A DNA stretch of 64,000 nt from a bacterium (GTDB lineage Bacteria > Actinomycetota > Acidimicrobiia > Acidimicrobiales > CATQHL01): contig JAPOVS010000026.1 in the NCBI GenBank assembly GCA_026708055.1, positions 62,001-126,000 on the forward strand, in the 5' to 3' direction. Position 1 is the stretch's first letter. The number at the start of each line of letters is the position of its first letter. Below, one piece after another: positions 1 to 64,000 of the stretch. The notes below the pieces were generated by a model. It was not told the DNA's origin, ran no database searches, and was given only the letters and a program-made list of their open reading frames with translations. Made by a program: the position numbers and the translations under genes.

Positions 1-416
1 TGGAACAGGAAGGCGAACCCCGTGGACTGGATGAGGGCAATGCCGATCGTCAGGTAGCGCGTCCACTGGTTGATCTTGCGCTGGCCGACCGCCCCCTGCT
101 GCTGCCACTGCTCGATACGCGGCACCACCACGCCCATCACCTGCATGATGATCGACGCCGTGATGTAGGGGAATATCCCCAGCGAGAAGATGGCGAACTG
201 CGTGAGCGCTCCGCCGGAGAAGAGCTGCAGGAAGTTGAGGATGCCGCCGTCCTCGGCCGCCTCCTGGAGCGGGCGGATGGCCTCGAGATTGATGCCGGGT
301 GCGGGGATGAACGCTCCCAGCCGGTACACCACCAGCATGCCCAGGGTGAAGAGGATCTTGCTGCGCAGATCCTCGATGCGGAAGATGTTGGCGATGTTCT
401 GCAGGATCCGGCCCAC
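1..416 (-). CDS. secY: Preprotein translocase subunit SecY (N-terminal 138 residues; runs off the window edge)
   Basis: SecY is the channel subunit of the SecYEG translocon in the cytoplasmic membrane. The visible N-terminus starts VGRILQNIANIFRIEDLR, then has a first membrane segment (ILFTLGMLVVYRLGAFIPAPG), the plug region and a second segment (IFSLGIFPYITASIIMQVMG), followed by the conserved PRIEQWQQQGAVGQRKINQWTR loop. The GTG start at 416 is chosen because a GGAGGGAG ribosome binding site lies just upstream. It follows rplO as the last visible gene of the spc block. The remainder lies outside the window. Confidence 0.93.
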   Translation of the reverse strand, partial: MGRILQNIANIFRIEDLRSKILFTLGMLVVYRLGAFIPAPGINLEAIRPLQEAAEDGGILNFLQLFSGGALTQFAIFSLGIFPYITASIIMQVMGVVVPRIEQWQQQGAVGQRKINQWTRYLTIGIALIQSTGFAFLF

Positions 417-446
417 TGGAGTTCTCCCTCCGGCGTCGGCTGCGGT

Positions 447-935
447 CTAGCGGTTCGTCAGGGCGTTGCCCCGTGCCGGTGGCCGGCGGTCGCCCCACGG
501 CTTGGGCAGGACTTCGATTGTGGCGCCGGCGGCCTCCAGAGCGGCGCGGGCCGCCTCGGAGAAGGCGTGCGCCCGCACGGTGACCGAGCGGGTCACCTCG
601 CCGCGGGCGAGCACCTTGACCAGAGCGCCCTTGCTCACCAGGCCGCCGGCGTAGAGCGTCTCGGGGGTGATCTCGTCGAGCCCTGAGGCTTCGATCACAT
701 CCAGGTTGACCGGCTGGTAGCTCACCCGGAAGGGATTGTTGAAGCCGCGCAGCTTGGGGATCCGGCGCTGGAGGGGCATCTGGCCTCCCTCGAAACCGAC
801 CGGCACGGTGCCCCGCGCCCTCTGCCCCTTGGTGCCGCGGCCTGCGGTCTTCCCACCCTTGCCTCCGATTCCCCGGCCGACGCGCGTGCGCGGCGTCCGG
901 CTTCCCGGAGCACCCTTGAGGTCGTGGACTTTCAC
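447..935 (-). CDS. rplO: 50S ribosomal protein L15
   Basis: A 162-residue protein of the large ribosomal subunit. The N-terminus has the typical basic Gly/Arg-rich L15 segment (GRGIGGKGGKTAGRGTKGQ) followed by FEGGQMPLQRRIPKLRGF. It overlaps the end of rpmD by 4 nt, so translation is probably coupled. The C-terminus ends in a short Pro/Arg-rich tail (about 20 residues) beyond the usual L15 fold. Confidence 0.97.
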   Translation of the reverse strand: MKVHDLKGAPGSRTPRTRVGRGIGGKGGKTAGRGTKGQRARGTVPVGFEGGQMPLQRRIPKLRGFNNPFRVSYQPVNLDVIEASGLDEITPETLYAGGLVSKGALVKVLARGEVTRSVTVRAHAFSEAARAALEAAGATIEVLPKPWGDRRPPARGNALTNR

Positions 936-1117
936 GATTCCGGCACCTCCTCCACTTCCACTAGGTGCGAGACAGCCGCCAGCATGCCGCGCACGTCGGG
1001 GCGATCGCTCAGGATCCGGGACTTGCCGATGCGCCCCAGACCGAGGGCGCGCAGCGTGCCCCGCTGGGGAGGCTTGCGCCCGATGCCGGACCGGACCTGC
1101 GTCACACGCAACGCCAC
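932..1117 (-). CDS. rpmD: 50S ribosomal protein L30
   Basis: A 61-residue L30. Recognisable pattern: VALRVTQVRSGIGRKPPQRG followed by a TLRALGLGRIGKS stretch. The start is taken as GTG at 1117 because GAGGAGGAA lies directly upstream and the longer open frame (to 1267) is antisense to nothing known and overlaps rpsE. It sits 1 nt after the rpsE stop and overlaps rplO by 4 nt. Confidence 0.95.
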   Translation of the reverse strand: MALRVTQVRSGIGRKPPQRGTLRALGLGRIGKSRILSDRPDVRGMLAAVSHLVEVEEVPES

Positions 1118-1118
1118 G

Positions 1119-1697
1119 TCATTCCTCCTCGCCGCGTAGCGCCAACCGCCGGCTCCGCTCCGTCTCGTTGTAGGCCGCCAGCAGACCCGGGGGAACGAAC
1201 TCGCTGGGGTCGAGACCGCGCAGGCGCGCCACGTGGTCGGGGCGCATGAGCGATTGCAGGCCGGCAATCGTGGCCCGGGCCACGTTGATGTGGTTGGCGG
1301 ACCCCAGCGACTTGCAGAGCACGTCGCCGATGCCCGCCTCCTCGAGGATGGCGCGGGCCGCGCCGCCGGCGATGACGCCGGTTCCGGGGGCGGCGGGCTT
1401 CAGCAGCACCCTGCCTGCGCCCCATTCCCCGAGCACCGGATGCACGATGGTGGTCCCTGCCAGAGGGACGGCGAAAAGCGAGTTTCGGGCCTCCTCGGTG
1501 CCTTTCTGGATGGCCAGCGGCACCTCCTTGGCCTTGCCGTAGCCGAGCCCGACGTGACCGGCACCGTCGCCGACCACCACGAGCGCCGAGAACGAGAAGC
1601 GCCGCCCGCCCTTGACCACCTTGGCCACCCGGTTGATGTGGATCACGCGGGAGTCGCGCAGTTGCAGGCGCGACGCCAGCGCTCCGGTGGCCGCCAT
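1119..1697 (-). CDS. rpsE: 30S ribosomal protein S5
   Basis: A 192-residue small-subunit protein involved in decoding accuracy. It has the double-stranded-RNA-binding-like S5 N-domain ([38 protein letters not shown]) and the C-domain ([32 protein letters not shown]). The last 30 or so residues are an Arg/Glu-rich tail. Its start codon overlaps the rplR stop by one base (TGATG). Confidence 0.97.
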
Positions 1698-2062
1698 CAG
1701 AGTCTCATCCCGGCTTCGCGGGCGGCGTCCGCGACCGCAGCCACGCGCCCGTGGTAGCGGTAACCGCCCCGATCGAACACAACTGTCGTGATGCCGCTGC
1801 CGGCGGCACGCTCGGCAACCAGGCGCCCCACCGCGGCGGCGGCGCTGACACCGGTGGTCTCACTGCTGCGCAAGTCGGGCTCCAGCGTGGAGGCGGCGAC
1901 CAGGGTGCGCCCGCTGGTGTCGTCGATGATCTGCACCGCCGTGTGGCGGTTGGAACGGTAGACGGCCAGGCGCGGTCGCTCGGCCGTGCCGACGATCTTC
2001 TTGCGCACCCTGCGGTGGCGCCGGAGCCGGCTCCGGCGGCGTTCCGCTGAGGTGTTCGTCAT
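1697..2062 (-). CDS. rplR: 50S ribosomal protein L18
   Basis: A 121-residue 5S rRNA-binding protein. The sequence begins [20 protein letters not shown] and contains the typical [19 protein letters not shown] and [23 protein letters not shown]. The open frame extends upstream to 2308, but the ATG at 2062 is chosen because it gives the normal L18 length and the upstream extension overlaps rplF. Confidence 0.96.
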
Positions 2063-2090
2063 AGGTCTGCTCCCTGCTTCGGTGCCGGAC

Positions 2091-2630
2091 TCACTTGGCG
2101 GCCTTGCCCGCCTTGCGGCGGACGTACTCACCGGCGTAGCGGATTCCCTTGCCCTTGTACGGTTCGGGCTTGCGCAGCGCCCGGATCCGGGCGGCCACCT
2201 GCCCCACGGCCTGCTTGTCGATTCCGAGCACCCGGATGGCAGTCTGCGACGGCACCTCGAAGGTGACTCCCTCCGGCGCCTGCACCGACACCGGATGGCT
2301 GAAGCCAAGCTGCAGTTCGAGGCTGGCGGGCCCCTTGGCGGTGGCCCGGTAGCCGACGCCCACGATCTCCAGGTCCTTGCGGTAGCCCTCGTGGACGCCG
2401 ATGACCATGTTGTTGAGGAGCGCCCGGGTCAACCCGTGCAACGCCCGCGACTCTCGCTCGTCGTCGGCCCGGGTGACCACCAGCGCGTCGCCCTCCTGCC
2501 GCACGGCGATCACCTGCGGCAGGCGATGCTGCAGCGAGCCCCGGGGGCCCGACACGGTGACCTCGCCGCACGCCACGCTGACCGAGACGCCCGCCGGCAG
2601 CGGGATGGGCGACTTACCGACGCGAGACAC
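2091..2630 (-). CDS. rplF: 50S ribosomal protein L6
   Basis: A 179-residue large-subunit protein near the peptidyl-transferase centre. It starts [15 protein letters not shown], contains [19 protein letters not shown] and ends with the diagnostic [20 protein letters not shown]. The position between rpsH and rplR is the standard spc-operon order. Confidence 0.97.
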
Positions 2631-2637
2631 GGCGCAC

Positions 2638-3039
2638 CTACCAGACGTAACAGAGGATCTCGCCGCCGAGACGCCGCCGGCGAGCCTCCTGATCGGTCAT
2701 GAGACCCTTGCTGGTGGACAGCACCGCCATGCCGAGACCGCCCTGCACCCGCGGCACGCCGTCGGCCTTGGTATACACCCGCAGGCCCGCCTTTGAGACC
2801 CGCCGGAGGCCGCGGATGACCCGCTCGCGATCAGGCGAGTACTTCATGTCGATGGCCAGGATGCGCCCCGGACCGTCATGGTCGACCACCTCGTAGCCAC
2901 CGATGTAGCCCTCGCGCCGCAGCACCTCCGCCAGGGCCTCCTTGAGCTTCGAGGAGGGCATGCGCACCTCCTCGTGCATGGCCACGTTGGCGTTGCGGAT
3001 GCGGGTGAGCATGTCGGCGATGGGATCGGTCATGGTCAT
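2638..3039 (-). CDS. rpsH: 30S ribosomal protein S8
   Basis: A 133-residue 16S rRNA-binding protein, in many bacteria the translational repressor of the spc operon. It begins [18 protein letters not shown] and carries [20 protein letters not shown] near the end. Two ATG codons lie at the start (3039 and 3033); the first is given. It lies 14 nt after rpsN and 7 nt before rplF. Confidence 0.97.
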
Positions 3040-3053
3040 GCTGCGACAACCCC

Positions 3054-3239
3054 CTACCAGCTGGCCTTGGTCAGACCGGGGATCTCCCCGGCATGGGCGA
3101 GTTCACGTAGACAGATGCGGCACAGTCCGAACCGCCGGTACACCGAGCGCGGCCGGCCGCACCGTTGGCAGCGGGTATAGGCGCGCACACGGTATTTCGG
3201 CGTTCGCTTCTGCTTGTTGATCAGTGCCGTCTTTGCCAT
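3054..3239 (-). CDS. rpsN: 30S ribosomal protein S14, zinc-binding type
   Basis: A 61-residue short S14 (type Z). It has two CxxC pairs, CQRC and CRIC, at about residues 24-27 and 40-43, which would bind zinc. The context between rplE and rpsH is the usual one for this form. No zinc-independent S14 paralogue is visible in the window. Confidence 0.97.
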
Positions 3240-3292
3240 GTCGTCACTTTCGCCGGTTCGTGTGTTGGATTCTCGGAGTGCGCACGGATCGC

Positions 3293-3862
3293 TCAGCCCT
3301 GGTCCCGCCGGAGCGGGAAACCGAACGCCTCCAGCAACGCCCGCGCCGTCTCATCGTCGGGCGCCGTCGTGACAAGGGTGATGTCCATGCCGCGGATGGT
3401 GTCGATCTTGTCGTAGTCGATCTCGGGGAAGATCAACTGCTCGGAAACGCCGAAGGAGTAGTTGCCGTTGCCGTCGAAGGAGTTGATGGACAGCCCGCGG
3501 AAGTCACGAATGCGCGGGATGGCCAGGTTGATCAGCCGGTCGAAGAACTCCCACATGCGGTCTCCCCGCAGTGTGACCTTCACTCCCACGGCGTTCCCCT
3601 CGCGCAGCCGGAAGCCGGCGATGGAGCGCTTCGCCCGGGTGGTCACCGGCCGCTGCCCGGCGATGGTCGTCATGTCGGCGATGGCCCCCTCGAGCAGGCG
3701 AGCCTGACGCGACGCCTCACCGACGCCCATGTTCAGGACGATCTTCTCCAGGCGGGGCACCTGCATCACGTTGTCGAGGCCGAGCGATTCCCGAAGCCGG
3801 TCGCGCAGTTCGTCGCGGTACAGCTGCTTGAGGCGCGGCGCGGCGACCGCCGTGGCACTCAC
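3293..3862 (-). CDS. rplE: 50S ribosomal protein L5
   Basis: A 189-residue 5S rRNA-binding protein. Recognisable segments are [38 protein letters not shown] and [20 protein letters not shown]. The start is GTG at 3862; its GTGA overlaps the rplX stop, which suggests translational coupling. Confidence 0.97.
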
Positions 3863-4176
3863 GGGATGTCCGCCCCGGTGCGGCGGCAGATGCGCACCTT
3901 CTCACCGTCGGGCGTTGTCCGGTAGCCCACCCGAGTGGGCTTGCCGTCCTCGGGGCTGATGATCGCGATCCGGGAGATGGGGATGGGCATGTCCTTGTCG
4001 ATGATCCCGCCCTGCATGACGCCCGCCTGGTTCGGCTTGCGGTGCTTGCGGACGACGTTCACACCGTCCACCAGCAGGGTGCCCTTGGTAGGGAAGACGG
4101 CCGAGACGACTCCCTCCCGGCCCCGGTCCTTGCCCGACAGCACGACGACGCGATCACCCTTGCGGATCTTGGCCAT
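3859..4176 (-). CDS. rplX: 50S ribosomal protein L24
   Basis: A 105-residue assembly-initiator protein of the large subunit. It starts [20 protein letters not shown] (KOW motif) and contains [20 protein letters not shown]. The ATG at 4176 is preferred over a GTG one codon upstream, because GGAGG lies seven bases before the ATG and the ATGA overlaps the rplN stop. Confidence 0.96.
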
Positions 4177-4544
4177 CACAACACCTCCGGTGCGAGTGAC
4201 ACGATCCGCATGAATCGCTTCTCGCGCAGTTCCCGGCCCACAGGACCGAAGATCCGTGTCCCCCGGGGCTGGTTGTTCTCGTCGAGCACCACCGCGGCGT
4301 TCTCGTCGAAACGGATGTAGCTGCCGTCGGGACGGCGCTTCTCCTTGCGAGTACGCACCACGACACAGCGCACCACGTCACCCTTGCGGACCTTGGCGCC
4401 GGGGATGGCGTCCTTGACCGTCGCCACGAACACGTCGCCGATCGAGGCGTAACGGCGCCGGGAGCCGCCGAGCACCTTGATGCAGAGAACCTCGCGGGCG
4501 CCGGAGTTGTCCGCCACCCGGAGGCGCGTCTCCTGCTGGATCAC
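4176..4544 (-). CDS. rplN: 50S ribosomal protein L14
   Basis: A 122-residue protein of the usual length. It begins [20 protein letters not shown] and contains [20 protein letters not shown] and [20 protein letters not shown]. Gene order rpsQ-rplN-rplX is standard. Confidence 0.98.
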
Positions 4545-4557
4545 CGCTGCACCTCCC

Positions 4558-4887
4558 TCAGCGCGCCCGCTCGAGGACCTTCACGAGCCGCCAGCGCTTC
4601 AGCTTGGACAGCGGGCGGGTCTCGGCGATCCGGACACGGTCCCCGACGCGTAGATCGTTGTCCTCGTCGTGAACGTAGAGGCGCTTGTGGCGCCGAACGG
4701 TCTTGTTGTAGCGACGGTGACGCACCTGCTCGGTGATCACGACGACGGCGGTCCGGTCCATGGACGCCGACGCCACAATCCCCTCACGCGTCTTGCGACG
4801 GTTGCGCCCGGAGGCCTGGGCCGCCGCGGCAGTGCTCGCCGGCGTCGGCTCCGGCGCCTGGTCGGTCGTCGGTGCTTGCTCAGCCAT
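4558..4887 (-). CDS. rpsQ: 30S ribosomal protein S17 with Ala/Pro-rich N-terminal extension
   Basis: A 109-residue S17. The core ([59 protein letters not shown]) is preceded by about 30 residues rich in Ala, Pro and Thr, absent from most S17 proteins. The ATG at 4887 is supported by GAGGAGG upstream. It overlaps the 3' end of rpmC by 8 nt. Confidence 0.95.
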
Positions 4888-5188
4888 CGCGGCGGCGCCT
4901 CCTCTTGAACACCCGTGCGGGCTCCTCCGGGGAGGCCTCGCCATCGGTGAGCTCCTCGACCTCGTCGACCTGGCGCGCCATGGCCACCTCGGCGGCGTCG
5001 ATCTCCCGGGCGCGCAGCTCGGTGAGTAGGCGCGCCACCTGCCTGCGGGAGTGTGCCAGCAGGTTCATGTTGTCGAGCTGCCCGGTGACGTGCTGGAAGC
5101 GCAGGTTCGTGGCCTCGTCCTTCGCCTCGTCCAGCATGCCCAGCAGTTCGACGTCGCTCAGTCCTGTCAGCGAGCCGGATCGGGCCAT
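4880..5188 (-). CDS. rpmC: 50S ribosomal protein L29 with C-terminal extension
   Basis: A 102-residue L29, against about 65 in most bacteria. The family core is LSDVELLGMLDEAKDEATNL and RFQHVTGQLDNMNLLAHSRR. The extra C-terminal 35 or so residues are acidic and then strongly basic ([10 protein letters not shown]). The ATG at 5188 lies directly after the rplP stop codon, and the gene end overlaps rpsQ. Confidence 0.92.
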   Translation of the reverse strand: MARSGSLTGLSDVELLGMLDEAKDEATNLRFQHVTGQLDNMNLLAHSRRQVARLLTELRAREIDAAEVAMARQVDEVEELTDGEASPEEPARVFKRRRRRDG

Positions 5189-5190
5189 GG

Positions 5191-5607
5191 CTACACCGCC
5201 TGGTGACGGGTCACGAAGCGCGCCCGCACGGGCAGCTTCTGGATGGCACGCTCGATCGCCTCGCGCGCCACGACGGGGTCGGCGTAGGAGAGCTCGAACA
5301 GCACCCGGCCGGGACGCACCACCGCCACCCAGCGCTCGGGGTTGCCCTTGCCGGAACCCATCCTGGTCTCCGCCGGCTTCTGCGTCACGGGCTTGTCCGG
5401 GAACACGTTGATCCACACTTTGCCACCGCGCCGGACGTGGCGGGTCATGGCCACACGAGCGGCCTCGATCTGCGGCGCGGTGATCCATCCAGGCTCGAGC
5501 GCCTGGATGCCGTAGTCGCCGAAGCTGACCGTGGTCCCGCCCTTGGCGACCCCCTTGGTGCGGCCGCGATGGTGCTTGCGGTGTCGGACCTTCTTGGGCA
5601 TCAACAT
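5191..5607 (-). CDS. rplP: 50S ribosomal protein L16
   Basis: A 138-residue protein that binds near the tRNA A site. It starts [19 protein letters not shown] and contains [20 protein letters not shown] and [20 protein letters not shown]. Its first 40 or so bases are the apparent source of the three 68-bp repeats directly upstream, which also carry copies of its start codons. Confidence 0.98.
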
Positions 5608-5813
5608 GACTCACCGCACCCTTCGCTCGGCCGCGATGGTGCTTGCGGTGTCGCAGCTCCCTCGGGCATCAACATGACTCACCGCACCCTTCGCTCGGCC
5701 GCGATGGTGCTTGCGGTGTCGCAGCTCCCTCGGGCATCAACATGACTCACCGCACCCTTCGCTCGGCCGCGATGGTGCTTGCGGTGTCGCAGCTCCCTCG
5801 GGCATCAACATGA
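5598..5813. repeat. Three perfect 68-bp tandem repeats plus a 12-bp partial copy between rpsC and rplP
   Basis: Identical units lie at 5598-5665, 5666-5733 and 5734-5801, with the first 12 bases of a fourth at 5802-5813, ending at the rpsC stop. Read on the minus strand, each unit starts ATGTTGATGCCC, as rplP does, and shares most of the next 35 bases with the rplP 5' coding end, then diverges. Sixty-eight is not a multiple of three. Each unit can open a 24-codon frame whose stop overlaps the next unit's ATGs. The repeats form the whole rpsC-rplP spacer, which is normally a few bases. Confidence 0.97.
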
Positions 5814-6743
5814 TCAGTCGGCATCCCCCGGTCGGAAGTGGGGCGTCTCGTGTTGCTCGCGGGAGGCGCGCTCAATCTCCTCCTCCTGCTCGAGGAGGCG
5901 CTCGAACTCGGCGTCGGCCTCGGCCACCAGCGGCTGCAATTCCTCCAACTCGGTGGGGAACTCCTGCTCGTCGGTGTCGGTGGCAGGGGTCGGAGTGGCC
6001 CCTCGCCGGCGTGCCGCCGAGGACACCACCTTGCGCGAGCGGGCGGGGCCGGCGGTCTCGCCGACCGCCATCGCCGCCTCGCGATTGATCCGCTCGTCGG
6101 TGTCGAGGCGGTACGGGAGGATGTCACCCTTGTAGGTCCACACCTTCACGCCGATACGGCCGTAGGTGGTGTGCGCCTCCCGGAACCCGTAGTCGATGTC
6201 GGCACGCAGCGTGTGCAGGGGGACGCGGCCCTCGCGGTACCACTCGGTACGCGCCATCTCCGAGCCGCCGAGCCGGCCCGAGCACTGCACGCGGATTCCC
6301 TGGGCGCCCGCTTTCTGCGCGTTCTGGACGGCACGCTTCATGGCCCGGCGGAAAGCCACCCGCCCGGTCAGCTGGTCGGCAATCCCCTGGGCGATCAGCG
6401 CCGCGTCCAGTTCGGGCTGCTTGATCTCCTGCACGTTGAGCTGCACCCGGTTGTTGCCGGTGATCTTGGCGAGGCCCGCCCGCAGCCGGTCGGCCTCGGA
6501 GCCCTTGCGCCCGATCACGATGCCGGGGCGGGCGGTGTGCACGTCGATGCGAAGCCGGTCCCTCGTGCGCTCCACCTCGATGCGGCTGATGGCGGCATGC
6601 GGCAACTGCTCCATCAGGTAGTCGCGGATTTCCGAGTCCTCGATGACGAACTTCCGGTAGTCCTCGCGCGTGGCGAACCACCGCGACTTCCAGTCGGTCG
6701 TGATCCCGAGACGGAACCCGTACGGATTGACCTTCTGACCCAT
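5814..6743 (-). CDS. rpsC: 30S ribosomal protein S3 with long acidic C-terminal tail
   Basis: A 309-residue S3 (usual length about 210-240). The KH-domain core is clear: [40 protein letters not shown] and [13 protein letters not shown]. From about residue 225 a low-complexity tail follows, rich in Glu and Asp ([20 protein letters not shown]). The start overlaps the rplV stop by one base. The tail is unlikely to be part of the ribosome-binding fold. Confidence 0.97.
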
Positions 6744-7357
6744 CAGATCTCCTTGTCGCCGTCGGCGGGCTCCGCGGCGGCGTCCTGCTCGGCGCCGTCG
6801 CCGGCGTCACTGTCATCGGCGGCGGCGTCCTGCTCGACGGCGGCTTCGGCGTCGACGAGCTCGTCCGCCTCGTCGACGTCGCTGGGCGCCTCCTCCTCGT
6901 CCTGGGTGGCGGCGGCCCGGCTGGCCTCCACGCGACGGCGCCGGACCTCGGCCGCGGCGCCACCGGCGAGGCCGCGCTCGGCGCGTGCTTCGCGCTCGGC
7001 GAGCGAGTAGCGCGCCAGCACGATCGTGATGTGGCAGGTCCGCTTCATGATCGGCGTGGCCCGCCCCCGCGCCCGCGGCCGCCAGCGCTTCAGCGTCGGT
7101 CCCTCATCGGCGTAGCAGGCCACCACATAGAGCTCGGTGACCGGCAGGTTGGCGTTGTGCTCCGCGTTGGCGATGGCGGAGTCCATGCAGCGGGCGACCG
7201 TCCTGGCGATCCGGCGTTCGGAGAACTGCAGGATCTCGTCAGCGCGCTCGCAGGACTCGCCCCTGATCAGATCCAGGACGGGGCGCACCTTGGAGGCGGA
7301 ACTGCGCACGTAGCGCGCCGAGGCGCGGGCCGCAGGTGTCGCCACAGCGGTTGCCAT
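6743..7357 (-). CDS. rplV: 50S ribosomal protein L22 with long acidic C-terminal tail
   Basis: A 204-residue L22 (usual about 110-130). The core lines the exit tunnel: [40 protein letters not shown] and [20 protein letters not shown]. Residues from about 140 onward are an Ala/Asp/Glu-rich tail ([20 protein letters not shown]). The tail resembles the one on S3, encoded by the next gene. Confidence 0.96.
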
Positions 7358-7635
7358 CAGCGCCTGCCTCCTCGCTCCTGACCGGCGTGGAACCGGAATG
7401 TGCGCGTGGGGGCGAACTCGCCGAGCTTGTGGCCCACCATGGACTCGGTGATGTACACCGGCACGTGCTTGCGCCCGTCGTGCACCGCGATCGTGTGGCC
7501 GACCATGTCGGGGATGATCGTGGAACGGCGCGACCAGGTGCGGATGACCCGCCGCTCACCGGAGTCGTTCAGCTCGTCCACCTTGGCGAGGAGATGATGA
7601 TCAACGAACGGGCCCTTCTTCAGGCTTCTGGGCAT
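7357..7635 (-). CDS. rpsS: 30S ribosomal protein S19
   Basis: A 92-residue protein of normal length. Diagnostic segments are [40 protein letters not shown] and [19 protein letters not shown]. Its stop overlaps the rplV start by one base. Confidence 0.98.
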
Positions 7636-7645
7636 GGTGGGCCTC

Positions 7646-8482
7646 CTAGCGCCGGCGCCCGCGCGTGCGCCTGCGGCGCACGATCATCTGCGACGACTGC
7701 TTCTTCGGGTTGCGCGTGCGACCCTCGGGCTTCCCCCACGGCGAGACCGGGTGGCGGCCGCCGGAACTCTTGCCCTCGCCGCCGCCGAGCGGGTGGTCCA
7801 CCGGGTTCATGGCCACGCCGCGAGTCTGCGGGCGCACACCCTTGTGACGGTTGCGCCCGGCCTTCCCGATCTGCACCAACTCGTGCTCGGCGTTGCCGAC
7901 GGCGCCGACGGTGGCGCGGCAGTCGATGGGAACCCGGCGCATCTCGGTGCTGGGCAAGCGCACCGTGGCGTGGGGGCCCTCCTTGGCCACGAGTTGGATG
8001 CGAGCGCCCGCTGCCCGCCCCATGCGCCCGCCCGCACCCGGCTTGAGTTCCACGTTGTGCACGACGGTCCCCACCGGGATGTACCGCAACGGCAGGGCGT
8101 TGCCCGGGCGGATCTCCACGCCGGTCCCCGATTCCAGCACGTCCCCGACCGCGATGCCGTCGGGCGCCAGGATGTAGGTCTTCGCGCCGTCGTAGTAGTG
8201 CAGCAGCGCGATCCGGCAGGTCCGGTTCGGGTCGTACTCGATGGTGGCCACCTTCGCCGGGACGCCGTCCTTGTTGCGCTGGAAGTCGATGATCCGGTAA
8301 CGGCGCTTGTGACCGCCGCCGCGATGGCGCGCCGTCTTGCGGCCGGCGTTGTTGCGGCCGCCCGTGGAGGGGCGCGGGGCCAGGAGGGCCTTCTCCGGCG
8401 TGCTGCGGGTGATCTCGGAGAAGTCGTGCGCGGTCTGGAAGCGGCGACCGGGGCTGGTGGGTTTGCGGCGCCGGATGCTCAT
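7646..8482 (-). CDS. rplB: 50S ribosomal protein L2
   Basis: A 278-residue 23S rRNA-binding protein required for peptidyl transfer. Segments typical of L2 are [40 protein letters not shown] and [20 protein letters not shown], the last containing the conserved catalytic-region histidine. It lies 3 nt after rplW. Confidence 0.98.
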
Positions 8483-8485
8483 GCT

Positions 8486-8776
8486 CTACACCTCGAAGAG
8501 TTCGATCGAGTCGCCCTCGGCCAGGGTGACCATGGCTCGCTTGGTGTCGGGCCGGCGACCGTAGGTGAGCCGGCGCCGGTTGCGGATGCGCTTTCCCTTG
8601 CGCCGCAGCGTGTTCACGTTCAGCACCTGCACGTCGAAGATCTCCTCGACGGCCTTGGCGATCTCGGGCTTGCTGCTCGAGGGGTGCACCTTGAAGGTGT
8701 AGACGTTCTGCTCCAGCAGCGAGAAGGCCTTCTCGCTGATCACCGGCTCGAGGATCACGTCACGGACGTCCTTCAT
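8486..8776 (-). CDS. rplW: 50S ribosomal protein L23
   Basis: A 96-residue protein at the exit of the peptide tunnel, the docking site for SRP and trigger factor. It starts [20 protein letters not shown] and contains FDVQVLNVNTLRRKGKRIRN. The same frame is open for 2.9 kb upstream without a stop, but that stretch is antisense-free shadow of rplD and rplC. The ATG at 8776 overlaps the rplD stop and gives the normal length. Confidence 0.96.
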   Translation of the reverse strand: MKDVRDVILEPVISEKAFSLLEQNVYTFKVHPSSSKPEIAKAVEEIFDVQVLNVNTLRRKGKRIRNRRRLTYGRRPDTKRAMVTLAEGDSIELFEV

Positions 8777-9390
8777 GACCGGTTCACCTCCGCCAGCGCC
8801 GCAGCGGTGAAGACGATCACGTCGCTCACCAGCACGTCGTAGGTATTGAGTTGGTCGGCCGGCAGGGTGTGCACGCGAGGCAGGTTGCGGAAGCTCTTCA
8901 GCGCCGTCACGTCTTCGCGCTCCAGCACCGCCAGCACGCGCCCGCCGGCACCGAGCGCCTCCAGCTTCGCCACGGCGGACTTCGTCGACGGAGCGTCGAA
9001 GCCCCAGTCGTCCACGATGATGATCCTGCCTTCGGCGGCGCGGTCCGACAGCGCCGACCGCAGCGCCAGGCGCTTCATCTTCTTGGGGGTGGACTGCGCG
9101 TAGTTGCGGGGCTGGGGTCCGTGCGCGATGCCTCCGCCTCGCCAAAGCGGCGAGCGGATGGAGCCGTGCCGGGCACGCCCGGTGCCCTTCTGGCGCCACG
9201 GCTTGCCGCCGCCGCCACGCACCTCCGAGCGGGTCTTGGTCTTGTGCGTGCCACTGCGGCGGGCCGCCAGTTGCGCCGTCACGACCTGATGCATCACCGC
9301 CACGTTGGGGTCGATGCCGAAGACGTCCGCGGTGAGCTCGACCGTGCCACACTCGGCGCCGCTGGTGTCTCGGACGGGGACGGAGACCAT
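8773..9390 (-). CDS. rplD: 50S ribosomal protein L4
   Basis: A 205-residue L4. Typical motifs are [40 protein letters not shown] and [20 protein letters not shown]. In enterobacteria L4 autoregulates the S10 operon; whether that applies here is unknown. It lies six bases after rplC. Confidence 0.97.
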
Positions 9391-9396
9391 GATCGA

Positions 9397-10035
9397 CTAC
9401 GCCTTCTTGACGGCGTTGCGGATGACGACCTGCCCGCCCCGGGGGCCGGGCACCGAGCCCTTCACCAGCAGCAGGTTGCGTTCGCTGTCGGCCTTGACAA
9501 CCCTGAGGTTCAGCGTGGTGGTCCTGCGGGCGCCGTGATGGCCGGGCATCTTGCGCCCCCTGAAGATGCGCGACGGGGTGGCGCACTGACCGACCGCGCC
9601 GGGTGCCCGGTGGATCTTGTGGGCACCGTGGCTGGCCTTCTGGCCACTGAAGCCGTGACGCTTCATCACACCCGTGAAGCCCTTCCCCTTGCTGACGGCG
9701 GTCACGTCCACCAACTCGCCGTCGGCGAGAATGTCCACGGTGATCTCCTGACCGACGGCGTAGTCGCTCACGTCGTCGAGACGGAGTTCCACCAGCGTCC
9801 GGCCCGGTTCGCCGCCGTGGCGCTCGAAGTGGCCCCGCTCGGGGCTGTTCAGCTTGGCTGCGTCCGTGAAACCGCTGGTGACCTGCAGCGCCGAATAGCC
9901 GTCGGCCTCCGGCGTCTTGAGTTGCACGACCCGGCACGGCTCGACGCGCAGCACCGTCACCGGGACGACGCGGTCGCCGTCGTCCCAGACCTGGGTCATG
10001 CCCACTTTCTCGCCGATGATCGCCTTGGTCGCCAT
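9397..10035 (-). CDS. rplC: 50S ribosomal protein L3, first gene of the block
   Basis: A 212-residue L3. It starts MATKAIIGEKVGMTQVWDDG and contains VSKGKGFTGVMKRHGFSGQK and GRKMPGHHGARRTTTLNLRV. The open frame continues to 10227, but the ATG at 10035 fits the family start. Usually rpsJ precedes rplC; here about 300 bp of non-ribosomal sequence and a broken lipoprotein gene lie upstream. Confidence 0.97.
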   Translation of the reverse strand: MATKAIIGEKVGMTQVWDDGDRVVPVTVLRVEPCRVVQLKTPEADGYSALQVTSGFTDAAKLNSPERGHFERHGGEPGRTLVELRLDDVSDYAVGQEITVDILADGELVDVTAVSKGKGFTGVMKRHGFSGQKASHGAHKIHRAPGAVGQCATPSRIFRGRKMPGHHGARRTTTLNLRVVKADSERNLLLVKGSVPGPRGGQVVIRNAVKKA

Positions 10036-10093
10036 GTCCGGGTGTTGCCGCTCCACAGATTCGTGCCCGGGCGTGCCGGCGCCCTGACGCGAA

Positions 10094-10122
10094 CGCTCCG
10101 CACGGGCCGGCCCGGCGGAGCG
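10094..10122 (-). promoter_or_regulatory. Hairpin in the rplC leader
   Basis: Inverted repeat of 8 bp, CGCTCCGC at 10094-10101 and GCGGAGCG at 10115-10122. The 13-base loop contains the self-complementary GGGCCGGCCC. It would form in the 5' leader of the ribosomal transcript about 60 bases before the rplC start. It could be a regulatory leader structure; the function is inferred from position only. Confidence 0.3.
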
Positions 10123-10225
10123 ATTCTCGGTTTGCTGCGTGGTTCCTGCGGCCGGCGCCCGTGGCGCGTGACAGGCCTTCGCAGACGTCGATTGGTCCCC
10201 GGAGGTCGTTTCCGGGAAGCGACGC

Positions 10226-10254
10226 ACTATACCGGCCAGGGCCGCGGATCCCCA
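10226..10254 (-). promoter_or_regulatory. Candidate promoter of the rplC ribosomal operon
   Basis: On the minus strand TATAGT (plus-strand 10226-10231) is a good -10 box. A weak -35 candidate, TGGGGA, lies 17 bp further upstream (10249-10254). Transcription would start near 10219 and leave a leader of about 180 nt before rplC. No better -10 was seen in the 300-bp gap. Confidence 0.4.
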
Positions 10255-10349
10255 CGCACGGCCACTTGGCCCGGCGGCAACGACCTCGGCCTGCTCGGGT
10301 CAACCCCGAACGGACCGGCACCCGGACCGGCCAAGGCCGGGCATTCGAC

Positions 10350-12713
10350 TCAGGGATGGCAGCTCGTGGGTTGGCAAGCGGTGTTGGGTGTGGTGGTGCA
10401 GGTGGTGGGGTCGGGGTCGGTGGGCTGACTCCCGGCGGTGGCCCTTTGGGGGGTGTGGTGGGCTGCGGGGCGAAGAACCGATTGACGGCGACGTGGTCGG
10501 GGATGTTGTCGGCGTCGAAGGTGAAGCCACCGACGACGTGGCATTCGTAGCGGTCCACGTTGTAGAAGTGGGTCGCGCAGCCGCTGATGCCGACGGTGAC
10601 GGCGCCGTGGGTGATGCGCAGCGGTTTGAACGCTGCGGCGGCGAAGGGACTGTCGGCGAATCCGTTGGGCCCCCACGGTCGGGCGTGGCTGACGACGATG
10701 TCACCGGGGCGCAGCGTGACCGGCCCGCCGTGGCTGACGCGCAGCCCGGTGATGGTTCTGCCCCAGAACGCGAACCGCCAGTCGCCGCCGGCGGTGCCGC
10801 CGTAGTTGACCCAGCCGAACATGTCGGGTTCCACCGGGTGGGCGCCCGCCAGTGGTGAGGCCACGGCGGTGGATTCCGAGCCCAGCCCCCACGGCCGCCG
10901 GGGGTCGCGGGGCAGAGTCAGCGAACTGTGTTCGACGCCGAGGCCCACGCCGGGTGTTCCCCGGAGACGCAGGTGGTCGCCGCGGGTCATGCCCGCCACG
11001 GTGAACTCGACTCCGGCCACGTCCGCGATGGGCGGCATCACATGGCGTCGCAGGTTCGGGGCTCGGTGGTTGAGGTAATGCCAAGACGCTGGCGGCGCTG
11101 TGAGCGCCCCGGTCGCCGGGTCCCTTGTGAACGTGGAACGTACGAGCACTGCCATCCAGGTGCTGTTGTATGAGACGGGAAACGCGGCGGAGTCGTCCCA
11201 GCGCAACTGCCAGCGACCCAGGGCATCGTCGAGGGTCAGATTCTGCACCGCCGGCGGGTGATAGAGAGAACGGTCAATACGTTCCCGGTCACGCGAGGGG
11301 GCTCTCCAATGACGTTGGGGAGAGCGGTACCGGTCCATCCCGCGGATGCCGCGCATTTCGCGGCGTTGTTGGCGTGGCAGGCGCGAGTATCGAAGACCCG
11401 GACGTAGCTGGTGTCGGTGTCCTCGAGTCCCGCCGGGCCGGCGGGACTCGCCGTGTCGAACGCGAACGGGGCGTAGCCGAGGCCCTTCCGCTCCGACGGG
11501 TCGGGATCGGCGTGGTCGGGCGCGAGCAGGTCATTCCAATCGCCGGCCGCGGTCATTATCGCCGGCACGAGCAGGCCGTCGCGGGCGCCGCCCTCGACAC
11601 ACACCGAGATCGCGTCGCCGACCAGCAGCGACGGATGCACCCCCACAGGTGTGTCGCAGGGGATCCCGTGCAGGTTCAAAGGGTTCGGGGCGTGCAGGTT
11701 CAGAGGATTCGCGGGAACATCGCCGTAGGGAAGCCAACGGCCGGGTTCGATGGCCATGAGCACACGGCCCCTGCTGAGGCACATCGGCGGCGACCCCGAG
11801 AATTGGCCCCCCTCGGGGTTAGGGGGTAAAGGGGCCGGGGGCTCGTTCCGGGGGTCGCCTTCGGGGAACGGGGTGGTGCGGATGTTGGCCAGGAACCGGT
11901 CCCACATCTCGTTCTCGGCGTCGGTCAGCGGTGCCCGGAAATCGCAGCTCGTAATGCCCCCGCCCTCGTTGACGCGGCAAACCCGACGGCCGAGCGGGGA
12001 AGGTGCCTCCTCGCCGGTCCCAGACACGATGAGCAGGATCGTGGCTCGGGATGGATCGCGGAACGCGTAGAAGCTCTGAAGTTGGGTCGGCAGGTCTTGA
12101 GGCGCTCCCGGCTCCGGGGTTACCGACACACTGCCGCCGTAGCTGATGCGGGCTCCTTCGGGGATCTCGACGAAGAGCGGCCAATGCCTGTAGATGTGTC
12201 CGGGCCGGAGAGTGTCACCCTTGTGCCAGCTGCCGGCGCTGTCGGTGTCTTCGATGATCTCGATGCTGACGGTGCGGGTGGCGGTGTTGCCGGCGGCGTC
12301 GCTGGCGGAGACGATGAAGGTCTTGGGGCCCGACTCGACGACGTTGGCGTCGGGGTCGGAGAGGTCGGCGCCCTCGGTGGCGCACGAGACGTCGGCCACG
12401 CCCGCGGCGCCCTGGTACGTGCCGCCGAGGAAGCCCACGGTGTACGGACCGGCGCCAACGAATCCCCCCAGCGCACCGCCAGTGAATCCAACGACGCCGA
12501 CACCAACACCAGCCCACCGGCGGCCGCCTCCGCCGCGCCCGCCGCCACCATCTCCCCCACCGGCACATCCCCCACCGCCACCACCTCAAAAACAGGCACC
12601 ATCTGCTCGCCCGCCGAGCCGTCCACCGCAACCGAACCCGACCCACCAGCAGGCGCGCACGCCCCCACAATCACCGACAAACCCACGAACACGCCACAAA
12701 CCCTGCGCCGCAC
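10350..12713 (-). pseudogene. Frameshifted secreted lipoprotein with Ig-like region and proline-rich tail
   Basis: One protein appears to be spread over three reading frames. The first begins with GTG at 12713 (GGGGGAG upstream) and encodes a lipoprotein signal MRRRVCGVFVGLSVIVGAC. The second frame, from about 12500 to 11260, encodes an Ig/HYR-like stretch (KTFIVSASDAAGNTATRTVS) and a Cys-containing extracellular domain. The third continues from about 11260 (LTLDDALGRWQLRWDDSAAF) to a Pro-rich tail. The frame changes fall near 12450-12550, close to a run of six C, and near 11260, in a CTCTCT run. The last frame has no stop before it enters rplC, so the end is approximate. Family unknown. Decay is more likely than a local assembly error because neighbouring genes are intact. 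Confidence 0.6.
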
Positions 12714-12927
12714 CCCGATCTCCCCCTGGGCAACTCCCAGCACCCAAGCTAATCATCTCGGGGTTCATTCTGAGGTCGGCCTTCCAACAGTTCAGCGCTT
12801 ACTCGCTGAGCGTTGTCCCAATGCCGCGCAACTCCCGTCGTGGGAGAGCAAGCCGGCGCCACCGGGTCAGCCTGGGGGACCGAAGGCGATCCTCGTTCAC
12901 TCCCTCCCCGGATGGTCGATAAGCCGG

Positions 12928-13998
12928 TCAGGTGAACGGGATCGGCGTCTGGACCCACCAGGGCCGGTCGCTGGTGCGGATCTCCGTCACCCACTTCACC
13001 CACCACAGCCCACGGCGCCCGGGCGCCACGAGGCGGGCCGGGAAGCCGTGGCCCCGTGACAGGGGCTCGCCGCCGACGGAGTGGGCGAGGATCATGTGGC
13101 GTGCGTCGCTGAGCGGGAAGCGCCGTGCGTAGCCCGTGGCCGAGCGGACCTCGAGGCTGCGGCCCGACGTCTCCGGACCGAGCAGGGCGGTCAGCGGAAC
13201 GCCCGTCCACGTCTGGGTGCTGTACCAGCCGCTGGTGCAGTCCAGCGTGGCCTCGGTCGTGCGGCTGTGGGCGACCAGCTCCCGGTAGCCCACGTCCCGG
13301 TTCACCGAGCCCCGCAGGCGCAGCACCCAGTCCTCGGGGCCGATCGTCGGCGGGGAGTCGTCGAGCCACTGCACCACGGGCATCCGCCGCGGGTCGCCCG
13401 AGCCCACCTCGTGGCTGCCGGTGAAGCGTCGCTCGGCGGCGAAGAACCGCTCGAAGCCCCCTCGCGCCAGCAGCGCCACGCCCGCCACGGCCAGCGCCTG
13501 CAGCGCGGTGCGCCGGGACAGGTCCACCGGGCGGACCCGCTGGGGCCGGCCCACGACGTGCCACACCGCCAGCGGCACCGCCGCGAAGGCGAAGATCAGG
13601 TGCAGGCCGATCGCCGACCACACGCCGATCGCCTGCCAGAACCCGAGCGCGTGCACGACCCCGGTGGCGAACGCCCCGGTGACGCAGACACCCAGCGCCA
13701 TCGAGGCGTAGCGGCTGGGGCGCCGCCGGCGCAGGCCCCGGCGCACGACGGGGATCTTCGGGCGGGCCAGCACCAGCACCGTGAAGCCCACGACGCCGTG
13801 CATGACCACGATCCAGGCGGTCGAGGTGCCTCCCAGCAGGAACGAACTGCCACCGGTCACCCACGCCAGCACCAGCATCACCAGCAGCGCCAGATTGGTC
13901 TTGCGGCTGCGCGTCCCGGCCCGTTCGGGGCCGGGCAGCCGGAGGCGGGACCATCGGCGAACCGGCAGTTCAGAGGTGGGCCGATCGGCTGCGTGCAC
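12928..13998 (-). CDS. Membrane-anchored molybdopterin-dependent oxidoreductase (sulfite-oxidase fold)
   Basis: A 356-residue protein. The N-terminal 150 residues contain about four hydrophobic segments (LALLVMLVLAWVTGG, WIVVMHGVVGFTVLVLA, ASMALGVCVTGAFATGVVHA, GLHLIFAFAAVPLAVWHV). The C-terminal half is an oxidoreductase molybdopterin-binding domain. It carries the Mo-ligand cysteine in LDCTSGWYSTQTWTGVPL and the family signature GHGFPARLVAPGRRGLWWVK. The domain probably faces the outside, as in related membrane-bound forms; the electron acceptor and substrate are unknown. The GTG start at 13998 is the longest plausible one. Confidence 0.85.
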   Translation of the reverse strand: MHAADRPTSELPVRRWSRLRLPGPERAGTRSRKTNLALLVMLVLAWVTGGSSFLLGGTSTAWIVVMHGVVGFTVLVLARPKIPVVRRGLRRRRPSRYASMALGVCVTGAFATGVVHALGFWQAIGVWSAIGLHLIFAFAAVPLAVWHVVGRPQRVRPVDLSRRTALQALAVAGVALLARGGFERFFAAERRFTGSHEVGSGDPRRMPVVQWLDDSPPTIGPEDWVLRLRGSVNRDVGYRELVAHSRTTEATLDCTSGWYSTQTWTGVPLTALLGPETSGRSLEVRSATGYARRFPLSDARHMILAHSVGGEPLSRGHGFPARLVAPGRRGLWWVKWVTEIRTSDRPWWVQTPIPFT

Positions 13999-14121
13999 TC
14001 GCCGTCGAGACTACCGACCGGTCCCGCAGCGCGGGTGGCGACGAACGGGCGACCCCGGCCCGCAGCGCCTACGGTGGGCGGACCAGACGAGACCATGCAC
14101 CGAAGCACCCAAGGAGGCACC

Positions 14122-15087
14122 GTGCGCGCCATCCGAATCTCAGAACACGGCGGCCCCGAGGTCCTCTCCCTCGCCGAGCTGCCCGAACCCGCCCCGGGCG
14201 CCGATCAGGTGGTCGTCGAGGTCGCCGCGGCGGGGGTGAACTTCGTGGACACCTACCAGCGCAGTGGACTGTATCCCATCGACCCGCCTTTCACTGCCGG
14301 CCTCGAGGGGGCCGGGGCGGTGACCGCCGTCGGCGAGGGTGTCTCCGACGTGGCGGTGGGCGACCGTGTGGCGTGGTGCGGCGGCCAGGGCTCCTACGCC
14401 GAGAGCTGCGCGCTGGACGCCGCCGGGGTGGTGCCGGTCCCCGAGGACGTCTCAGCTGACACCGCGGCGGCGACGATGCTGCAGGGCCTGACAGCGCACT
14501 ACCTGGCGGTCGACACGTTCCCGCTGGCGGCCGGGCACCGCTGCCTCATCCACGCCGGCGCAGGCGGGACGGGCCTGCTGCTGATCCAGATGGCCAAGCG
14601 CCTCGGCGCCGAGGTGTTCACGACCGTCGGCACGCCGGCCAAAGGCGAGTTGGCCACCGCAGCGGGCGCCGACCATGTGATCCTCTACAACGACGTGGAC
14701 TTCGCCGAGGCGATCGTCGACATCGCCGGGCCGCGGCCGCTCGACGTGGTCTACGACGGGGTCGGGGCGGCCGTGTTCGACGCCAGCCTGGGTCTGCTGC
14801 GGCGCCGCGGCACGATGGCCACCTTCGGCAACGCCTCCGGGCCGGTGCCGCCGATCGCCCCGCTGCGGCTCTCCCAGGAGGGATCGCTCTTCCTCACCCG
14901 CCCCACCCTGTGGGACCACGTCGCCGAGCGCGCCGACCTGCTCGCCCGCTCCGGGGACCTGTTCGACTGGATCCGCGACGGAATGGACGTCCGCATCGGC
15001 CTGGAACTCCCCCTCGCCGACGCCGCCGAGGCCCACCGCCGCCTCGAAGGCCGCGCCACCACCGGAAAGATCCTGCTGAGGCCGTAG
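14122..15087 (+). CDS. Zinc-independent quinone oxidoreductase (MDR family)
   Basis: A 321-residue NADPH:quinone reductase of the medium-chain dehydrogenase family. The catalytic domain has VAAAGVNFVDTYQRSGLYP and GLEGAGAVTAVGEGVSDVAV; the Rossmann part has LIHAGAGGTGLLLIQMAKRL, the AGAGGTG nucleotide-binding motif. It ends GRATTGKILLRP, typical of the family. GTG at 14122 is chosen over an in-frame ATG at 14095 because AAGGAGG (14111-14117) precedes it. It is divergent from the molybdoenzyme gene. Confidence 0.9.
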   Translation: MRAIRISEHGGPEVLSLAELPEPAPGADQVVVEVAAAGVNFVDTYQRSGLYPIDPPFTAGLEGAGAVTAVGEGVSDVAVGDRVAWCGGQGSYAESCALDAAGVVPVPEDVSADTAAATMLQGLTAHYLAVDTFPLAAGHRCLIHAGAGGTGLLLIQMAKRLGAEVFTTVGTPAKGELATAAGADHVILYNDVDFAEAIVDIAGPRPLDVVYDGVGAAVFDASLGLLRRRGTMATFGNASGPVPPIAPLRLSQEGSLFLTRPTLWDHVAERADLLARSGDLFDWIRDGMDVRIGLELPLADAAEAHRRLEGRATTGKILLRP

Positions 15088-15421
15088 CGCCGCAATACGA
15101 GAGACAACAACGGCCCCGTCCGTCTCGCCGGGTGCTTCCGGGCCGCGTGCCTCGTCGGTGATCCGGTCGAGTTCTCGGCGCGTCCGGCGAGGACGCCGTG
15201 CGGACCCTCGTTCGACAGCCACACCAGCCCCGACAGCGCAGTCCTGGCTCTGTTCGACGAATGGAACAGGCGCCGCGTAGCGGGCACCGACCTGATCGCA
15301 CACGACTGACCCTCCAAGTCGCTCTAGTTACGTGTGACAGATCGCGCAACTAATCCTCTCCAGAACGCGCAGGAAGTAGGCTCTGAACTGTGCAGGCGGC
15401 GTTCCTCAGCCCCGGTGGCCG
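15088..15421. other. 334-bp gap with a possible short coding remnant
   Basis: No complete gene, RNA or repeat was recognised. On the plus strand, bases about 15200-15310 read as a short open stretch ending SAVLALFDEWNRRRVAGTDL and then four residues to a stop at 15310. It has no convincing start and may be the tail of a lost small gene. The segment separates the quinone oxidoreductase from the accessory block. Confidence 0.3.
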
Positions 15422-16741
15422 GTGGATGTGAGCGATCCGGCACTGGGGCCGGACAGCAGCCTCAGGCTCTCCGACGAGTTGCCGGTGCTCACCTCGGCGG
15501 CGCCGGGCGGGACCGACGCGTACATCCCGCGGTTCGTAGATGCCCGCATGCGGCGGGCTCTGGCGCGGTCGGGCGCGGTCGAGCTGCGCGGCCCGCGCGG
15601 CGTCGGCAAGACCACCACCGCCCTGCAGGTGGCGCGCACGGTGTTCGCCTGCCAGAACCCCGACACCGCGGCCGCCGTGCGCGGCGACCCGCGCTCGGCT
15701 CTGCTGGGGCAGCGGGCGCCTGTACTGATCGACGAGTGGCAAGAGGTTCCCGAGGTGCTCTGGGCGGTGAAGGAGCACCTCGACACGTCGAACGTTCCGG
15801 GGCGGTTCATCATCACGGGGTCAGTCCGCGGCCACGAAGGGGAACAGTCACCGCTGACGGGACGGGCCGAGGCCATCGACCTGTTCCCGTTATGCGTGGC
15901 GGAACGGCGCGGACTCGCCACCGTGCCGCTCGTCGAGAGATTGTTCGCCGGCCGCGACATCGAGGCCGCCGACACCGACCTCGGCGTCAACGACTACATA
16001 GACATCGCCTTGGAGAGCGGCTACCCCAACACGATGAGCGAGTCCGACGCGGCGGCGCGGGCCGCCCGGCTGCGCAACCGGATCGACGGCACCGTCAACG
16101 TGAACGGACTCGTCGGGCGGCACGACCGCTCCAAGTTGGCGGACTTCGTCGCCGCCTACGCAATGCACTCCGGCGGGGTCGTGCCCCTGCAGAGGCTCTG
16201 CGACGACGTGGGCATCTCGTCCAACACCGGTCGGGCGTACCTGGGTCTTCTGTCGCGGACCTACCTCGTGGCAGACGCCCCGTCGTTCCACCACAATCGC
16301 ATCAGCCACCTGCGGCGGTCGCCCAAACGCCTGATGGTCGACGCCGGACTGCTGGCGGCGGCCTGGGGCACCGGCGCCGAGGTCATAGCCCGCAGCGCCG
16401 ACCTGCGCGGGCGGCTGCTCGAGACGTTCGTCGCGGCGCAGCTGCGTGCCGGGATGCTCGCCTCCGCTGTGCCCTACAAGCTCCGACACCTGCGCCGGAA
16501 TGACCGGGAAGTGGGCTTCGTCCTAGACGGGGGCATCCATGGAGCGGTCGCGCTGGAGGTCAAGGCGGGCGTGTACGGCGGGCGCCCCGAGGCGCGGCAT
16601 CTCTTCTGGCTCCGGGAGCAACTCGGGGAGTCCTTCACCGCCGGCGCGGTGCTGCACACCGGCCGCCGGCCGCCGCAACCGCTCGACGACGCACCGAGGG
16701 GCCGCATCTGGTCTGCGCCGATCTCGGCACTCTGGAGCTGA
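15422..16741 (+). CDS. AAA ATPase with DUF4143 domain
   Basis: A 439-residue protein of the AAA_14 plus DUF4143 family. Visible motifs are Walker A GPRGVGKTTTALQVAR (about residues 57-72), Walker B-like APVLIDEWQEVPEVLW and sensor FIITGSVRG. A winged-helix-like linker follows, then the DUF4143 part with RRSPKRLMVDAGLLAAAWG and the restriction-fold-like VALEVKAGVYGGRPEARHLF. Such ATPases are scattered on bacterial genomes and their role is not settled. The start is GTG at 15422, with a second in-frame GTG at 15428. A paralogue lies at 36531-37784. Confidence 0.88.
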   Translation: MDVSDPALGPDSSLRLSDELPVLTSAAPGGTDAYIPRFVDARMRRALARSGAVELRGPRGVGKTTTALQVARTVFACQNPDTAAAVRGDPRSALLGQRAPVLIDEWQEVPEVLWAVKEHLDTSNVPGRFIITGSVRGHEGEQSPLTGRAEAIDLFPLCVAERRGLATVPLVERLFAGRDIEAADTDLGVNDYIDIALESGYPNTMSESDAAARAARLRNRIDGTVNVNGLVGRHDRSKLADFVAAYAMHSGGVVPLQRLCDDVGISSNTGRAYLGLLSRTYLVADAPSFHHNRISHLRRSPKRLMVDAGLLAAAWGTGAEVIARSADLRGRLLETFVAAQLRAGMLASAVPYKLRHLRRNDREVGFVLDGGIHGAVALEVKAGVYGGRPEARHLFWLREQLGESFTAGAVLHTGRRPPQPLDDAPRGRIWSAPISALWS

Positions 16742-16805
16742 ACCTCTGCCGGTGGCCGCCCCACGGCTAGCCCGTCGCAATTACCGGGGGAGTCAGCCGC
16801 CGGAA

Positions 16806-16811
16806 TACTCT
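16806..16811 (+). promoter_or_regulatory. Candidate -10 box (TACTCT) of a leaderless transcript
   Basis: TACTCT ends seven bases before the GTG at 16819, the spacing expected when transcription starts at the first base of the start codon. No Shine-Dalgarno sequence is seen in the spacer GGATCTC. The same geometry occurs at three or four other genes in the window. Confidence 0.45.
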
Positions 16812-16818
16812 GGATCTC

Positions 16819-17904
16819 GTGGTGGCAAGATTGCCGCGCGGCCTTTGGCCGCGGCGGCCTCTATTGCGCGTCGTGCTGCTTCTGGCAGTGGCGTTCGTGG
16901 CAATCGTTGTGGCCGCGGTCGTGTTCGCAGGACCGCGCGCGGGCACCGAACCAGCGGCCGTTGCCGCCGGCGTCTCCGACACACCCACAACCGAGGCCGA
17001 CGACGCGACCCCTCCGCAGCCCGCCCCCGCGGCGGCGCAGAACACAGCCCCGCCGGCCGCGGCCGCAACGCCGCCTCCTGCCGCCGCTACGAGCGCCGCC
17101 GGCGTCTCGTCGGATCCGGGCGGCGTCAACGAGCTCATCGCGCAGCTGCGGCCGCTGGTGGCCGAGCCCGCTGCGGCGATCCCTGACTACGACCGCGACC
17201 ATTTCGCCGGCTGGCTGGACCGCGACGGCGACTGCGTGAACACGCGCCACGAGGTGCTGCAATCCGAGGCCGCGAGGTTCTCCATGGCACCGTCGGGCTG
17301 CTCGGTGGCCTCCGGGCAGTGGTTCGATCCTTACACCGACCGCACCTACACGAATCCCCGCGACCTCGACGTGGACCACGTCGTGGCTCTCGCCGACGCC
17401 TGGGTCTCGGGCGCCTGGGCGTGGGCCGACGAGCTGTTGGACCGGTTCAGCAACGACCTCGGCAACCTCAACGCCATCGCCGCCGGCGAGAACCGCTCCA
17501 AGTCCGCCCGCGGGCCCGCCGACTACAGCCCCAGCGCCGCGGGCGCACGCTGCGAATACCTGGTGCAGTACGCCACGGTGAAGATCCGCTGGCAGCTCTC
17601 GATCACTCCCGCGGATTTCGCGGCGACCGAACGAGGACTCGCCGGCTGCGACCTGGAGGCGGGCGCGGCGGGCGGCATCGACCCGGTGGCCCCCAAGACC
17701 GCGGCCGCCCCGAGAGCGACGACGACCACCACGGCGCTGCCCGGCTGCCACCCGGACTACGAGCCGTGCCTGCCGAACCTCCCCGGCGACGCCCTGAACT
17801 GCGGCGACCTGACCCGCGAGCAGAGGCCCGTCACGGTCCTGGTGCCCGGCGAAGATCCCTACCGGCTGGACCGCGACGGCGACGGCAGGGGCTGTACGAG
17901 CTGA
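16819..17904 (+). CDS. Secreted HNH nuclease (DUF1524-like) with C-terminal excalibur-like Ca-binding motif
   Basis: A 361-residue exported protein. An N-terminal signal or anchor (LLRVVLLLAVAFVAIVVAAV) is followed by an Ala/Pro/Thr-rich linker to about residue 100. The nuclease domain shows DLDVDHVVALADAW (about residue 182) and NLNAIAAGENRSKSARGPAD, the His-Asn-His pattern of secreted actinobacterial nucleases. The C-terminus ends DPYRLDRDGDGRGCTS, the DxDxDGxxC pattern of excalibur calcium-binding motifs. It may use extracellular DNA as a nutrient or attack competitor DNA; this is inferred. Confidence 0.88.
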   Translation: MVARLPRGLWPRRPLLRVVLLLAVAFVAIVVAAVVFAGPRAGTEPAAVAAGVSDTPTTEADDATPPQPAPAAAQNTAPPAAAATPPPAAATSAAGVSSDPGGVNELIAQLRPLVAEPAAAIPDYDRDHFAGWLDRDGDCVNTRHEVLQSEAARFSMAPSGCSVASGQWFDPYTDRTYTNPRDLDVDHVVALADAWVSGAWAWADELLDRFSNDLGNLNAIAAGENRSKSARGPADYSPSAAGARCEYLVQYATVKIRWQLSITPADFAATERGLAGCDLEAGAAGGIDPVAPKTAAAPRATTTTTALPGCHPDYEPCLPNLPGDALNCGDLTREQRPVTVLVPGEDPYRLDRDGDGRGCTS

Positions 17905-18118
17905 CCCGACATCCCAGCGGACGGGTCTTCAAGAGCCGGCTGCGCAACGCACTCGATGACCACCTCTGCATTCCCCGAAGCCCGAATCCAGTGCGCAGCG
18001 GCCCGCTTGCCCCCGCCGACGGACCACTCAGCACTCTCCTGGTCAGGAACTCGCCGTGCGGGGCGAAGCGCCACCCCCCATGAACCGACCCGACTAGCGC
18101 CGGAGGTAGCGTCAGAGC

Positions 18119-19612
18119 ATGGCCGAGCAGCCGGTTCACCACATGTGGTCGCCGATCACCGACCTCAGCGACGACGACCTCGCGAGAGTAAGCGGCGAAC
18201 TCCCGGCCCTCATGGCGGTGTGGGCCGAGGCACGTGGGGAACTCGACGAACGCCAGGTGGAGGAGTTCAACGACCGTCTCAACCGGGAGTGGGCGATCGA
18301 GACCGGCATCATCGAGCGCATCTACACCCTGGACGAGGGAACGACGCGCCTGCTCATCGAACAGGGCATCGACGCGTCGTTCATCGCCCACGACGACAGC
18401 AACGGAGGCTCCCCCGAACTCATCGCCGGGATCATTCGCGACCACCAGGAGGCGGTCGAGTGGTTGTTCGAGATCGTCCGCCAGAAGCGGCCCCTCACCA
18501 CCTCGTTCACCAAGGAACTCCACCACCTGATGACCCGCAAGCAGACGCCCGCCGACGGTGTCGACATGTTCGGGCGCGCCACCAGGATCGAGCTGCGCCA
18601 CGGCGAATACAAGAAGCGACCCAACAACCCGACCCGCTCCGACGGGGCGACGCACGAGTACTGCCCCCCCGAACACGTCGCTGCCGAGATGGATCGGCTG
18701 ATCAAGATCCACAACGAGCACATCGTCCTGGAGGTGCCGCCCGACCTCGCGGCGGCGTGGCTGCACCACCGGTTCATCCAGATACACCCGTTCCAGGACG
18801 GCAACGGCCGCGTGGCCCGCGCGATCGCGTCCCTTGTCCTGCTCCGCGCCGGCTGGTTCCCGCTGGTTGTCCGCGCCAAGGAGCGAAGCAGCTACATCAA
18901 CACCCTCGAAGCCGCCGACACCGGCGACATCGGCCCGCTCACCGAACTCGTCGGAACCATTCAGAAGCGGGCCTGCCGGGCCGCCCTGAGCATCCTGGGC
19001 GAGGTTGAACGAGAGGAGGCCCGTCTCGAACAGATGATCGACGCCATCGGAGAATCATTCGACTCCCGCGACCGGGGACTCAGGGCTGAGACGGCACAGG
19101 CCAAGGAGACCGCCGGCCACCTCCACGAGATCGCAATCGCCAAGTTCGAAGATGTCTGCGACGGGCTCGCGTCTCGAATCGGCCGGGAGGCAGCCGACCG
19201 TGACTTCTTCGTGATCGACGGACGGGACGAGGATCCCGAGCGGCGCACCTGGTTTCGCCACCAGGTCGTCGACACAGCTCGACAACTCGATTATTTCGCG
19301 AACCTTCGCGACTACCACGCCTGGGCGCGGCTCACATTCAAGACCGAGTCCGGGCATTCGGACATCCTGCTCTCGTTCCACACCGTCGGACGGGACTTCC
19401 GAGGCGTGGTCGGCGCCTCGATGTGCTTCTACCGCCGTCAGGCCTCCGGCGGCGAGGAAGCCGCCCGGCAGGTGGTCGAACTGCCGACTGTCTCCGAAGA
19501 CCTCTTCCAGATCAACTACAAGGAAGACCTCGACGAGGCAGAACGGCGGTTCGGCCCCTGGCTGGAGCGCGCCCTCGTCAAGGGTCTCGACCAGTGGCGC
19601 CGCGGCGAATAG
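18119..19612 (+). CDS. Fic-domain protein with long uncharacterised C-terminal region
   Basis: A 497-residue protein. The Fic active site HPFQDGNGRVARAIASL lies at about residues 222-238, with all motif residues present, so it could transfer AMP or another nucleotide to a hydroxyl side chain. An IETGIIERIYTLDEG segment near residue 60 is the usual upstream helix of this Fic subfamily. From about residue 300 a helical stretch leads to a C-terminal domain (FKTESGHSDILLSFHTVGRD) that I do not recognise. A TAGCGT six bases before the ATG and a GGAGG 12 bases before it both fit a start at 18119. Confidence 0.9.
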   Translation: MAEQPVHHMWSPITDLSDDDLARVSGELPALMAVWAEARGELDERQVEEFNDRLNREWAIETGIIERIYTLDEGTTRLLIEQGIDASFIAHDDSNGGSPELIAGIIRDHQEAVEWLFEIVRQKRPLTTSFTKELHHLMTRKQTPADGVDMFGRATRIELRHGEYKKRPNNPTRSDGATHEYCPPEHVAAEMDRLIKIHNEHIVLEVPPDLAAAWLHHRFIQIHPFQDGNGRVARAIASLVLLRAGWFPLVVRAKERSSYINTLEAADTGDIGPLTELVGTIQKRACRAALSILGEVEREEARLEQMIDAIGESFDSRDRGLRAETAQAKETAGHLHEIAIAKFEDVCDGLASRIGREAADRDFFVIDGRDEDPERRTWFRHQVVDTARQLDYFANLRDYHAWARLTFKTESGHSDILLSFHTVGRDFRGVVGASMCFYRRQASGGEEAARQVVELPTVSEDLFQINYKEDLDEAERRFGPWLERALVKGLDQWRRGE

Positions 19613-19742
19613 GACCTCTCCGTACTCACCGGCCCGTGGCAACTCGACCGGCGGGCGACCTCGGGCAGCGACTCCCGGCGAGGGCCTTCGCCGACACCAC
19701 GGCCGCCGCCGAGCGGAGTCACTCGACCGATCGGGGGACTCG

Positions 19743-21314
19743 TCAGTAGCAGGGGACCCCTCGCAGTCCGGCTTCGAGTCCGGCGAGTTGGAACACGGCG
19801 CCTCCGACGGACTCGCCGTCGAAGTTCTCGACCCGGATCGTCAACTCGTCGGCGCGAAGGGCCGATCCCACGAACGACCGCGGCGAGCGCGCGAACGCCG
19901 CTGCGAACGAGACGGACCCGTACCAGCCTTCGCTGACCCAGCCTCCGTCGTCGAACCGGTACGCGGCGGCGATCTCACCGGTGCGGAGGTTCGCGGCGAG
20001 GAAGGAGTCCCACCACACGAAGACCGCCAACTCACCGGCGCGACAGGTGATCACCAGAGCAGGCGGAGCCTCGGCCCCCGAAGCGTCCTCGTACTCGTAG
20101 TGCTCGGAGGCGTTGATCAGATGCGGCTCACTCCGGCCGGCCCCTGCGTCGAGTCGCCAGGCCCCAAGCTCTGCGGGAGTCGCCGCCCGGAGACCTTGAC
20201 GGCGGGCACGGGGCATGACCTCTTGAACCGTGGCCTCCGTGACGGCGAAGACCACTCCCTCCACGTCGACCCTCGCCACCTTCCACGAGACAAGGCCGAT
20301 CACCTCGCCGCAGGTGCTGATGAGCGGGCCGCCGCTGTTGCCGGGATTCGCGGCCGCGTCGGTCTGCAGGTACGTGATGTGCTCGTGGTCGTTGTCGCGC
20401 CACTTCGCGGACAGGAGGCCGCTGACGATCGACGCTGCGCCGTCGGTCTCGAACAGCGGATAGCCGACGACGGCGACAGTGGCACCGCGCCCGAGCAACG
20501 ACACGTCGCCGAAGCGCATGGCCGGGACGCCGGCGCCGTCGGCACGCAGGATCGCCAGGTCGCTGGGCGTGTCGACTCCCGCGACCTGCACCTGCTGGAA
20601 GGTCCGTTCGTGGTTCTGCAGACGGATCGTCCGGGCGCCCGCGACCACGTGCGCGGCGGTCAGGAACTCGTCGTCGCCGACGTAGAAGGCCGTGCCGGCA
20701 CCGGTGCCGCTCCTCGTCGTCACGACGACCTGGAACACCGACGGGAGGATCTGCGACATGGTGCGTTCGAACGTGCAGGACGAGGCGTCCGGCGGTGCGG
20801 TCGTGCCGGTTGCCGGTGGTGAGGCGGCATCGAGCGGTGTCGTCGAGTCGCCGACGGTGTAGGTGGATGCGTACAGCCAGCGGCCGACGGTGGCGGTGTC
20901 GTACGGGAAGTTGCGCGCAGCGGGCAGCCACTGCCGGTCGGCACCGACCTGCAGGGCGAACTCCACCTTGCCGTTGGCGAGTTTGCGGGCCCTGACACGC
21001 ACGTCGTTGCCGTCGCTCATGCCGTACGGCGAGGCCCGGAGCCAGCGGCCGACGTCGACGGTGGCGTAGGCGAAGAACCGGGCCGGCGGCAGCCAGATTT
21101 CGCCGCCGGCCACCTGGAGTCCGAACTCGATGTTCCCGTTGTCGAGCTTGCGGGCCGCGATGCGCACGCTCGAGGCCGCGTCCGCGCTGTCGCTGACGGT
21201 CTGAGCGTCGGCGGAGCCCAGGCCGACGGCCACCAGCACAGCGCCCAGCAGGCAGACCAGCAGCACGGCGGCGACGAGTCGCCGGCTGGTGACCCGTCTC
21301 GTGGCCTTCCTCAT
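19743..21314 (-). CDS. Secreted trypsin-like serine protease with N-terminal repeats
   Basis: A 523-residue exported protein. The signal peptide is VAAVLLVCLLGAVLVAVGLG with a likely cleavage after SADA. Two related repeats of about 55 residues follow (VRIAARKLDNGNIEFGLQVA and VRVRARKLANGKVEFALQVG). The S1C/trypsin-like domain has His in LTAAHVVAG, Asp in TPSDLAILRAD and Ser in NPGNSGGPLIS. About 120 residues of unknown type follow. A GGAG site precedes the ATG. It is convergent with the Fic gene. Confidence 0.9.
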   Translation of the reverse strand: MRKATRRVTSRRLVAAVLLVCLLGAVLVAVGLGSADAQTVSDSADAASSVRIAARKLDNGNIEFGLQVAGGEIWLPPARFFAYATVDVGRWLRASPYGMSDGNDVRVRARKLANGKVEFALQVGADRQWLPAARNFPYDTATVGRWLYASTYTVGDSTTPLDAASPPATGTTAPPDASSCTFERTMSQILPSVFQVVVTTRSGTGAGTAFYVGDDEFLTAAHVVAGARTIRLQNHERTFQQVQVAGVDTPSDLAILRADGAGVPAMRFGDVSLLGRGATVAVVGYPLFETDGAASIVSGLLSAKWRDNDHEHITYLQTDAAANPGNSGGPLISTCGEVIGLVSWKVARVDVEGVVFAVTEATVQEVMPRARRQGLRAATPAELGAWRLDAGAGRSEPHLINASEHYEYEDASGAEAPPALVITCRAGELAVFVWWDSFLAANLRTGEIAAAYRFDDGGWVSEGWYGSVSFAAAFARSPRSFVGSALRADELTIRVENFDGESVGGAVFQLAGLEAGLRGVPCY

Positions 21315-21441
21315 CGCGGGCTCCAGCGGTCGATGCTCCGGGACAGATCATCGCACATCGCAGTGACAGCCCCCCGAACGCGCCCGCCGCGCCGCGACAG
21401 CCGCGAGCCGCACTCGGGGCCGCAAGGCCCGCCTGCGGCGA

Positions 21442-22239
21442 TCAGCGCCCGAAGTCGAAGGTGCTGATCTCGACGAGTTGGTCAGCGACGAGGCCGACGG
21501 CTGCTTCGAACAGGTCCTTGCCCGCCTCGGCGGTCGCGCCGGTGGGGTCGCCGATGTGGCCGTCGGGGCCGAAGTCGTCGGACAGCCAGCCGAACGTCGC
21601 GAGGCCGCCGAAGCGCACGTGCGTCTGGTCGGCCAGCGCCTCGGGCACCCGCCGGACGGCGCGGTCCATGTGCACGAGTTCGGGGTGCAGGTGCAGCATC
21701 ACCGAGGTCTCGTCGTGGCCGCCGTGGATGCCCATTCCCAGCTCGTTCGCAGAGCTGGGGCGCCCCCCGTGGTCGGGCGGCACGAATGGATGCACCAGGA
21801 ACGTACGGAGACCGAAGCGACGGCGCAGTTCCCGGCAGGCCACGGCCAGCAGTGCCGTGTTGCCGCCGTGGGCGTTCAGGAACACGAGCCGCTCGGCTCG
21901 CGTCGCCGCGACCGACCGTCCCACGTCGGCGGCAACCGCCAGCAGCGTCTCGGCGGACAGCCACAACGAGCCCGGCGACCAGGCGTGCTCGTCGGACTTG
22001 GAGACGGACAGCGTCGGCAGCAACCAGGCATCGGCCTCCTCACCGCAGCGGGCGACCGCGGCGCGCCCCGCCTCGTCGGCGACCACATGGTCGACCGACA
22101 GCGGAAGGTGCGGCCCGTGCTGCTCGACGGCGCCGATCGGCCACACCAGCACGGAGCCGGCACCGATGCGCTCGGCGATCTCGGGTGCGGTGAGGTTCTC
22201 CAGCCGACGCGGCGCGCTCGGGTCCGTGCCGGTGCCCAT
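21442..22239 (-). CDS. Creatininase-family amidohydrolase
   Basis: A protein of about 265 residues from the ATG at 22239. The family, which includes creatinine amidohydrolase, MftE and FAPy deformylases, is indicated by PIGAVEQHGPHLPLSVDHVV near the N-terminus, LVFLNAHGGNTALLAVACRE in the middle and GIHGGHDETSVMLHL, which supply metal-binding Glu, Asp and His. The frame is open to 22329, but the extension is low-complexity. Its neighbours, two amidohydrolases and an IMPDH-like enzyme, suggest a role in breakdown of a purine or related heterocycle; this is inferred. Confidence 0.82.
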   Translation of the reverse strand: MGTGTDPSAPRRLENLTAPEIAERIGAGSVLVWPIGAVEQHGPHLPLSVDHVVADEAGRAAVARCGEEADAWLLPTLSVSKSDEHAWSPGSLWLSAETLLAVAADVGRSVAATRAERLVFLNAHGGNTALLAVACRELRRRFGLRTFLVHPFVPPDHGGRPSSANELGMGIHGGHDETSVMLHLHPELVHMDRAVRRVPEALADQTHVRFGGLATFGWLSDDFGPDGHIGDPTGATAEAGKDLFEAAVGLVADQLVEISTFDFGR

Positions 22240-22332
22240 CGCGGTCACGCTACCGGCAGCGCGCGGGGCTGCCCTCGGTCGGCTCCCCTGCCAGGCCGAC
22301 TCGATGTCTGCGGGGTGGGATCCCCGCACCCG

Positions 22333-23880
22333 TCACAGCGACCGGGTGACGACCGAGGCGACGTTGCGGCCCGAGGCGCCCCAGACGCCCGCGCCGGGGA
22401 AGGTGGCCGCGCCGGCGCAGAACAGGCCGCGGATCGGCGTGGTGTAGCGGGTGAGGTGCCGGGGACGGCCGAGCAGCGCCGACAGGGGCGAACCCGTGAA
22501 CGACGCGGCGTGGCCCCGCGGCATGCCGAACTGCTGCTCGTAGCTCAGCGGCGTCATCACCCGACGGTCGAGGATGGACTCGACGAACCCCGGCTGCACC
22601 CACTCGCCGAACCGCTCCAGCCAGCGTTCGGGCTCGGCGCTGTCACTCCAGCCGCCGGCTAGTTCGTACGGCGTGTAGAGAATCTCGAGGCTGAACACCT
22701 CTCCGCCCCCGGGCGGGCGCATTTCGGCGTCGAGCACCGACGGGACGTTGGCGAGGAACACCGGATCCGTCGCCACACGCCCCGCCGCCGATGAGTTCAG
22801 TGCCGCTCGCAGACCGGCCAGGCCCGGCATGACGAAGGTCGTGGGTATCAGCGCCGCGTCGGCGTCGAGCCCGTCGACCGGCGCCCGGTAGACCGGGGTC
22901 CTCGCCAGCGTGGCGTCCACCTTCGACTCGTAGCCGTCCTTGCCGGCCGGTCCCCAGATCTGCTCGAAGCGCTCCGGGAGTCCGGCGCCTTCCAGCGCCA
23001 CCGCCGCGGGGTCGCAGGCGACCACCACCGATGCAGACTCGATCACCTCGCCGTCGGCCAGACGCACCCCCGCCACCCGGGCGCGCCTGCCCGCGTCGGC
23101 GGTCACGAGCACGCTTCGCACCGGCGCTCCGCAGCGGACCTGCCCGCCCGCCGCACCGAAGCAGCGGTTGACGGAATCGGTGAGTCCGCCGCTGCCACCG
23201 ACCGGACGCCCCATGGCCACCAGGTGGCGGACCGCGCAGCCCATGACCCCCAGCCCGGTCCCAGGCGTGGAGCCGTCGAGGCCCCATACGACGGGGCCGG
23301 TCGCCAGCACCGGGAGCATCAGCGCTTCGTGGCCGAAGAAGTCGGCCAACAGGGACTGCGCCGAGCGTTTCGACCATGCCCACAGCCGGGACGCGGCGAC
23401 CGCGTGCCGGCTCAGCACGTCGACCAGGGTGGACCGACCCGGCGTCTGCTGGGCGAGTTCGATGAGCAATTCGGCCACCGGGCGGGCGGCCCGGAAGAAA
23501 CGGCGGTAGCCGTCGACTTCATCCGGGTAGATGCGACGCAGCCCCTCGAGGGTGGCCTCCAGGTCATGCCAGGTCACCCAGGGCGTGTGCCCGTCCCAGA
23601 AGCGGTACGCACCGACAGGGTCGACATCCAGGTAGCGCAGGCCGAAGCTCGCGAGATCCAGTTCCTCCGCGATGGGCATCGCCCGTACGAGGACGTGGTC
23701 ACAGTTGCAGATGTTCACCCGGGCGCCCACCGCCTCCACGGTGGATGCGCACCCGCCCACAGTGGACCGGGCCTCCAAGAGCAGCGTCCGCAGGCCCGAG
23801 CGGGCCATGTAGGCGGCGGCAATGAGCCCGTTGTGACCCCCGCCGACCACGGTGACATCGACGGATCCGTTGAGGGACAT
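22333..23880 (-). CDS. FAD-dependent NAD(P)/FAD oxidoreductase, phytoene-desaturase-like
   Basis: A 515-residue flavoprotein. The FAD-binding site is VTVVGGGHNGLIAAAYMARS, followed by LLLEARSTVGGCASTVEA. The C-terminus has the second FAD contact PIRGLFCAGAATFPGAGVWG. This architecture is that of the carotenoid-oxidase/CrtI-like branch, but no carotenoid genes are nearby. It sits three bases after the upstream amidohydrolase and ends just before the creatininase-family gene, so the three may be co-transcribed. The substrate is unknown. Confidence 0.85.
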   Translation of the reverse strand: MSLNGSVDVTVVGGGHNGLIAAAYMARSGLRTLLLEARSTVGGCASTVEAVGARVNICNCDHVLVRAMPIAEELDLASFGLRYLDVDPVGAYRFWDGHTPWVTWHDLEATLEGLRRIYPDEVDGYRRFFRAARPVAELLIELAQQTPGRSTLVDVLSRHAVAASRLWAWSKRSAQSLLADFFGHEALMLPVLATGPVVWGLDGSTPGTGLGVMGCAVRHLVAMGRPVGGSGGLTDSVNRCFGAAGGQVRCGAPVRSVLVTADAGRRARVAGVRLADGEVIESASVVVACDPAAVALEGAGLPERFEQIWGPAGKDGYESKVDATLARTPVYRAPVDGLDADAALIPTTFVMPGLAGLRAALNSSAAGRVATDPVFLANVPSVLDAEMRPPGGGEVFSLEILYTPYELAGGWSDSAEPERWLERFGEWVQPGFVESILDRRVMTPLSYEQQFGMPRGHAASFTGSPLSALLGRPRHLTRYTTPIRGLFCAGAATFPGAGVWGASGRNVASVVTRSL

Positions 23881-23883
23881 TGC

Positions 23884-25209
23884 TCAGCAGTCTTCCAGGC
23901 GCCGCCGCATCATGCTGCCGAGTCGCTCGGCGAGCAGCGGCACCTCGGCGGTCTGCAGTTCGCCGTCCCGGACCACGACTTTGCCCGCGACGACGACATG
24001 ACGGGGTCGCCGGCCCGGGTTGGCCCAGAGCAGGCCCGCCAACCGATCGCCGACGCCGGCGTCGGCCACGCCGGTCACGTCGAAGCAGCACAGGTCGGCG
24101 GCGGCGCCCTCCTCCAGATGGCCGAGTTCGGGCCGGCCGAGTCCGGCCGCCGATCCGGCGGTGGCCATGGCGAGGATTTCCCGTGCCGTGGGTGGCCGCG
24201 AGGTCAACCCCCCCACCTGCAGAGCCAGGCGGGCGTCGGCCAGCAGGTGGCCGGCGTCGTTGCTTCCGCCACCACTGGTGCCCAGACCCACCGCCACGCC
24301 GGCGTCCAGCAGGGATCCCACCTCCGCCACGCCCCAGCCCATCGGCACGTCGCAGCCGGGGGCGTGCGTGGCACGGGCGCCGGAGGCGGCGAATCGAGCC
24401 CGCTCGGCCGCGGTGATCTCGCAGAGGTGTGCCACGGTCACGTCGTCGGCCAGCCAACCCCACTCGTCAAGGAGGTCGAGCGGGCGCCGCCCCCAGCGCG
24501 CCGCGGCGCGCTCGGTGTCCACCTGCTCGTTGGCCTGCGTGCGGCGGCGGAGACGGTGCCGCGCCGCCACGCCGGCCAGCGCGGCGAACGTCTCCGGGCC
24601 ATCGGAGTGCACGCCCGCGGGGCCGCAGGCGATCTGCAGCATCCCGTAGGGCTCGCCGGCACCGTAGCGATCGACGAGCGCCTCGACCGAGGTCGCCGCC
24701 ACCTCGGGGTCGTCACCCGCCGTGCCCCGGACGAACACGAGGCGGGAACCCAACCTCTCGGCGGCGTCGATGGTGGCTGCGGCCAACTCGGTGGGATCCC
24801 GATCGGCGGGCCACGTGAGGTGATGATCGGCCACCGTCGTGACCCCGGCGAGCAGCCCCTCGGCGATGCCCACCGTGGCCGCGGCCGCGGCCAGATCCGG
24901 GTCGACGCCGGCGCGCCGGTAGTAGCCGCCCATCGTGGCCAACCAGCGGTCCATGCGCACGTGCCGGGTGCCCTCCAGCGTGCGGAAGGCGGACTGCAGC
25001 AGGTGGTGGTGGGCGTTGACGAGACCCGGGATGACAACGCACCCGGAGGCGTCGAGCGTCTCGCGCCCCGCCGGATCGCCGGGCGAGGACCGGCTCGCAG
25101 CACCGCTCCCGACACCGGCGACCACGCCGTCCTGGCAGACCACCTCCGCCCCGGCCAGCTCGCGGCGCCCCGTCCACACCAGTTCGGCACCGCACACCAC
25201 CAACTCCAT
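23884..25209 (-). CDS. Amidohydrolase homologue with replaced catalytic residues
   Basis: A 441-residue member of the chlorohydrolase/8-oxoguanine-deaminase branch of the amidohydrolase superfamily. The first metal motif NAHHHLL and the VADHHLTWP motif are present. However, where the paralogue at 25508-26827 has HTHLVET (metal His and catalytic Glu) this protein has TQANEQVDT. Where the paralogue has GLGVDGVASNE (metal-binding Asp) it has GLGTSGGGSND. The fold is clear but normal hydrolysis looks impaired or altered. Start at ATG 25209 (MELVVCGAELVWTGRR). Confidence 0.8.
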   Translation of the reverse strand: MELVVCGAELVWTGRRELAGAEVVCQDGVVAGVGSGAASRSSPGDPAGRETLDASGCVVIPGLVNAHHHLLQSAFRTLEGTRHVRMDRWLATMGGYYRRAGVDPDLAAAAATVGIAEGLLAGVTTVADHHLTWPADRDPTELAAATIDAAERLGSRLVFVRGTAGDDPEVAATSVEALVDRYGAGEPYGMLQIACGPAGVHSDGPETFAALAGVAARHRLRRRTQANEQVDTERAAARWGRRPLDLLDEWGWLADDVTVAHLCEITAAERARFAASGARATHAPGCDVPMGWGVAEVGSLLDAGVAVGLGTSGGGSNDAGHLLADARLALQVGGLTSRPPTAREILAMATAGSAAGLGRPELGHLEEGAAADLCCFDVTGVADAGVGDRLAGLLWANPGRRPRHVVVAGKVVVRDGELQTAEVPLLAERLGSMMRRRLEDC

Positions 25210-25344
25210 GCGGCGATGGTACGGCGCTCGGCGGCGCCGTGCCCGAATCAGGGTGCAGCCCTCGAGCGGACGCTCGGGAGGTTGCGCCATGAGAGTACTT
25301 GGCAGTAACGTGACAGTTGTCGGTCGTGAACGATCGAAGTTGAG

Positions 25345-25395
25345 AAGGGCCGAGACCAGGCCGGTTGAAGGACTTCATAACTGGTCTCGGCCCTT
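25345..25395. terminator. Perfect 15-bp inverted repeat between two amidohydrolase genes
   Basis: AAGGGCCGAGACCAG at 25345-25359 pairs exactly with CTGGTCTCGGCCCTT at 25381-25395 around a 21-base loop. It lies 113 bases beyond the stop of the 25508-26827 gene on the minus strand and before the next gene's start at 25209. It could stop transcription between them. The loop is long and no T-run follows, so an operator or a small mobile palindrome is also possible. Bases 25440-25475 beside it are unusually AT-rich for this genome. Confidence 0.5.
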
Positions 25396-25507
25396 CCCTA
25401 TTCGGAGGCGCGCCTCCAGGTGCCGAGTGTAACGAGTCTCTGAACTATCTGATATATCAATATGTTTCGTTCGCTCAGCGCCGGCCCTTGGGCGGGCGGC
25501 GCGAGTC

Positions 25508-26827
25508 TCAGGCGGCGTCGTGCAGGCGGGCGGCTCGGCGGGCCAGTTCCCGGTGCGCCGCCGCCAGGTCCACGCCCAGAAGTTCGCCGTCGGCGACCGT
25601 GTGCCGGCCCCCGACGAAGAGGTGCCGCACCCGCCGGTCGGGACCCAGCACCAGCGCCGTGACCGGGTCGGCGATGTCGGCCAGGTCGTCGGCCGGCCAC
25701 ACGGCGATGTCGGCGGCCATGCCCACCTCGAGCCGTCCCAGTTCGGCGCCGCGGCCCAGGCAGGCGGCCCCACCGGCGGCGGCCATCTCCAGCACGTCGG
25801 GGGGCATGAGCGCATCGGCCCGCGCCTCGCGCTGGCGGGCCGTGTAGAGAGCCTGGCGCAATTCCGGGAACAGGCCGCCCACCTCGTTGGAAGCCACCCC
25901 GTCCACGCCGAGGCCCACCGGCGATCCGGCGGTGCGCAGCCCCACGACCGGGCACATCCCGGCCGCCAGGCGGGCATTGGAGGAGGGGCAGTGGGCCACA
26001 CCCACGCCCGCCGCGCCGAGGCGGCTGATCTCGGAGTCGTCGAGGTGGATGCCGTGCGCCAGCCACACGTCCTCGCCCATCCAGCCCCAACCCTCCAGCA
26101 CCTCCACCGGCCGGCGCCCGAAACGCGCAAGGCAGTGCTGCTGCTCCTCCAGGGTCTCGACGAGGTGGGTGTGCAGGCGCAGTCCCAGGCGGCGGGCCAG
26201 TTCGGCGGCCTCGACCATCAACTCGGTGCTGACCGAGAAGGGGCTGCAAGGGGCGACGGTGATCGAGATCCACTCGCCGTCGTGGTACTGCGCCGCGAGG
26301 CGTTCGGTGGAGGTCCCGATGTCGTCGCGGTTCTCCACAAGATGATCCGGCGGCAGCCCACCGTGGCTCTCACCCAGGTCCATGGACCCGCGGGACAGCG
26401 CCAGGCGCACGCCCACCTCTCCCGCAGCCTCCACGATGGCGTCGAACACGGAGTCGTCGCCGCGGGGGACCACGTAGTGGTGGTCGAAGACCGTGGTGGC
26501 GCCGCTGAGGGCCAACTCGGCCAGGCCCACCCGTGCAGCAGCCCCCACGTCGGCGGCATCCAACTGCCCCCAGATGGGGTACAGCGTCACCAGCCAGCTG
26601 AACAGATCGCAGCCGTCGGCACGACCACGCGTCATCCACTGGTAGAGGTGGTGGTGGGTGTTCACGAAGCCCGCGGTGATGATGTCGCCGTCGCAGCGGA
26701 TCACCACCTCGCCCGCCTCGGGGGCCACGTCCCCGACCGCCACGATGCGACCGGCCTCGATGGCCAGGTCGCCGGGCCAGCGCCCGCCCCGCAGCACGAG
26801 CCGTCCAGGGTTCTGCGTGCCGTTCAT
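25508..26827 (-). CDS. Amidohydrolase, 8-oxoguanine/guanine-type deaminase-like
   Basis: A 439-residue metal-dependent hydrolase. All active-site motifs are visible: NTHHHLYQWMTRG, FDHHYVVP, LHTHLVETLEEQ, LAHGIHLDDSEI, HCPSSNARLAAGM and GLGVDGVASNE. This pattern is that of 8-oxoguanine deaminases and related triazine hydrolases. The exact substrate cannot be fixed from sequence. It is the intact counterpart of the degenerate paralogue 300 bases away and lies next to a guanine-nucleotide enzyme. Confidence 0.85.
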   Translation of the reverse strand: MNGTQNPGRLVLRGGRWPGDLAIEAGRIVAVGDVAPEAGEVVIRCDGDIITAGFVNTHHHLYQWMTRGRADGCDLFSWLVTLYPIWGQLDAADVGAAARVGLAELALSGATTVFDHHYVVPRGDDSVFDAIVEAAGEVGVRLALSRGSMDLGESHGGLPPDHLVENRDDIGTSTERLAAQYHDGEWISITVAPCSPFSVSTELMVEAAELARRLGLRLHTHLVETLEEQQHCLARFGRRPVEVLEGWGWMGEDVWLAHGIHLDDSEISRLGAAGVGVAHCPSSNARLAAGMCPVVGLRTAGSPVGLGVDGVASNEVGGLFPELRQALYTARQREARADALMPPDVLEMAAAGGAACLGRGAELGRLEVGMAADIAVWPADDLADIADPVTALVLGPDRRVRHLFVGGRHTVADGELLGVDLAAAHRELARRAARLHDAA

Positions 26828-26911
26828 CGGTCCATCATGGCACCGCCGGCGCGGTGGAGACGCCGCGACGGACTAGGGCCGGAGCCGCAGAGCGGCCGGT
26901 CCCCGGGGTGC

Positions 26912-27985
<1,074 letters not shown>

Positions 27986-28067
27986 GCGGGCACCTCCGAG
28001 ACTACGGTCGGCAGACATTCAGCGGCGTGACCGGCACGCTCCCGATCGCACCGGCGAGAGGACGCCC

Positions 28068-29087
28068 TCAGTCTGCCACAGCACCGGTGCGGTCCGAGAC
28101 GTCCGGCGAGCCGACGCGGGCCAAGAGGTGCTCGGCGGCCGCCCGCAGCGCGCCGGCGGCGGGCGTGTCGGGGAGCTCGGTCAGCGCCGCGGCCGCCCGG
28201 TCCGCCCACACCGAGGCCGCGGCGAACGCCTCCGGCACTCCCGACCCGGCGCGAATGATCCGGCGCGCCAGAGCGCTCCCCTCGGCGCTCAAGCCGGGCC
28301 CCAGGATCGAGCGCAGCTGCTGACCTGCTGGAGATTGGACGGCAAGCAGCACCGGCAGCGTGTAGTTCCCCTCGCGGAGGTCGTGGCCCGCCGGCTTGCC
28401 GAGCTCGTCGTCGCTGGAGATCACGTCGAGGATGTCATCGACGATCTGGAACGCCATCCCGTAGCTGTGCCCGAATTCCGAGAGCGCCTCGGTGAGCGGG
28501 GCCGGCAGCTCCGCCACGATCGCCCCCACCCGGCACGAGGCTGCGAGCAGCGACGCCGTCTTGCCGCCGATCGACAGCTCGTAGTCCTGCACCGTCCGGT
28601 CGCAGTTGTAGGCGTCCTGGTACTCGCGAATCTGCCCCTCGCAGAGCTTCCCGATCGTGGCCGCCAGCAGTTCGGCAACCTCGGTCCCGAGCGAGGCGGC
28701 GATCTGGCTGGCGCGGGCCAGCAGGAAATCTCCCACCAGGATCGCCGTGGCGTTGCCCCAGGTGGCGTTGACGCTCGCCACGTTGCGCCGCGTGATGGCA
28801 CCGTCGATCACGTCGTCGTGATACAGCGACCCCATGTGCACCAGCTCGACCGCGACCGCTCCGGCGATGACACCGTCGCTACAGCTGCGGCCCTGCGGAT
28901 CGGTTGTCCCGGCCGAAGCGATCGCCAGGCCCGGCCGGATGCGCTTGCCGCCGGCGCCGATGAGGTGGCGCGCCACCGTGGACAGGAAATCCAGGTCGGA
29001 GCGCACCTCGGCTCGGAGATGCAGCTCCGCCCGCGCCAGATCCTTGCCCAGGCTGGGAAGCACGAGGACAGGGTCGATCGCCGTCAC
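28068..29087 (-). CDS. Polyprenyl diphosphate synthase
   Basis: A 339-residue trans-isoprenyl diphosphate synthase. It has GGKRIRPGLAIASAG, the first Asp-rich motif LYHDDVIDGAITRRN and the second IVDDILDVISSDDELGK. It would make the side chain of menaquinone or a related carrier; chain length cannot be read from sequence. The GTG start at 29087 has TATCCT six bases upstream and no ribosome binding site, which fits a leaderless transcript. It is divergent from clpC. Confidence 0.9.
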   Translation of the reverse strand: MTAIDPVLVLPSLGKDLARAELHLRAEVRSDLDFLSTVARHLIGAGGKRIRPGLAIASAGTTDPQGRSCSDGVIAGAVAVELVHMGSLYHDDVIDGAITRRNVASVNATWGNATAILVGDFLLARASQIAASLGTEVAELLAATIGKLCEGQIREYQDAYNCDRTVQDYELSIGGKTASLLAASCRVGAIVAELPAPLTEALSEFGHSYGMAFQIVDDILDVISSDDELGKPAGHDLREGNYTLPVLLAVQSPAGQQLRSILGPGLSAEGSALARRIIRAGSGVPEAFAAASVWADRAAAALTELPDTPAAGALRAAAEHLLARVGSPDVSDRTGAVAD

Positions 29088-29213
29088 GCTGCGAGGATAA
29101 GGCTGGATACCCCGCGAGAGACCTCACCTGTACACTTGGAATGCCCGCGGCAGCCGCGTTGTTGTAGTCAGGCAAGCGGCGCGGCGCGGACGTTTTGACA
29201 GTTGGAGGAGCCG

Positions 29214-31754
<2,541 letters not shown>

Positions 31755-31756
31755 CC

Positions 31757-34000
31757 GTGCGACGCCGGCACGGGCCGGCCGGCGACGCCGGCGGCCTGCA
31801 CGCTCGCCCGCCAGCCCGCGGTGCCCGCGGGGGAGACCGCGGCGCACGGCGGCTGCTGCTCGGGGTCACCCTGGCGGGGGCCCTGCTGGCGGCGTCCGCC
31901 TGCGAGGTGGGCGTGGGAGTGGACGTCGACGTGGCCGAGAACGGCTCGGGCACCGTGGCGGTGGGGGTGAGCCTCGACCGAGCCGCTTCCGACGCGCTCG
32001 GCGATCTCGCTTCCCAGCTGGACCTGCAGGATCTGGCGCTCGCCGGCTGGGACGTCGCCGGACCGGCCCGGGAGGCCGACAACCTGCTGTGGGTTCGGGC
32101 CACGAAGCGCTTCGGGAGCGCCGAGGAACTCCCGTCGGTGCTGGCCGAGATCGCCGGACCGGACGTCTTCGAGGGCTTCCAGCTGCGTCGCCGGACCGAG
32201 TTCGCCGAGCAGACCTGGGAGGTGGCCGGCCAGGTGGATCCCTACGCGGCGCTGCCGGAGCTGTTCGACACTCTGGCGTTCAACGAGGGATTGCGGGAAC
32301 GGATTCGCGGGGCCACCGGTGACTTCGGCGACGACGTGCCGCTGTACGGGCTGACCATCAGCCTGAACATCGATCTGCCGGGCGACCTGCGCAGTGGCGG
32401 CGGCGACTTCACCTGGACCGCTCTCACCGCGGACTCATCGGCGGAGACGGCGACCGCGGTGCGCATGACCGCCCACCAGGAGAACACGACTGCCAAGACG
32501 CTGCGGCTCGTGGGGCTAGCGGCGGCGGCGCTGTTCGTGCTGGCACTGCTCCTGAACGTGCTGGGATGGTGGTACATCAGGCGCTACCGCAAGCGCCGGG
32601 CGAGCGCCCTCATGGCCAAGGCCGACAGCGAGCAGATTCCAGCCGTAGTTGCCGGGGCCGTCGGTGCCCCGCCCGGCGACGCGGCCGGGACGGGAGTCGG
32701 CGCAGTCTCGAGCGCCGGAGGCCCGCTCGAGGCGGAGATCCAATGGGGACCGGCCGAGAGTGACGCGACCGAGACCGTCGGTGACGATATCGACTGGGAC
32801 GAATTGGCCGATGCGGAGTTCGAGGACCTGGCGGGCGACATCGAGGATCTGACCACTGACGGGACCGCCGCGGGTGACTGGACCGCCGCGGGTGACTGGA
32901 CCGCATCGCGCGAGGAGAGCCCCGGCGTCCGGGCGGAGACCGGTGCCATGACCGCCGACCCGGAGGAGTTCGAGGCGACGATCTCGGTGCCGGACGAACC
33001 GTCCGAGGGGTCCGAGCCGATCGCCGGTTGGGTGTCCGCAGAGCGGCCGCTGGCGTTCGACCAGCCAGCGGAAACGACCGAACCCGAAAGCGACGAGCCG
33101 GAGGAGCCCGCCGAAGCCGACGAGCCAGCCGAGGTCGAGAGCGACGAACCCGAGGAGGCCGACGAACCCGAGGAGGCCGACGAGCCGGCAGAGCCCGACG
33201 AGGCCGAACAGCCTGACGAGGCCGAGAGCGACGAACCGGACGCGGCGGACCAGACCGAAACCGAGAGCGAACCGGACGCCGAGGACGAACCGGGCACCGA
33301 CAACGAACCCCACGAGGACGGCGAACCGGACGTGGCGGTCGCGCTGGAAGCCACAGAGGCGGCGACCCCCGCCCCGCCGTCCCGCACGCTCAGGCTTGTG
33401 GTGATCGGGGGCTGGGGCGTGCTGTTCCAGCCGGCCGACCCCGCCGGCGAGTTGCTGGTTCCGTATCTACAGCAGGCAGGTGCCACCGCCTCTCCCGCGG
33501 AGATCCGTGAGTCGTACCGTCTGGCCACTCTCGGTCGCCTCACCCCTGACGAGTTGTGGGAGTCCTGTGGTCTGATCGGCGAGCCGACCTGGACCCATGG
33601 CCCGTACACCGGCCGCATGTCTGTGAGTGCCGGCGCGGCCGAGTTCGTCCGCTCGCTCCTGCGGCGGCGCATCGGGGTGGCCTGTGTCACCAACGACGTG
33701 TCCGACTGGTCGTGGCGGCTGCGGGCGTGGACGGGTTTCGAGGCGCTGTCGCCGTGGGTCGTGAGCAGCGACATCGGCATCCGCAAGCCGGACCCGGGAG
33801 TGTTCGAGATGCTTCGCAGGGTTGCGGAGATCCCCTTCGCCAGCTGCCTGGTCATCGACAACGATGTCCGCACGCTCGATGCGGCGCGCTCGCTGGGCGC
33901 CTCGACCGGCCTGTTCGGCGCACCGCCGACGGGAGCCTCCCCCGCCGGGAGCACTCACCCCGCCGTCGGCGACTTCACGGACCTCCTGCGCCGGACCTGA
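31757..34000 (+). CDS. Lipoprotein (LppM-like) fused through an acidic linker to a nucleophile-less HAD-like domain
   Basis: A 747-residue fusion. An N-terminal export signal ends LAGALLAASAC, a plausible lipobox. Residues about 50-245 resemble the LppM/DUF3153 lipoprotein domain (DVDVAENGSGTVAVGVSLDR). A membrane helix (LVGLAAAALFVLALLLNVLG) and basic stop-transfer follow near residue 250-285. An acidic, repetitive linker (EPEEADEPEEADEPAEPDEA) runs to about residue 535. The last 200 residues are HAD-like: motif II CVTNDVSDW, motif III IRKPDPGVFEML and motif IV CLVIDNDVRTLDAA. At motif I, however, LVVIGGWGVLF stands where the nucleophile Asp is expected. The HAD part should be cytoplasmic. 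GTG at 31757 follows clpC by 2 bases. Confidence 0.8.
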   Translation: MRRRHGPAGDAGGLHARPPARGARGGDRGARRLLLGVTLAGALLAASACEVGVGVDVDVAENGSGTVAVGVSLDRAASDALGDLASQLDLQDLALAGWDVAGPAREADNLLWVRATKRFGSAEELPSVLAEIAGPDVFEGFQLRRRTEFAEQTWEVAGQVDPYAALPELFDTLAFNEGLRERIRGATGDFGDDVPLYGLTISLNIDLPGDLRSGGGDFTWTALTADSSAETATAVRMTAHQENTTAKTLRLVGLAAAALFVLALLLNVLGWWYIRRYRKRRASALMAKADSEQIPAVVAGAVGAPPGDAAGTGVGAVSSAGGPLEAEIQWGPAESDATETVGDDIDWDELADAEFEDLAGDIEDLTTDGTAAGDWTAAGDWTASREESPGVRAETGAMTADPEEFEATISVPDEPSEGSEPIAGWVSAERPLAFDQPAETTEPESDEPEEPAEADEPAEVESDEPEEADEPEEADEPAEPDEAEQPDEAESDEPDAADQTETESEPDAEDEPGTDNEPHEDGEPDVAVALEATEAATPAPPSRTLRLVVIGGWGVLFQPADPAGELLVPYLQQAGATASPAEIRESYRLATLGRLTPDELWESCGLIGEPTWTHGPYTGRMSVSAGAAEFVRSLLRRRIGVACVTNDVSDWSWRLRAWTGFEALSPWVVSSDIGIRKPDPGVFEMLRRVAEIPFASCLVIDNDVRTLDAARSLGASTGLFGAPPTGASPAGSTHPAVGDFTDLLRRT

Positions 34001-34023
34001 CCGCGCCGCGGCCGCCCTCTCCA

Positions 34024-34049
34024 GTCATCCCGGCGAAGGCCGGGATCCA
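34024..34049. repeat. REP-like palindrome, copy 1
   Basis: GTCATCCCGGCGAAGGCCGGGATCCA holds the arms ATCCCGGC and GCCGGGAT. It lies between two convergent genes, where its hairpin could also end transcription. It belongs with the copies at 42461, 46971 and 57707. Confidence 0.75.
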
Positions 34050-34078
34050 CAGCCCGGCGCTCACCTGGCCGGATCGGG

Positions 34079-34735
34079 TCAGTCCCCGGCGGGCGGCTGG
34101 CTGCAGTCGGGGTCGGACCACAGCCTCGACACGGCGTCCTCCACGATTTGCCGGTGATCGAACGCCAGCGTCACCCGGCCGCTCCGCACCTCCGCCATCG
34201 GCACCAACCCGGCGTGGGCGGCATCGTCGCCACCTTGGGGCGTCTGAGCGAGTTGCGCCACGACCGCCCGGTAGGCCACGGTCACCACCCGCATCCGCGG
34301 GTCTCGGTCCGGATGCCCGTAGGCGCCGACCTGCTGCAAGCTGTCGGCCGCCACGCCGATGCCCGTCTCCTCGAGCAACTCGCGGGCAGCCGCCTCGGGC
34401 AGATCCTCATCAGGTTCGACGAACCCTCCCGGCAGGGCCCACGCCCCCTCGTAGGGCGGCTTCCCCCGCCGGACCAGCAGCACCTCGAGCGACCGCTTCA
34501 CCACAGTCAGCAACACGATGTCGACGGTCACGGCGAAATCGCGGCGACGTCCTCTGCGCAGCGCCTCAGGACTGATGAGATCGCCGTAGATCAGCCAATC
34601 GTCCCGGCAGTCGCCATCGATCAAGGTGCCGGCCCGTCCTTCGGCCACGAACTCCTCCAAGGTCAGCCCTGCCCGCCGCGCGGTCTCAGTGACTCTCGCA
34701 ACGACTTCTTCCTCGGTGATGACCTTGAAGTCCAT
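34079..34735 (-). CDS. NUDIX hydrolase with N-terminal extension
   Basis: A 218-residue protein. The first 55 or so residues (MDFKVITEEEVVARVTETAR) form a small helical region of unknown type. The NUDIX domain follows, with the box GGFVEPDEDLPEAAARELLE continuing ETGI, which holds the metal-binding Glu residues. The substrate, a nucleoside diphosphate derivative, cannot be predicted. The ATG at 34735 is supported by GGGAGGG seven bases upstream; the longer frame to 34969 is low-complexity. Confidence 0.88.
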   Translation of the reverse strand: MDFKVITEEEVVARVTETARRAGLTLEEFVAEGRAGTLIDGDCRDDWLIYGDLISPEALRRGRRRDFAVTVDIVLLTVVKRSLEVLLVRRGKPPYEGAWALPGGFVEPDEDLPEAAARELLEETGIGVAADSLQQVGAYGHPDRDPRMRVVTVAYRAVVAQLAQTPQGGDDAAHAGLVPMAEVRSGRVTLAFDHRQIVEDAVSRLWSDPDCSQPPAGD

Positions 34736-34959
34736 TTCGAAACCCTCCCGCGCCAGGTCCGCTCCGGGTGCGTGCGATCGGCGAAGCCTCGTTCCGCTGT
34801 ACGACTCGACAGTACCGCCGGCCCCCTCAGGTCGCCCGGACATCACGCGGAATCGCACACGCCCGCTGAGTGTCTTCCGCAGCCGCGGCCTCGAGCCGGC
34901 CCGGCCGTGCTCACGGTGCCGCGCGCGCGGCTCAACCCTCGCGGCGACAGAATGCTGTC

Positions 34960-35997
34960 GTGAATTCAAGCGAACACGGATTCGAGTACCACCCGGTGCT
35001 GGCGGACGCCTCGGCGTTCCTGGGCCGCGCCGGAGCCGCTCGATTCCTGCTGGTGGGCAGACCGCTCGACAACGGCGACGGTCTGCCTGAAGGCTTCGAG
35101 ACGGTACCCGACTGCCGCCACGCCAGCCCCGAGGCCGCCGCGGTCCTGCCGCGAGGGAATTACAGGTTCGAGAGCCCCGAGGGCGGCGCCGTGATGCTCG
35201 TCACCGACGGTGCCGCCCCCTGCGGTCCCGAGAGCGGCCAGTTCGACCCGGTTGATGACTCGTTCCGCGGCGGCACCTTCGCCTGGTTCCAGCACTACTG
35301 GGGCACCGCCGACCTGATCCCCAAGCCCCGATTCGCACTGCACAACGACGTTGTGACCGTCCCCGGCGGCCGCGAGACGACGGTCAGGGGTCGCGGCTAC
35401 GTCGGCGCCGAGTGGCGTTACCGAATCCGCCTCGACGGTGTCCAGCAGTGGGTGTGGGAGGGCGGCATCGCCCACGCGGAACTCGACGAAGGCTCCGAGG
35501 GCTGGGTGCAGAAGCCGCCGGGCGACCTCCGGCAGGTGGCAGCCACGCTCACGCGGGCCAAGCTGCGCGAGAACCTCACCGACACCGTCTACTCCTTCGG
35601 TGCCACCCGCACCATGTTCCGCGCCTACCAGTTCATCCCTGTGATGAGACTGCTGCAGACCGCGGGGCACAGCCTGACGGTGCGGCGGGCGGAAACGGGC
35701 ACCGCCGGAACCGGGCGGACGGCGGGTCGAGGCACCCGCCCGTTCGCCGAACGCTCGGCGATGCTCATCGCCGACGAGGTGGGCCTCGGCAAGACCATCG
35801 AGGCTGGCCTCGTCTGGACCGAACTGGACGCCCGCGGCGCGGCCGACCGGGTGCTCGTGGTGTGTCCGTCCTCGCTGGTGAGCAAGTGGCGCGACGAGAT
35901 GCGCCAGCGGTTCGGCTATGAGACCGAAGAGTTGGACGCCGCCCGACTGAAAGAGTTACAGGAGCGGCTCGAGAGGGGTGATGTGCCGGCCCGCTGG
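34960..35997 (+). pseudogene. N-terminal fragment of an SNF2-type (RapA/DrmD-like) helicase, cut by an IS481 fragment
   Basis: From GTG 34960 about 345 residues are coherent. They include an N-terminal domain (EWRYRIRLDGVQQWVWEGGI) and helicase motif I ADEVGLGKTIEAGLVWTEL, then motif Ia VLVVCPSSLVSKWRDEM. Coding ends near 35997, just after LERGDVPARW, where the sequence turns into the reverse strand of a transposase. The rest of the helicase (motifs II-VI) is absent from the window. Intact relatives are about 900-1100 residues and usually belong to restriction or DISARM-type systems; here it must be non-functional. Confidence 0.8.
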
Positions 35998-35999
35998 CG

Positions 36000-36400
36000 G
36001 CGCCCCGGCGGCGCTGGGCGCGCAGCTCGATCACCCTGGCGCGCACCCCCGGGGGTGTGCGCGCCGGGCTGGTGTGGGGCCGGCTGGAGCGATCCGCCAG
36101 ACCGTCGGCGCCTTCAGCGAGGTAGCGGTCCCGCCACTTGCGCGCCGTCTTGGCGTCCACCTGGAACCGCTCGGCGGCCGCCGCGACGCTCCAGTCCTCC
36201 TCGAGCATCAACCTGGCCATCGCCCGCCGCGCCGCCAGCGTCAGCTTGGCGTTGCGGTGCTGTGTGATCTGTGCCATGAGCCCTCCTTGGGAGCCGTGGA
36301 CTGTTACAGACCCACAGCATCGCCCGGAGGGCTCACCCCAACGGGGACCCCTCGATCCCCTCAACCCAGGGACCACCTCTCAGGTTGTCACACCTAACTG
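36000..36400 (-). mobile_element. IS481-family element fragment (5' end of transposase)
   Basis: On the minus strand an ATG at 36277, with AAGGAGGG upstream, opens about 92 residues. They include an HTH segment (RRAMARLMLEEDWSVAAAAE, RFQVDAKTARKWRDRYLAEG) and the linker RSSRPHTSPARTPPGVRARV, both typical of IS481 transposases. The DDE catalytic part is missing, and the sequence joins the helicase at about 36000. The outer end is probably near 36400, where TTAGGTGTGACAACCTGAGA (minus strand) could be the terminal repeat. The matching end is lost. Confidence 0.78.
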
Positions 36401-36402
36401 AC

Positions 36403-36416
36403 CGCCGAGTTCAGCC
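36403..36416. repeat. 14-bp direct repeat, left copy, flanking the DUF4143 ATPase gene
   Basis: CGCCGAGTTCAGCC occurs here and at 38021-38034 in the same orientation, about 1.6 kb apart. Flanking bases are also partly conserved (about 24 of 29). The copies bracket exactly the ATPase gene with its upstream motif. They may mark an inserted cassette or recombination between related sequences. Confidence 0.6.
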
Positions 36417-36472
36417 GGAGGCACCCGCGGCGGGGCGGGGCGGGGTGTCGGACAGATATGTGGCAAGGAGGA

Positions 36473-36511
36473 CGTAAAAACTATGGTTAGCGGGGCGTAA
36501 AAACTGCGGTT
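36473..36511 (+). promoter_or_regulatory. Two copies of a CGTAAAAACT motif upstream of the ATPase gene
   Basis: CGTAAAAACTATGGTT (36473-36488) and CGTAAAAACTGCGGTT (36496-36511) are repeated with a 23-bp period, about two helical turns. The second copy ends seven bases before a -10-like TAGGGT (36518-36523), itself seven bases before the GTG at 36531. The placement over the -35 region suggests a binding site for a regulator, perhaps the ATPase itself. A-runs are rare in this genome. Confidence 0.5.
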
Positions 36512-36530
36512 TGCCTGTAGGGTCTCGCCG

Positions 36531-37784
36531 GTGCCCTACGTTCGACGCCACCTCGAGGCAGCGCTGGACCGCTCGCTCGACGCCGCTCGAGTGGTCGTGC
36601 TGCACGGCGCGCGGCAGTCAGGCAAGACGACGTTGGCGCGCCGGATCGCGCGTCAGCGGGGTGGCTCGTACGTGACGCTCGACGACGACGCCTCGCGGCG
36701 GGCCGCGCTCGACGACCCGATGGCGTACCTGTCCGCGCTGAGGAAGCCTGCGGTGATCGACGAAGTGCAGCTTGGCGGCGACCGGGTTGTGCGGGCCGTG
36801 AAGCGCATCGTGGACGAGTCCGAGGCGCGGGGCGGGTTCCTGCTGACCGGTTCCACGGATTTCCTGTCGGTGCCGACGATCAGCGAGTCGCTCGCGGGCC
36901 GGGCGCGGATACTGCGGCTGCACCCGTTCTCGGAGGCCGAGCTTGCGGGACGCCGACAGCTCGATCTCGACGAGTGGCTCGATGCCTGCTCGGTCGAGCC
37001 GCCCCCGCAGGCCGCTGATCGTGCTGGCTACATGGGCCGCGTGTGCCGCGGCGGCTTCCCCGAAGCCGTCGCTCAAGCGCCGTCCGAGCGCCCCCTATGG
37101 CATCGCAGCTACCTCGAGACCGTCGTGCAGCGCGACATCACCGAACTCGGCGACATCCGGCGAGGCGAAGCGCTCATCGAACTGGTCCGCTGGCTGGCGG
37201 CGAACTCGGCCGGCGAGCTCAACGTCCAAGCGGTGTGCCAACAACTCGGCGTCGACCGGTCCACCTTCAACCGCTATCTGGCGTGGCTCCGCACCGTGTT
37301 CATGATCCGCACCGTGCCTGCATGGTCCCGCAAGCACGCCGCCCGCATCACCAGGCGACCCAAGCTGTATTTCGCCGACACCGGCATGGCCGCCGCGCTG
37401 CTGGGAATCGACGCCGATGCGCTGGCGTCGCCGACGTCGACTGTCAGCGGACCGCTGCTGGAGACCTTCGTGCTCAATGAACTGGCGCGGCAGGCGATCG
37501 AGACCGTTGACGTTCGCCTTCACCATTTGCGCCACTACGACGGCCACGAGGTGGACATTGTGGCCGAACGCGCCGACGGGGCCGTCGCCGCCATCGAGGT
37601 CAAGGCCACGGGAAGTCCTGGCGACAGCCACCTGAAGCCGCTGCGAACGCTGCGGGACCGCCTCGACCGGTCAGCTCCGGGCACCTTCCGCATCGGCGTG
37701 CTGCTGCACACCGGCCCGTACTGCCACCGCATCGGCGACCGCCTCTGGCTGGCCCCCATCAACGTACTTTGGTCCGCCGACTGA
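36531..37784 (+). CDS. AAA ATPase with DUF4143 domain (second copy)
   Basis: A 417-residue member of the same family as 15422-16741 but only distantly similar. Walker A is HGARQSGKTTLARRIAR, Walker B-like KPAVIDEVQLG and sensor FLLTGSTDFLSVP. The DUF4143 half has YLETVVQRDITELGDIRRGE, RRPKLYFADTGMAAALLGID and a nuclease-fold-like GHEVDIVAERADGAVAAIEV followed by K. The start is GTG at 36531 with no ribosome binding site and a -10 box seven bases away. It lies between 14-bp direct repeats in a region of broken defence genes. Confidence 0.88.
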   Translation: MPYVRRHLEAALDRSLDAARVVVLHGARQSGKTTLARRIARQRGGSYVTLDDDASRRAALDDPMAYLSALRKPAVIDEVQLGGDRVVRAVKRIVDESEARGGFLLTGSTDFLSVPTISESLAGRARILRLHPFSEAELAGRRQLDLDEWLDACSVEPPPQAADRAGYMGRVCRGGFPEAVAQAPSERPLWHRSYLETVVQRDITELGDIRRGEALIELVRWLAANSAGELNVQAVCQQLGVDRSTFNRYLAWLRTVFMIRTVPAWSRKHAARITRRPKLYFADTGMAAALLGIDADALASPTSTVSGPLLETFVLNELARQAIETVDVRLHHLRHYDGHEVDIVAERADGAVAAIEVKATGSPGDSHLKPLRTLRDRLDRSAPGTFRIGVLLHTGPYCHRIGDRLWLAPINVLWSAD

Positions 37785-38028
37785 ACAGCGAGCCATCGAC
37801 GAAGTCGATCGAGTTTCGTCTTGGAGCTCGCGAAAATCAGTGGCCATTCGTTCAGCGATGATTCAGATCGGGGGACCTCTGCCCTCGCTCTACTAGCACG
37901 AACGGATGCGCCAGCAGAACAGCAAACCTTTCTTCGGCGCAAATCACGGCTGGCCGTACTTTGTTGTACCTGCATTTGGGATCAGCGACGAAACCGAAGA
38001 GCCGGACGCCGCGCATTGAGCGCCGAGT
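37785..38028. other. 244-bp spacer of lower GC
   Basis: No gene recognised. The composition is less GC-rich than the surroundings (for example CTTTCTTCGGCGCAAATCAC). The right 14-bp direct repeat, CGCCGAGTTCAGCC, begins at 38021 at its end. Confidence 0.5.
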
Positions 38029-38034
38029 TCAGCC
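38021..38034. repeat. 14-bp direct repeat, right copy
   Basis: Second copy of CGCCGAGTTCAGCC, matching 36403-36416. It contains the stop codon of the minus-strand fragment at 38029, so whatever joined here may have created that stop. Confidence 0.6.
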
Positions 38035-38262
38035 AGAGTCGCCCCCGGTCGGCTCCGTCACGCTGTAGCCGAGCGCTTCGAGCGCGCCGACGGCTTCCTC
38101 GGGAAACTGCCGCACCGTCGCTCGGGCTTGCAGGCGCTCCCACGCCTCAAGCGACCGGATCAACTTCGGTTTCCAGCCGTCCTTCCAATCGTTGAAGAGG
38201 TTCTCCCGATCCAGGAACAGCAGAAACTCCTCCAGCGTCGGCCGGAAGCGCCGCCCGCCGGC
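38029..38262 (-). pseudogene. Fragment of an unrecognised protein
   Basis: About 77 residues with non-random composition on the minus strand (TLEEFLLFLDRENLFNDWKD, LIRSLEAWERLQARATVRQF). It is cut at the 5' side by the methyltransferase remnant at about 38265 and ends at a stop inside the right direct repeat. No family recognised. It is listed because codon use and amino-acid pattern look like real coding, unlike the opposite strand. Confidence 0.35.
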
Positions 38263-38270
38263 GGGGAAGT

Positions 38271-39002
38271 GAAGCGCGTGGAACGAGCCGAACCGGCATG
38301 CCGCCACCCGGTTGGTGCTGGCCGCCCTACCGGAACTCGACTCCGACATGCCGGGGCTGCGCAACGTGGGACTGCTGGCGACACAGGAACTGCGGGCCGG
38401 CGTGCCCGAGCTGCCTGCCTGGGAGGCAGCGGTCCGTCGGGCCAGGCCGCTGCTGGGGCTTCGAGGGCGGCCCCTCGTGGAGCGGCTCGGGTTCGGCGTT
38501 CAGGTGCTGTCCACCAACACGTCGCTGCTCACCGTCGACGGGCGCAACCGGGCCATCGCCGTGTTCTGCGACGAGGACGAGCCGTTCGACGCCCCGGCGC
38601 GACGCTTCGACGGGACCTCGCCGGTGTCTCGCGGTCAGACGAGGCGTACGTGCTGGGAGTGCTTTGCTCCATGCCGCTGGACTGGCAGGCCAGACGGACC
38701 GTCGAGTTGCACATGACCTTCGAACAACTCAATCAGCTCACCATCCCGGACCCCGGCGAAGGGCACGCGATACGAGACAGGGTGGTGGAGATCGCGGGCC
38801 GGCTGGCGGCGGGCGACGAACGGTACGCCGAGTGGGCGGCAGAGGTAGGAGTGCCGGTGGGGTCGGTGCGCGACGAGGCCACCAAGCAGGACCTCATCTG
38901 CGAGTTGGACGCCTGCGTGGCGCATCTGCACGGCCTCGACGATGGCGACCTGGCCGTCGTCTACGAGACCTTCCACGAATCCGCCGACGACCTTCCGGGC
39001 GC
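38271..39002 (+). pseudogene. C-terminal remnant of an Eco57I-like DNA methyltransferase
   Basis: Two frames join into about 240 residues. The first (38271 to about 38625) reads WNEPNRHAATRLVLAALPEL, then RAIAVFCDEDEPFDAPARRF, DGTSPVS. The second (about 38628 to 39002) reads SDEAYVLGVLCSMPLDWQAR, RTVELHMTFEQLNQLTIPDP and a long tail. This is the end of class II adenine methyltransferases found beside SNF2 helicases in type IIG-like and DISARM-like systems. The N-terminal methylase motifs are gone. It ends where the Uma2 gene on the other strand begins. It is non-functional as it stands. Confidence 0.7.
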
Positions 39003-39752
39003 TTACTGCGGGCGCAGCCTCCGCATGGCGTCCAGTTCCGCCTCGAGGGCGCGCCGGGCGGATTCGGCTTGCTCGGCACGGGCCTCGGCGTCGAGAGCGC
39101 GGCCCTCGGCGTCGAGAGCGCGGCCTTCGGCTTCTACGCGAGCGAGGTTCTGATCGTCGTAGTCGCGCAGCCAGCGCCCGGTCGCGACGTCGAACAGGCG
39201 CAGCTTCGGCGGCTGCCAGCAGAGGTCCAGCCCGAGCGCCTCCGAACGGCCCCGCAGCCCGCCGTCGCCCTCCTCGCTGACCTCGATCGACCGCCACCGG
39301 CCCGACCTGCGAGCGTCGCCCTGCAACGGCGGCCGGAAATAATCCCCGCCGGTGGGATCCAGCCGCCAGTACTCCTCCACGCCCAACGCCGCAGGCTTGG
39401 CCCGGAGATCACGCTTGAAGGTGGTATGGGAGGCGATCTCCAGAGCGAACACCGGCACCGCTCCAGCCTCCCAGACCTTGTAGGTGCTGCGGTTCTCCAC
39501 CGCTTCGACGTCCACCCCGAACGCCACCGCCACGTCCGGTGCCACGACGACCCTCGGATCTCCCTCCTCGAAGTAGATGTTGATGTCGGTGCACACCCAC
39601 GCCGACTCCCCGCCGGGACGACCCGCCAACCAGTCGCGCAACGCCGACACCAACTCCATGCGCCTGCGCGTCTGCAGGTCCCCCTCCGGCACTCGCGGCC
39701 CCTCCGGGTACTCGACCGCCGCTCCGGGCGGGACGACGCTCACCGAACTCAC
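39003..39752 (-). CDS. Uma2-family (DUF820) putative endonuclease with C-terminal coiled coil
   Basis: A 249-residue protein. The PD-(D/E)XK-like fold is indicated by WVCTDINIYFEEGDPRVVVA, followed by APDVAVAFGV, and by PVFALEIASHTTFKRDLRAK with GVEEYWRLDPTG. The final 45 residues are a Glu/Arg/Ala-rich helix with the repeat EGRALDAEGRALDAEARAEQ. The function of the family is not established; it is common in cyanobacteria and actinobacteria as many paralogues. It appears intact, in contrast to its neighbours. Confidence 0.82.
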   Translation of the reverse strand: MSSVSVVPPGAAVEYPEGPRVPEGDLQTRRRMELVSALRDWLAGRPGGESAWVCTDINIYFEEGDPRVVVAPDVAVAFGVDVEAVENRSTYKVWEAGAVPVFALEIASHTTFKRDLRAKPAALGVEEYWRLDPTGGDYFRPPLQGDARRSGRWRSIEVSEEGDGGLRGRSEALGLDLCWQPPKLRLFDVATGRWLRDYDDQNLARVEAEGRALDAEGRALDAEARAEQAESARRALEAELDAMRRLRPQ

Positions 39753-39831
39753 CGGAGCACACCCCCGATCACGCCGGCCACTCTAGCGACCCCAAACCAG
39801 CGGCACAACTCCAACTATCACGAAATTACAT

Positions 39832-40704
39832 ATGATAACTAATCTGAGTAAGGTCGCAGAGCCGAAGCCGGAGTTGGCCACCAACCGGGCCGGGCGGACG
39901 GTGGCGGAGGCGCTGAGCGGGTACATCACGCATGCAGCTACGGCGTTTGTGGGTGGGGCTCGCTTGGACATCGCGAGCGCCTATTTCAACGTCGGCGGGT
40001 ACTCGCTGCTGGCCGACTCGCTGGATCACCTGACCGGGGCTCGGCTGTTGCTGGGGGCGGAACCGACGCCGCCGGAGAACCGGCCGCGGACGTTGGGCGA
40101 CGAGTCGGCGCGGCCGGAGCGGGCAGCGGCCGCCCGTTTGCGGCGGGCGCTGGAGGGGCATGAACGCAACCTGACAACCGACCGGAATCTGCTCGGGTTC
40201 TCGGCGGAGATCGACACGGCTGTGAAGCGTCTCGTGGGCTGGCTGCACTCGGGCAAGGTGCAGGTGCGGCGGTTGGAGGGGCGTTTCCTGCATGGCAAGG
40301 CATTCGTGGTGGCTGATCGGTCGCATGGCGTGGTGGCCGGGTCGTCGAACTTCACCCACGCCGGGCTGGCCACCAACCTGGAACTCAACCTCGGCAACTA
40401 TTCGCCACACGTCGTCGGGCAGGTGCAGGAGTGGTTCGAGGAGCTGTGGGCCGAGGCCGTCGAATACGACTTGGCTGCTCTGTTCGAGGGTCGTTTCGAG
40501 CCGCATCCGCCGCAGATCATCTACCTGCGGATGCTCCGGCAACTGTACGGCGACGACATCGACACAGCCGCCGACGGCAAACGCACCCTCCGCCACGCCG
40601 CCCGCCACCGCCCCCCGAACACCGGCCACCGCCACCGCGACGACACCATGCACAGCCGCCGCGGCAGCGCGGACTCCACCGACAACCAGCCACTCCGGCT
40701 CTGA
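39832..40704 (+). pseudogene. Phospholipase D-like protein, probably the truncated N-terminus of a helicase
   Basis: About 255 coherent residues from ATG 39832, then a basic low-complexity tail (RHAARHRPPNTGHRHRDD) that looks out of frame. The PLD half-site is FLHGKAFVVADRSHGVVAGS with SNF and T after it, the HxK and GSxN pattern. The segment ending PPQIIYLRMLRQLYGDDI resembles the junction in PLD-plus-SNF2 helicases of restriction systems, in which about 700 more residues follow. Alternatively it could be a stand-alone DrmC-like PLD protein with an aberrant end. Only one HKD motif is seen. Confidence 0.6.
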
Positions 40705-40844
40705 CGCCAGCACAGACCCCCAGTGAATGACGGCCCGCCACGGCGTTCCATCGAGGCGTCGGTGGGTCGTGGGCCGGCGACGGGCTTGCGGTGCCCGACC
40801 CGCGATCAGGGTTCGGAGAATCTCGGCGTCGATTTTCCCTCGGG

Positions 40845-40850
40845 TATACT
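40845..40850 (+). promoter_or_regulatory. -10 box (TATACT) of the mazEF-like operon, leaderless start
   Basis: TATACT is followed by seven bases and then the ATG at 40858, so transcription would begin at or beside the start codon. No ribosome binding site is present. AT-rich bases around it (TATACTGTCAGATATG) may also serve antitoxin binding. Confidence 0.55.
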
Positions 40851-40857
40851 GTCAGAT

Positions 40858-41079
40858 ATGCCTGATTCGACTACCATCAAGGTCTCGGTCCGGACGCGGG
40901 ATGCCTTGCGGCAGCTTGCCGATCGTGAGGGGCTCACGTTCGACGCGCAGCTGGAGAAGCTGATCCGGCGGGAACGTCGACGCATCATCGGGGCTCAGAT
41001 CGCGAGCGCCCCACTCGAGGCCGACGAGCAGGCCGTGCTGGATGCGTCAGCAGGCGACGTGGCCGATGCGAGCGGGTGA
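40858..41079 (+). CDS. Ribbon-helix-helix type antitoxin
   Basis: A 73-residue protein, MPDSTTIKVSVRTRDALRQL, whose N-terminal beta strand and following helices fit an RHH DNA-binding fold. The C-terminus (SAPLEADEQAVLDASAGDVA) is acidic, as expected for a segment that neutralises a MazF toxin. It overlaps the toxin gene by 14 nt and would repress its own promoter. Confidence 0.78.
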   Translation: MPDSTTIKVSVRTRDALRQLADREGLTFDAQLEKLIRRERRRIIGAQIASAPLEADEQAVLDASAGDVADASG

Positions 41080-41380
41080 CGTCGTCCGCTGCGATTTCGG
41101 GACGCCGACGCGGGGCGAGCCGGGGTTCGTCCGACCGGCGATCGTCGTCACCTCCGACGACGTGCTCGAATTCCGGCAGCACGCAGTCCTGGTCGTACCC
41201 TGCACCACGACGCGGCGTGGATGGTTGAGCGAGGTCGACATCGGTGAGTTCGGCGTCGCCGCGGCCCATCTGCCGACGACCGTCAGCGTCGACCGCATCG
41301 TCGAGACGGCCGGCGCGAACGTCGGGCCCGTCGCGCTGGGTCAGATTCGAGAACTCATCGCCGATCTGCTCGGGCTCTGA
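41066..41380 (+). CDS. MazF/PemK-type mRNA interferase toxin
   Basis: A 104-residue protein from ATG 41066. The PemK fold is indicated by MRAGDVVRCDFGTPTRGEPG, FVRPAIVVTSDDVL and LVVPCTTTRRG, with the conserved R of RPAIVV and the T/S positions of VVPCTTT. It would cleave mRNA when freed from the antitoxin. A longer frame starts at 41042, but the family begins at MRAGDVV. Confidence 0.85.
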   Translation: MRAGDVVRCDFGTPTRGEPGFVRPAIVVTSDDVLEFRQHAVLVVPCTTTRRGWLSEVDIGEFGVAAAHLPTTVSVDRIVETAGANVGPVALGQIRELIADLLGL

Positions 41381-41500
41381 GCCGAATCCGCTCACCGCCG
41401 CCGACATCAGAGTTCTACTTCCCCGAGCGCATACTTCTATCCGGTCGGGAGTCTCCGCGCCGGTGGCCGACGGGGCGCCTGCTCGCACCGCCGGGCAGAT

Positions 41501-42172
41501 CTAGCGGCTGCGCAGGTTCAACTGTGCTCGGTCGAGAATGATGTAGTGGTTCCCCGAGCGGCCCAGCCAGCCGAGACGCACGAACTGCGATATGGCCTTG
41601 TTGACCCGCTCCCGCGACGCCCCGACCATAGCCGCCAACTCCTCCTGCGTGACCGGCAGGGTGAAGTTGTCCTCGTCACCCGCGAAGTTCAGCAACCGCT
41701 TTGCGGTGCGACCCACCACGTCCAGGAACACCGCATCGGTCAGGGCCGTGCCGGCGGCCCGCAGGCGTCGCACAAGCATGGACACGACCCGCCACAGATG
41801 GTCGGGGTTGTCGTGGTACAGGCGACCCACCGGGCCGTACGGCACCGCCAGCACTTCGCTGGCCTCGAGGGCGCGGGCGCTGGCCGAGCGGCCGCGGCCG
41901 TCGAACAGGCCCATCTCGCCGAACAGGTCGCCCTCCTCCATCAGCGAGATCACCGAGTCCCGGCCGTCTGGTGCCGTGGTGACGATGGCGATCCGTCCCG
42001 AGAGCACGACGTACATCGCGTCGGGGCGGTCGGCCGTCGCAAAAAGGGTGTCCCCACGCTCCAGCGTGCGGCACACCGAGTAGTCCGCAATGGAGGCCAG
42101 CAGCCCCTCGTCGAGGCCCTCGAAGATCTCCGTCTGCGAGAGCAACTTGGCGTCAACCATGACGAGCGCCAT
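41501..42172 (-). CDS. crp: Crp/Fnr-family transcription regulator
   Basis: A 223-residue regulator. The cNMP-binding domain shows LERGDTLFATADRPDAMYVV and EEGDLFGEMGLFDGRGRSAS; FGEM and R S A S match the cAMP phosphate-binding cassette. The HTH domain has LPVTQEELAAMVGASRERVN followed by KAI. It resembles the cAMP receptor protein of mycobacteria. The ATG at 42172 overlaps the start of the divergent ispDF gene, so there is no intergenic region. Confidence 0.9.
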   Translation of the reverse strand: MALVMVDAKLLSQTEIFEGLDEGLLASIADYSVCRTLERGDTLFATADRPDAMYVVLSGRIAIVTTAPDGRDSVISLMEEGDLFGEMGLFDGRGRSASARALEASEVLAVPYGPVGRLYHDNPDHLWRVVSMLVRRLRAAGTALTDAVFLDVVGRTAKRLLNFAGDEDNFTLPVTQEELAAMVGASRERVNKAISQFVRLGWLGRSGNHYIILDRAQLNLRSR

Positions 42173-43448
42173 GCTAATGAGCGTGACTGAGGTCGTGGTT
42201 CGCGACAGCACCGTCGTCTGGACCGTGCTCGTTGCCGCCGGGGAGGGCCGGCGCTTCGGAGCACCCAAGCAGCTGCAGCCCCTCGCCCGGCGCAGGGTGA
42301 TCGACTGGGCCTTCGAGGCCGCCGCCGCGGCGAGCCACGGCGTCGTCGTCGTGGCCGCGCCCGAACACGTTCAACTCCTACGTGGCGGTCCGGGTGCACT
42401 GGCGGAATCGCGGTCGGACGGCGCGCTCGCGGACCCCGAGGGCGGCGCCGGCCGCACTGTGGATTCCGGCCTCCGCCGGAATGACGAAGTCCGCGGCTCG
42501 GCATCGGGCGAACCTCCCCGGGTCGTCGTGACCGCGGGCGGCGCCACCCGGTCGGAGTCGGTGCGTGCCGGCATCGCCGAGGTGCCGGAAGGCGCGGAGG
42601 TCATCGTGGTCCACGACGCGGCCCGACCGCTGGCCGGCGGCGCACTCTTCACGGCGGTCACGTCCGCGGTCGTCTCGGGCGCCGACGGGGCGGTGCCGGC
42701 CGTCCCCGTCACCGACACCATCCGCCACACCGGCAACGGCCCGCTGGACCGCTCGCGGCTGCGGGCCGTGCAGACCCCGCAGGCCTTCCGGGCCGACGTG
42801 CTGCGTCGTGCCCATGCCGCCGGCGGCGAAGCCACCGACGACGCCACGCTCGTCGAGGCAGCCGGTGGGAAGGTCCGTCTCGTCGATGGCGAGCCCGACA
42901 ATCTCAAGATCACCACGCCCGGGGACCTGCACGTGGCCGAGGCACTCCTGGCGGCCCGGTCGCCGGGTCGACCCGCCGGGGTACCGCTGGTCGGCATCGG
43001 ATTCGACGTGCACCGGTTCAGTGACGACCCGCAACGGCCACTTGTGCTCGGCGGCGTGCGCTTCGAGGGCGAGCGGGGCCTGGACGGCCACAGCGACGCC
43101 GACGCCGTCGCCCACGCCTGCTGCGATGCCATCCTGGGCGTCGCCGGTCTGGGCGACATCGGCACCCTCTTCCCCGACGACGACGAGCGCTGGCACGGCG
43201 CCGACAGTCTTGCCCTGCTGGCCGAGGCGGCCGCCCAGGTACGAGGGACCGGGAGACGGATCGGCAACATCGACTGCAGCGTCGTGGCCGAGCGCCCCAA
43301 GCTGGCCCCGCGCCGGGCCGAGATGCAGGCCCGGCTCAGCGAAGCCGCGGGTGCGCCGGTGACCGTCCGGGGCAAACGCGCCGAGTCGCTCGGCGCGCTG
43401 GGTCGCGGCGAGGGCATCGCCTGCTGGGCAGTCGCCGTGCTGTTCTGA
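42171..43448 (+). CDS. ispDF: Bifunctional IspD/IspF (MEP isoprenoid pathway) with a REP-encoded insertion
   Basis: A fused enzyme of about 425 residues. IspD (2-C-methylerythritol 4-phosphate cytidylyltransferase): VLVAAGEGRRFGAPKQLQPL, VVTAGGATRSESVRAGIAEV and VIVVHDAARPL. IspF (MECDP synthase): GIGFDVHRF, the metal-binding DxH, and DGHSDADAVAHACCDAILGV, ending LGRGEGIACWAVAVLF. Between VVVAAPEHVQLL and PRVVVTAGG about 40 extra residues occur, partly encoded by a REP-like palindrome at 42461-42485. ATG 42171, ATG 42177 and GTG 42183 are all possible starts. It is divergent from crp. cysS, often next, is absent. Confidence 0.9.
   Translation: MLMSVTEVVVRDSTVVWTVLVAAGEGRRFGAPKQLQPLARRRVIDWAFEAAAAASHGVVVVAAPEHVQLLRGGPGALAESRSDGALADPEGGAGRTVDSGLRRNDEVRGSASGEPPRVVVTAGGATRSESVRAGIAEVPEGAEVIVVHDAARPLAGGALFTAVTSAVVSGADGAVPAVPVTDTIRHTGNGPLDRSRLRAVQTPQAFRADVLRRAHAAGGEATDDATLVEAAGGKVRLVDGEPDNLKITTPGDLHVAEALLAARSPGRPAGVPLVGIGFDVHRFSDDPQRPLVLGGVRFEGERGLDGHSDADAVAHACCDAILGVAGLGDIGTLFPDDDERWHGADSLALLAEAAAQVRGTGRRIGNIDCSVVAERPKLAPRRAEMQARLSEAAGAPVTVRGKRAESLGALGRGEGIACWAVAVLF
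42461..42485. repeat. REP-like palindrome, copy 2, in frame inside ispDF
   Basis: GGATTCCGGCCTCCGCCGGAATGAC forms the arms ATTCCGGC/GCCGGAAT. Translated in the ispD frame it gives DSGLRRND. The reading frame is kept on both sides. Confidence 0.8.
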
Positions 43449-43601
43449 CAGCTCCGACCTCGTAGCCCCGACCTGACGGCTACGCGGCCCTCACAGCCTG
43501 CACCCTTGTCGGCCGCACCCTCGCCGGCCGCGACACTGGTGGCGCCGATGCCGGCGGCTGCAACCCACCGAAAGCGGCGACTGGCTCGTAGGGTTGCGCA
43601 G

Positions 43602-45128
43602 ATGGACGACGACGCGCCCTCACGCCCGGGGGGCCAAGGCCCGGCGGGCGGACCCCGCTCGGGAGGCGGCGGGCGCGGCGGACCCGGGGGACGCGGCGGC
43701 GGACCCGGGGGACGCGGCGGCGGACCCGGGGGACGCGGCGGCGGATCCGGCGGACCCAGCAAGGGACGCGGCGGCGGGCCTAACGGACGCGGCGGACGCG
43801 GCGGCGGCGACCGCGACGACTACGGCAGAGGGCGCGGCGGACCCCGCGGACCCGGCAGTGGAGCACGAGGACGCGGCGGCGGGCCCGGCGGACGCGGCGG
43901 CGGAGGGCGAGGACGCGGCGGACGCGACGGCGGCGACCGCGACGACTACGGCAGAGGGCGCGGCGGACCCCGCGGACCCGGCAGTGGAGCACGAGGACGC
44001 GGCGGAGGACGCGGCGGCGGCGACCGCGACGACTACGGCAGAGGGAGCGGCGGCGGATCCGGGGGACGCGACGGCGGATACAGCGGCGGGCCCCGGGGGC
44101 GCGGCGGGCCCCGGGGGCGCGGCGGCGGATCCGGCGGGCCGAGGGGTCGTGGCGGGCCGCCCGGCAGGGGTCCCGGACAGAGGGGGAGCACACCGGTGCG
44201 CCGGCGAGACCAGGACCGCGGCGAGACCCGCGGCCTCGGCGGCGACCGCGTCGAAGGACGGCACGCCGTCAAGGAACTCCTCTTGGCGGGCACCCGACCC
44301 GTTCGACAAGTGGTCCTTGCCGCCGATCAGGATGAGTCCTCGATCCTTGACGACATCATCGATCTCGCCGACGAGGCCGGCGTGGACATCCGTGAGCTGC
44401 CCCGGGGGCGCTTCGACCAGATGGCCGCCACCGAGTCGCCGCAGGGAGTGGTGGCGTTCGCCGCCCCGCTGCGAGAGTTCGCCGTCGAGGAGCTCGTGGG
44501 AGACCCGCACACGGGCGGGGACGCCAACCGCCTGTACCTGTCGGCGGGCGCCGAGCACGCCGAACACCGCACGCCGGCACCGGACGAAGCCGCCGCCGGG
44601 GACGCCGACCCCGATCCCGCCGCCGGGGACGCCGATCACGACGGGGCGGCTCCCCCGGCGGCGGGACCGACCCTGTTGCTGGTGGTGGACGGCGTCAACG
44701 ATCCGGGAAACCTCGGAGCGATTCTCCGCACCGCCGAGTGCGCCGGCGTCTCGGGCGTTGTGCTCCCGCGCCACCGAGCCGCCCGGATCACCCCGACGGT
44801 CGCCAAACGGGCTGCCGGCGCGATCGAGCACCTTCGGTTCGCTCCCGTCAGCGGCATTCCCACGGCGCTGGCAACGCTCGCCGAGCTGGGCGTCTGGACA
44901 GTGGGTCTCGAAGTCGCCGCCACCCAAACCGTCTGGGAACTCGACATCGCCGACGCGCCGCTGGCGCTGGTGCTGGGTGCCGAGGGGCGCGGACTGTCGC
45001 GCCTGGTCCGCAGGCGCTGTGACGTGACCGCGCGTATTCCGGTCACGGGGAGACTCGATGCTCTCAACGTGTCCGCGGCCGCCGCGGTGGCGCTCTTCGA
45101 GGTGCTCCGGCGCCGCAGCGCTGCCTGA
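43602..45128 (+). CDS. rlmB: SpoU-family 23S rRNA 2'-O-methyltransferase (RlmB-like) with RGG-rich N-terminus
   Basis: A 508-residue protein from ATG 43602. Residues about 5-200 are almost only Gly, Arg, Pro, Asp and Ser, with RGG and RGGG repeats and three copies of GGDRDDYGRG. The enzyme follows: substrate-binding domain GDRVEGRHAVKELLLAGTRP and QMAATESPQGVVAFAAPL, then the SPOUT knot DGVNDPGNLGAILRTAECAG, PLALVLGAEGRGLSRLVRRR and IPVTGRLDALNVSAAAAVAL. A 45-residue Ala/Asp-rich insert (AAAGDADPDPAAGDADHDGA) separates the two domains. The Gly/Arg tract is likely disordered and RNA-binding. Confidence 0.9.
   Translation: MDDDAPSRPGGQGPAGGPRSGGGGRGGPGGRGGGPGGRGGGPGGRGGGSGGPSKGRGGGPNGRGGRGGGDRDDYGRGRGGPRGPGSGARGRGGGPGGRGGGGRGRGGRDGGDRDDYGRGRGGPRGPGSGARGRGGGRGGGDRDDYGRGSGGGSGGRDGGYSGGPRGRGGPRGRGGGSGGPRGRGGPPGRGPGQRGSTPVRRRDQDRGETRGLGGDRVEGRHAVKELLLAGTRPVRQVVLAADQDESSILDDIIDLADEAGVDIRELPRGRFDQMAATESPQGVVAFAAPLREFAVEELVGDPHTGGDANRLYLSAGAEHAEHRTPAPDEAAAGDADPDPAAGDADHDGAAPPAAGPTLLLVVDGVNDPGNLGAILRTAECAGVSGVVLPRHRAARITPTVAKRAAGAIEHLRFAPVSGIPTALATLAELGVWTVGLEVAATQTVWELDIADAPLALVLGAEGRGLSRLVRRRCDVTARIPVTGRLDALNVSAAAAVALFEVLRRRSAA
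43802..44045 (+). repeat. Imperfect tandem repeats within the rlmB RGG region
   Basis: A 78-bp segment is repeated identically at 43802-43879 and 43928-44005 (126-bp period), with a third partial copy at 44015-44045. Each encodes GGDRDDYGRG plus a Gly/Arg/Pro stretch. Further short GGACGCGGCGGC-type repeats flank them. Confidence 0.85.
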
Positions 45129-45162
45129 GCGCCGCGTCCCACCGGTCCGATCGGGCGCAGCT

Positions 45163-46317
45163 TCAGCGGGCTTCGGCGTCCTCGAACAGGGGCAAGTGAA
45201 GTAGAAGGTTCTGCAACAGCAGCTTCTCGTCGGGATTGCGCACCAGCGCAGCAGTCGCCTCCCTGAGCAACTCGAGCGCTCCGGCGGCCGGCCCTCCCGG
45301 TTGGGCTGGTTGGGCGGGGGCTGAGGCTCGGGAACCGGCCGAACCGCCGGTCGCGGCCTCCAACATTTCCCGGTAGCGCTCGGCCAGCACGGCGAACCCG
45401 AACCGCAACTCGGCGTCACGAACCCGACGCTGGCGCCGATCGCTCCGTTGACGCTCGACCCTGGCGGACGAGGTGGTCGGACCAGCCTCCCGACCACCCG
45501 GGTCCGCGTGAGCCGGACCTGGCGCAACCTGCCCCGCCGGGTCGGGGGTCGCCCCGGGAGCCTCCTCGGCGGCCGCGTCGATCAGCGCCCGCAACCCGTC
45601 CGCCATGGCCGCTGCTCGGGCCCCCGTGCCGTCCAGGCGTTCGGGAATCGACCACCAGGCGTCGAGCCGCTCGGCCAGATTGCCCCCGCCGACCAGGTCG
45701 CCGGCGCGCCCCGGATCGCCCCCCACGGCGCGTGCCGCCCGCCGGGCCACCGCAGGTGACACTCCGGACCCGACGAGCCATTCGTGCACCTCCTCGGACG
45801 ACGGAGCCGGGAACCGCACCGTCACGCAGCGGGAGGCCACCGTGACATGTCCGGGGGGCACATCATCGGCGAGCAACACGATGGTGGTGCCCGGCGGCGG
45901 CTCCTCGACGGTCTTCAGCAGGCTCGCCGCCACTGCAGGCGTGGCGGTGTGGAACCGGTCGCAAATGATCACCTTGCCGGCGCCCTCCAGCGGGCGGCGG
46001 GCCGCCTCGGTGATGATCGCCGTCGCCTCGGCCGCCAGCAGTGCCCGCCCCTCCGGCTCGACGAGCACCACGTCCGGATGCGTCGCCTGCCGGGCCCGGC
46101 GGCGATGCCGCTCGGCAACCTCCGGATCCGCCCGGGCCGAGCCCGCGCGCGCGGCGACCGCCAGCAGTTCGCCGGCGAAGGTGCGGGCCACGGCGCGCTT
46201 GTCGCCAGCCACGGTGCCGACGAGCAGGTAGGCGTGGACCGGCGCCGCCAGCGCCCCTTCGAGCTGGCGCAGACCGGCCCCGCCGCCGACGAGCGGCGGC
46301 CAGTCGGTCACGCCCAT
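45163..46317 (-). CDS. holB: DNA polymerase III delta' subunit (HolB-like)
   Basis: A 384-residue clamp-loader protein. It begins MGVTDWPPLVGGGAGLRQLE and has YLLVGTVAGDKRAVARTFAG at the Walker A position (degenerate, as in delta'). LEGAGKVIICDRFHTATPAV, ASLLKTVEEPPPGTTIVLLA and a VTVASRCVTVRFPA sensor-like segment follow. The C-terminal third carries Ala/Pro/Gly-rich inserts. ATG 46317 overlaps the tmk stop by 10 nt; tmk-holB is a common pair. Identification rests on motif order and context. Confidence 0.85.
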   Translation of the reverse strand: MGVTDWPPLVGGGAGLRQLEGALAAPVHAYLLVGTVAGDKRAVARTFAGELLAVAARAGSARADPEVAERHRRRARQATHPDVVLVEPEGRALLAAEATAIITEAARRPLEGAGKVIICDRFHTATPAVAASLLKTVEEPPPGTTIVLLADDVPPGHVTVASRCVTVRFPAPSSEEVHEWLVGSGVSPAVARRAARAVGGDPGRAGDLVGGGNLAERLDAWWSIPERLDGTGARAAAMADGLRALIDAAAEEAPGATPDPAGQVAPGPAHADPGGREAGPTTSSARVERQRSDRRQRRVRDAELRFGFAVLAERYREMLEAATGGSAGSRASAPAQPAQPGGPAAGALELLREATAALVRNPDEKLLLQNLLLHLPLFEDAEAR

Positions 46318-46937
46318 CCCAGCCGCTCGGCCACCAGAGCAGCGATGCCGTCGCGCACCTCGGCAGGGGGGCGATCGGCGTCGACCACCGTCCAGCGGGC
46401 GGGGTCGGCCGAGGCGAGCTCGAGGTAGCCGGCCCGCACCCGGCGGTGGAAGTCCACCCCCATCGCCTCGAACCGGTCGGAGCCTCCGGCGCCCCGGATC
46501 CGTGCCCGCTGGGGATCCATGTCCAGCAGGATGATCAGATCGGGCCACAGGCCACCGGTGGCAACCTCTGACAGCAACTGGACCGTGGGGACGTCCAGCC
46601 CGCGCCCGTACCCCTGGTAGGCCAGCGACGAGCCGATGTACCGGTCGCACACCACGTCCCGACCCGCCTCGAGGGCGGGGCGAACCGTCTCAGCGACGTG
46701 CTGTGCCCGGTCGGCGGCCATCAGCAGAGCCTCGCTGAGGATGTCCAGGCGCGCACCGGGCCCGTCCAGCAGCAGCCGGCGCAACTCCTGGCCCAGCCGG
46801 GTGCCGCCGGGCTCGAAGGTGAGTTCGGCGCCTTGGCGCGTCGCCAGCCAGGCGGCCTGGGTGGACTTGCCGACCGACTCGCCGCCTTCGAAGACCACGA
46901 AGGCACCTCGCGCCGGACGAGCGTGCTCGCCGCTCAT
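46308..46937 (-). CDS. tmk: Thymidylate kinase
   Basis: A 209-residue kinase converting dTMP to dTDP. P-loop FVVFEGGESVGKSTQAAWLA, DR(Y) motif VVCDRYIGSSLAYQGYGRGL and LID-region RARIRGAGGSDRFEAMGVDF. The ATG at 46937 is chosen from family length; the frame is open to 47159 but that stretch contains the REP-like element. Confidence 0.94.
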   Translation of the reverse strand: MSGEHARPARGAFVVFEGGESVGKSTQAAWLATRQGAELTFEPGGTRLGQELRRLLLDGPGARLDILSEALLMAADRAQHVAETVRPALEAGRDVVCDRYIGSSLAYQGYGRGLDVPTVQLLSEVATGGLWPDLIILLDMDPQRARIRGAGGSDRFEAMGVDFHRRVRAGYLELASADPARWTVVDADRPPAEVRDGIAALVAERLGWA

Positions 46938-46970
46938 GTCGATCCCCGGCGGCTCGACACGGCAGCCATT

Positions 46971-46995
46971 GGATTCCGGCCTGCGCCGGAATGAC
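46971..46995. repeat. REP-like palindrome, copy 3
   Basis: GGATTCCGGCCTGCGCCGGAATGAC, identical to the copy at 57707-57731. It lies in the short gap between the MFS gene end and the tmk start. Confidence 0.8.
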
Positions 46996-47029
46996 CGGAG
47001 CGCAGCACTCCCCCTGTCGGCACCACTGC

Positions 47030-48454
47030 TCAGCAGTCTTCCAGAGACTCGTCGCCGGTGGGAGCACCGGCCGGACCGTCGGATCCGGTGGCGGCCACCG
47101 CTCGCTGCGTGCGGCGGGCGAGCAGCCCGGCGACGATCACGGTCAGCCCGGCGAGCCACAGCGTCAGGCGCACGCCCGGTAGCTCCACGACCACGATGCC
47201 GATGTCGATCGAGCGGTCCCAGAGCACCTCGGACACTCGGTCGAAGAGGGCCGCCAGCAGGGGACCTACCACCAGCGCCAACACGACGCAGAGTCGCACG
47301 ATCGAGTAGAGCCCGGCGAAGACGCGTCCCCGCACCTCATCCGCGGTGTGCTCGTGCAGCAGGGTGAAGCCCAGGACGTACATGCCCCCGGCGCACGCGC
47401 CGACCGCGCCGGCCACCAGCATCACCCACGGCAGCGATCCCAGCGACGAGGCCACCAGCAGACACACACCGGCCCCCGTGAGCGAACGGGCGAACACGCG
47501 GTGCTTGTGGACGCGCCGCTGCAACAGCGACAGCACCACCACGCCGACGCCGACGCCGGCGCTCAGCCCGGTGACGATGTCGGCGAACCCCCCCTCGCCG
47601 ACCCGGAGCACCTCGATGGCGTACACCAGCGCCAGCGGGATCAGCATGCCGCCACCGATGAGGGCCGTCGCCAGGCCGATGTTGACCGAGCGCACCGTGG
47701 GGTTCACCACCACGTAGCGCCAACCCTCGCGATACTCCCGGAAGACCCCCTCCCACCGCACGGTGGGACGCTCCGCACGGGCCGCGTCGCGGGGGTGGCG
47801 GAGCGGCAACGAGAACACGAGCGCCGCCGAGACCACGAAGGTCAGCGCGTCGAGGTAGAAGATGGGCCCCTGCTTGTCCGGATAGAGCAGCCCGAGCCAC
47901 CCCTCCGGGTCGGCGCTCTCCAGGGCGCCCGCGACCCTGGCGAAGATGAGTGAGGCGATGGGGAACGTGGCGTAGGTGGCGAACATGGACAGCGAGTTGG
48001 CCGTGGTCAGGTGCGTTGCCGGGAGCAGGTTCGGGACCGAGGCCTCCTTGGCTGGGATCCACAGCAGCGTGAACGCCTCCAGCGCCAGCGACACCAGGAC
48101 GAGTTGCCAAACGCTGTTGACCAGCGGCACGACCAGCAGGATCCCCGCCCTTGCCAGGTCGCAGGTGACCATGAGCCGTCGGCGGTCGAAACGGTCGGCG
48201 AGCACGCCGGCCACCTGCGAGAAGAAGACGCCCGGCACCAGGCGGGCGGCGATCACCACGCCGATGGCGGCCTCGGGGGTGCCCGCGCCGAGGCGCGCCG
48301 CCACCACGGCGATGGCCAGGAAGCCCAGCCAGTCGCCCGTGGAGGTGACGACCTGTGCCGACCAGAGCCGGAAGAACTGGGGAGTGGCGAAGACCCGCCG
48401 CTGGAAGGCCGCCCACCTGCGGCGCTGCCCGGCAGCCGCTCCCTCAGCCGTCAC
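47030..48454 (-). CDS. MFS transporter
   Basis: A protein of about 474 residues with 10-12 hydrophobic segments. Typical segments are LVPGVFFSQVAGVLADRFDR followed by RRLMV (the MFS A-motif loop), WLGFLAIAVVAARLGAGTP and VLGFTLLHEHTADEVRGRVF. The branch resembles the MFS_3/enterobactin-exporter type. GTG 48454 overlaps the topA stop by 11 nt, so the two are probably co-translated; tmk follows. The substrate is unknown. Confidence 0.85.
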   Translation of the reverse strand: MTAEGAAAGQRRRWAAFQRRVFATPQFFRLWSAQVVTSTGDWLGFLAIAVVAARLGAGTPEAAIGVVIAARLVPGVFFSQVAGVLADRFDRRRLMVTCDLARAGILLVVPLVNSVWQLVLVSLALEAFTLLWIPAKEASVPNLLPATHLTTANSLSMFATYATFPIASLIFARVAGALESADPEGWLGLLYPDKQGPIFYLDALTFVVSAALVFSLPLRHPRDAARAERPTVRWEGVFREYREGWRYVVVNPTVRSVNIGLATALIGGGMLIPLALVYAIEVLRVGEGGFADIVTGLSAGVGVGVVVLSLLQRRVHKHRVFARSLTGAGVCLLVASSLGSLPWVMLVAGAVGACAGGMYVLGFTLLHEHTADEVRGRVFAGLYSIVRLCVVLALVVGPLLAALFDRVSEVLWDRSIDIGIVVVELPGVRLTLWLAGLTVIVAGLLARRTQRAVAATGSDGPAGAPTGDESLEDC

Positions 48455-51116
48455 GGGCAGGAGGTCCCTTCCGGCGCCGGGATCCACCGGAACCTCCCTT
48501 GCGGGCCTGGCGCGGCGGAGCGTCGCGGCGGGCCGCCAGCAGGTCGGAGGCACGCTGGGGCGTCAGCGCCTCGGGCATGTCCCCGGAGCGCAGCGACGCA
48601 TTCGTCTCCCCGTCGGTGACGTACGGGCCGTAGCGACCGTCACGGATCACGAGGGGGCGGCCGGTGACCGGATCGTCCCCGAGGTCCCGCAGCGGCGGCT
48701 TGGGCTCCCGACCGCGCCCGCGGCGCGGCTGCGCCAGCAGCGTGAGGCACTCCTCGAGGCCGATCTCGAAGATCTGCTCCTCGGTCTCCAGCGAACGGGT
48801 CTCGGACCCCTTCTTCACGTAGGGCCCGAACCGCCCTGCCTGCGTCGTGATCTCGACGCCGTCGGCGGGGTCCGCCCCGACGGTCCGCGGCAGGCTGAGG
48901 AGCCGCAGCGCATCGGACAGCGTGACGTCCTCGAGAGTCATCGAACTGAACAGGGAGGCGAACTTCTCCGCCTTGGCGTCGGGCGTCTCGGGCGGCGGGC
49001 CGAGTTGCACGTAGGGCCCGTAGCGACCATCGCGAGCGGTGACCGGCAGGCCCGAAGCGGGATCGGTCCCCAGCGAGCGGCCGGTCGCCGGTCGGCTGAG
49101 CAGCTCCAGCACCAGATCCACCGTCACCTCGTCCGGTGAGGTGTCCTCGGGGAGCTGCGCGCGCTCGTCACCGCATGTGACGTACGGACCGAACCGCCCG
49201 AGCCGTGCTTCGATGGGCCGCCCGTCGGGGTGGGTGCCGATCGCCACGGCGTTGACCGCCCGCACATCGATCTCATCGAGATTGTCCGAGACCCGGCTCT
49301 TGAGGCCAGGATCACCGTCGGCGCCGAAGTAGAACACCGAGAGCCAGGGAAGGTACTCCTGGCGGCCGCGGGCGATGTCGTCGAGGTCGTCCTCCATGCG
49401 GGCCGTGAAGGCGTAGTCCACGAAGTCACCGAAATGGCCCTCGAGGAGGCTCACCACGCTGAAGGCGGTGAACGTGGGGATCAGCGCTGTCCCCTTCTTG
49501 CGGACGTACCCGCGGTCGGTGATCGTCGTGATGATCGTGGCGTACGTGGAGGGCCGGCCCACCCCCAACTCCTCGAGCCGGCGCACGAGCGTGGCCTCGG
49601 TGAATCGCGCCGGCGGCTGGGTCTCGTGACTGGACACCTCCGGGGCCGCGAGCGCCAGTACGTCGCCGGCCGCGACCTGTGGCAGGCGGCGCTGCGCCTC
49701 CTCCGCGCCCGCTCCGCCGTTCGCCCCGCCCGCGGCACCGGCCGGCTGGGGGTCCCAGACGCGCCTGAACCCCTCGTGGGCGATCACCGTGCCCGAGGTG
49801 GCGAGTCTGACCTCGGACCCGCTCGCGAGCTGCGCCGCAGCCTCGATCGTGACGGTCTCACCGGTGACGTCGGTCATCTGCGAGGCGAGCGTGCGGCGCC
49901 AGATGAGCTCGTAGACGTCCGCCTCCACCGGGGACAGCCGCCCGCGCAACGACTCGGGGGAGGCGAATTCCTCGCCGGCGGGCCGGATCGCCTCGTGCGC
50001 CTCCTGGGCGTTGCGGACCTTGCTGCGGTACTGGCGCGGCTTCGACGGCAGGAACTCCGTGCCGTGGCGCGCGGCGACCTCGGCACGGGCGGCCTTCAGG
50101 GCCACCTCCGCGAGGGTGACCGAATCGGTCCGCATGTAGGTGATGAACCCCTGCTCGTAGAGCGATTGGGCCACGCGCATGACCGCGGAGGCCGACAGGC
50201 GCAGCCGTCGCCCTGCCTCCTGCTGCAGCGTGGAGGTGATGAACGGCGGCGCCGGTCGGCGACGGTAGGGCTTGGCCGTCACCGACGCCACCTCCGCGGT
50301 CCCGCCGTCCAATTCCTCGGCCAGCCGGCGCGCCGCCGGCCCGTCGAGGGTGACGACATTCTCGGCGCGCGGCTTCCCGTCGGCGCCGAAGTCCCGCCCG
50401 GTCGCGATCCGGGCACCGTCGACGGCGGTCGCGGCCATACCGAACTGCTCACCGCCCCTCGTTGCCGCGGTGACGTCGAGCGTCCAGTAGCCGGCCGGCA
50501 CGAACGCCATGCGCTCGCGCTCGCGCTCGACGACGATCCTGGTCGCCACGCTCTGAACACGCCCGGCCGACAGTCGAGGGGCCACCTTCTTCCACAGCAC
50601 CGGCGAGACCTCGTAGCCGTAGAGCCGGTCGAGCAGCCGGCGGGCCTCCTGCGCGTCCACGAGCCGCCGGTCGATCTCCCGGGGGCTCGCCAACGCGGAG
50701 CGGATGGCATCGGGAGTGATCTCGTGGAACACCAGCCGGCGCACCGTCACCCGTTGCGGGGGCGAGAGGACCTGCAGCAGGTGCCAGGCGATGGCCTCGC
50801 CCTCGCGATCCTCGTCGGTGGCCAGATAGAGCTCGTCGGCCGTGGCGACGAGCTTCTTGAGCGACGCCACCGTCTTCTTCTTGTCGCTGTTCAGCACGTA
50901 GAGCGGCTTGAAGTCGTTCTCCACATCGATTCCCAGGCGCGCCCACGGCTCGGCCTGGTAGGCCTTGGGGATCTCCGAGGCCTTGGTCGGGAGATCGCGG
51001 ATGTGGCCGCGGGACGACTCCACGGTGTAGCTGTCGTCCAGGAAGCGGGCGATCGTCGTGGCCTTGGTGGGCGATTCGACGATGACGACCCGCTTCGGCG
51101 AGGTGGCTGAGGCCAT
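48444..51116 (-). CDS. topA: DNA topoisomerase I
   Basis: An 890-residue type IA topoisomerase. The TOPRIM domain has VVIVESPTKATTIARFLDDS and ATDEDREGEAIAWHLLQVL, and the active-site tyrosine lies in EQGFITYMRTDSVTLAEVAL. The C-terminal 280 residues contain four repeats of the G-x-P...GRYGPYV type (VTARDGRYGPYVQLGPPPET, ITTQAGRFGPYVKKGSETRS), as in actinobacterial TopA, instead of zinc ribbons. ATG 51116 (MASATSPKRVVIVESP) is preferred over 51125. Confidence 0.96.
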   Translation of the reverse strand: MASATSPKRVVIVESPTKATTIARFLDDSYTVESSRGHIRDLPTKASEIPKAYQAEPWARLGIDVENDFKPLYVLNSDKKKTVASLKKLVATADELYLATDEDREGEAIAWHLLQVLSPPQRVTVRRLVFHEITPDAIRSALASPREIDRRLVDAQEARRLLDRLYGYEVSPVLWKKVAPRLSAGRVQSVATRIVVERERERMAFVPAGYWTLDVTAATRGGEQFGMAATAVDGARIATGRDFGADGKPRAENVVTLDGPAARRLAEELDGGTAEVASVTAKPYRRRPAPPFITSTLQQEAGRRLRLSASAVMRVAQSLYEQGFITYMRTDSVTLAEVALKAARAEVAARHGTEFLPSKPRQYRSKVRNAQEAHEAIRPAGEEFASPESLRGRLSPVEADVYELIWRRTLASQMTDVTGETVTIEAAAQLASGSEVRLATSGTVIAHEGFRRVWDPQPAGAAGGANGGAGAEEAQRRLPQVAAGDVLALAAPEVSSHETQPPARFTEATLVRRLEELGVGRPSTYATIITTITDRGYVRKKGTALIPTFTAFSVVSLLEGHFGDFVDYAFTARMEDDLDDIARGRQEYLPWLSVFYFGADGDPGLKSRVSDNLDEIDVRAVNAVAIGTHPDGRPIEARLGRFGPYVTCGDERAQLPEDTSPDEVTVDLVLELLSRPATGRSLGTDPASGLPVTARDGRYGPYVQLGPPPETPDAKAEKFASLFSSMTLEDVTLSDALRLLSLPRTVGADPADGVEITTQAGRFGPYVKKGSETRSLETEEQIFEIGLEECLTLLAQPRRGRGREPKPPLRDLGDDPVTGRPLVIRDGRYGPYVTDGETNASLRSGDMPEALTPQRASDLLAARRDAPPRQARKGGSGGSRRRKGPPARDG

Positions 51117-51133
51117 GGACAGCAAGATACGGG

Positions 51134-52573
51134 CTAGCGGTGACCGGACGCCGCCAGCGTGCCGACAACGCGGCGACCGGCCAGCCGCAGCACCATCAGT
51201 CCGAGCACCGCAGCCACCAGGGACGCCACCAGGACGCCGATCTTCGCCTCGTCGCCCGCCGCGGAACCGTTGAACGCCAGCGCCGTCACGAACAGTGCCA
51301 CGGTGAATCCGATGCCCGCAACGATCGACACTCCGACGACGTGCAGTCTGGTGACGCCGGCCGGCAACGAACTGAGACCGAGTCGCGTGGCCAGCAGTGT
51401 GAATCCGGACACGCCGACGGTCTTGCCGACCAGCAGCCCCAGGGCCACGCCGATGGTGACCGACGAGGTCGCCGCGCCGCGCAGCGAGTCAGCGCTGAGC
51501 GTCACACCGGCGTTCGCCAGGGCGAAGACCGGCACGATGAGATAGCTGACGTACGGATGCAGTGCCACCTCGAGGCGCTCGGCCACCGAGCGCGACTCGG
51601 CGATGCCAAAGTTGGCTCGGCGGATGTCGGTGACCGAGATGGCCGACTTGTCCTGCAGCCAGCGGGCCACCGAACGGGCGTCGGTCTCCCGCTGCAGCGG
51701 CTTGGCCGGTGTCAGCAGGCCGAGTACGACGCCGGCGATCGTGGCGTGGACGCCGGAGTTCAGGGTGGCCCACCACACGAAGACGCCGATGAGCATGTAC
51801 ACCGGCCACTGCCAGACGCGGATCCGCGTCAGGGTGGCGATCAGAACGCACAGCAGCCCCGCCAGCCCGAGCCATCCCAGCGATATGTCGGAGCTGTAGA
51901 AGATCGCGATCACGAGGATCGCGCCGATGTCGTCGACGATCGCCAGCGTCAGCAGGAACAGGCGCAGCCAGCCCGGAACCCACTTACCGACGAGGGACAC
52001 GACCCCGACCGCGAAGGCGATGTCGGTGGCCATCGGCACACCCCAGCCGTTGAGGTTGTCACCCCCCAGGTTGAAGGCCACATAGACCAGGGCCGGCACC
52101 ACCATGCCCCCGAGCGCGGCGACGGCCGGAAGCAGCGCGTCGCGCGGCCGCCGCAACCGCCCGGTGACCAACTCACGCTTGATCTCCAGACCCACCACGA
52201 AGAAGAACAGCGCCATGAGCGCGTCGTTCACGAAGCCGTGCAGATCCTCGTCGAAGACCACGAAATCGCTCACCGAGATCTCGATGGGGGTGTGCCAGAA
52301 CTCCTCGTAGCTGTGCCCGACCGGGGAGTTCACCCAGATGAGGGCGGCGACGGTGGCGAGCAGGAGGAGGATTCCCCCTGAGGTCTCGATGTGCAGGAAG
52401 TGCAACAGCGGGCGGCCCACCGTGCGGGCCAGAGCGCTGTCGCGGCCGATGAACGTCAGGCTGCTGTCGGGCGGTGAGCCCGTCTCGCGGTGCTCGCCGT
52501 CCCCTTGGGGATTCCTGTCGAGAACCGGCGGTTCCGGGTCCTCGCCGCCCTCGATGTGCCCGTGATTCGACAT
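51134..52573 (-). CDS. nhaA: Na+/H+ antiporter NhaA
   Basis: A 479-residue integral membrane antiporter exchanging Na+ for H+. NhaA signatures are VNDALMALFFFVVGLEIKRE, WGVPMATDIAFAVGVVSLVG and LTLAIVDDIGAILVIAIFYS; the last holds the paired Asp ion-binding site (VDD). There are about 11-12 hydrophobic segments. The first 60 residues are a hydrophilic acidic extension. The ATG at 52573 is chosen because the upstream extension is unlike the family; GGGGA precedes it. Confidence 0.95.
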   Translation of the reverse strand: MSNHGHIEGGEDPEPPVLDRNPQGDGEHRETGSPPDSSLTFIGRDSALARTVGRPLLHFLHIETSGGILLLLATVAALIWVNSPVGHSYEEFWHTPIEISVSDFVVFDEDLHGFVNDALMALFFFVVGLEIKRELVTGRLRRPRDALLPAVAALGGMVVPALVYVAFNLGGDNLNGWGVPMATDIAFAVGVVSLVGKWVPGWLRLFLLTLAIVDDIGAILVIAIFYSSDISLGWLGLAGLLCVLIATLTRIRVWQWPVYMLIGVFVWWATLNSGVHATIAGVVLGLLTPAKPLQRETDARSVARWLQDKSAISVTDIRRANFGIAESRSVAERLEVALHPYVSYLIVPVFALANAGVTLSADSLRGAATSSVTIGVALGLLVGKTVGVSGFTLLATRLGLSSLPAGVTRLHVVGVSIVAGIGFTVALFVTALAFNGSAAGDEAKIGVLVASLVAAVLGLMVLRLAGRRVVGTLAASGHR

Positions 52574-52748
52574 GACCGTCCCCGACAGACTCTCCCGACG
52601 ACTCTGGCACGCTAGCGGCTCGCCCGCCCCTCCAGCCTCGCAACCGCCGGACCGGACGGCGTCGCGTTCGGGCGCCGGAGGTGACAATCAGGTGCCGAGC
52701 GGGCAGCCGCGGCGCCGGGCGAACCGGGCGATCGGCCCCGCCCGCCGG

Positions 52749-53198
52749 CTAGCCCGAGGAGGTGTGGACCACCAGCCGGACTTCGGTCCCGCGACGGCTC
52801 GTGGCGATCGAATGGTCGTCGGACATGATCCGCATCAGCCACAGGCCCATGCCCTTCTCGGTCTCCAACCGGTGGGGATCGGTCGGTTCTGGAGGCTCGG
52901 GCACGCTCGCCGGGTCGAACCCACCACCCCGGTCGTAGACGCCGATCTCGACGCGTCCCGGACTGGGAACGCAGCAGATCCTGATCGGCGCGCCGGTCCG
53001 GCGTGCGGCGTGAGCGGCGATGGCGTTGGTGACAGCTTCGGAGACGGCGACCCGGAGGTCCTCGAGGCGCCGCGCATCCACCCCCGCCTGTCTGGCGACC
53101 GCCTCGGCGACGAAGTTCCGCACCATCGCCACGTACTCGGTTCGAGGCGGGATACTGATCTCCACCGCGTCGCCGCGGTCGTGCGCTGCTGCCGCCAT
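52749..53198 (-). CDS. RsbW-like ATP-binding anti-sigma or signalling kinase (HATPase)
   Basis: A 149-residue GHKL ATPase domain. The N-box is RVAVSEAVTNAIAAHAARR, the G1-box YDRGGGFDPASV and the G2-box EKGMGLWLMRIMSDD, matching serine kinases of the RsbW/SpoIIAB group. No sigma factor or anti-anti-sigma partner is adjacent; the tad genes lie upstream on the same strand. ATG 53198 gives a domain-length protein. Confidence 0.82.
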   Translation of the reverse strand: MAAAAHDRGDAVEISIPPRTEYVAMVRNFVAEAVARQAGVDARRLEDLRVAVSEAVTNAIAAHAARRTGAPIRICCVPSPGRVEIGVYDRGGGFDPASVPEPPEPTDPHRLETEKGMGLWLMRIMSDDHSIATSRRGTEVRLVVHTSSG

Positions 53199-53295
53199 CG
53201 GCAATGGTCCCGGGTCGGAATGGGGCGAATTCCTGCGGGGTTCACAGTATCGGGACGGGGTACTCCCGCCGCGGCGCGTGCGGTCCGTGTCCCGG

Positions 53296-53691
53296 TCAGC
53301 GTTCGCTCCGCATGACCGCCTCCCCCGACAGCACCAGGTCGTCCAGCACAACCCCGAACGGGGCGACGCGCACCGGGGAGCGGTAATTCAGCCGGACCGA
53401 GACGTTGCCGGTGCCGGGACGTTCTTCGACGCGTACCCGCAGACGTTGCGGATCCAGGCGCGAAGCCGCCAGCGCGGCAGGCCGCGCCGCACTGGACTCG
53501 CCGCTGACAGCCACGGCACGAGCAGCCTCGCGGGCGCTGTGGATCACCATGATCTGGTCACGCGCGGTCAGCGCCAGTTGCACCAGCAACAGGGCCATCA
53601 ACATCAGGAGCGGCGTCAGCAGCGCCAGCTCCACGGTCGCCTGACCCTGTTGCGAGGGACACCGGCGACCACCTGGCTCGCCCGCTCTCAC
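53296..53691 (-). CDS. TadE-family pseudopilin
   Basis: A 131-residue protein with a TadE N-terminus, QGQATVELALLTPLLMLMAL. This combines a G/E prepilin-like site with a hydrophobic helix. A small extracytoplasmic domain follows (DQIMVIHSAREAARAVAVSG). The GTG at 53691 overlaps the stop of the upstream pilin gene (GTGA). It is the last gene of the tad operon. Confidence 0.82.
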   Translation of the reverse strand: MRAGEPGGRRCPSQQGQATVELALLTPLLMLMALLLVQLALTARDQIMVIHSAREAARAVAVSGESSAARPAALAASRLDPQRLRVRVEERPGTGNVSVRLNYRSPVRVAPFGVVLDDLVLSGEAVMRSER

Positions 53692-53909
53692 GTGATGAGT
53701 TTGCTGATCGACCGGAACACGGCGTTCAACAGCCGGCTCACCATGTTCGTGTTCCGCGCCCAGTCCAGGACGAGCACCGCCACGAGGGCCACGCCGAGCA
53801 GCACGAGGGCGTACTCCGCGGTGGCCTGGCCGGCCTGGGTGGCACGCCGGCGCAGCCGGCGGCCGGACGAGAGTCTTCTCGGCTGAGCGATTGCTGATCC
53901 TGGGGTCAT
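53688..53909 (-). CDS. DUF4244-type pilin-like protein
   Basis: A 73-residue protein: a basic leader, then QAGQATAEYALVLLGVALVA and a short amphipathic C-terminus. The AEYALVLL pattern matches the prepilin cleavage site and helix of actinobacterial Flp/DUF4244 proteins. Its place between tadC and tadE supports a role as the major Tad pilin. Confidence 0.85.
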   Translation of the reverse strand: MTPGSAIAQPRRLSSGRRLRRRATQAGQATAEYALVLLGVALVAVLVLDWARNTNMVSRLLNAVFRSISKLIT

Positions 53910-53963
53910 GGTGTGTCCTCCTGGTTGTATGTCGAACGGCGAACGAGTGAGTCGGCGGTGGCG

Positions 53964-54740
53964 TCAGAACCGCAGCAGTTCCAGCGACTGCGCCACCGTC
54001 GGCAGGATCGTCAGCAGGACGAATGCCGGAAGGACGCACAGGGTCAGCGGGAACAGCAGCCGCAGCGGGATCCGCCGGGCCACCGCCTCGGCCTGCCGCC
54101 GCCGCTCGGAGCGGGCCACGGCCGCGGCCCGCTCGAGCGCGGGTCCGAGAGCAGAGCCGTAGCGCAGGGAATCGGTCAGCGGGCGCACGAGCAGCCGCAG
54201 GGGCTCGCCCGCCGGCGTGCGGGTGAGTGCTTCGAGGGCCTCCGCCGTCTCGACCCCGAGCCGCATCTGCCGGACGGCCCGGTCGAGCGCGCTCCCGACA
54301 GGCCCGTCGAGACGGGGCGCCACCGCCTCGGCGGCGAGTCGCACGCTCAGTCCCGCGCTGGCGGCGAGAGCGAAGAGGTCCACCGCCTCGGGCAGTTCTG
54401 CCAGCAGCGTCGCCGCTTCCCGCTGTCGCTGGCGCGCGGCCCGGCGGCGGAGCACGAACCAACTCAGCGCGGCGACCGCCAGTCCCAGCGTGAGGTCGAC
54501 GGTCGCCCCGGCGAGCAGCGCGAGCGCCACCGACCCCGCCCGCCGGTCGGCAGCGGCATCGGGCCGGCGCCCCACCGTCGACCGCAGGATCCGCCCCAGC
54601 GATGCCACGGGCCGGGTCCGGCGACCGCGGCTCGCGACCGGCAGAGCACCGAGGCGCGCCCGGACTGCCGCCGAAGGGGTATGGAGCAGCAGCGCGCCCC
54701 ACAGCACCGCAAGTGCCCAGCCCGCTGCCAGCACGGTCAT
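53964..54740 (-). CDS. tadC: Tad secretion membrane protein TadC-like (T2SSF domain)
   Basis: A 258-residue inner-membrane protein. The T2SSF region contains LLAELPEAVDLFALAASAGL, SLRYGSALGPALERAAAVAR and the final helix FPLTLCVLPAFVLLTILPTV. ATG 54740 overlaps the tadB stop (ATGA), so the two are coupled. Confidence 0.88.
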   Translation of the reverse strand: MTVLAAGWALAVLWGALLLHTPSAAVRARLGALPVASRGRRTRPVASLGRILRSTVGRRPDAAADRRAGSVALALLAGATVDLTLGLAVAALSWFVLRRRAARQRQREAATLLAELPEAVDLFALAASAGLSVRLAAEAVAPRLDGPVGSALDRAVRQMRLGVETAEALEALTRTPAGEPLRLLVRPLTDSLRYGSALGPALERAAAVARSERRRQAEAVARRIPLRLLFPLTLCVLPAFVLLTILPTVAQSLELLRF

Positions 54741-55690
54741 GGCAGCCGCGTGATCCGGTGCATCCAGGCGAACGCCACGAGGTTCAGGACGACGCCGGCG
54801 ACGAGGCAGATCATTCCCAGGGGCGTCCCGTAGAGCGCCAGTACCGAGCCGCTGTCGAGCATCGCCGACATCCCCAGGAAGCAGAGCGGCAGCAGTGCGA
54901 TCAGCAGCCCCGACAGGCGCCCCTGCTGGGCCAGCGAGGCGACCTCGCGTTGGGTTGCCCGCATGCCGCGCAACGTCGCCGCCACACCGTCCACCGCCGG
55001 AGCACGCCGGCCACCGGTGCTGGCGCCGATGGAGAGCGCCGCGGCCGCCAGGTTCACCTCGGGAAGGGGGCAGCCGGAGCGCCAGTGGTCCAGCGCTGCC
55101 GGCAGCGGGCTGCCCGCCCGAACATCCTCCAACACTCTGCGGAGCTCCGCGCCGAGCGGGCCGCTTGCGGGGAGGACCTCCTCCAGAGCGGTGACGGTGG
55201 ACACGCCGGCCCGCAGCGAGCGGGCCACCCGCTCCAGGAAGTCCGGCAGCGCCCCGACGATGAGACGCGCCCTGCGGTGGCGCGACGCCCACAGTGCCGC
55301 GGGCGGTCCGAGCAGGCCGGCCCCGGCCCCTGTGGCGGCTCCGGGCACTCCCGCCAGAACCAGACCGCCCAGGGTCCCCACCCCCAGGGCCGCGCCCCAG
55401 ACGGCGACGGCCTGGGACTCGCCGGACGGAACGGCGGCGTCATCCATGGCGCGCCGCAACCTTCGCCGCGCCCGGCCGAGGGCGCGCCCGGCGAGCGACC
55501 CGCTGGGGGTGTCAGGCGGTCCGCCTTTGGATGGCACCGCCGGTGCGCCAGGTGCCCCCGCTGCGGCGGACCGCTCGGCGAGCAGCCGGCTGCGCCGCCG
55601 CACCCGCCAGCGCGCAACCTCCACCGGCACGCGCCGCAGAGCCAACGCCGCCACGACGATCGCCACCGTGTATCCGAAGGCGCCTGTCAC
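54737..55690 (-). CDS. tadB: Tad secretion membrane protein TadB-like (T2SSF domain)
   Basis: A protein of about 317 residues. After an N-terminal helix and a cytoplasmic linker, the T2SSF domain shows IVGALPDFLERVARSLRAGV, SLPAALDHWRSG-like and MRATQREVASLAQQGRLSGL, then two terminal helices. GTG at 55690 is favoured because AAGGGGG lies eight bases upstream; GTG at 55699 is also possible. The gene starts 14 bases after tadA. Confidence 0.87.
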   Translation of the reverse strand: MTGAFGYTVAIVVAALALRRVPVEVARWRVRRRSRLLAERSAAAGAPGAPAVPSKGGPPDTPSGSLAGRALGRARRRLRRAMDDAAVPSGESQAVAVWGAALGVGTLGGLVLAGVPGAATGAGAGLLGPPAALWASRHRRARLIVGALPDFLERVARSLRAGVSTVTALEEVLPASGPLGAELRRVLEDVRAGSPLPAALDHWRSGCPLPEVNLAAAALSIGASTGGRRAPAVDGVAATLRGMRATQREVASLAQQGRLSGLLIALLPLCFLGMSAMLDSGSVLALYGTPLGMICLVAGVVLNLVAFAWMHRITRLP

Positions 55691-55703
55691 GACCCGCACC
55701 CCC

Positions 55704-56921
55704 TTACAGGTCAAGCCATGCCGGATCGGCCGGCGGTGCATCGAAGGCCCGTGGAGGTGCCTCCGGCAGGGCCCGTAGCGCCACGGCGTCCGCCAGCGTC
55801 GCCAACCGCTCCGGACCGCCGCGCACCTCGGCCACCGCCACGACGCGCCGGGAGCCCGCCGGACCTCGGGCCAGATGCACGACGAAGTCCACCGCGGCGC
55901 TGATCTGATCGCGTACGGCCTGCAGCGGCAGCCCGGCGCCGGCCATGAGGACCATTGTCTCCAGACGCCCGAGCGCATCGGGCGGGCTGTTCGCGTGACA
56001 GGTGGACAGGCAACCGTCGTGACCGGTGTTCATCGCCTGCAACATGTCGAAGGCCTCCGATCCCCGGACCTCGCCGACGAGGATCCGGTCGGGCCGCATG
56101 CGCAACGCGTTGCGCACCAGGTCGCGCACGGTGACCGCCGCCAGACCCTCGATGCTGGGTGGGCGCGCCTCCAGACGGACGACGTGTGCGGCCTGCAGGT
56201 CCAGTTCGGCGGCGTCCTCGACGGTGACGATGCGCTGATCCGCCGGGATGTGCGCCGCCATGGTGTTCAAGAAGGTGGTCTTGCCGGCACCGGTTCCGCC
56301 GCTCACGACGATGTTCGCCCGGGCCGTCACCAGCCAGCGCAGCAAGGCCGCGACCGGCGGCGAGGCAAAGTCCTCCAGCCGCAAGGCGCATGCCCGGAAG
56401 CGGCGGATGATCAGATAGGGACCGTCGACGGCCACGGGTGGCATGACGACGTTGACCCGCGAGCCGTCCGGAAGCCGGGCGTCGGTCAGCGGCGACGTGC
56501 GATCGGCTCGCAGACCCAGCGGCGCCACCACCCGCTCGATGAGCTGGTGCAGCGTTGCCTCGCCGACCGTGACCGCAGTGCGACGCAGCGTCCCGCCCTC
56601 CTCCACCCAGACGGCGCCGGGACCGTTGACCATCACGTCGCTCACCGCTTCGAGCGCTACCAACGCCTCCAGCGGGCCCAGACCGGCGAGGCGGGCCTCC
56701 ACTCGTTGCGCCAGAGCGTCCTGGAGCTCGGGGCTCAGCAGCGGCGCGCGCTGGCGCACCAACTCCCTGATCTGCTCGATGCCCACCGGCTCGCCGGCGA
56801 GGCAGGCCTCCACGACGAGACCGTGCAGATCGCGCTCGACGGTCGCGAGCGGCTCGGAGCTCGCGACCGCGGCGGACTCAGTCATCTCCCCTGCCGGGTG
56901 CGGTCCCGCGGGCGGGCTCAC
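55704..56921 (-). CDS. tadA: Tad pilus assembly ATPase TadA/CpaF
   Basis: A 405-residue type II/IV secretion ATPase. Walker A is [20 protein letters not shown], the Asp box VEDAAELDL, Walker [21 protein letters not shown] and the His box [21 protein letters not shown] 56921 overlaps the stop of the upstream cpaE-like gene (GTGA) and is chosen for that reason; ATG 56885 is an alternative. It powers assembly of the DUF4244 pilin. Confidence 0.93.
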
Positions 56922-57628
56922 GCCGGGCAGACCTGCGCCAAGGCCCGGTCCAGCGCCGCAGGGACACGACTGGCCAGCAGCCCGGCGTCCACTGCCCGCG
57001 CCACGGACGGGTCGACCTCGAGGCGGAGCACCACCGGGGCACCCACCACGTCCTCCACGTCGCCGGCGGTCAGCGGGCGGCCCGGCTCAACCAGCAACAC
57101 GACACCGGTCGGCTGCAGAGGCGCCCGCGCCGCCCTGCGCAACGCCAGGAAGCAGGCCCGAGTCACCAGCCAGGACCTGTCGGCTCCGGCCACGATCCGG
57201 CGCCGCACGTCGATGTCGTCGGGAGCCGCCCCGGCCGCGACGCCCCCGGCTTCCTCGCCACCGGCTCGCCACAGGCAGCCGCCGTCGATGATCGCCACGC
57301 GGTGGTCGGCGACCAGCTCGCGCGCCATCAACTCGGCCCGGTCGGTCCGGGACAGCGGCCCGGCGCCGCGGTGCAGCAGCGAGAGCCCCGAGGCGACTTC
57401 ACGCTCCAGGCGACGCAGTGCATCGATCTGCACCTCGTCGCCCACGTTCAACCAGTCGGCAACACCGGGCGTGGCGGGCTCGGGCACACCCAGCAGCCCG
57501 GCCGAGTCGCCACAGAGGTCGACGAGCAGGGATCCGGCGTCGGTGGTGGCCGCCCACCGCCGAGCCGCCAGGGCCGCAACGACCGACGTCCCCGATCCTC
57601 CCTTGACCGACCAGCACGCAACGTACAT
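56918..57628 (-). CDS. CpaE/MinD-like P-loop protein of the tad operon
   Basis: A 236-residue ATPase of the MinD/CpaE type. It starts MYVACWSVKGGSGTSVVAAL, with the deviant Walker A KGGSGTS, and has LLVDLCGDSAGLLGVPEP and VAIIDGGCLWRAGG where the second nucleotide motif is expected. These proteins localise the pilus machinery. It is the first gene of the tad operon; the 211 bp upstream hold a REP-like palindrome. Confidence 0.82.
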   Translation of the reverse strand: MYVACWSVKGGSGTSVVAALAARRWAATTDAGSLLVDLCGDSAGLLGVPEPATPGVADWLNVGDEVQIDALRRLEREVASGLSLLHRGAGPLSRTDRAELMARELVADHRVAIIDGGCLWRAGGEEAGGVAAGAAPDDIDVRRRIVAGADRSWLVTRACFLALRRAARAPLQPTGVVLLVEPGRPLTAGDVEDVVGAPVVLRLEVDPSVARAVDAGLLASRVPAALDRALAQVCPA

Positions 57629-57706
57629 CTCTGCCTCCTCCTGTTGGCGCGCCCGCCAAGGCGCGCTTCGTGGCTTTCAGGGGGAAGCCGGGAACGTTTC
57701 ACGACT

Positions 57707-57731
57707 GGATTCCGGCCTGCGCCGGAATGAC
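57707..57731. repeat. REP-like palindrome, copy 4
   Basis: GGATTCCGGCCTGCGCCGGAATGAC, identical to 46971-46995. It lies about 80 bp upstream of the tad operon's first gene, within the 5' region. Confidence 0.8.
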
Positions 57732-57839
57732 GATGGCGACACATCAGCAGGTCGCCGGTCGGCGCTGGAGTTGACGGGCACCTGCGGCGCCGAGTTGGGA
57801 TCCGGGCCCGGCCGAGCCGGGTGCCGGGAAATCAGTGGG

Positions 57840-57914
57840 TCAGACTTCGCGGACCTTCTTGGCCACCCAGGCCACGAGTACCGCCACCAAGACGAAGAGG
57901 AAGAACTTCTTCAT
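57840..57914 (-). CDS. 24-residue single-helix membrane peptide
   Basis: MKKFFLFVLVAVLVAWVAKK followed by VREV: a short hydrophobic helix between lysines. Similar Met-Lys-Lys mini-proteins of 22-30 residues occur in other actinobacteria, by my recollection. It lies directly 3' of selC on the same strand. The function is unknown. The pattern is too regular to be chance, but the start has no clear ribosome binding site. Confidence 0.55.
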   Translation of the reverse strand: MKKFFLFVLVAVLVAWVAKKVREV

Positions 57915-57962
57915 TGCACCGAAGTATACGACCGCGATCTCAAGTCGCAAGCTCGCGCGATA

Positions 57963-58000
57963 GCGGAGGTGGACGGGAATCGCGGAGGTGGACGGGAATC
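57963..58000. repeat. Two tandem 19-bp copies of the tRNA-Sec 3' end
   Basis: GCGGAGGTGGACGGGAATC occurs at 57963-57981 and again at 57982-58000, and is identical to the tRNA-Sec 3' end at 58068-58086. In tRNA orientation both copies lie 67 bp downstream of the gene. This is the layout of attachment-site scars left by elements that integrate into tRNA 3' ends. Confidence 0.75.
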
Positions 58001-58067
58001 CCGCGTCATCGGGCAGCCACCGCACGACGGCGGCCGCTGCCGGACGGCGACCGCACATGGGAGAACA

Positions 58068-58163
58068 GCGGAGGTGGACGGGAATCGAACCCGCCGGACG
58101 GGGATCGCCCGTCCCGCCCGCTTTGAAGGCGGGGGAGCCCACCAGGCGCTCGGACACCTCCGC
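58068..58163 (-). tRNA. selC: Selenocysteine tRNA, tRNA-Sec (anticodon TCA)
   Basis: A 96-nt tRNA. The acceptor stem has eight pairs (GCGGAGGT with ACCTCCGC), one more than normal. The anticodon stem is CCCGC/GCGGG with loop CTTCAAA; TCA, at plus-strand 58124-58126, reads UGA. A long variable arm forms from GGACGGG/CCCGTCC, and the T-loop is TTCGATT. The eight-pair acceptor, long variable arm and TCA anticodon identify tRNA-Sec. selA, selB, selD and any Sec-containing gene are not seen in the window. CCA is not encoded. Confidence 0.93.
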
Positions 58164-58226
58164 CTGCGACCCTAGCGGGCGGCGGCCGCCGCACCGCAGG
58201 CGATCAGACTCGGACGGACAGAGCGC

Positions 58227-59186
<960 letters not shown>

Positions 59187-59280
59187 CAGGCGGCCGAGTG
59201 CCGGCCGCCCGAGCCTCCCCTGAACGAGAGCCGCGAACTCACACTACAGAGCGAGCCGGCTCGTTCAACCGCGCGGCCTG

Positions 59281-59790
59281 TCAGCACGACAGGTCGGCGA
59301 GGCGCCGACCGAGCCTCGCCGCCATCCGGCGCTGGCTCGGCGCCGTGGCCCGCTCGTCGAGCAATGCCAGTCCTCGCGCCTCGATCCCCTGAAGGTCCCC
59401 CGCCACGATGGCGCAGAAGCGACCCTCGGCGGCCTCGGCCACGTCGCCGAGTTGGGCGGCGAAACGTTCCAGCGAGGAGCGCAGCCGCGGCAGCACCACG
59501 TGCAGGAGCACGACGAGGCGGTCGGAGGTGCCCGTGGCGGCCCCCCGGAACAGTTCCTCCCAGCCCGGCGACGGCGCACGGACCCGCTCGGTGGCCCCCA
59601 GAGCCGGAGAGTCCGCCAGTAGCGCCTCCCAGTCGGTACCGTGCTCAGCGAAACGGCGCGCCGTCTGGTGCAGGTACACAGCCACGGCGCCATCCTTCTC
59701 GCCGACGCCCCAGAGCCTCAACGACTCCGCCAGGTGCCGCTGCAGCCAGACGTAGCGCCCGACCGAGTCGGTGAGATCTTCGATCATCAT
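59281..59790 (-). CDS. Hypothetical helical protein
   Basis: About 169 residues from ATG 59790 (MIEDLTDSVGRYVWLQRHLA). It is predominantly helical, with pairs of conserved-looking Trp, Arg and His (LHQTARRFAEHGTDWEALLA). No motif recognised; the four-helix layout recalls ferritin-like proteins, but the paired ExxH metal ligands are not seen. It lies between the sigma factor and nadE on the same strand. Confidence 0.55.
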   Translation of the reverse strand: MMIEDLTDSVGRYVWLQRHLAESLRLWGVGEKDGAVAVYLHQTARRFAEHGTDWEALLADSPALGATERVRAPSPGWEELFRGAATGTSDRLVVLLHVVLPRLRSSLERFAAQLGDVAEAAEGRFCAIVAGDLQGIEARGLALLDERATAPSQRRMAARLGRRLADLSC

Positions 59791-59863
59791 GGCACTGGCT
59801 CCAGACGACTCGGTCCGCCGGTGAGCCAGATCCTGCACCTGCTGTGCTTTCCCGGCATGCCGC

Positions 59864-61567
59864 TCAGTCTCGGGCCTCGCCCCGGTAACGGTTCGTGATT
59901 GGCATGCGGCGATCCTTGCCGAAGGCCTTGGGCGTCACCCGCACCCCCGGCGGCCCCTGGCGGCGCTTGTACTCCGCCACGTCGACGAGCCTGCCGACCC
60001 GCCGCACCAGTTCGGGGTCCGCACCGGCCGCAATGAGCTCGCCGACGGTCTTGTCCCCCTCCACGAAGGCACGGGCAACGGGGTCCAGCGACTCGTACGG
60101 CGGCAGGCTGTCCGAGTCGCGCTGGTCGGGCCGCAGTTCGGCCGACGGCGCCTTGGCAAGCACCCGCTCGGGGATGAGCGCCCGGCCGGCGGTGGCGTTG
60201 CGACGACGGGCCAGTTCGTAGACCTGCATCTTCCAGATGTCCGCGATCGGCGCGAAGGCGCCGGCCGAGTCGCCGTAGAGCGTGGAGTAACCCACCGCGG
60301 CCTCGGACTTGTTGCCGGTGGTGAGAACCAGCCAGCCGAACTTGTTGGCCAGCGCCATCAGAACGATTGCGCGGATGCGCGACTGCACGTTCTCCTCGGC
60401 CAAGCCGGGCGGAAGGTCCGCGAACTCCGGTGCCAGCATGGCCTCGAAGGCGCTGTGCGCCGCCTCGATCTCGATGATCCGCCCCTCGATCCCCAGATTG
60501 GCACAGAGCGCTTCGGCGTCGGTGACGGAGTGGGCCGAGGAGTAGCGCGACGGCATGAGCACACCGTGCACCCGATCGGCACCGAGGGCGTCGGTGGCCA
60601 CGGCGGCGACGAGGGAGGAGTCCACGCCGCCGGAGAGACCCAGGCACACATCGGTGAACCCGCTCTTCCGCACGTAGTCGCCGGTGGCGAGGACGAGGGC
60701 GGCATAGATCTCATCCAGTGGATCCAGTGGCGACGGCGGCGGAGCCGGCGGCAGTCCGTGCGGGGCAACGGCCGGCGGGGCGCTCACGACGATCGTCGCC
60801 AGCGGGCCGACATCGCCCGCGTCCGTCGGCACCTGCCGGGGGACGACGTCGACGAGGAGGATCTCCTCCTCGAACGCCTTCGCCTGCGCCACGACCTGCC
60901 CGGCGGTATCGAGGACAACGGATCTGCCGTCGAACACCAGCTCGTCCTGCCCCCCGACCAGGTTGACATACGCCACCGGGCAGTCGATCCGGCCGATGCG
61001 CCTCCTGAGAACGCCGAGCCGCTCATCGAGCTTGCCGACGCTGTACGGCGAGGCGTTGATGTTGACGATGACCTCGGCGCCCCCTGCCGCCAACTGCTCG
61101 ACGGCGCCACCGTCGATCCAGACGTCCTCGCAGACGGAGACCCCCACGGCCACCCCGGCGATCTCGAAGAGCGCTTCCGGCGTGCCCGGCGTGAAGTGGC
61201 GGTGCTCGTCGAAGACCCCGTAGTTGGGCAGGTGTGCCTTGCGCGCCATGCCGGCGATGGCGCCGTTGGCACAGACCGCGGCCGCATTGAACAGTGCTCC
61301 GTCACAGCCGGCCACGGGCAGCCCCACGACCGCCGCGCAGCGACCGGTCGCGGCGGCGATCTTCTCGAGGGCCGCCTGGCAGTCCGTGGCGAAACGCGGC
61401 TTCGCGAGGAGATCCTCCGGCGGGTAGCCGCAGACGGCCAACTCGGGGAAGACGGCCAGATCGCCGCCGCTATCGGACACGTCCGCCAGCGCCGCGAGCA
61501 TGCGCTCGACGTTGCCGTCGAGGTCGCCGACGGTGAGGTTCAGCTGGCAGATGCCGACGCGGAGCAT
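59864..61567 (-). CDS. nadE: Glutamine-dependent NAD+ synthetase
   Basis: A 567-residue two-domain enzyme. The N-terminal nitrilase-type glutaminase has the E-K-C triad in LAVFPELAVCGYPPEDLL, KAHLPNYGVFDE and VGVSVCEDVWIDGG. The C-terminal synthetase has the PP-loop LGLSGGVDSSLVAAVATDAL and VLTTGNKSEAAVGYSTLYGD. It converts nicotinate adenine dinucleotide to NAD+ with ammonia channelled from glutamine. ATG 61567 gives the usual start (MLRVGICQLNLTVGDLDGN). Confidence 0.95.
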   Translation of the reverse strand: MLRVGICQLNLTVGDLDGNVERMLAALADVSDSGGDLAVFPELAVCGYPPEDLLAKPRFATDCQAALEKIAAATGRCAAVVGLPVAGCDGALFNAAAVCANGAIAGMARKAHLPNYGVFDEHRHFTPGTPEALFEIAGVAVGVSVCEDVWIDGGAVEQLAAGGAEVIVNINASPYSVGKLDERLGVLRRRIGRIDCPVAYVNLVGGQDELVFDGRSVVLDTAGQVVAQAKAFEEEILLVDVVPRQVPTDAGDVGPLATIVVSAPPAVAPHGLPPAPPPSPLDPLDEIYAALVLATGDYVRKSGFTDVCLGLSGGVDSSLVAAVATDALGADRVHGVLMPSRYSSAHSVTDAEALCANLGIEGRIIEIEAAHSAFEAMLAPEFADLPPGLAEENVQSRIRAIVLMALANKFGWLVLTTGNKSEAAVGYSTLYGDSAGAFAPIADIWKMQVYELARRRNATAGRALIPERVLAKAPSAELRPDQRDSDSLPPYESLDPVARAFVEGDKTVGELIAAGADPELVRRVGRLVDVAEYKRRQGPPGVRVTPKAFGKDRRMPITNRYRGEARD

Positions 61568-61617
61568 CCCGTCAGGCTACCGAGACCGCCCTCCGGTCGA
61601 TCCGGGGGATGTTCGGG

Positions 61618-63045
61618 TCAGATCGAGTAGTACAGCTCGAACTCCATGGGATGCGGGCGCAGGCCGACCGTGTCGATCTCCTCCCGCTTGGCCTCGATGT
61701 AGGACTCCAGGAGCGACTCGCCGAAGACCCCGCCCACTCGCAGGAAGTCGTGATCCTCCTCGAGCGCGTCGAGCGCCCGGCCGAGCGAGCCGGGAACCGT
61801 CGCCACACCCGCCAACTCCTCCGGCGACAGCGAGTAGATGTCCTTGTCGAGAGGATCCGGCGGCTCGATGCCGTTGAGCACGCCGTCGAGACCGGCGAGC
61901 AGGATGGCGGCGAAAGCCAGATAGGGGTTGGCGGAGGGGTCGGGGCACCGGAACTCGATGCGCTTGGCGGCGGGACTCTCCGAGACCAGCGGCACACGGA
62001 TGGCCGCGGAACGGTTCCGCTCGGAGTACACCAGGTTCACCGGCGCCTCGTATCCCGGGACGAGTCGCTTGTAGGAGTTGACGGTCGGGGCCGCGAACAC
62101 CAGGATCGCCGGGGCGTGGGCCAGCACGCCCCCGGTGAAGTGGCGCGCCAACTCCGAGAGGCCGGCGTAGTTGTCGCGGTCGTAGAACAGCGTCTCGCCG
62201 TCCTTCCACAGCGACATGTGCACGTGCATGCCCGACCCGTTGTCGCCGTAGATGGGTTTCGGCATGAACGTGACGGTTTTCTGCGCCCGCGCCGCCACGT
62301 TCTTGCACACGTACTTGTAGAGCTGCACCTTGTCGGCCATCGCCAGCAGGTGGTCGAAGCGCATGTCGATCTCGGCCTGCCCGGCCGTGCCGACCTCGTG
62401 GTGGTGCAACTCCACCTCCACCCCGCACGCCTCGAGGGTGGCGACCATCTCGGCCCGAAGATCCTGGTGGCGATCCAGGGGCGGCAGGGGGAAGTAGCCC
62501 GACTTGTAGCGGATCCTGTGGCCGAGGTTCGGATCGTCACGGGCATCGAGCGTGTCGCCACTGGTCCAGATGCCCTCCACCGAACGCACCTCGTACGCCG
62601 ATCCGTAGGGCTCGTTGTGGTAGTTCACCCCGTCGAAGATGAAGAACTCGGCCTCGGGCCCCACGTAGCAGGTGTCGGCGATACCGGTGCCGTGCAGGTA
62701 GCGCATCGCCCGCTTGGCCACGACGCGGGGGTCCTTGAAGTACTCGAAACCGGTCACCGGGTCGTAGACGGTGCACAGCAGGGCCAGGGTCCTGTGCTTG
62801 TAGAACGGGTCGATGAAACCGGTGTCGGGATCGGGGATCAGGAGCATGTCCGACCGGTCGATGGTCTGGAAGCCGGTGATCGAGGAGCCGTCGAAGCCCA
62901 GCCCCTCGGCGAAGACGTCCCCGGTCAGTTCGTGCGCCGGCAGCGTGTAGTGATGCTGCGTGCCGGGAACGTCCGTGAACCTCATGTCCACGAACTGAAT
63001 GTCCTCGACTGCCAGGCGCGAAACAACTTCAGCGGGAGTTGTCAT
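61618..63045 (-). CDS. glnA: Glutamine synthetase type I
   Basis: A 475-residue enzyme of the GSI-beta type. It has the beta-grasp QFVDMRFTDVPGTQHHYTLP, GLGFDGSSITGF, the Glu metal site PEAEFFIFDG, KPIYGDNGSGMHVHMSLW and the end PHPMEFELYYSI. The Tyr in LDKDIYSLSPEEL matches the adenylylation site, so control by GlnE is likely. The ATG at 63045 is preferred (MTTPAEVVSRL) because GGAGGGT lies upstream. Confidence 0.97.
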   Translation of the reverse strand: MTTPAEVVSRLAVEDIQFVDMRFTDVPGTQHHYTLPAHELTGDVFAEGLGFDGSSITGFQTIDRSDMLLIPDPDTGFIDPFYKHRTLALLCTVYDPVTGFEYFKDPRVVAKRAMRYLHGTGIADTCYVGPEAEFFIFDGVNYHNEPYGSAYEVRSVEGIWTSGDTLDARDDPNLGHRIRYKSGYFPLPPLDRHQDLRAEMVATLEACGVEVELHHHEVGTAGQAEIDMRFDHLLAMADKVQLYKYVCKNVAARAQKTVTFMPKPIYGDNGSGMHVHMSLWKDGETLFYDRDNYAGLSELARHFTGGVLAHAPAILVFAAPTVNSYKRLVPGYEAPVNLVYSERNRSAAIRVPLVSESPAAKRIEFRCPDPSANPYLAFAAILLAGLDGVLNGIEPPDPLDKDIYSLSPEELAGVATVPGSLGRALDALEEDHDFLRVGGVFGESLLESYIEAKREEIDTVGLRPHPMEFELYYSI

Positions 63046-63153
63046 TGTGACCCTCCAGTCGGTCCGGTGCCGCTCGTGCGCGTCCCCCGGCGACATTGGC
63101 TGGAGACTGCCGGAAGTCTAGGAGTATGTTGCCCGGAGCGGGTACCGGTCGTC

Positions 63154-63171
63154 CCGGATCGCGCAATCCGG
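63154..63171 (-). terminator. Short hairpin after the xanthine-dehydrogenase-family gene
   Basis: CCGGAT and ATCCGG pair around the loop CGCGCA, six bases beyond the stop of the upstream minus-strand gene. No T-run follows, so termination is uncertain. Confidence 0.3.
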
Positions 63172-63177
63172 CGGCAT

Positions 63178-64000
63178 TCAGGATCGCCGGTCGGTGGGCC
63201 AGGTCGGCGGGCAGCCCCTCGCCAACCAGGTGGCGGCGGCGACCGCCACGAACACCGCGTCCGAACCGTTCACCGGCTCGTCATCGCTGCCGACGATCCG
63301 CACGTCCACCGCAGGCATCCGCGACGCCGGAACCACGCCGAAGGATCGCACCGTGAGATCCGCCACCGCGCCGGACTCGTCGGTTGCGATGGCCTCGGCG
63401 GTCACGAGGCTGTAGGCCATGTGGGCGGCGCCGATGCAGTAGGACCGCAGCACGACCTCGTCCAGCGGCTGCCCGCAGTCGACCTCCACGGCGATGACCT
63501 CGCCGACGTGCGCGGTGGCCACCCCTCCTCCGGGCAACCGGACCGCATCCGCCGTCCCGCGGGCGCCGGCCAGCAGGGCCAGCGCCTCGAGCACACCGGC
63601 GGCGCGCAGGTCCGCCGACGTGGGCGGTCCGGCGATATCCACCTCGGTGACCTCCAGGCCGGGTGCGACCGCGGCGACGGCCTCGACGATTCCCGGTGTC
63701 CGCGCCACGGCCAGCCGACCGGTGCCGTCGGCGTTGGCCCCACCGGCAACCGGCGGGCGCTTGGGCCCCAGGCGGGTGGCGTCGGGACGGGAGTACAGGA
63801 CTCGCACCGGCCGGCCCGTCTCCCCCGCGAGCCGCCGAGCCGCCGCCGGGGCCTCCGACCGAGCCTTGGCACCGAAGGCTCCGCCGTTGGCAAGTGGGTC
63901 GGCCGGTGTGCCGCCGGGGACGCACCACGAGGCATCGAGCTCCAGGTAGGCCGGCTCGCTCCAGCAGGTCTGCAGGGTGCGGTCCCAGGTGCCCGGCGGC
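63178..64000 (-). CDS. Xanthine dehydrogenase/aldehyde oxidase family Mo-binding subunit (C-terminal part; 5' end outside window)
   Basis: About 274 residues are visible. The molybdopterin-binding domain carries LANGGAFGAKARSEAPAAAR, the GGxFGxK signature near a Mo ligand. The C-terminal region ends ASRMPAVDVRIVGSDDEPVN followed by GSDAVFVAVAAATW, the usual closing segment of this family. The first residues, including the a/b hammerhead, lie beyond position 64000. The substrate is unknown; a purine is possible given the cluster at 21-28 kb, but that is 35 kb away. Confidence 0.83.
   Translation of the reverse strand, partial: PPGTWDRTLQTCWSEPAYLELDASWCVPGGTPADPLANGGAFGAKARSEAPAAARRLAGETGRPVRVLYSRPDATRLGPKRPPVAGGANADGTGRLAVARTPGIVEAVAAVAPGLEVTEVDIAGPPTSADLRAAGVLEALALLAGARGTADAVRLPGGGVATAHVGEVIAVEVDCGQPLDEVVLRSYCIGAAHMAYSLVTAEAIATDESGAVADLTVRSFGVVPASRMPAVDVRIVGSDDEPVNGSDAVFVAVAAATWLARGCPPTWPTDRRS

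Follow-up and report, generated by a model that had tools for sequence, protein, structure and literature searches.

What does a membrane-anchored lipoprotein do with a HAD-fold domain that has no nucleophile, and does the position of its gene directly behind clpC bear on the answer? Both questions are raised by a 747-codon frame in the window (the whole 64,000-nucleotide stretch of DNA analyzed here), whose parts are listed in Table 1. The preliminary description of this DNA had read the protein as a transmembrane sensor that binds a phosphorylated ligand and does not hydrolyze it. The comparison with relatives reported below points instead to a family in which the cytoplasmic HAD domain probably serves for binding rather than catalysis, with catalytic residues lost repeatedly.

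One chain encoded behind clpC

The stop codon of clpC (31752–31754) and the GTG start of the fused gene are separated by 2 nt, as first described, and a GTG at +2 after clpC was shared by all six further genus members examined. A site scan of 31400–34300 returned no promoter-like or terminator-like site, which is weak evidence in a GC-rich actinobacterium, and no paralogue of the fused gene was found in its own genome. Lipoprotein part, membrane helix, linker and HAD domain do lie in a single frame with bitopic topology. Downstream in the same window, an SNF2-type helicase frame (34918–36264, plus strand; PF00176) appears curtailed where an IS481-type transposase fragment (35768–36376, minus strand; PF13011) begins on the opposite strand.

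Table 1. Positions of clpC, the fused gene and the parts of its product in the window
Feature	Residues	Position	Strand	Basis or remark
clpC (ATP-dependent Clp unfoldase), directly upstream		29202..31754	+	translation; homologous clpC upstream in relatives
Fused gene: lipoprotein, membrane helix, linker, HAD-fold domain	747 aa	31757..34000	+	GTG start
Signal peptide, unusually long N-region, lipobox ASA/C at end	1-48	31757..31900	+	sequence; lipobox conserved across family
Lipobox Cys	49	31901..31903	+	invariant in 50/50 aligned relatives
LppM-like extracytoplasmic domain	49-240	31901..32476	+	family-level profile evidence
Membrane helix, one strong hydrophobic stretch, then basic residues	251-274	32507..32578	+	cytoplasmic side after helix
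Acidic Glu/Asp/Pro linker	286-540 (255 residues)	32612..33376	+	
HAD-fold domain	544-747	33386..33997	+	Pfam, PDB sequence search, model
Motif I, IGGWGVLF		33404..33427	+	Gly at nucleophile position (33407-33409); Trp at acid/base (D+2) position
Motif II Thr		33689..33691	+	
Trp after motif II		33707..33709	+	invariant in 65/65 fused and stand-alone copies
Motif III Lys		33785..33787	+	
Motif IV Asp		33857..33859	+	
C-terminal His		33956..33958	+	57/60 membrane-bound copies, 0/5 stand-alone relatives

With a lipobox cysteine (Cys49) following a signal peptide, the N-terminal part has the hallmark of a bacterial lipoprotein. Its extracytoplasmic domain was harder to place. The window's own copy had no LppM match in Pfam at the PF21946 cut-off; the N-terminal part as a whole received no usable direct assignment from Pfam or NCBIfam, and a PDB search with its family profile gave no match. 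At the family level, PF21946 (LppM) was matched by 14 of 50 relatives (best 3.7e-7), and alignment of the family profile to a profile of true LppM proteins indicated remote homology (hhalign probability 92.9, E 3.7e-7), the match covering 76 columns of the domain's C-terminal half. A HAD profile run as a control against the LppM profile reached 0.1%, and the true-LppM set matched the solved LppM structure 2NC8 at 1e-64. The predicted model of the N-terminal part was poor (pLDDT 61), and the top Foldseek probability among the matches listed, 0.51 for 2nc8 (E 0.25), was weak; the alignments behind the structure predictions were very shallow (3 and 2 sequences). It is therefore fair to call the domain a distant relative of LppM, the relation being remote for the window's own copy: the label given in the preliminary description stands for the family, but the window's sequence on its own has no Pfam LppM match.

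The single strong helix (hydrophobic over residues 251–269) is followed by RRYRKRR, and flanks of the positive-inside type hold family-wide, so the C-terminal part is cytoplasmic, in agreement with the topology first proposed. The linker that follows consists of 33% Asp plus Glu and 11% Pro and contains imperfect 9/18/36-nt repeats. Linkers of 233–349 residues were found in five other members of the genus vs. 28–90 residues in eight relatives from other genera. The acidic linker of about 250 residues is thus real in the window and its genus but does not extend to the copies from other genera; judged by these sequences, it is genus-specific and no part of the family's shared design.

For the C-terminal domain, Pfam (PF00702, E=1.5e-6), the PDB sequence search and the structural model agree on a class-I HAD fold, i.e., a Rossmannoid fold with motifs II–IV in order. 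The AlphaFold model (pLDDT 78) was matched by Foldseek to L-2-haloacid dehalogenase and human HDHD3, with E about 1e-9 to 1e-10 and TM 0.73–0.74. Catalytic HAD phosphohydrolases carry a DxD motif composed of a nucleophile Asp and an acid/base Asp at +2. In the window's genus this motif reads G-G-W in seven of seven members, all of which have the same motif I (IGGWGVLF) and keep Thr, Lys and Asp of motifs II, III and IV, so that the originally noted combination of intact motifs II–IV with a motif I devoid of its nucleophile extends to the whole set. Neither Asp, Glu, Cys, Ser nor Thr occurs in the motif I loop of this genus, and no alternative nucleophile is evident.

A fusion found in one order

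A search with the full protein matched 67 of 99 relatives, in some of them only through the lipoprotein part or only through the HAD part. Across the order, the HAD profile at E<=1e-22 detected 128 of 397 sampled genomes in 44 genera, and 59 of the 62 HAD-bearing genes that were read (one representative per genus where possible, giving 59 fused frames in all) were fused to the lipoprotein part. In a phylum sample of 296 genomes whose best matches were inspected, no fused copy was found outside the order, only stand-alone HAD relatives. A read-through or frameshift fusion is ruled out, since the fused frame is intact in many genera; a single one is broken (L075; L and G codes denote loci and genomes of this comparison, f codes families), and it has a run of N in the linker. 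No orthologue split into two genes was found. A literature search limited to open-licence papers returned no earlier description of this domain order, as the preliminary description had supposed. The architecture, distributed across one order and adjoining a central proteolysis gene, appears not to have been described before.

Other combinations of these parts were observed in family f52. One locus (L187, 1–1806, minus strand) encodes two hydrophobic segments, a HAD domain and a dienelactone hydrolase (PF01738), apparently without an LppM-like part, and another (L049, 3251–4915, minus strand) encodes an LppM-like part, a helix and a dienelactone hydrolase (PF01738) without a HAD domain. Among stand-alone relatives, two genomes of another class have a HAD gene with a DxMGV motif I placed between carA and carB (L131, 4282–4926, and L132, 1048–1641, both on the plus strand), and in L131 pyrC precedes the carA/carB group; these neighbors were identified by sequence inspection. 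A plasmid search for stand-alone relatives returned general HAD hydrolases only.

Active-site residues and the proposed role of the HAD domain

The active site was compared in an alignment of 65 copies, 60 membrane-bound and 5 stand-alone. In 64 of the 65 no acid/base Asp occupies D+2, the single exception being a doubtful alignment. Of the 60 membrane-bound copies, 31 have the nucleophile Asp and 29 have Gly, Glu, Asn, His or Ala at that position. On a quick tree with many open forks and limited support, from which three long or fragmentary rows were excluded, the nucleophile and motif II each required a minimum of 8 changes, Lys 7 and motif IV 5, compared with 2 for the C-terminal His and 0 for the Trp after motif II. 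Because all five stand-alone relatives read DxMGV, Met at D+2 is probably ancestral; it is likewise the most frequent residue at this position among fused copies, with Trp in the window. Since many relatives have the nucleophile yet lack the acid/base Asp, departure from the canonical phosphatase site predates the window's lineage. Members of f18 (and parts of f28 and f25) keep an otherwise complete site, DGMGV...T...K...DD, and to judge from these motifs they may still do chemistry.

Loss of catalytic residues did not coincide with decay of the domain. Within the genus, dN/dS was about 0.10–0.39 for the HAD domain, 0.17–0.32 for the lipoprotein part and about 0.38–0.60 for the linker; with values like those of the lipoprotein part, the HAD domain as a whole is being maintained. 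Purifying selection acts on it even as its catalytic residues are repeatedly changed. Among copies without a nucleophile, those of several lineages (f1, f55, f45, L184) have GGxG as their motif I loop; a DGxG loop in which a single base change turned Asp into Gly may be all that lies behind this.

The LppM-like domain lies outside the membrane, lipid-anchored at its N-terminus, and one helix crosses to a class-I HAD fold inside, which we propose no longer acts as a phosphohydrolase in the window's lineage. The outer domain could bind an envelope lipid or amphipathic ligand, by analogy with mycobacterial LppM, which was reported to bind phosphatidylinositol mannosides (PMC6151718). In the cytoplasm the HAD fold would serve for binding or docking; candidate contact residues are the invariant Trp and the His found only in fused copies. 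The protein would pass the state of the envelope to a cytoplasmic partner, or hold that partner; ClpC is the one suggested by gene order. The repeated loss of catalytic and phosphate-site residues, with Trp and His fixed, speaks for a binding domain in the cytoplasm rather than for a phospho-ligand sensor conserved across the family. We put the whole of this reading, i.e., a bitopic LppM-like/HAD protein whose inner domain serves binding rather than catalysis, in a family known so far from a single order of Acidimicrobiia, at a probability of roughly 0.55. Against it, roughly one copy in two still has the nucleophile, and the phosphate-site residues kept throughout the window's genus also fit the binding of a phospho-ligand.

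That last point is the core of the reading first given, in which the HAD domain is a dead phosphatase that binds a phosphorylated metabolite or phosphoprotein without hydrolyzing it and signals through the helix. Retention of Thr, Lys and Asp in all seven genus members, and in four of four copies of f55 even though their nucleophile position is Gly, agrees with such a sensor. However, with HAD-domain identity of 73–92% inside the genus, keeping three residues is weak evidence, and only some of the lineages without a nucleophile retain the trio: one or more of its residues are lost in f36, f41, f45, G646 (L184), G399 (L163) and G008, the last being the nearest relative in the window's own family and carrying Thr-to-Ala, Lys-to-Glu and Asp-to-His replacements. 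If the family shared a phospho-ligand sensor, the phosphate site should have been conserved; since several lineages lost it, phosphate-independent docking or binding fits the whole family better. Binding without hydrolysis is therefore not a conserved property, motifs II–IV, kept in the window's genus and f55, having been lost in other lineages. The sensor reading may hold for the window's genus; as an account of the protein we consider it unlikely.

Linkage to clpC and relation to known proteins

The coupling to clpC was confirmed as gene linkage. Among the 59 fused frames, clpC immediately precedes 45 in the same orientation; 5 sit at contig edges, and the other 9 do not adjoin clpC, which is 0.6–3.5 kb upstream in six of these nine. 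This order, seen in 45 of 54 testable loci, together with the 2-nt gap throughout the genus and the lack of a terminator-like site, is what would be expected of a membrane adaptor in which the outer domain governs a HAD domain that, at the membrane, either docks ClpC or supplies it with substrates. However, clpC is also close by in most LppM-like relatives that lack a HAD domain; the linkage is therefore independent of the HAD domain and belongs to the lipoprotein part, so the gene order is not specific to the module that would do the docking, and we regard the adaptor as unlikely. By sequence inspection, a universal-stress-protein-like gene precedes the HAD-less lipoprotein gene in six loci (L032, L036, L039, L040, L069, L078).

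We infer a functional link to ClpC from gene order alone, and a role in envelope-stress proteolysis would be a guess. In the boldest reading, a lipid-sensing lipoprotein domain would control an ex-hydrolase that docks ClpC, so that the state of the envelope steers cytoplasmic protein unfolding at the membrane; this we consider quite unlikely, and if true it would be a new kind of transmembrane regulator.

Haloacid dehalogenases use a nucleophile without an acid/base residue at D+2. An active enzyme of similarly unusual chemistry, with nucleophile-less lineages as local losses, would accommodate the nucleophile kept in five of five stand-alone and 31 of 60 membrane-bound copies, the Thr/Ser, Lys and DD also kept by the stand-alone relatives and the L-2-haloacid dehalogenases among the best structural neighbors, but it is inapplicable to the window's genus, where the nucleophile position is Gly in seven of seven, and the losses were repeated (at least 8 changes on the tree), so we think it very improbable. 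The HAD domains also form a natural series that runs from a nearly complete active site to its absence. Along this series catalytic residues were lost many times while other residues stayed fixed, and the purpose of a retained dead HAD domain is thereby made directly testable.

Three known groups come close to parts of this protein. To our knowledge, LppM bears no cytoplasmic enzyme-like domain. LppM itself (Rv2171, PDB 2NC8, PF21946) shares the lipobox and the extracytoplasmic domain, with a profile match over that domain's C-terminal half, but the window's copy goes unrecognized by the Pfam model. Hydrolases of HAD subfamily IA (PF00702; DREG-2/HDHD3-like TIGR02252; L-2-haloacid dehalogenase 1ZRM) have the same fold and the same order of motifs II, III and IV, whereas the window's domain lacks the nucleophile and the D+2 Asp, is membrane-tethered and scores far below every NCBIfam equivalog cut-off. 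The stand-alone DxMGV HAD proteins (L112, L084, L085, L178, L188) differ in being soluble, with motifs complete apart from D+2, and in having neither the lipoprotein part nor the C-terminal His; they are nonetheless the closest relatives of the HAD domain that were found, and the invariant Trp is common to both.
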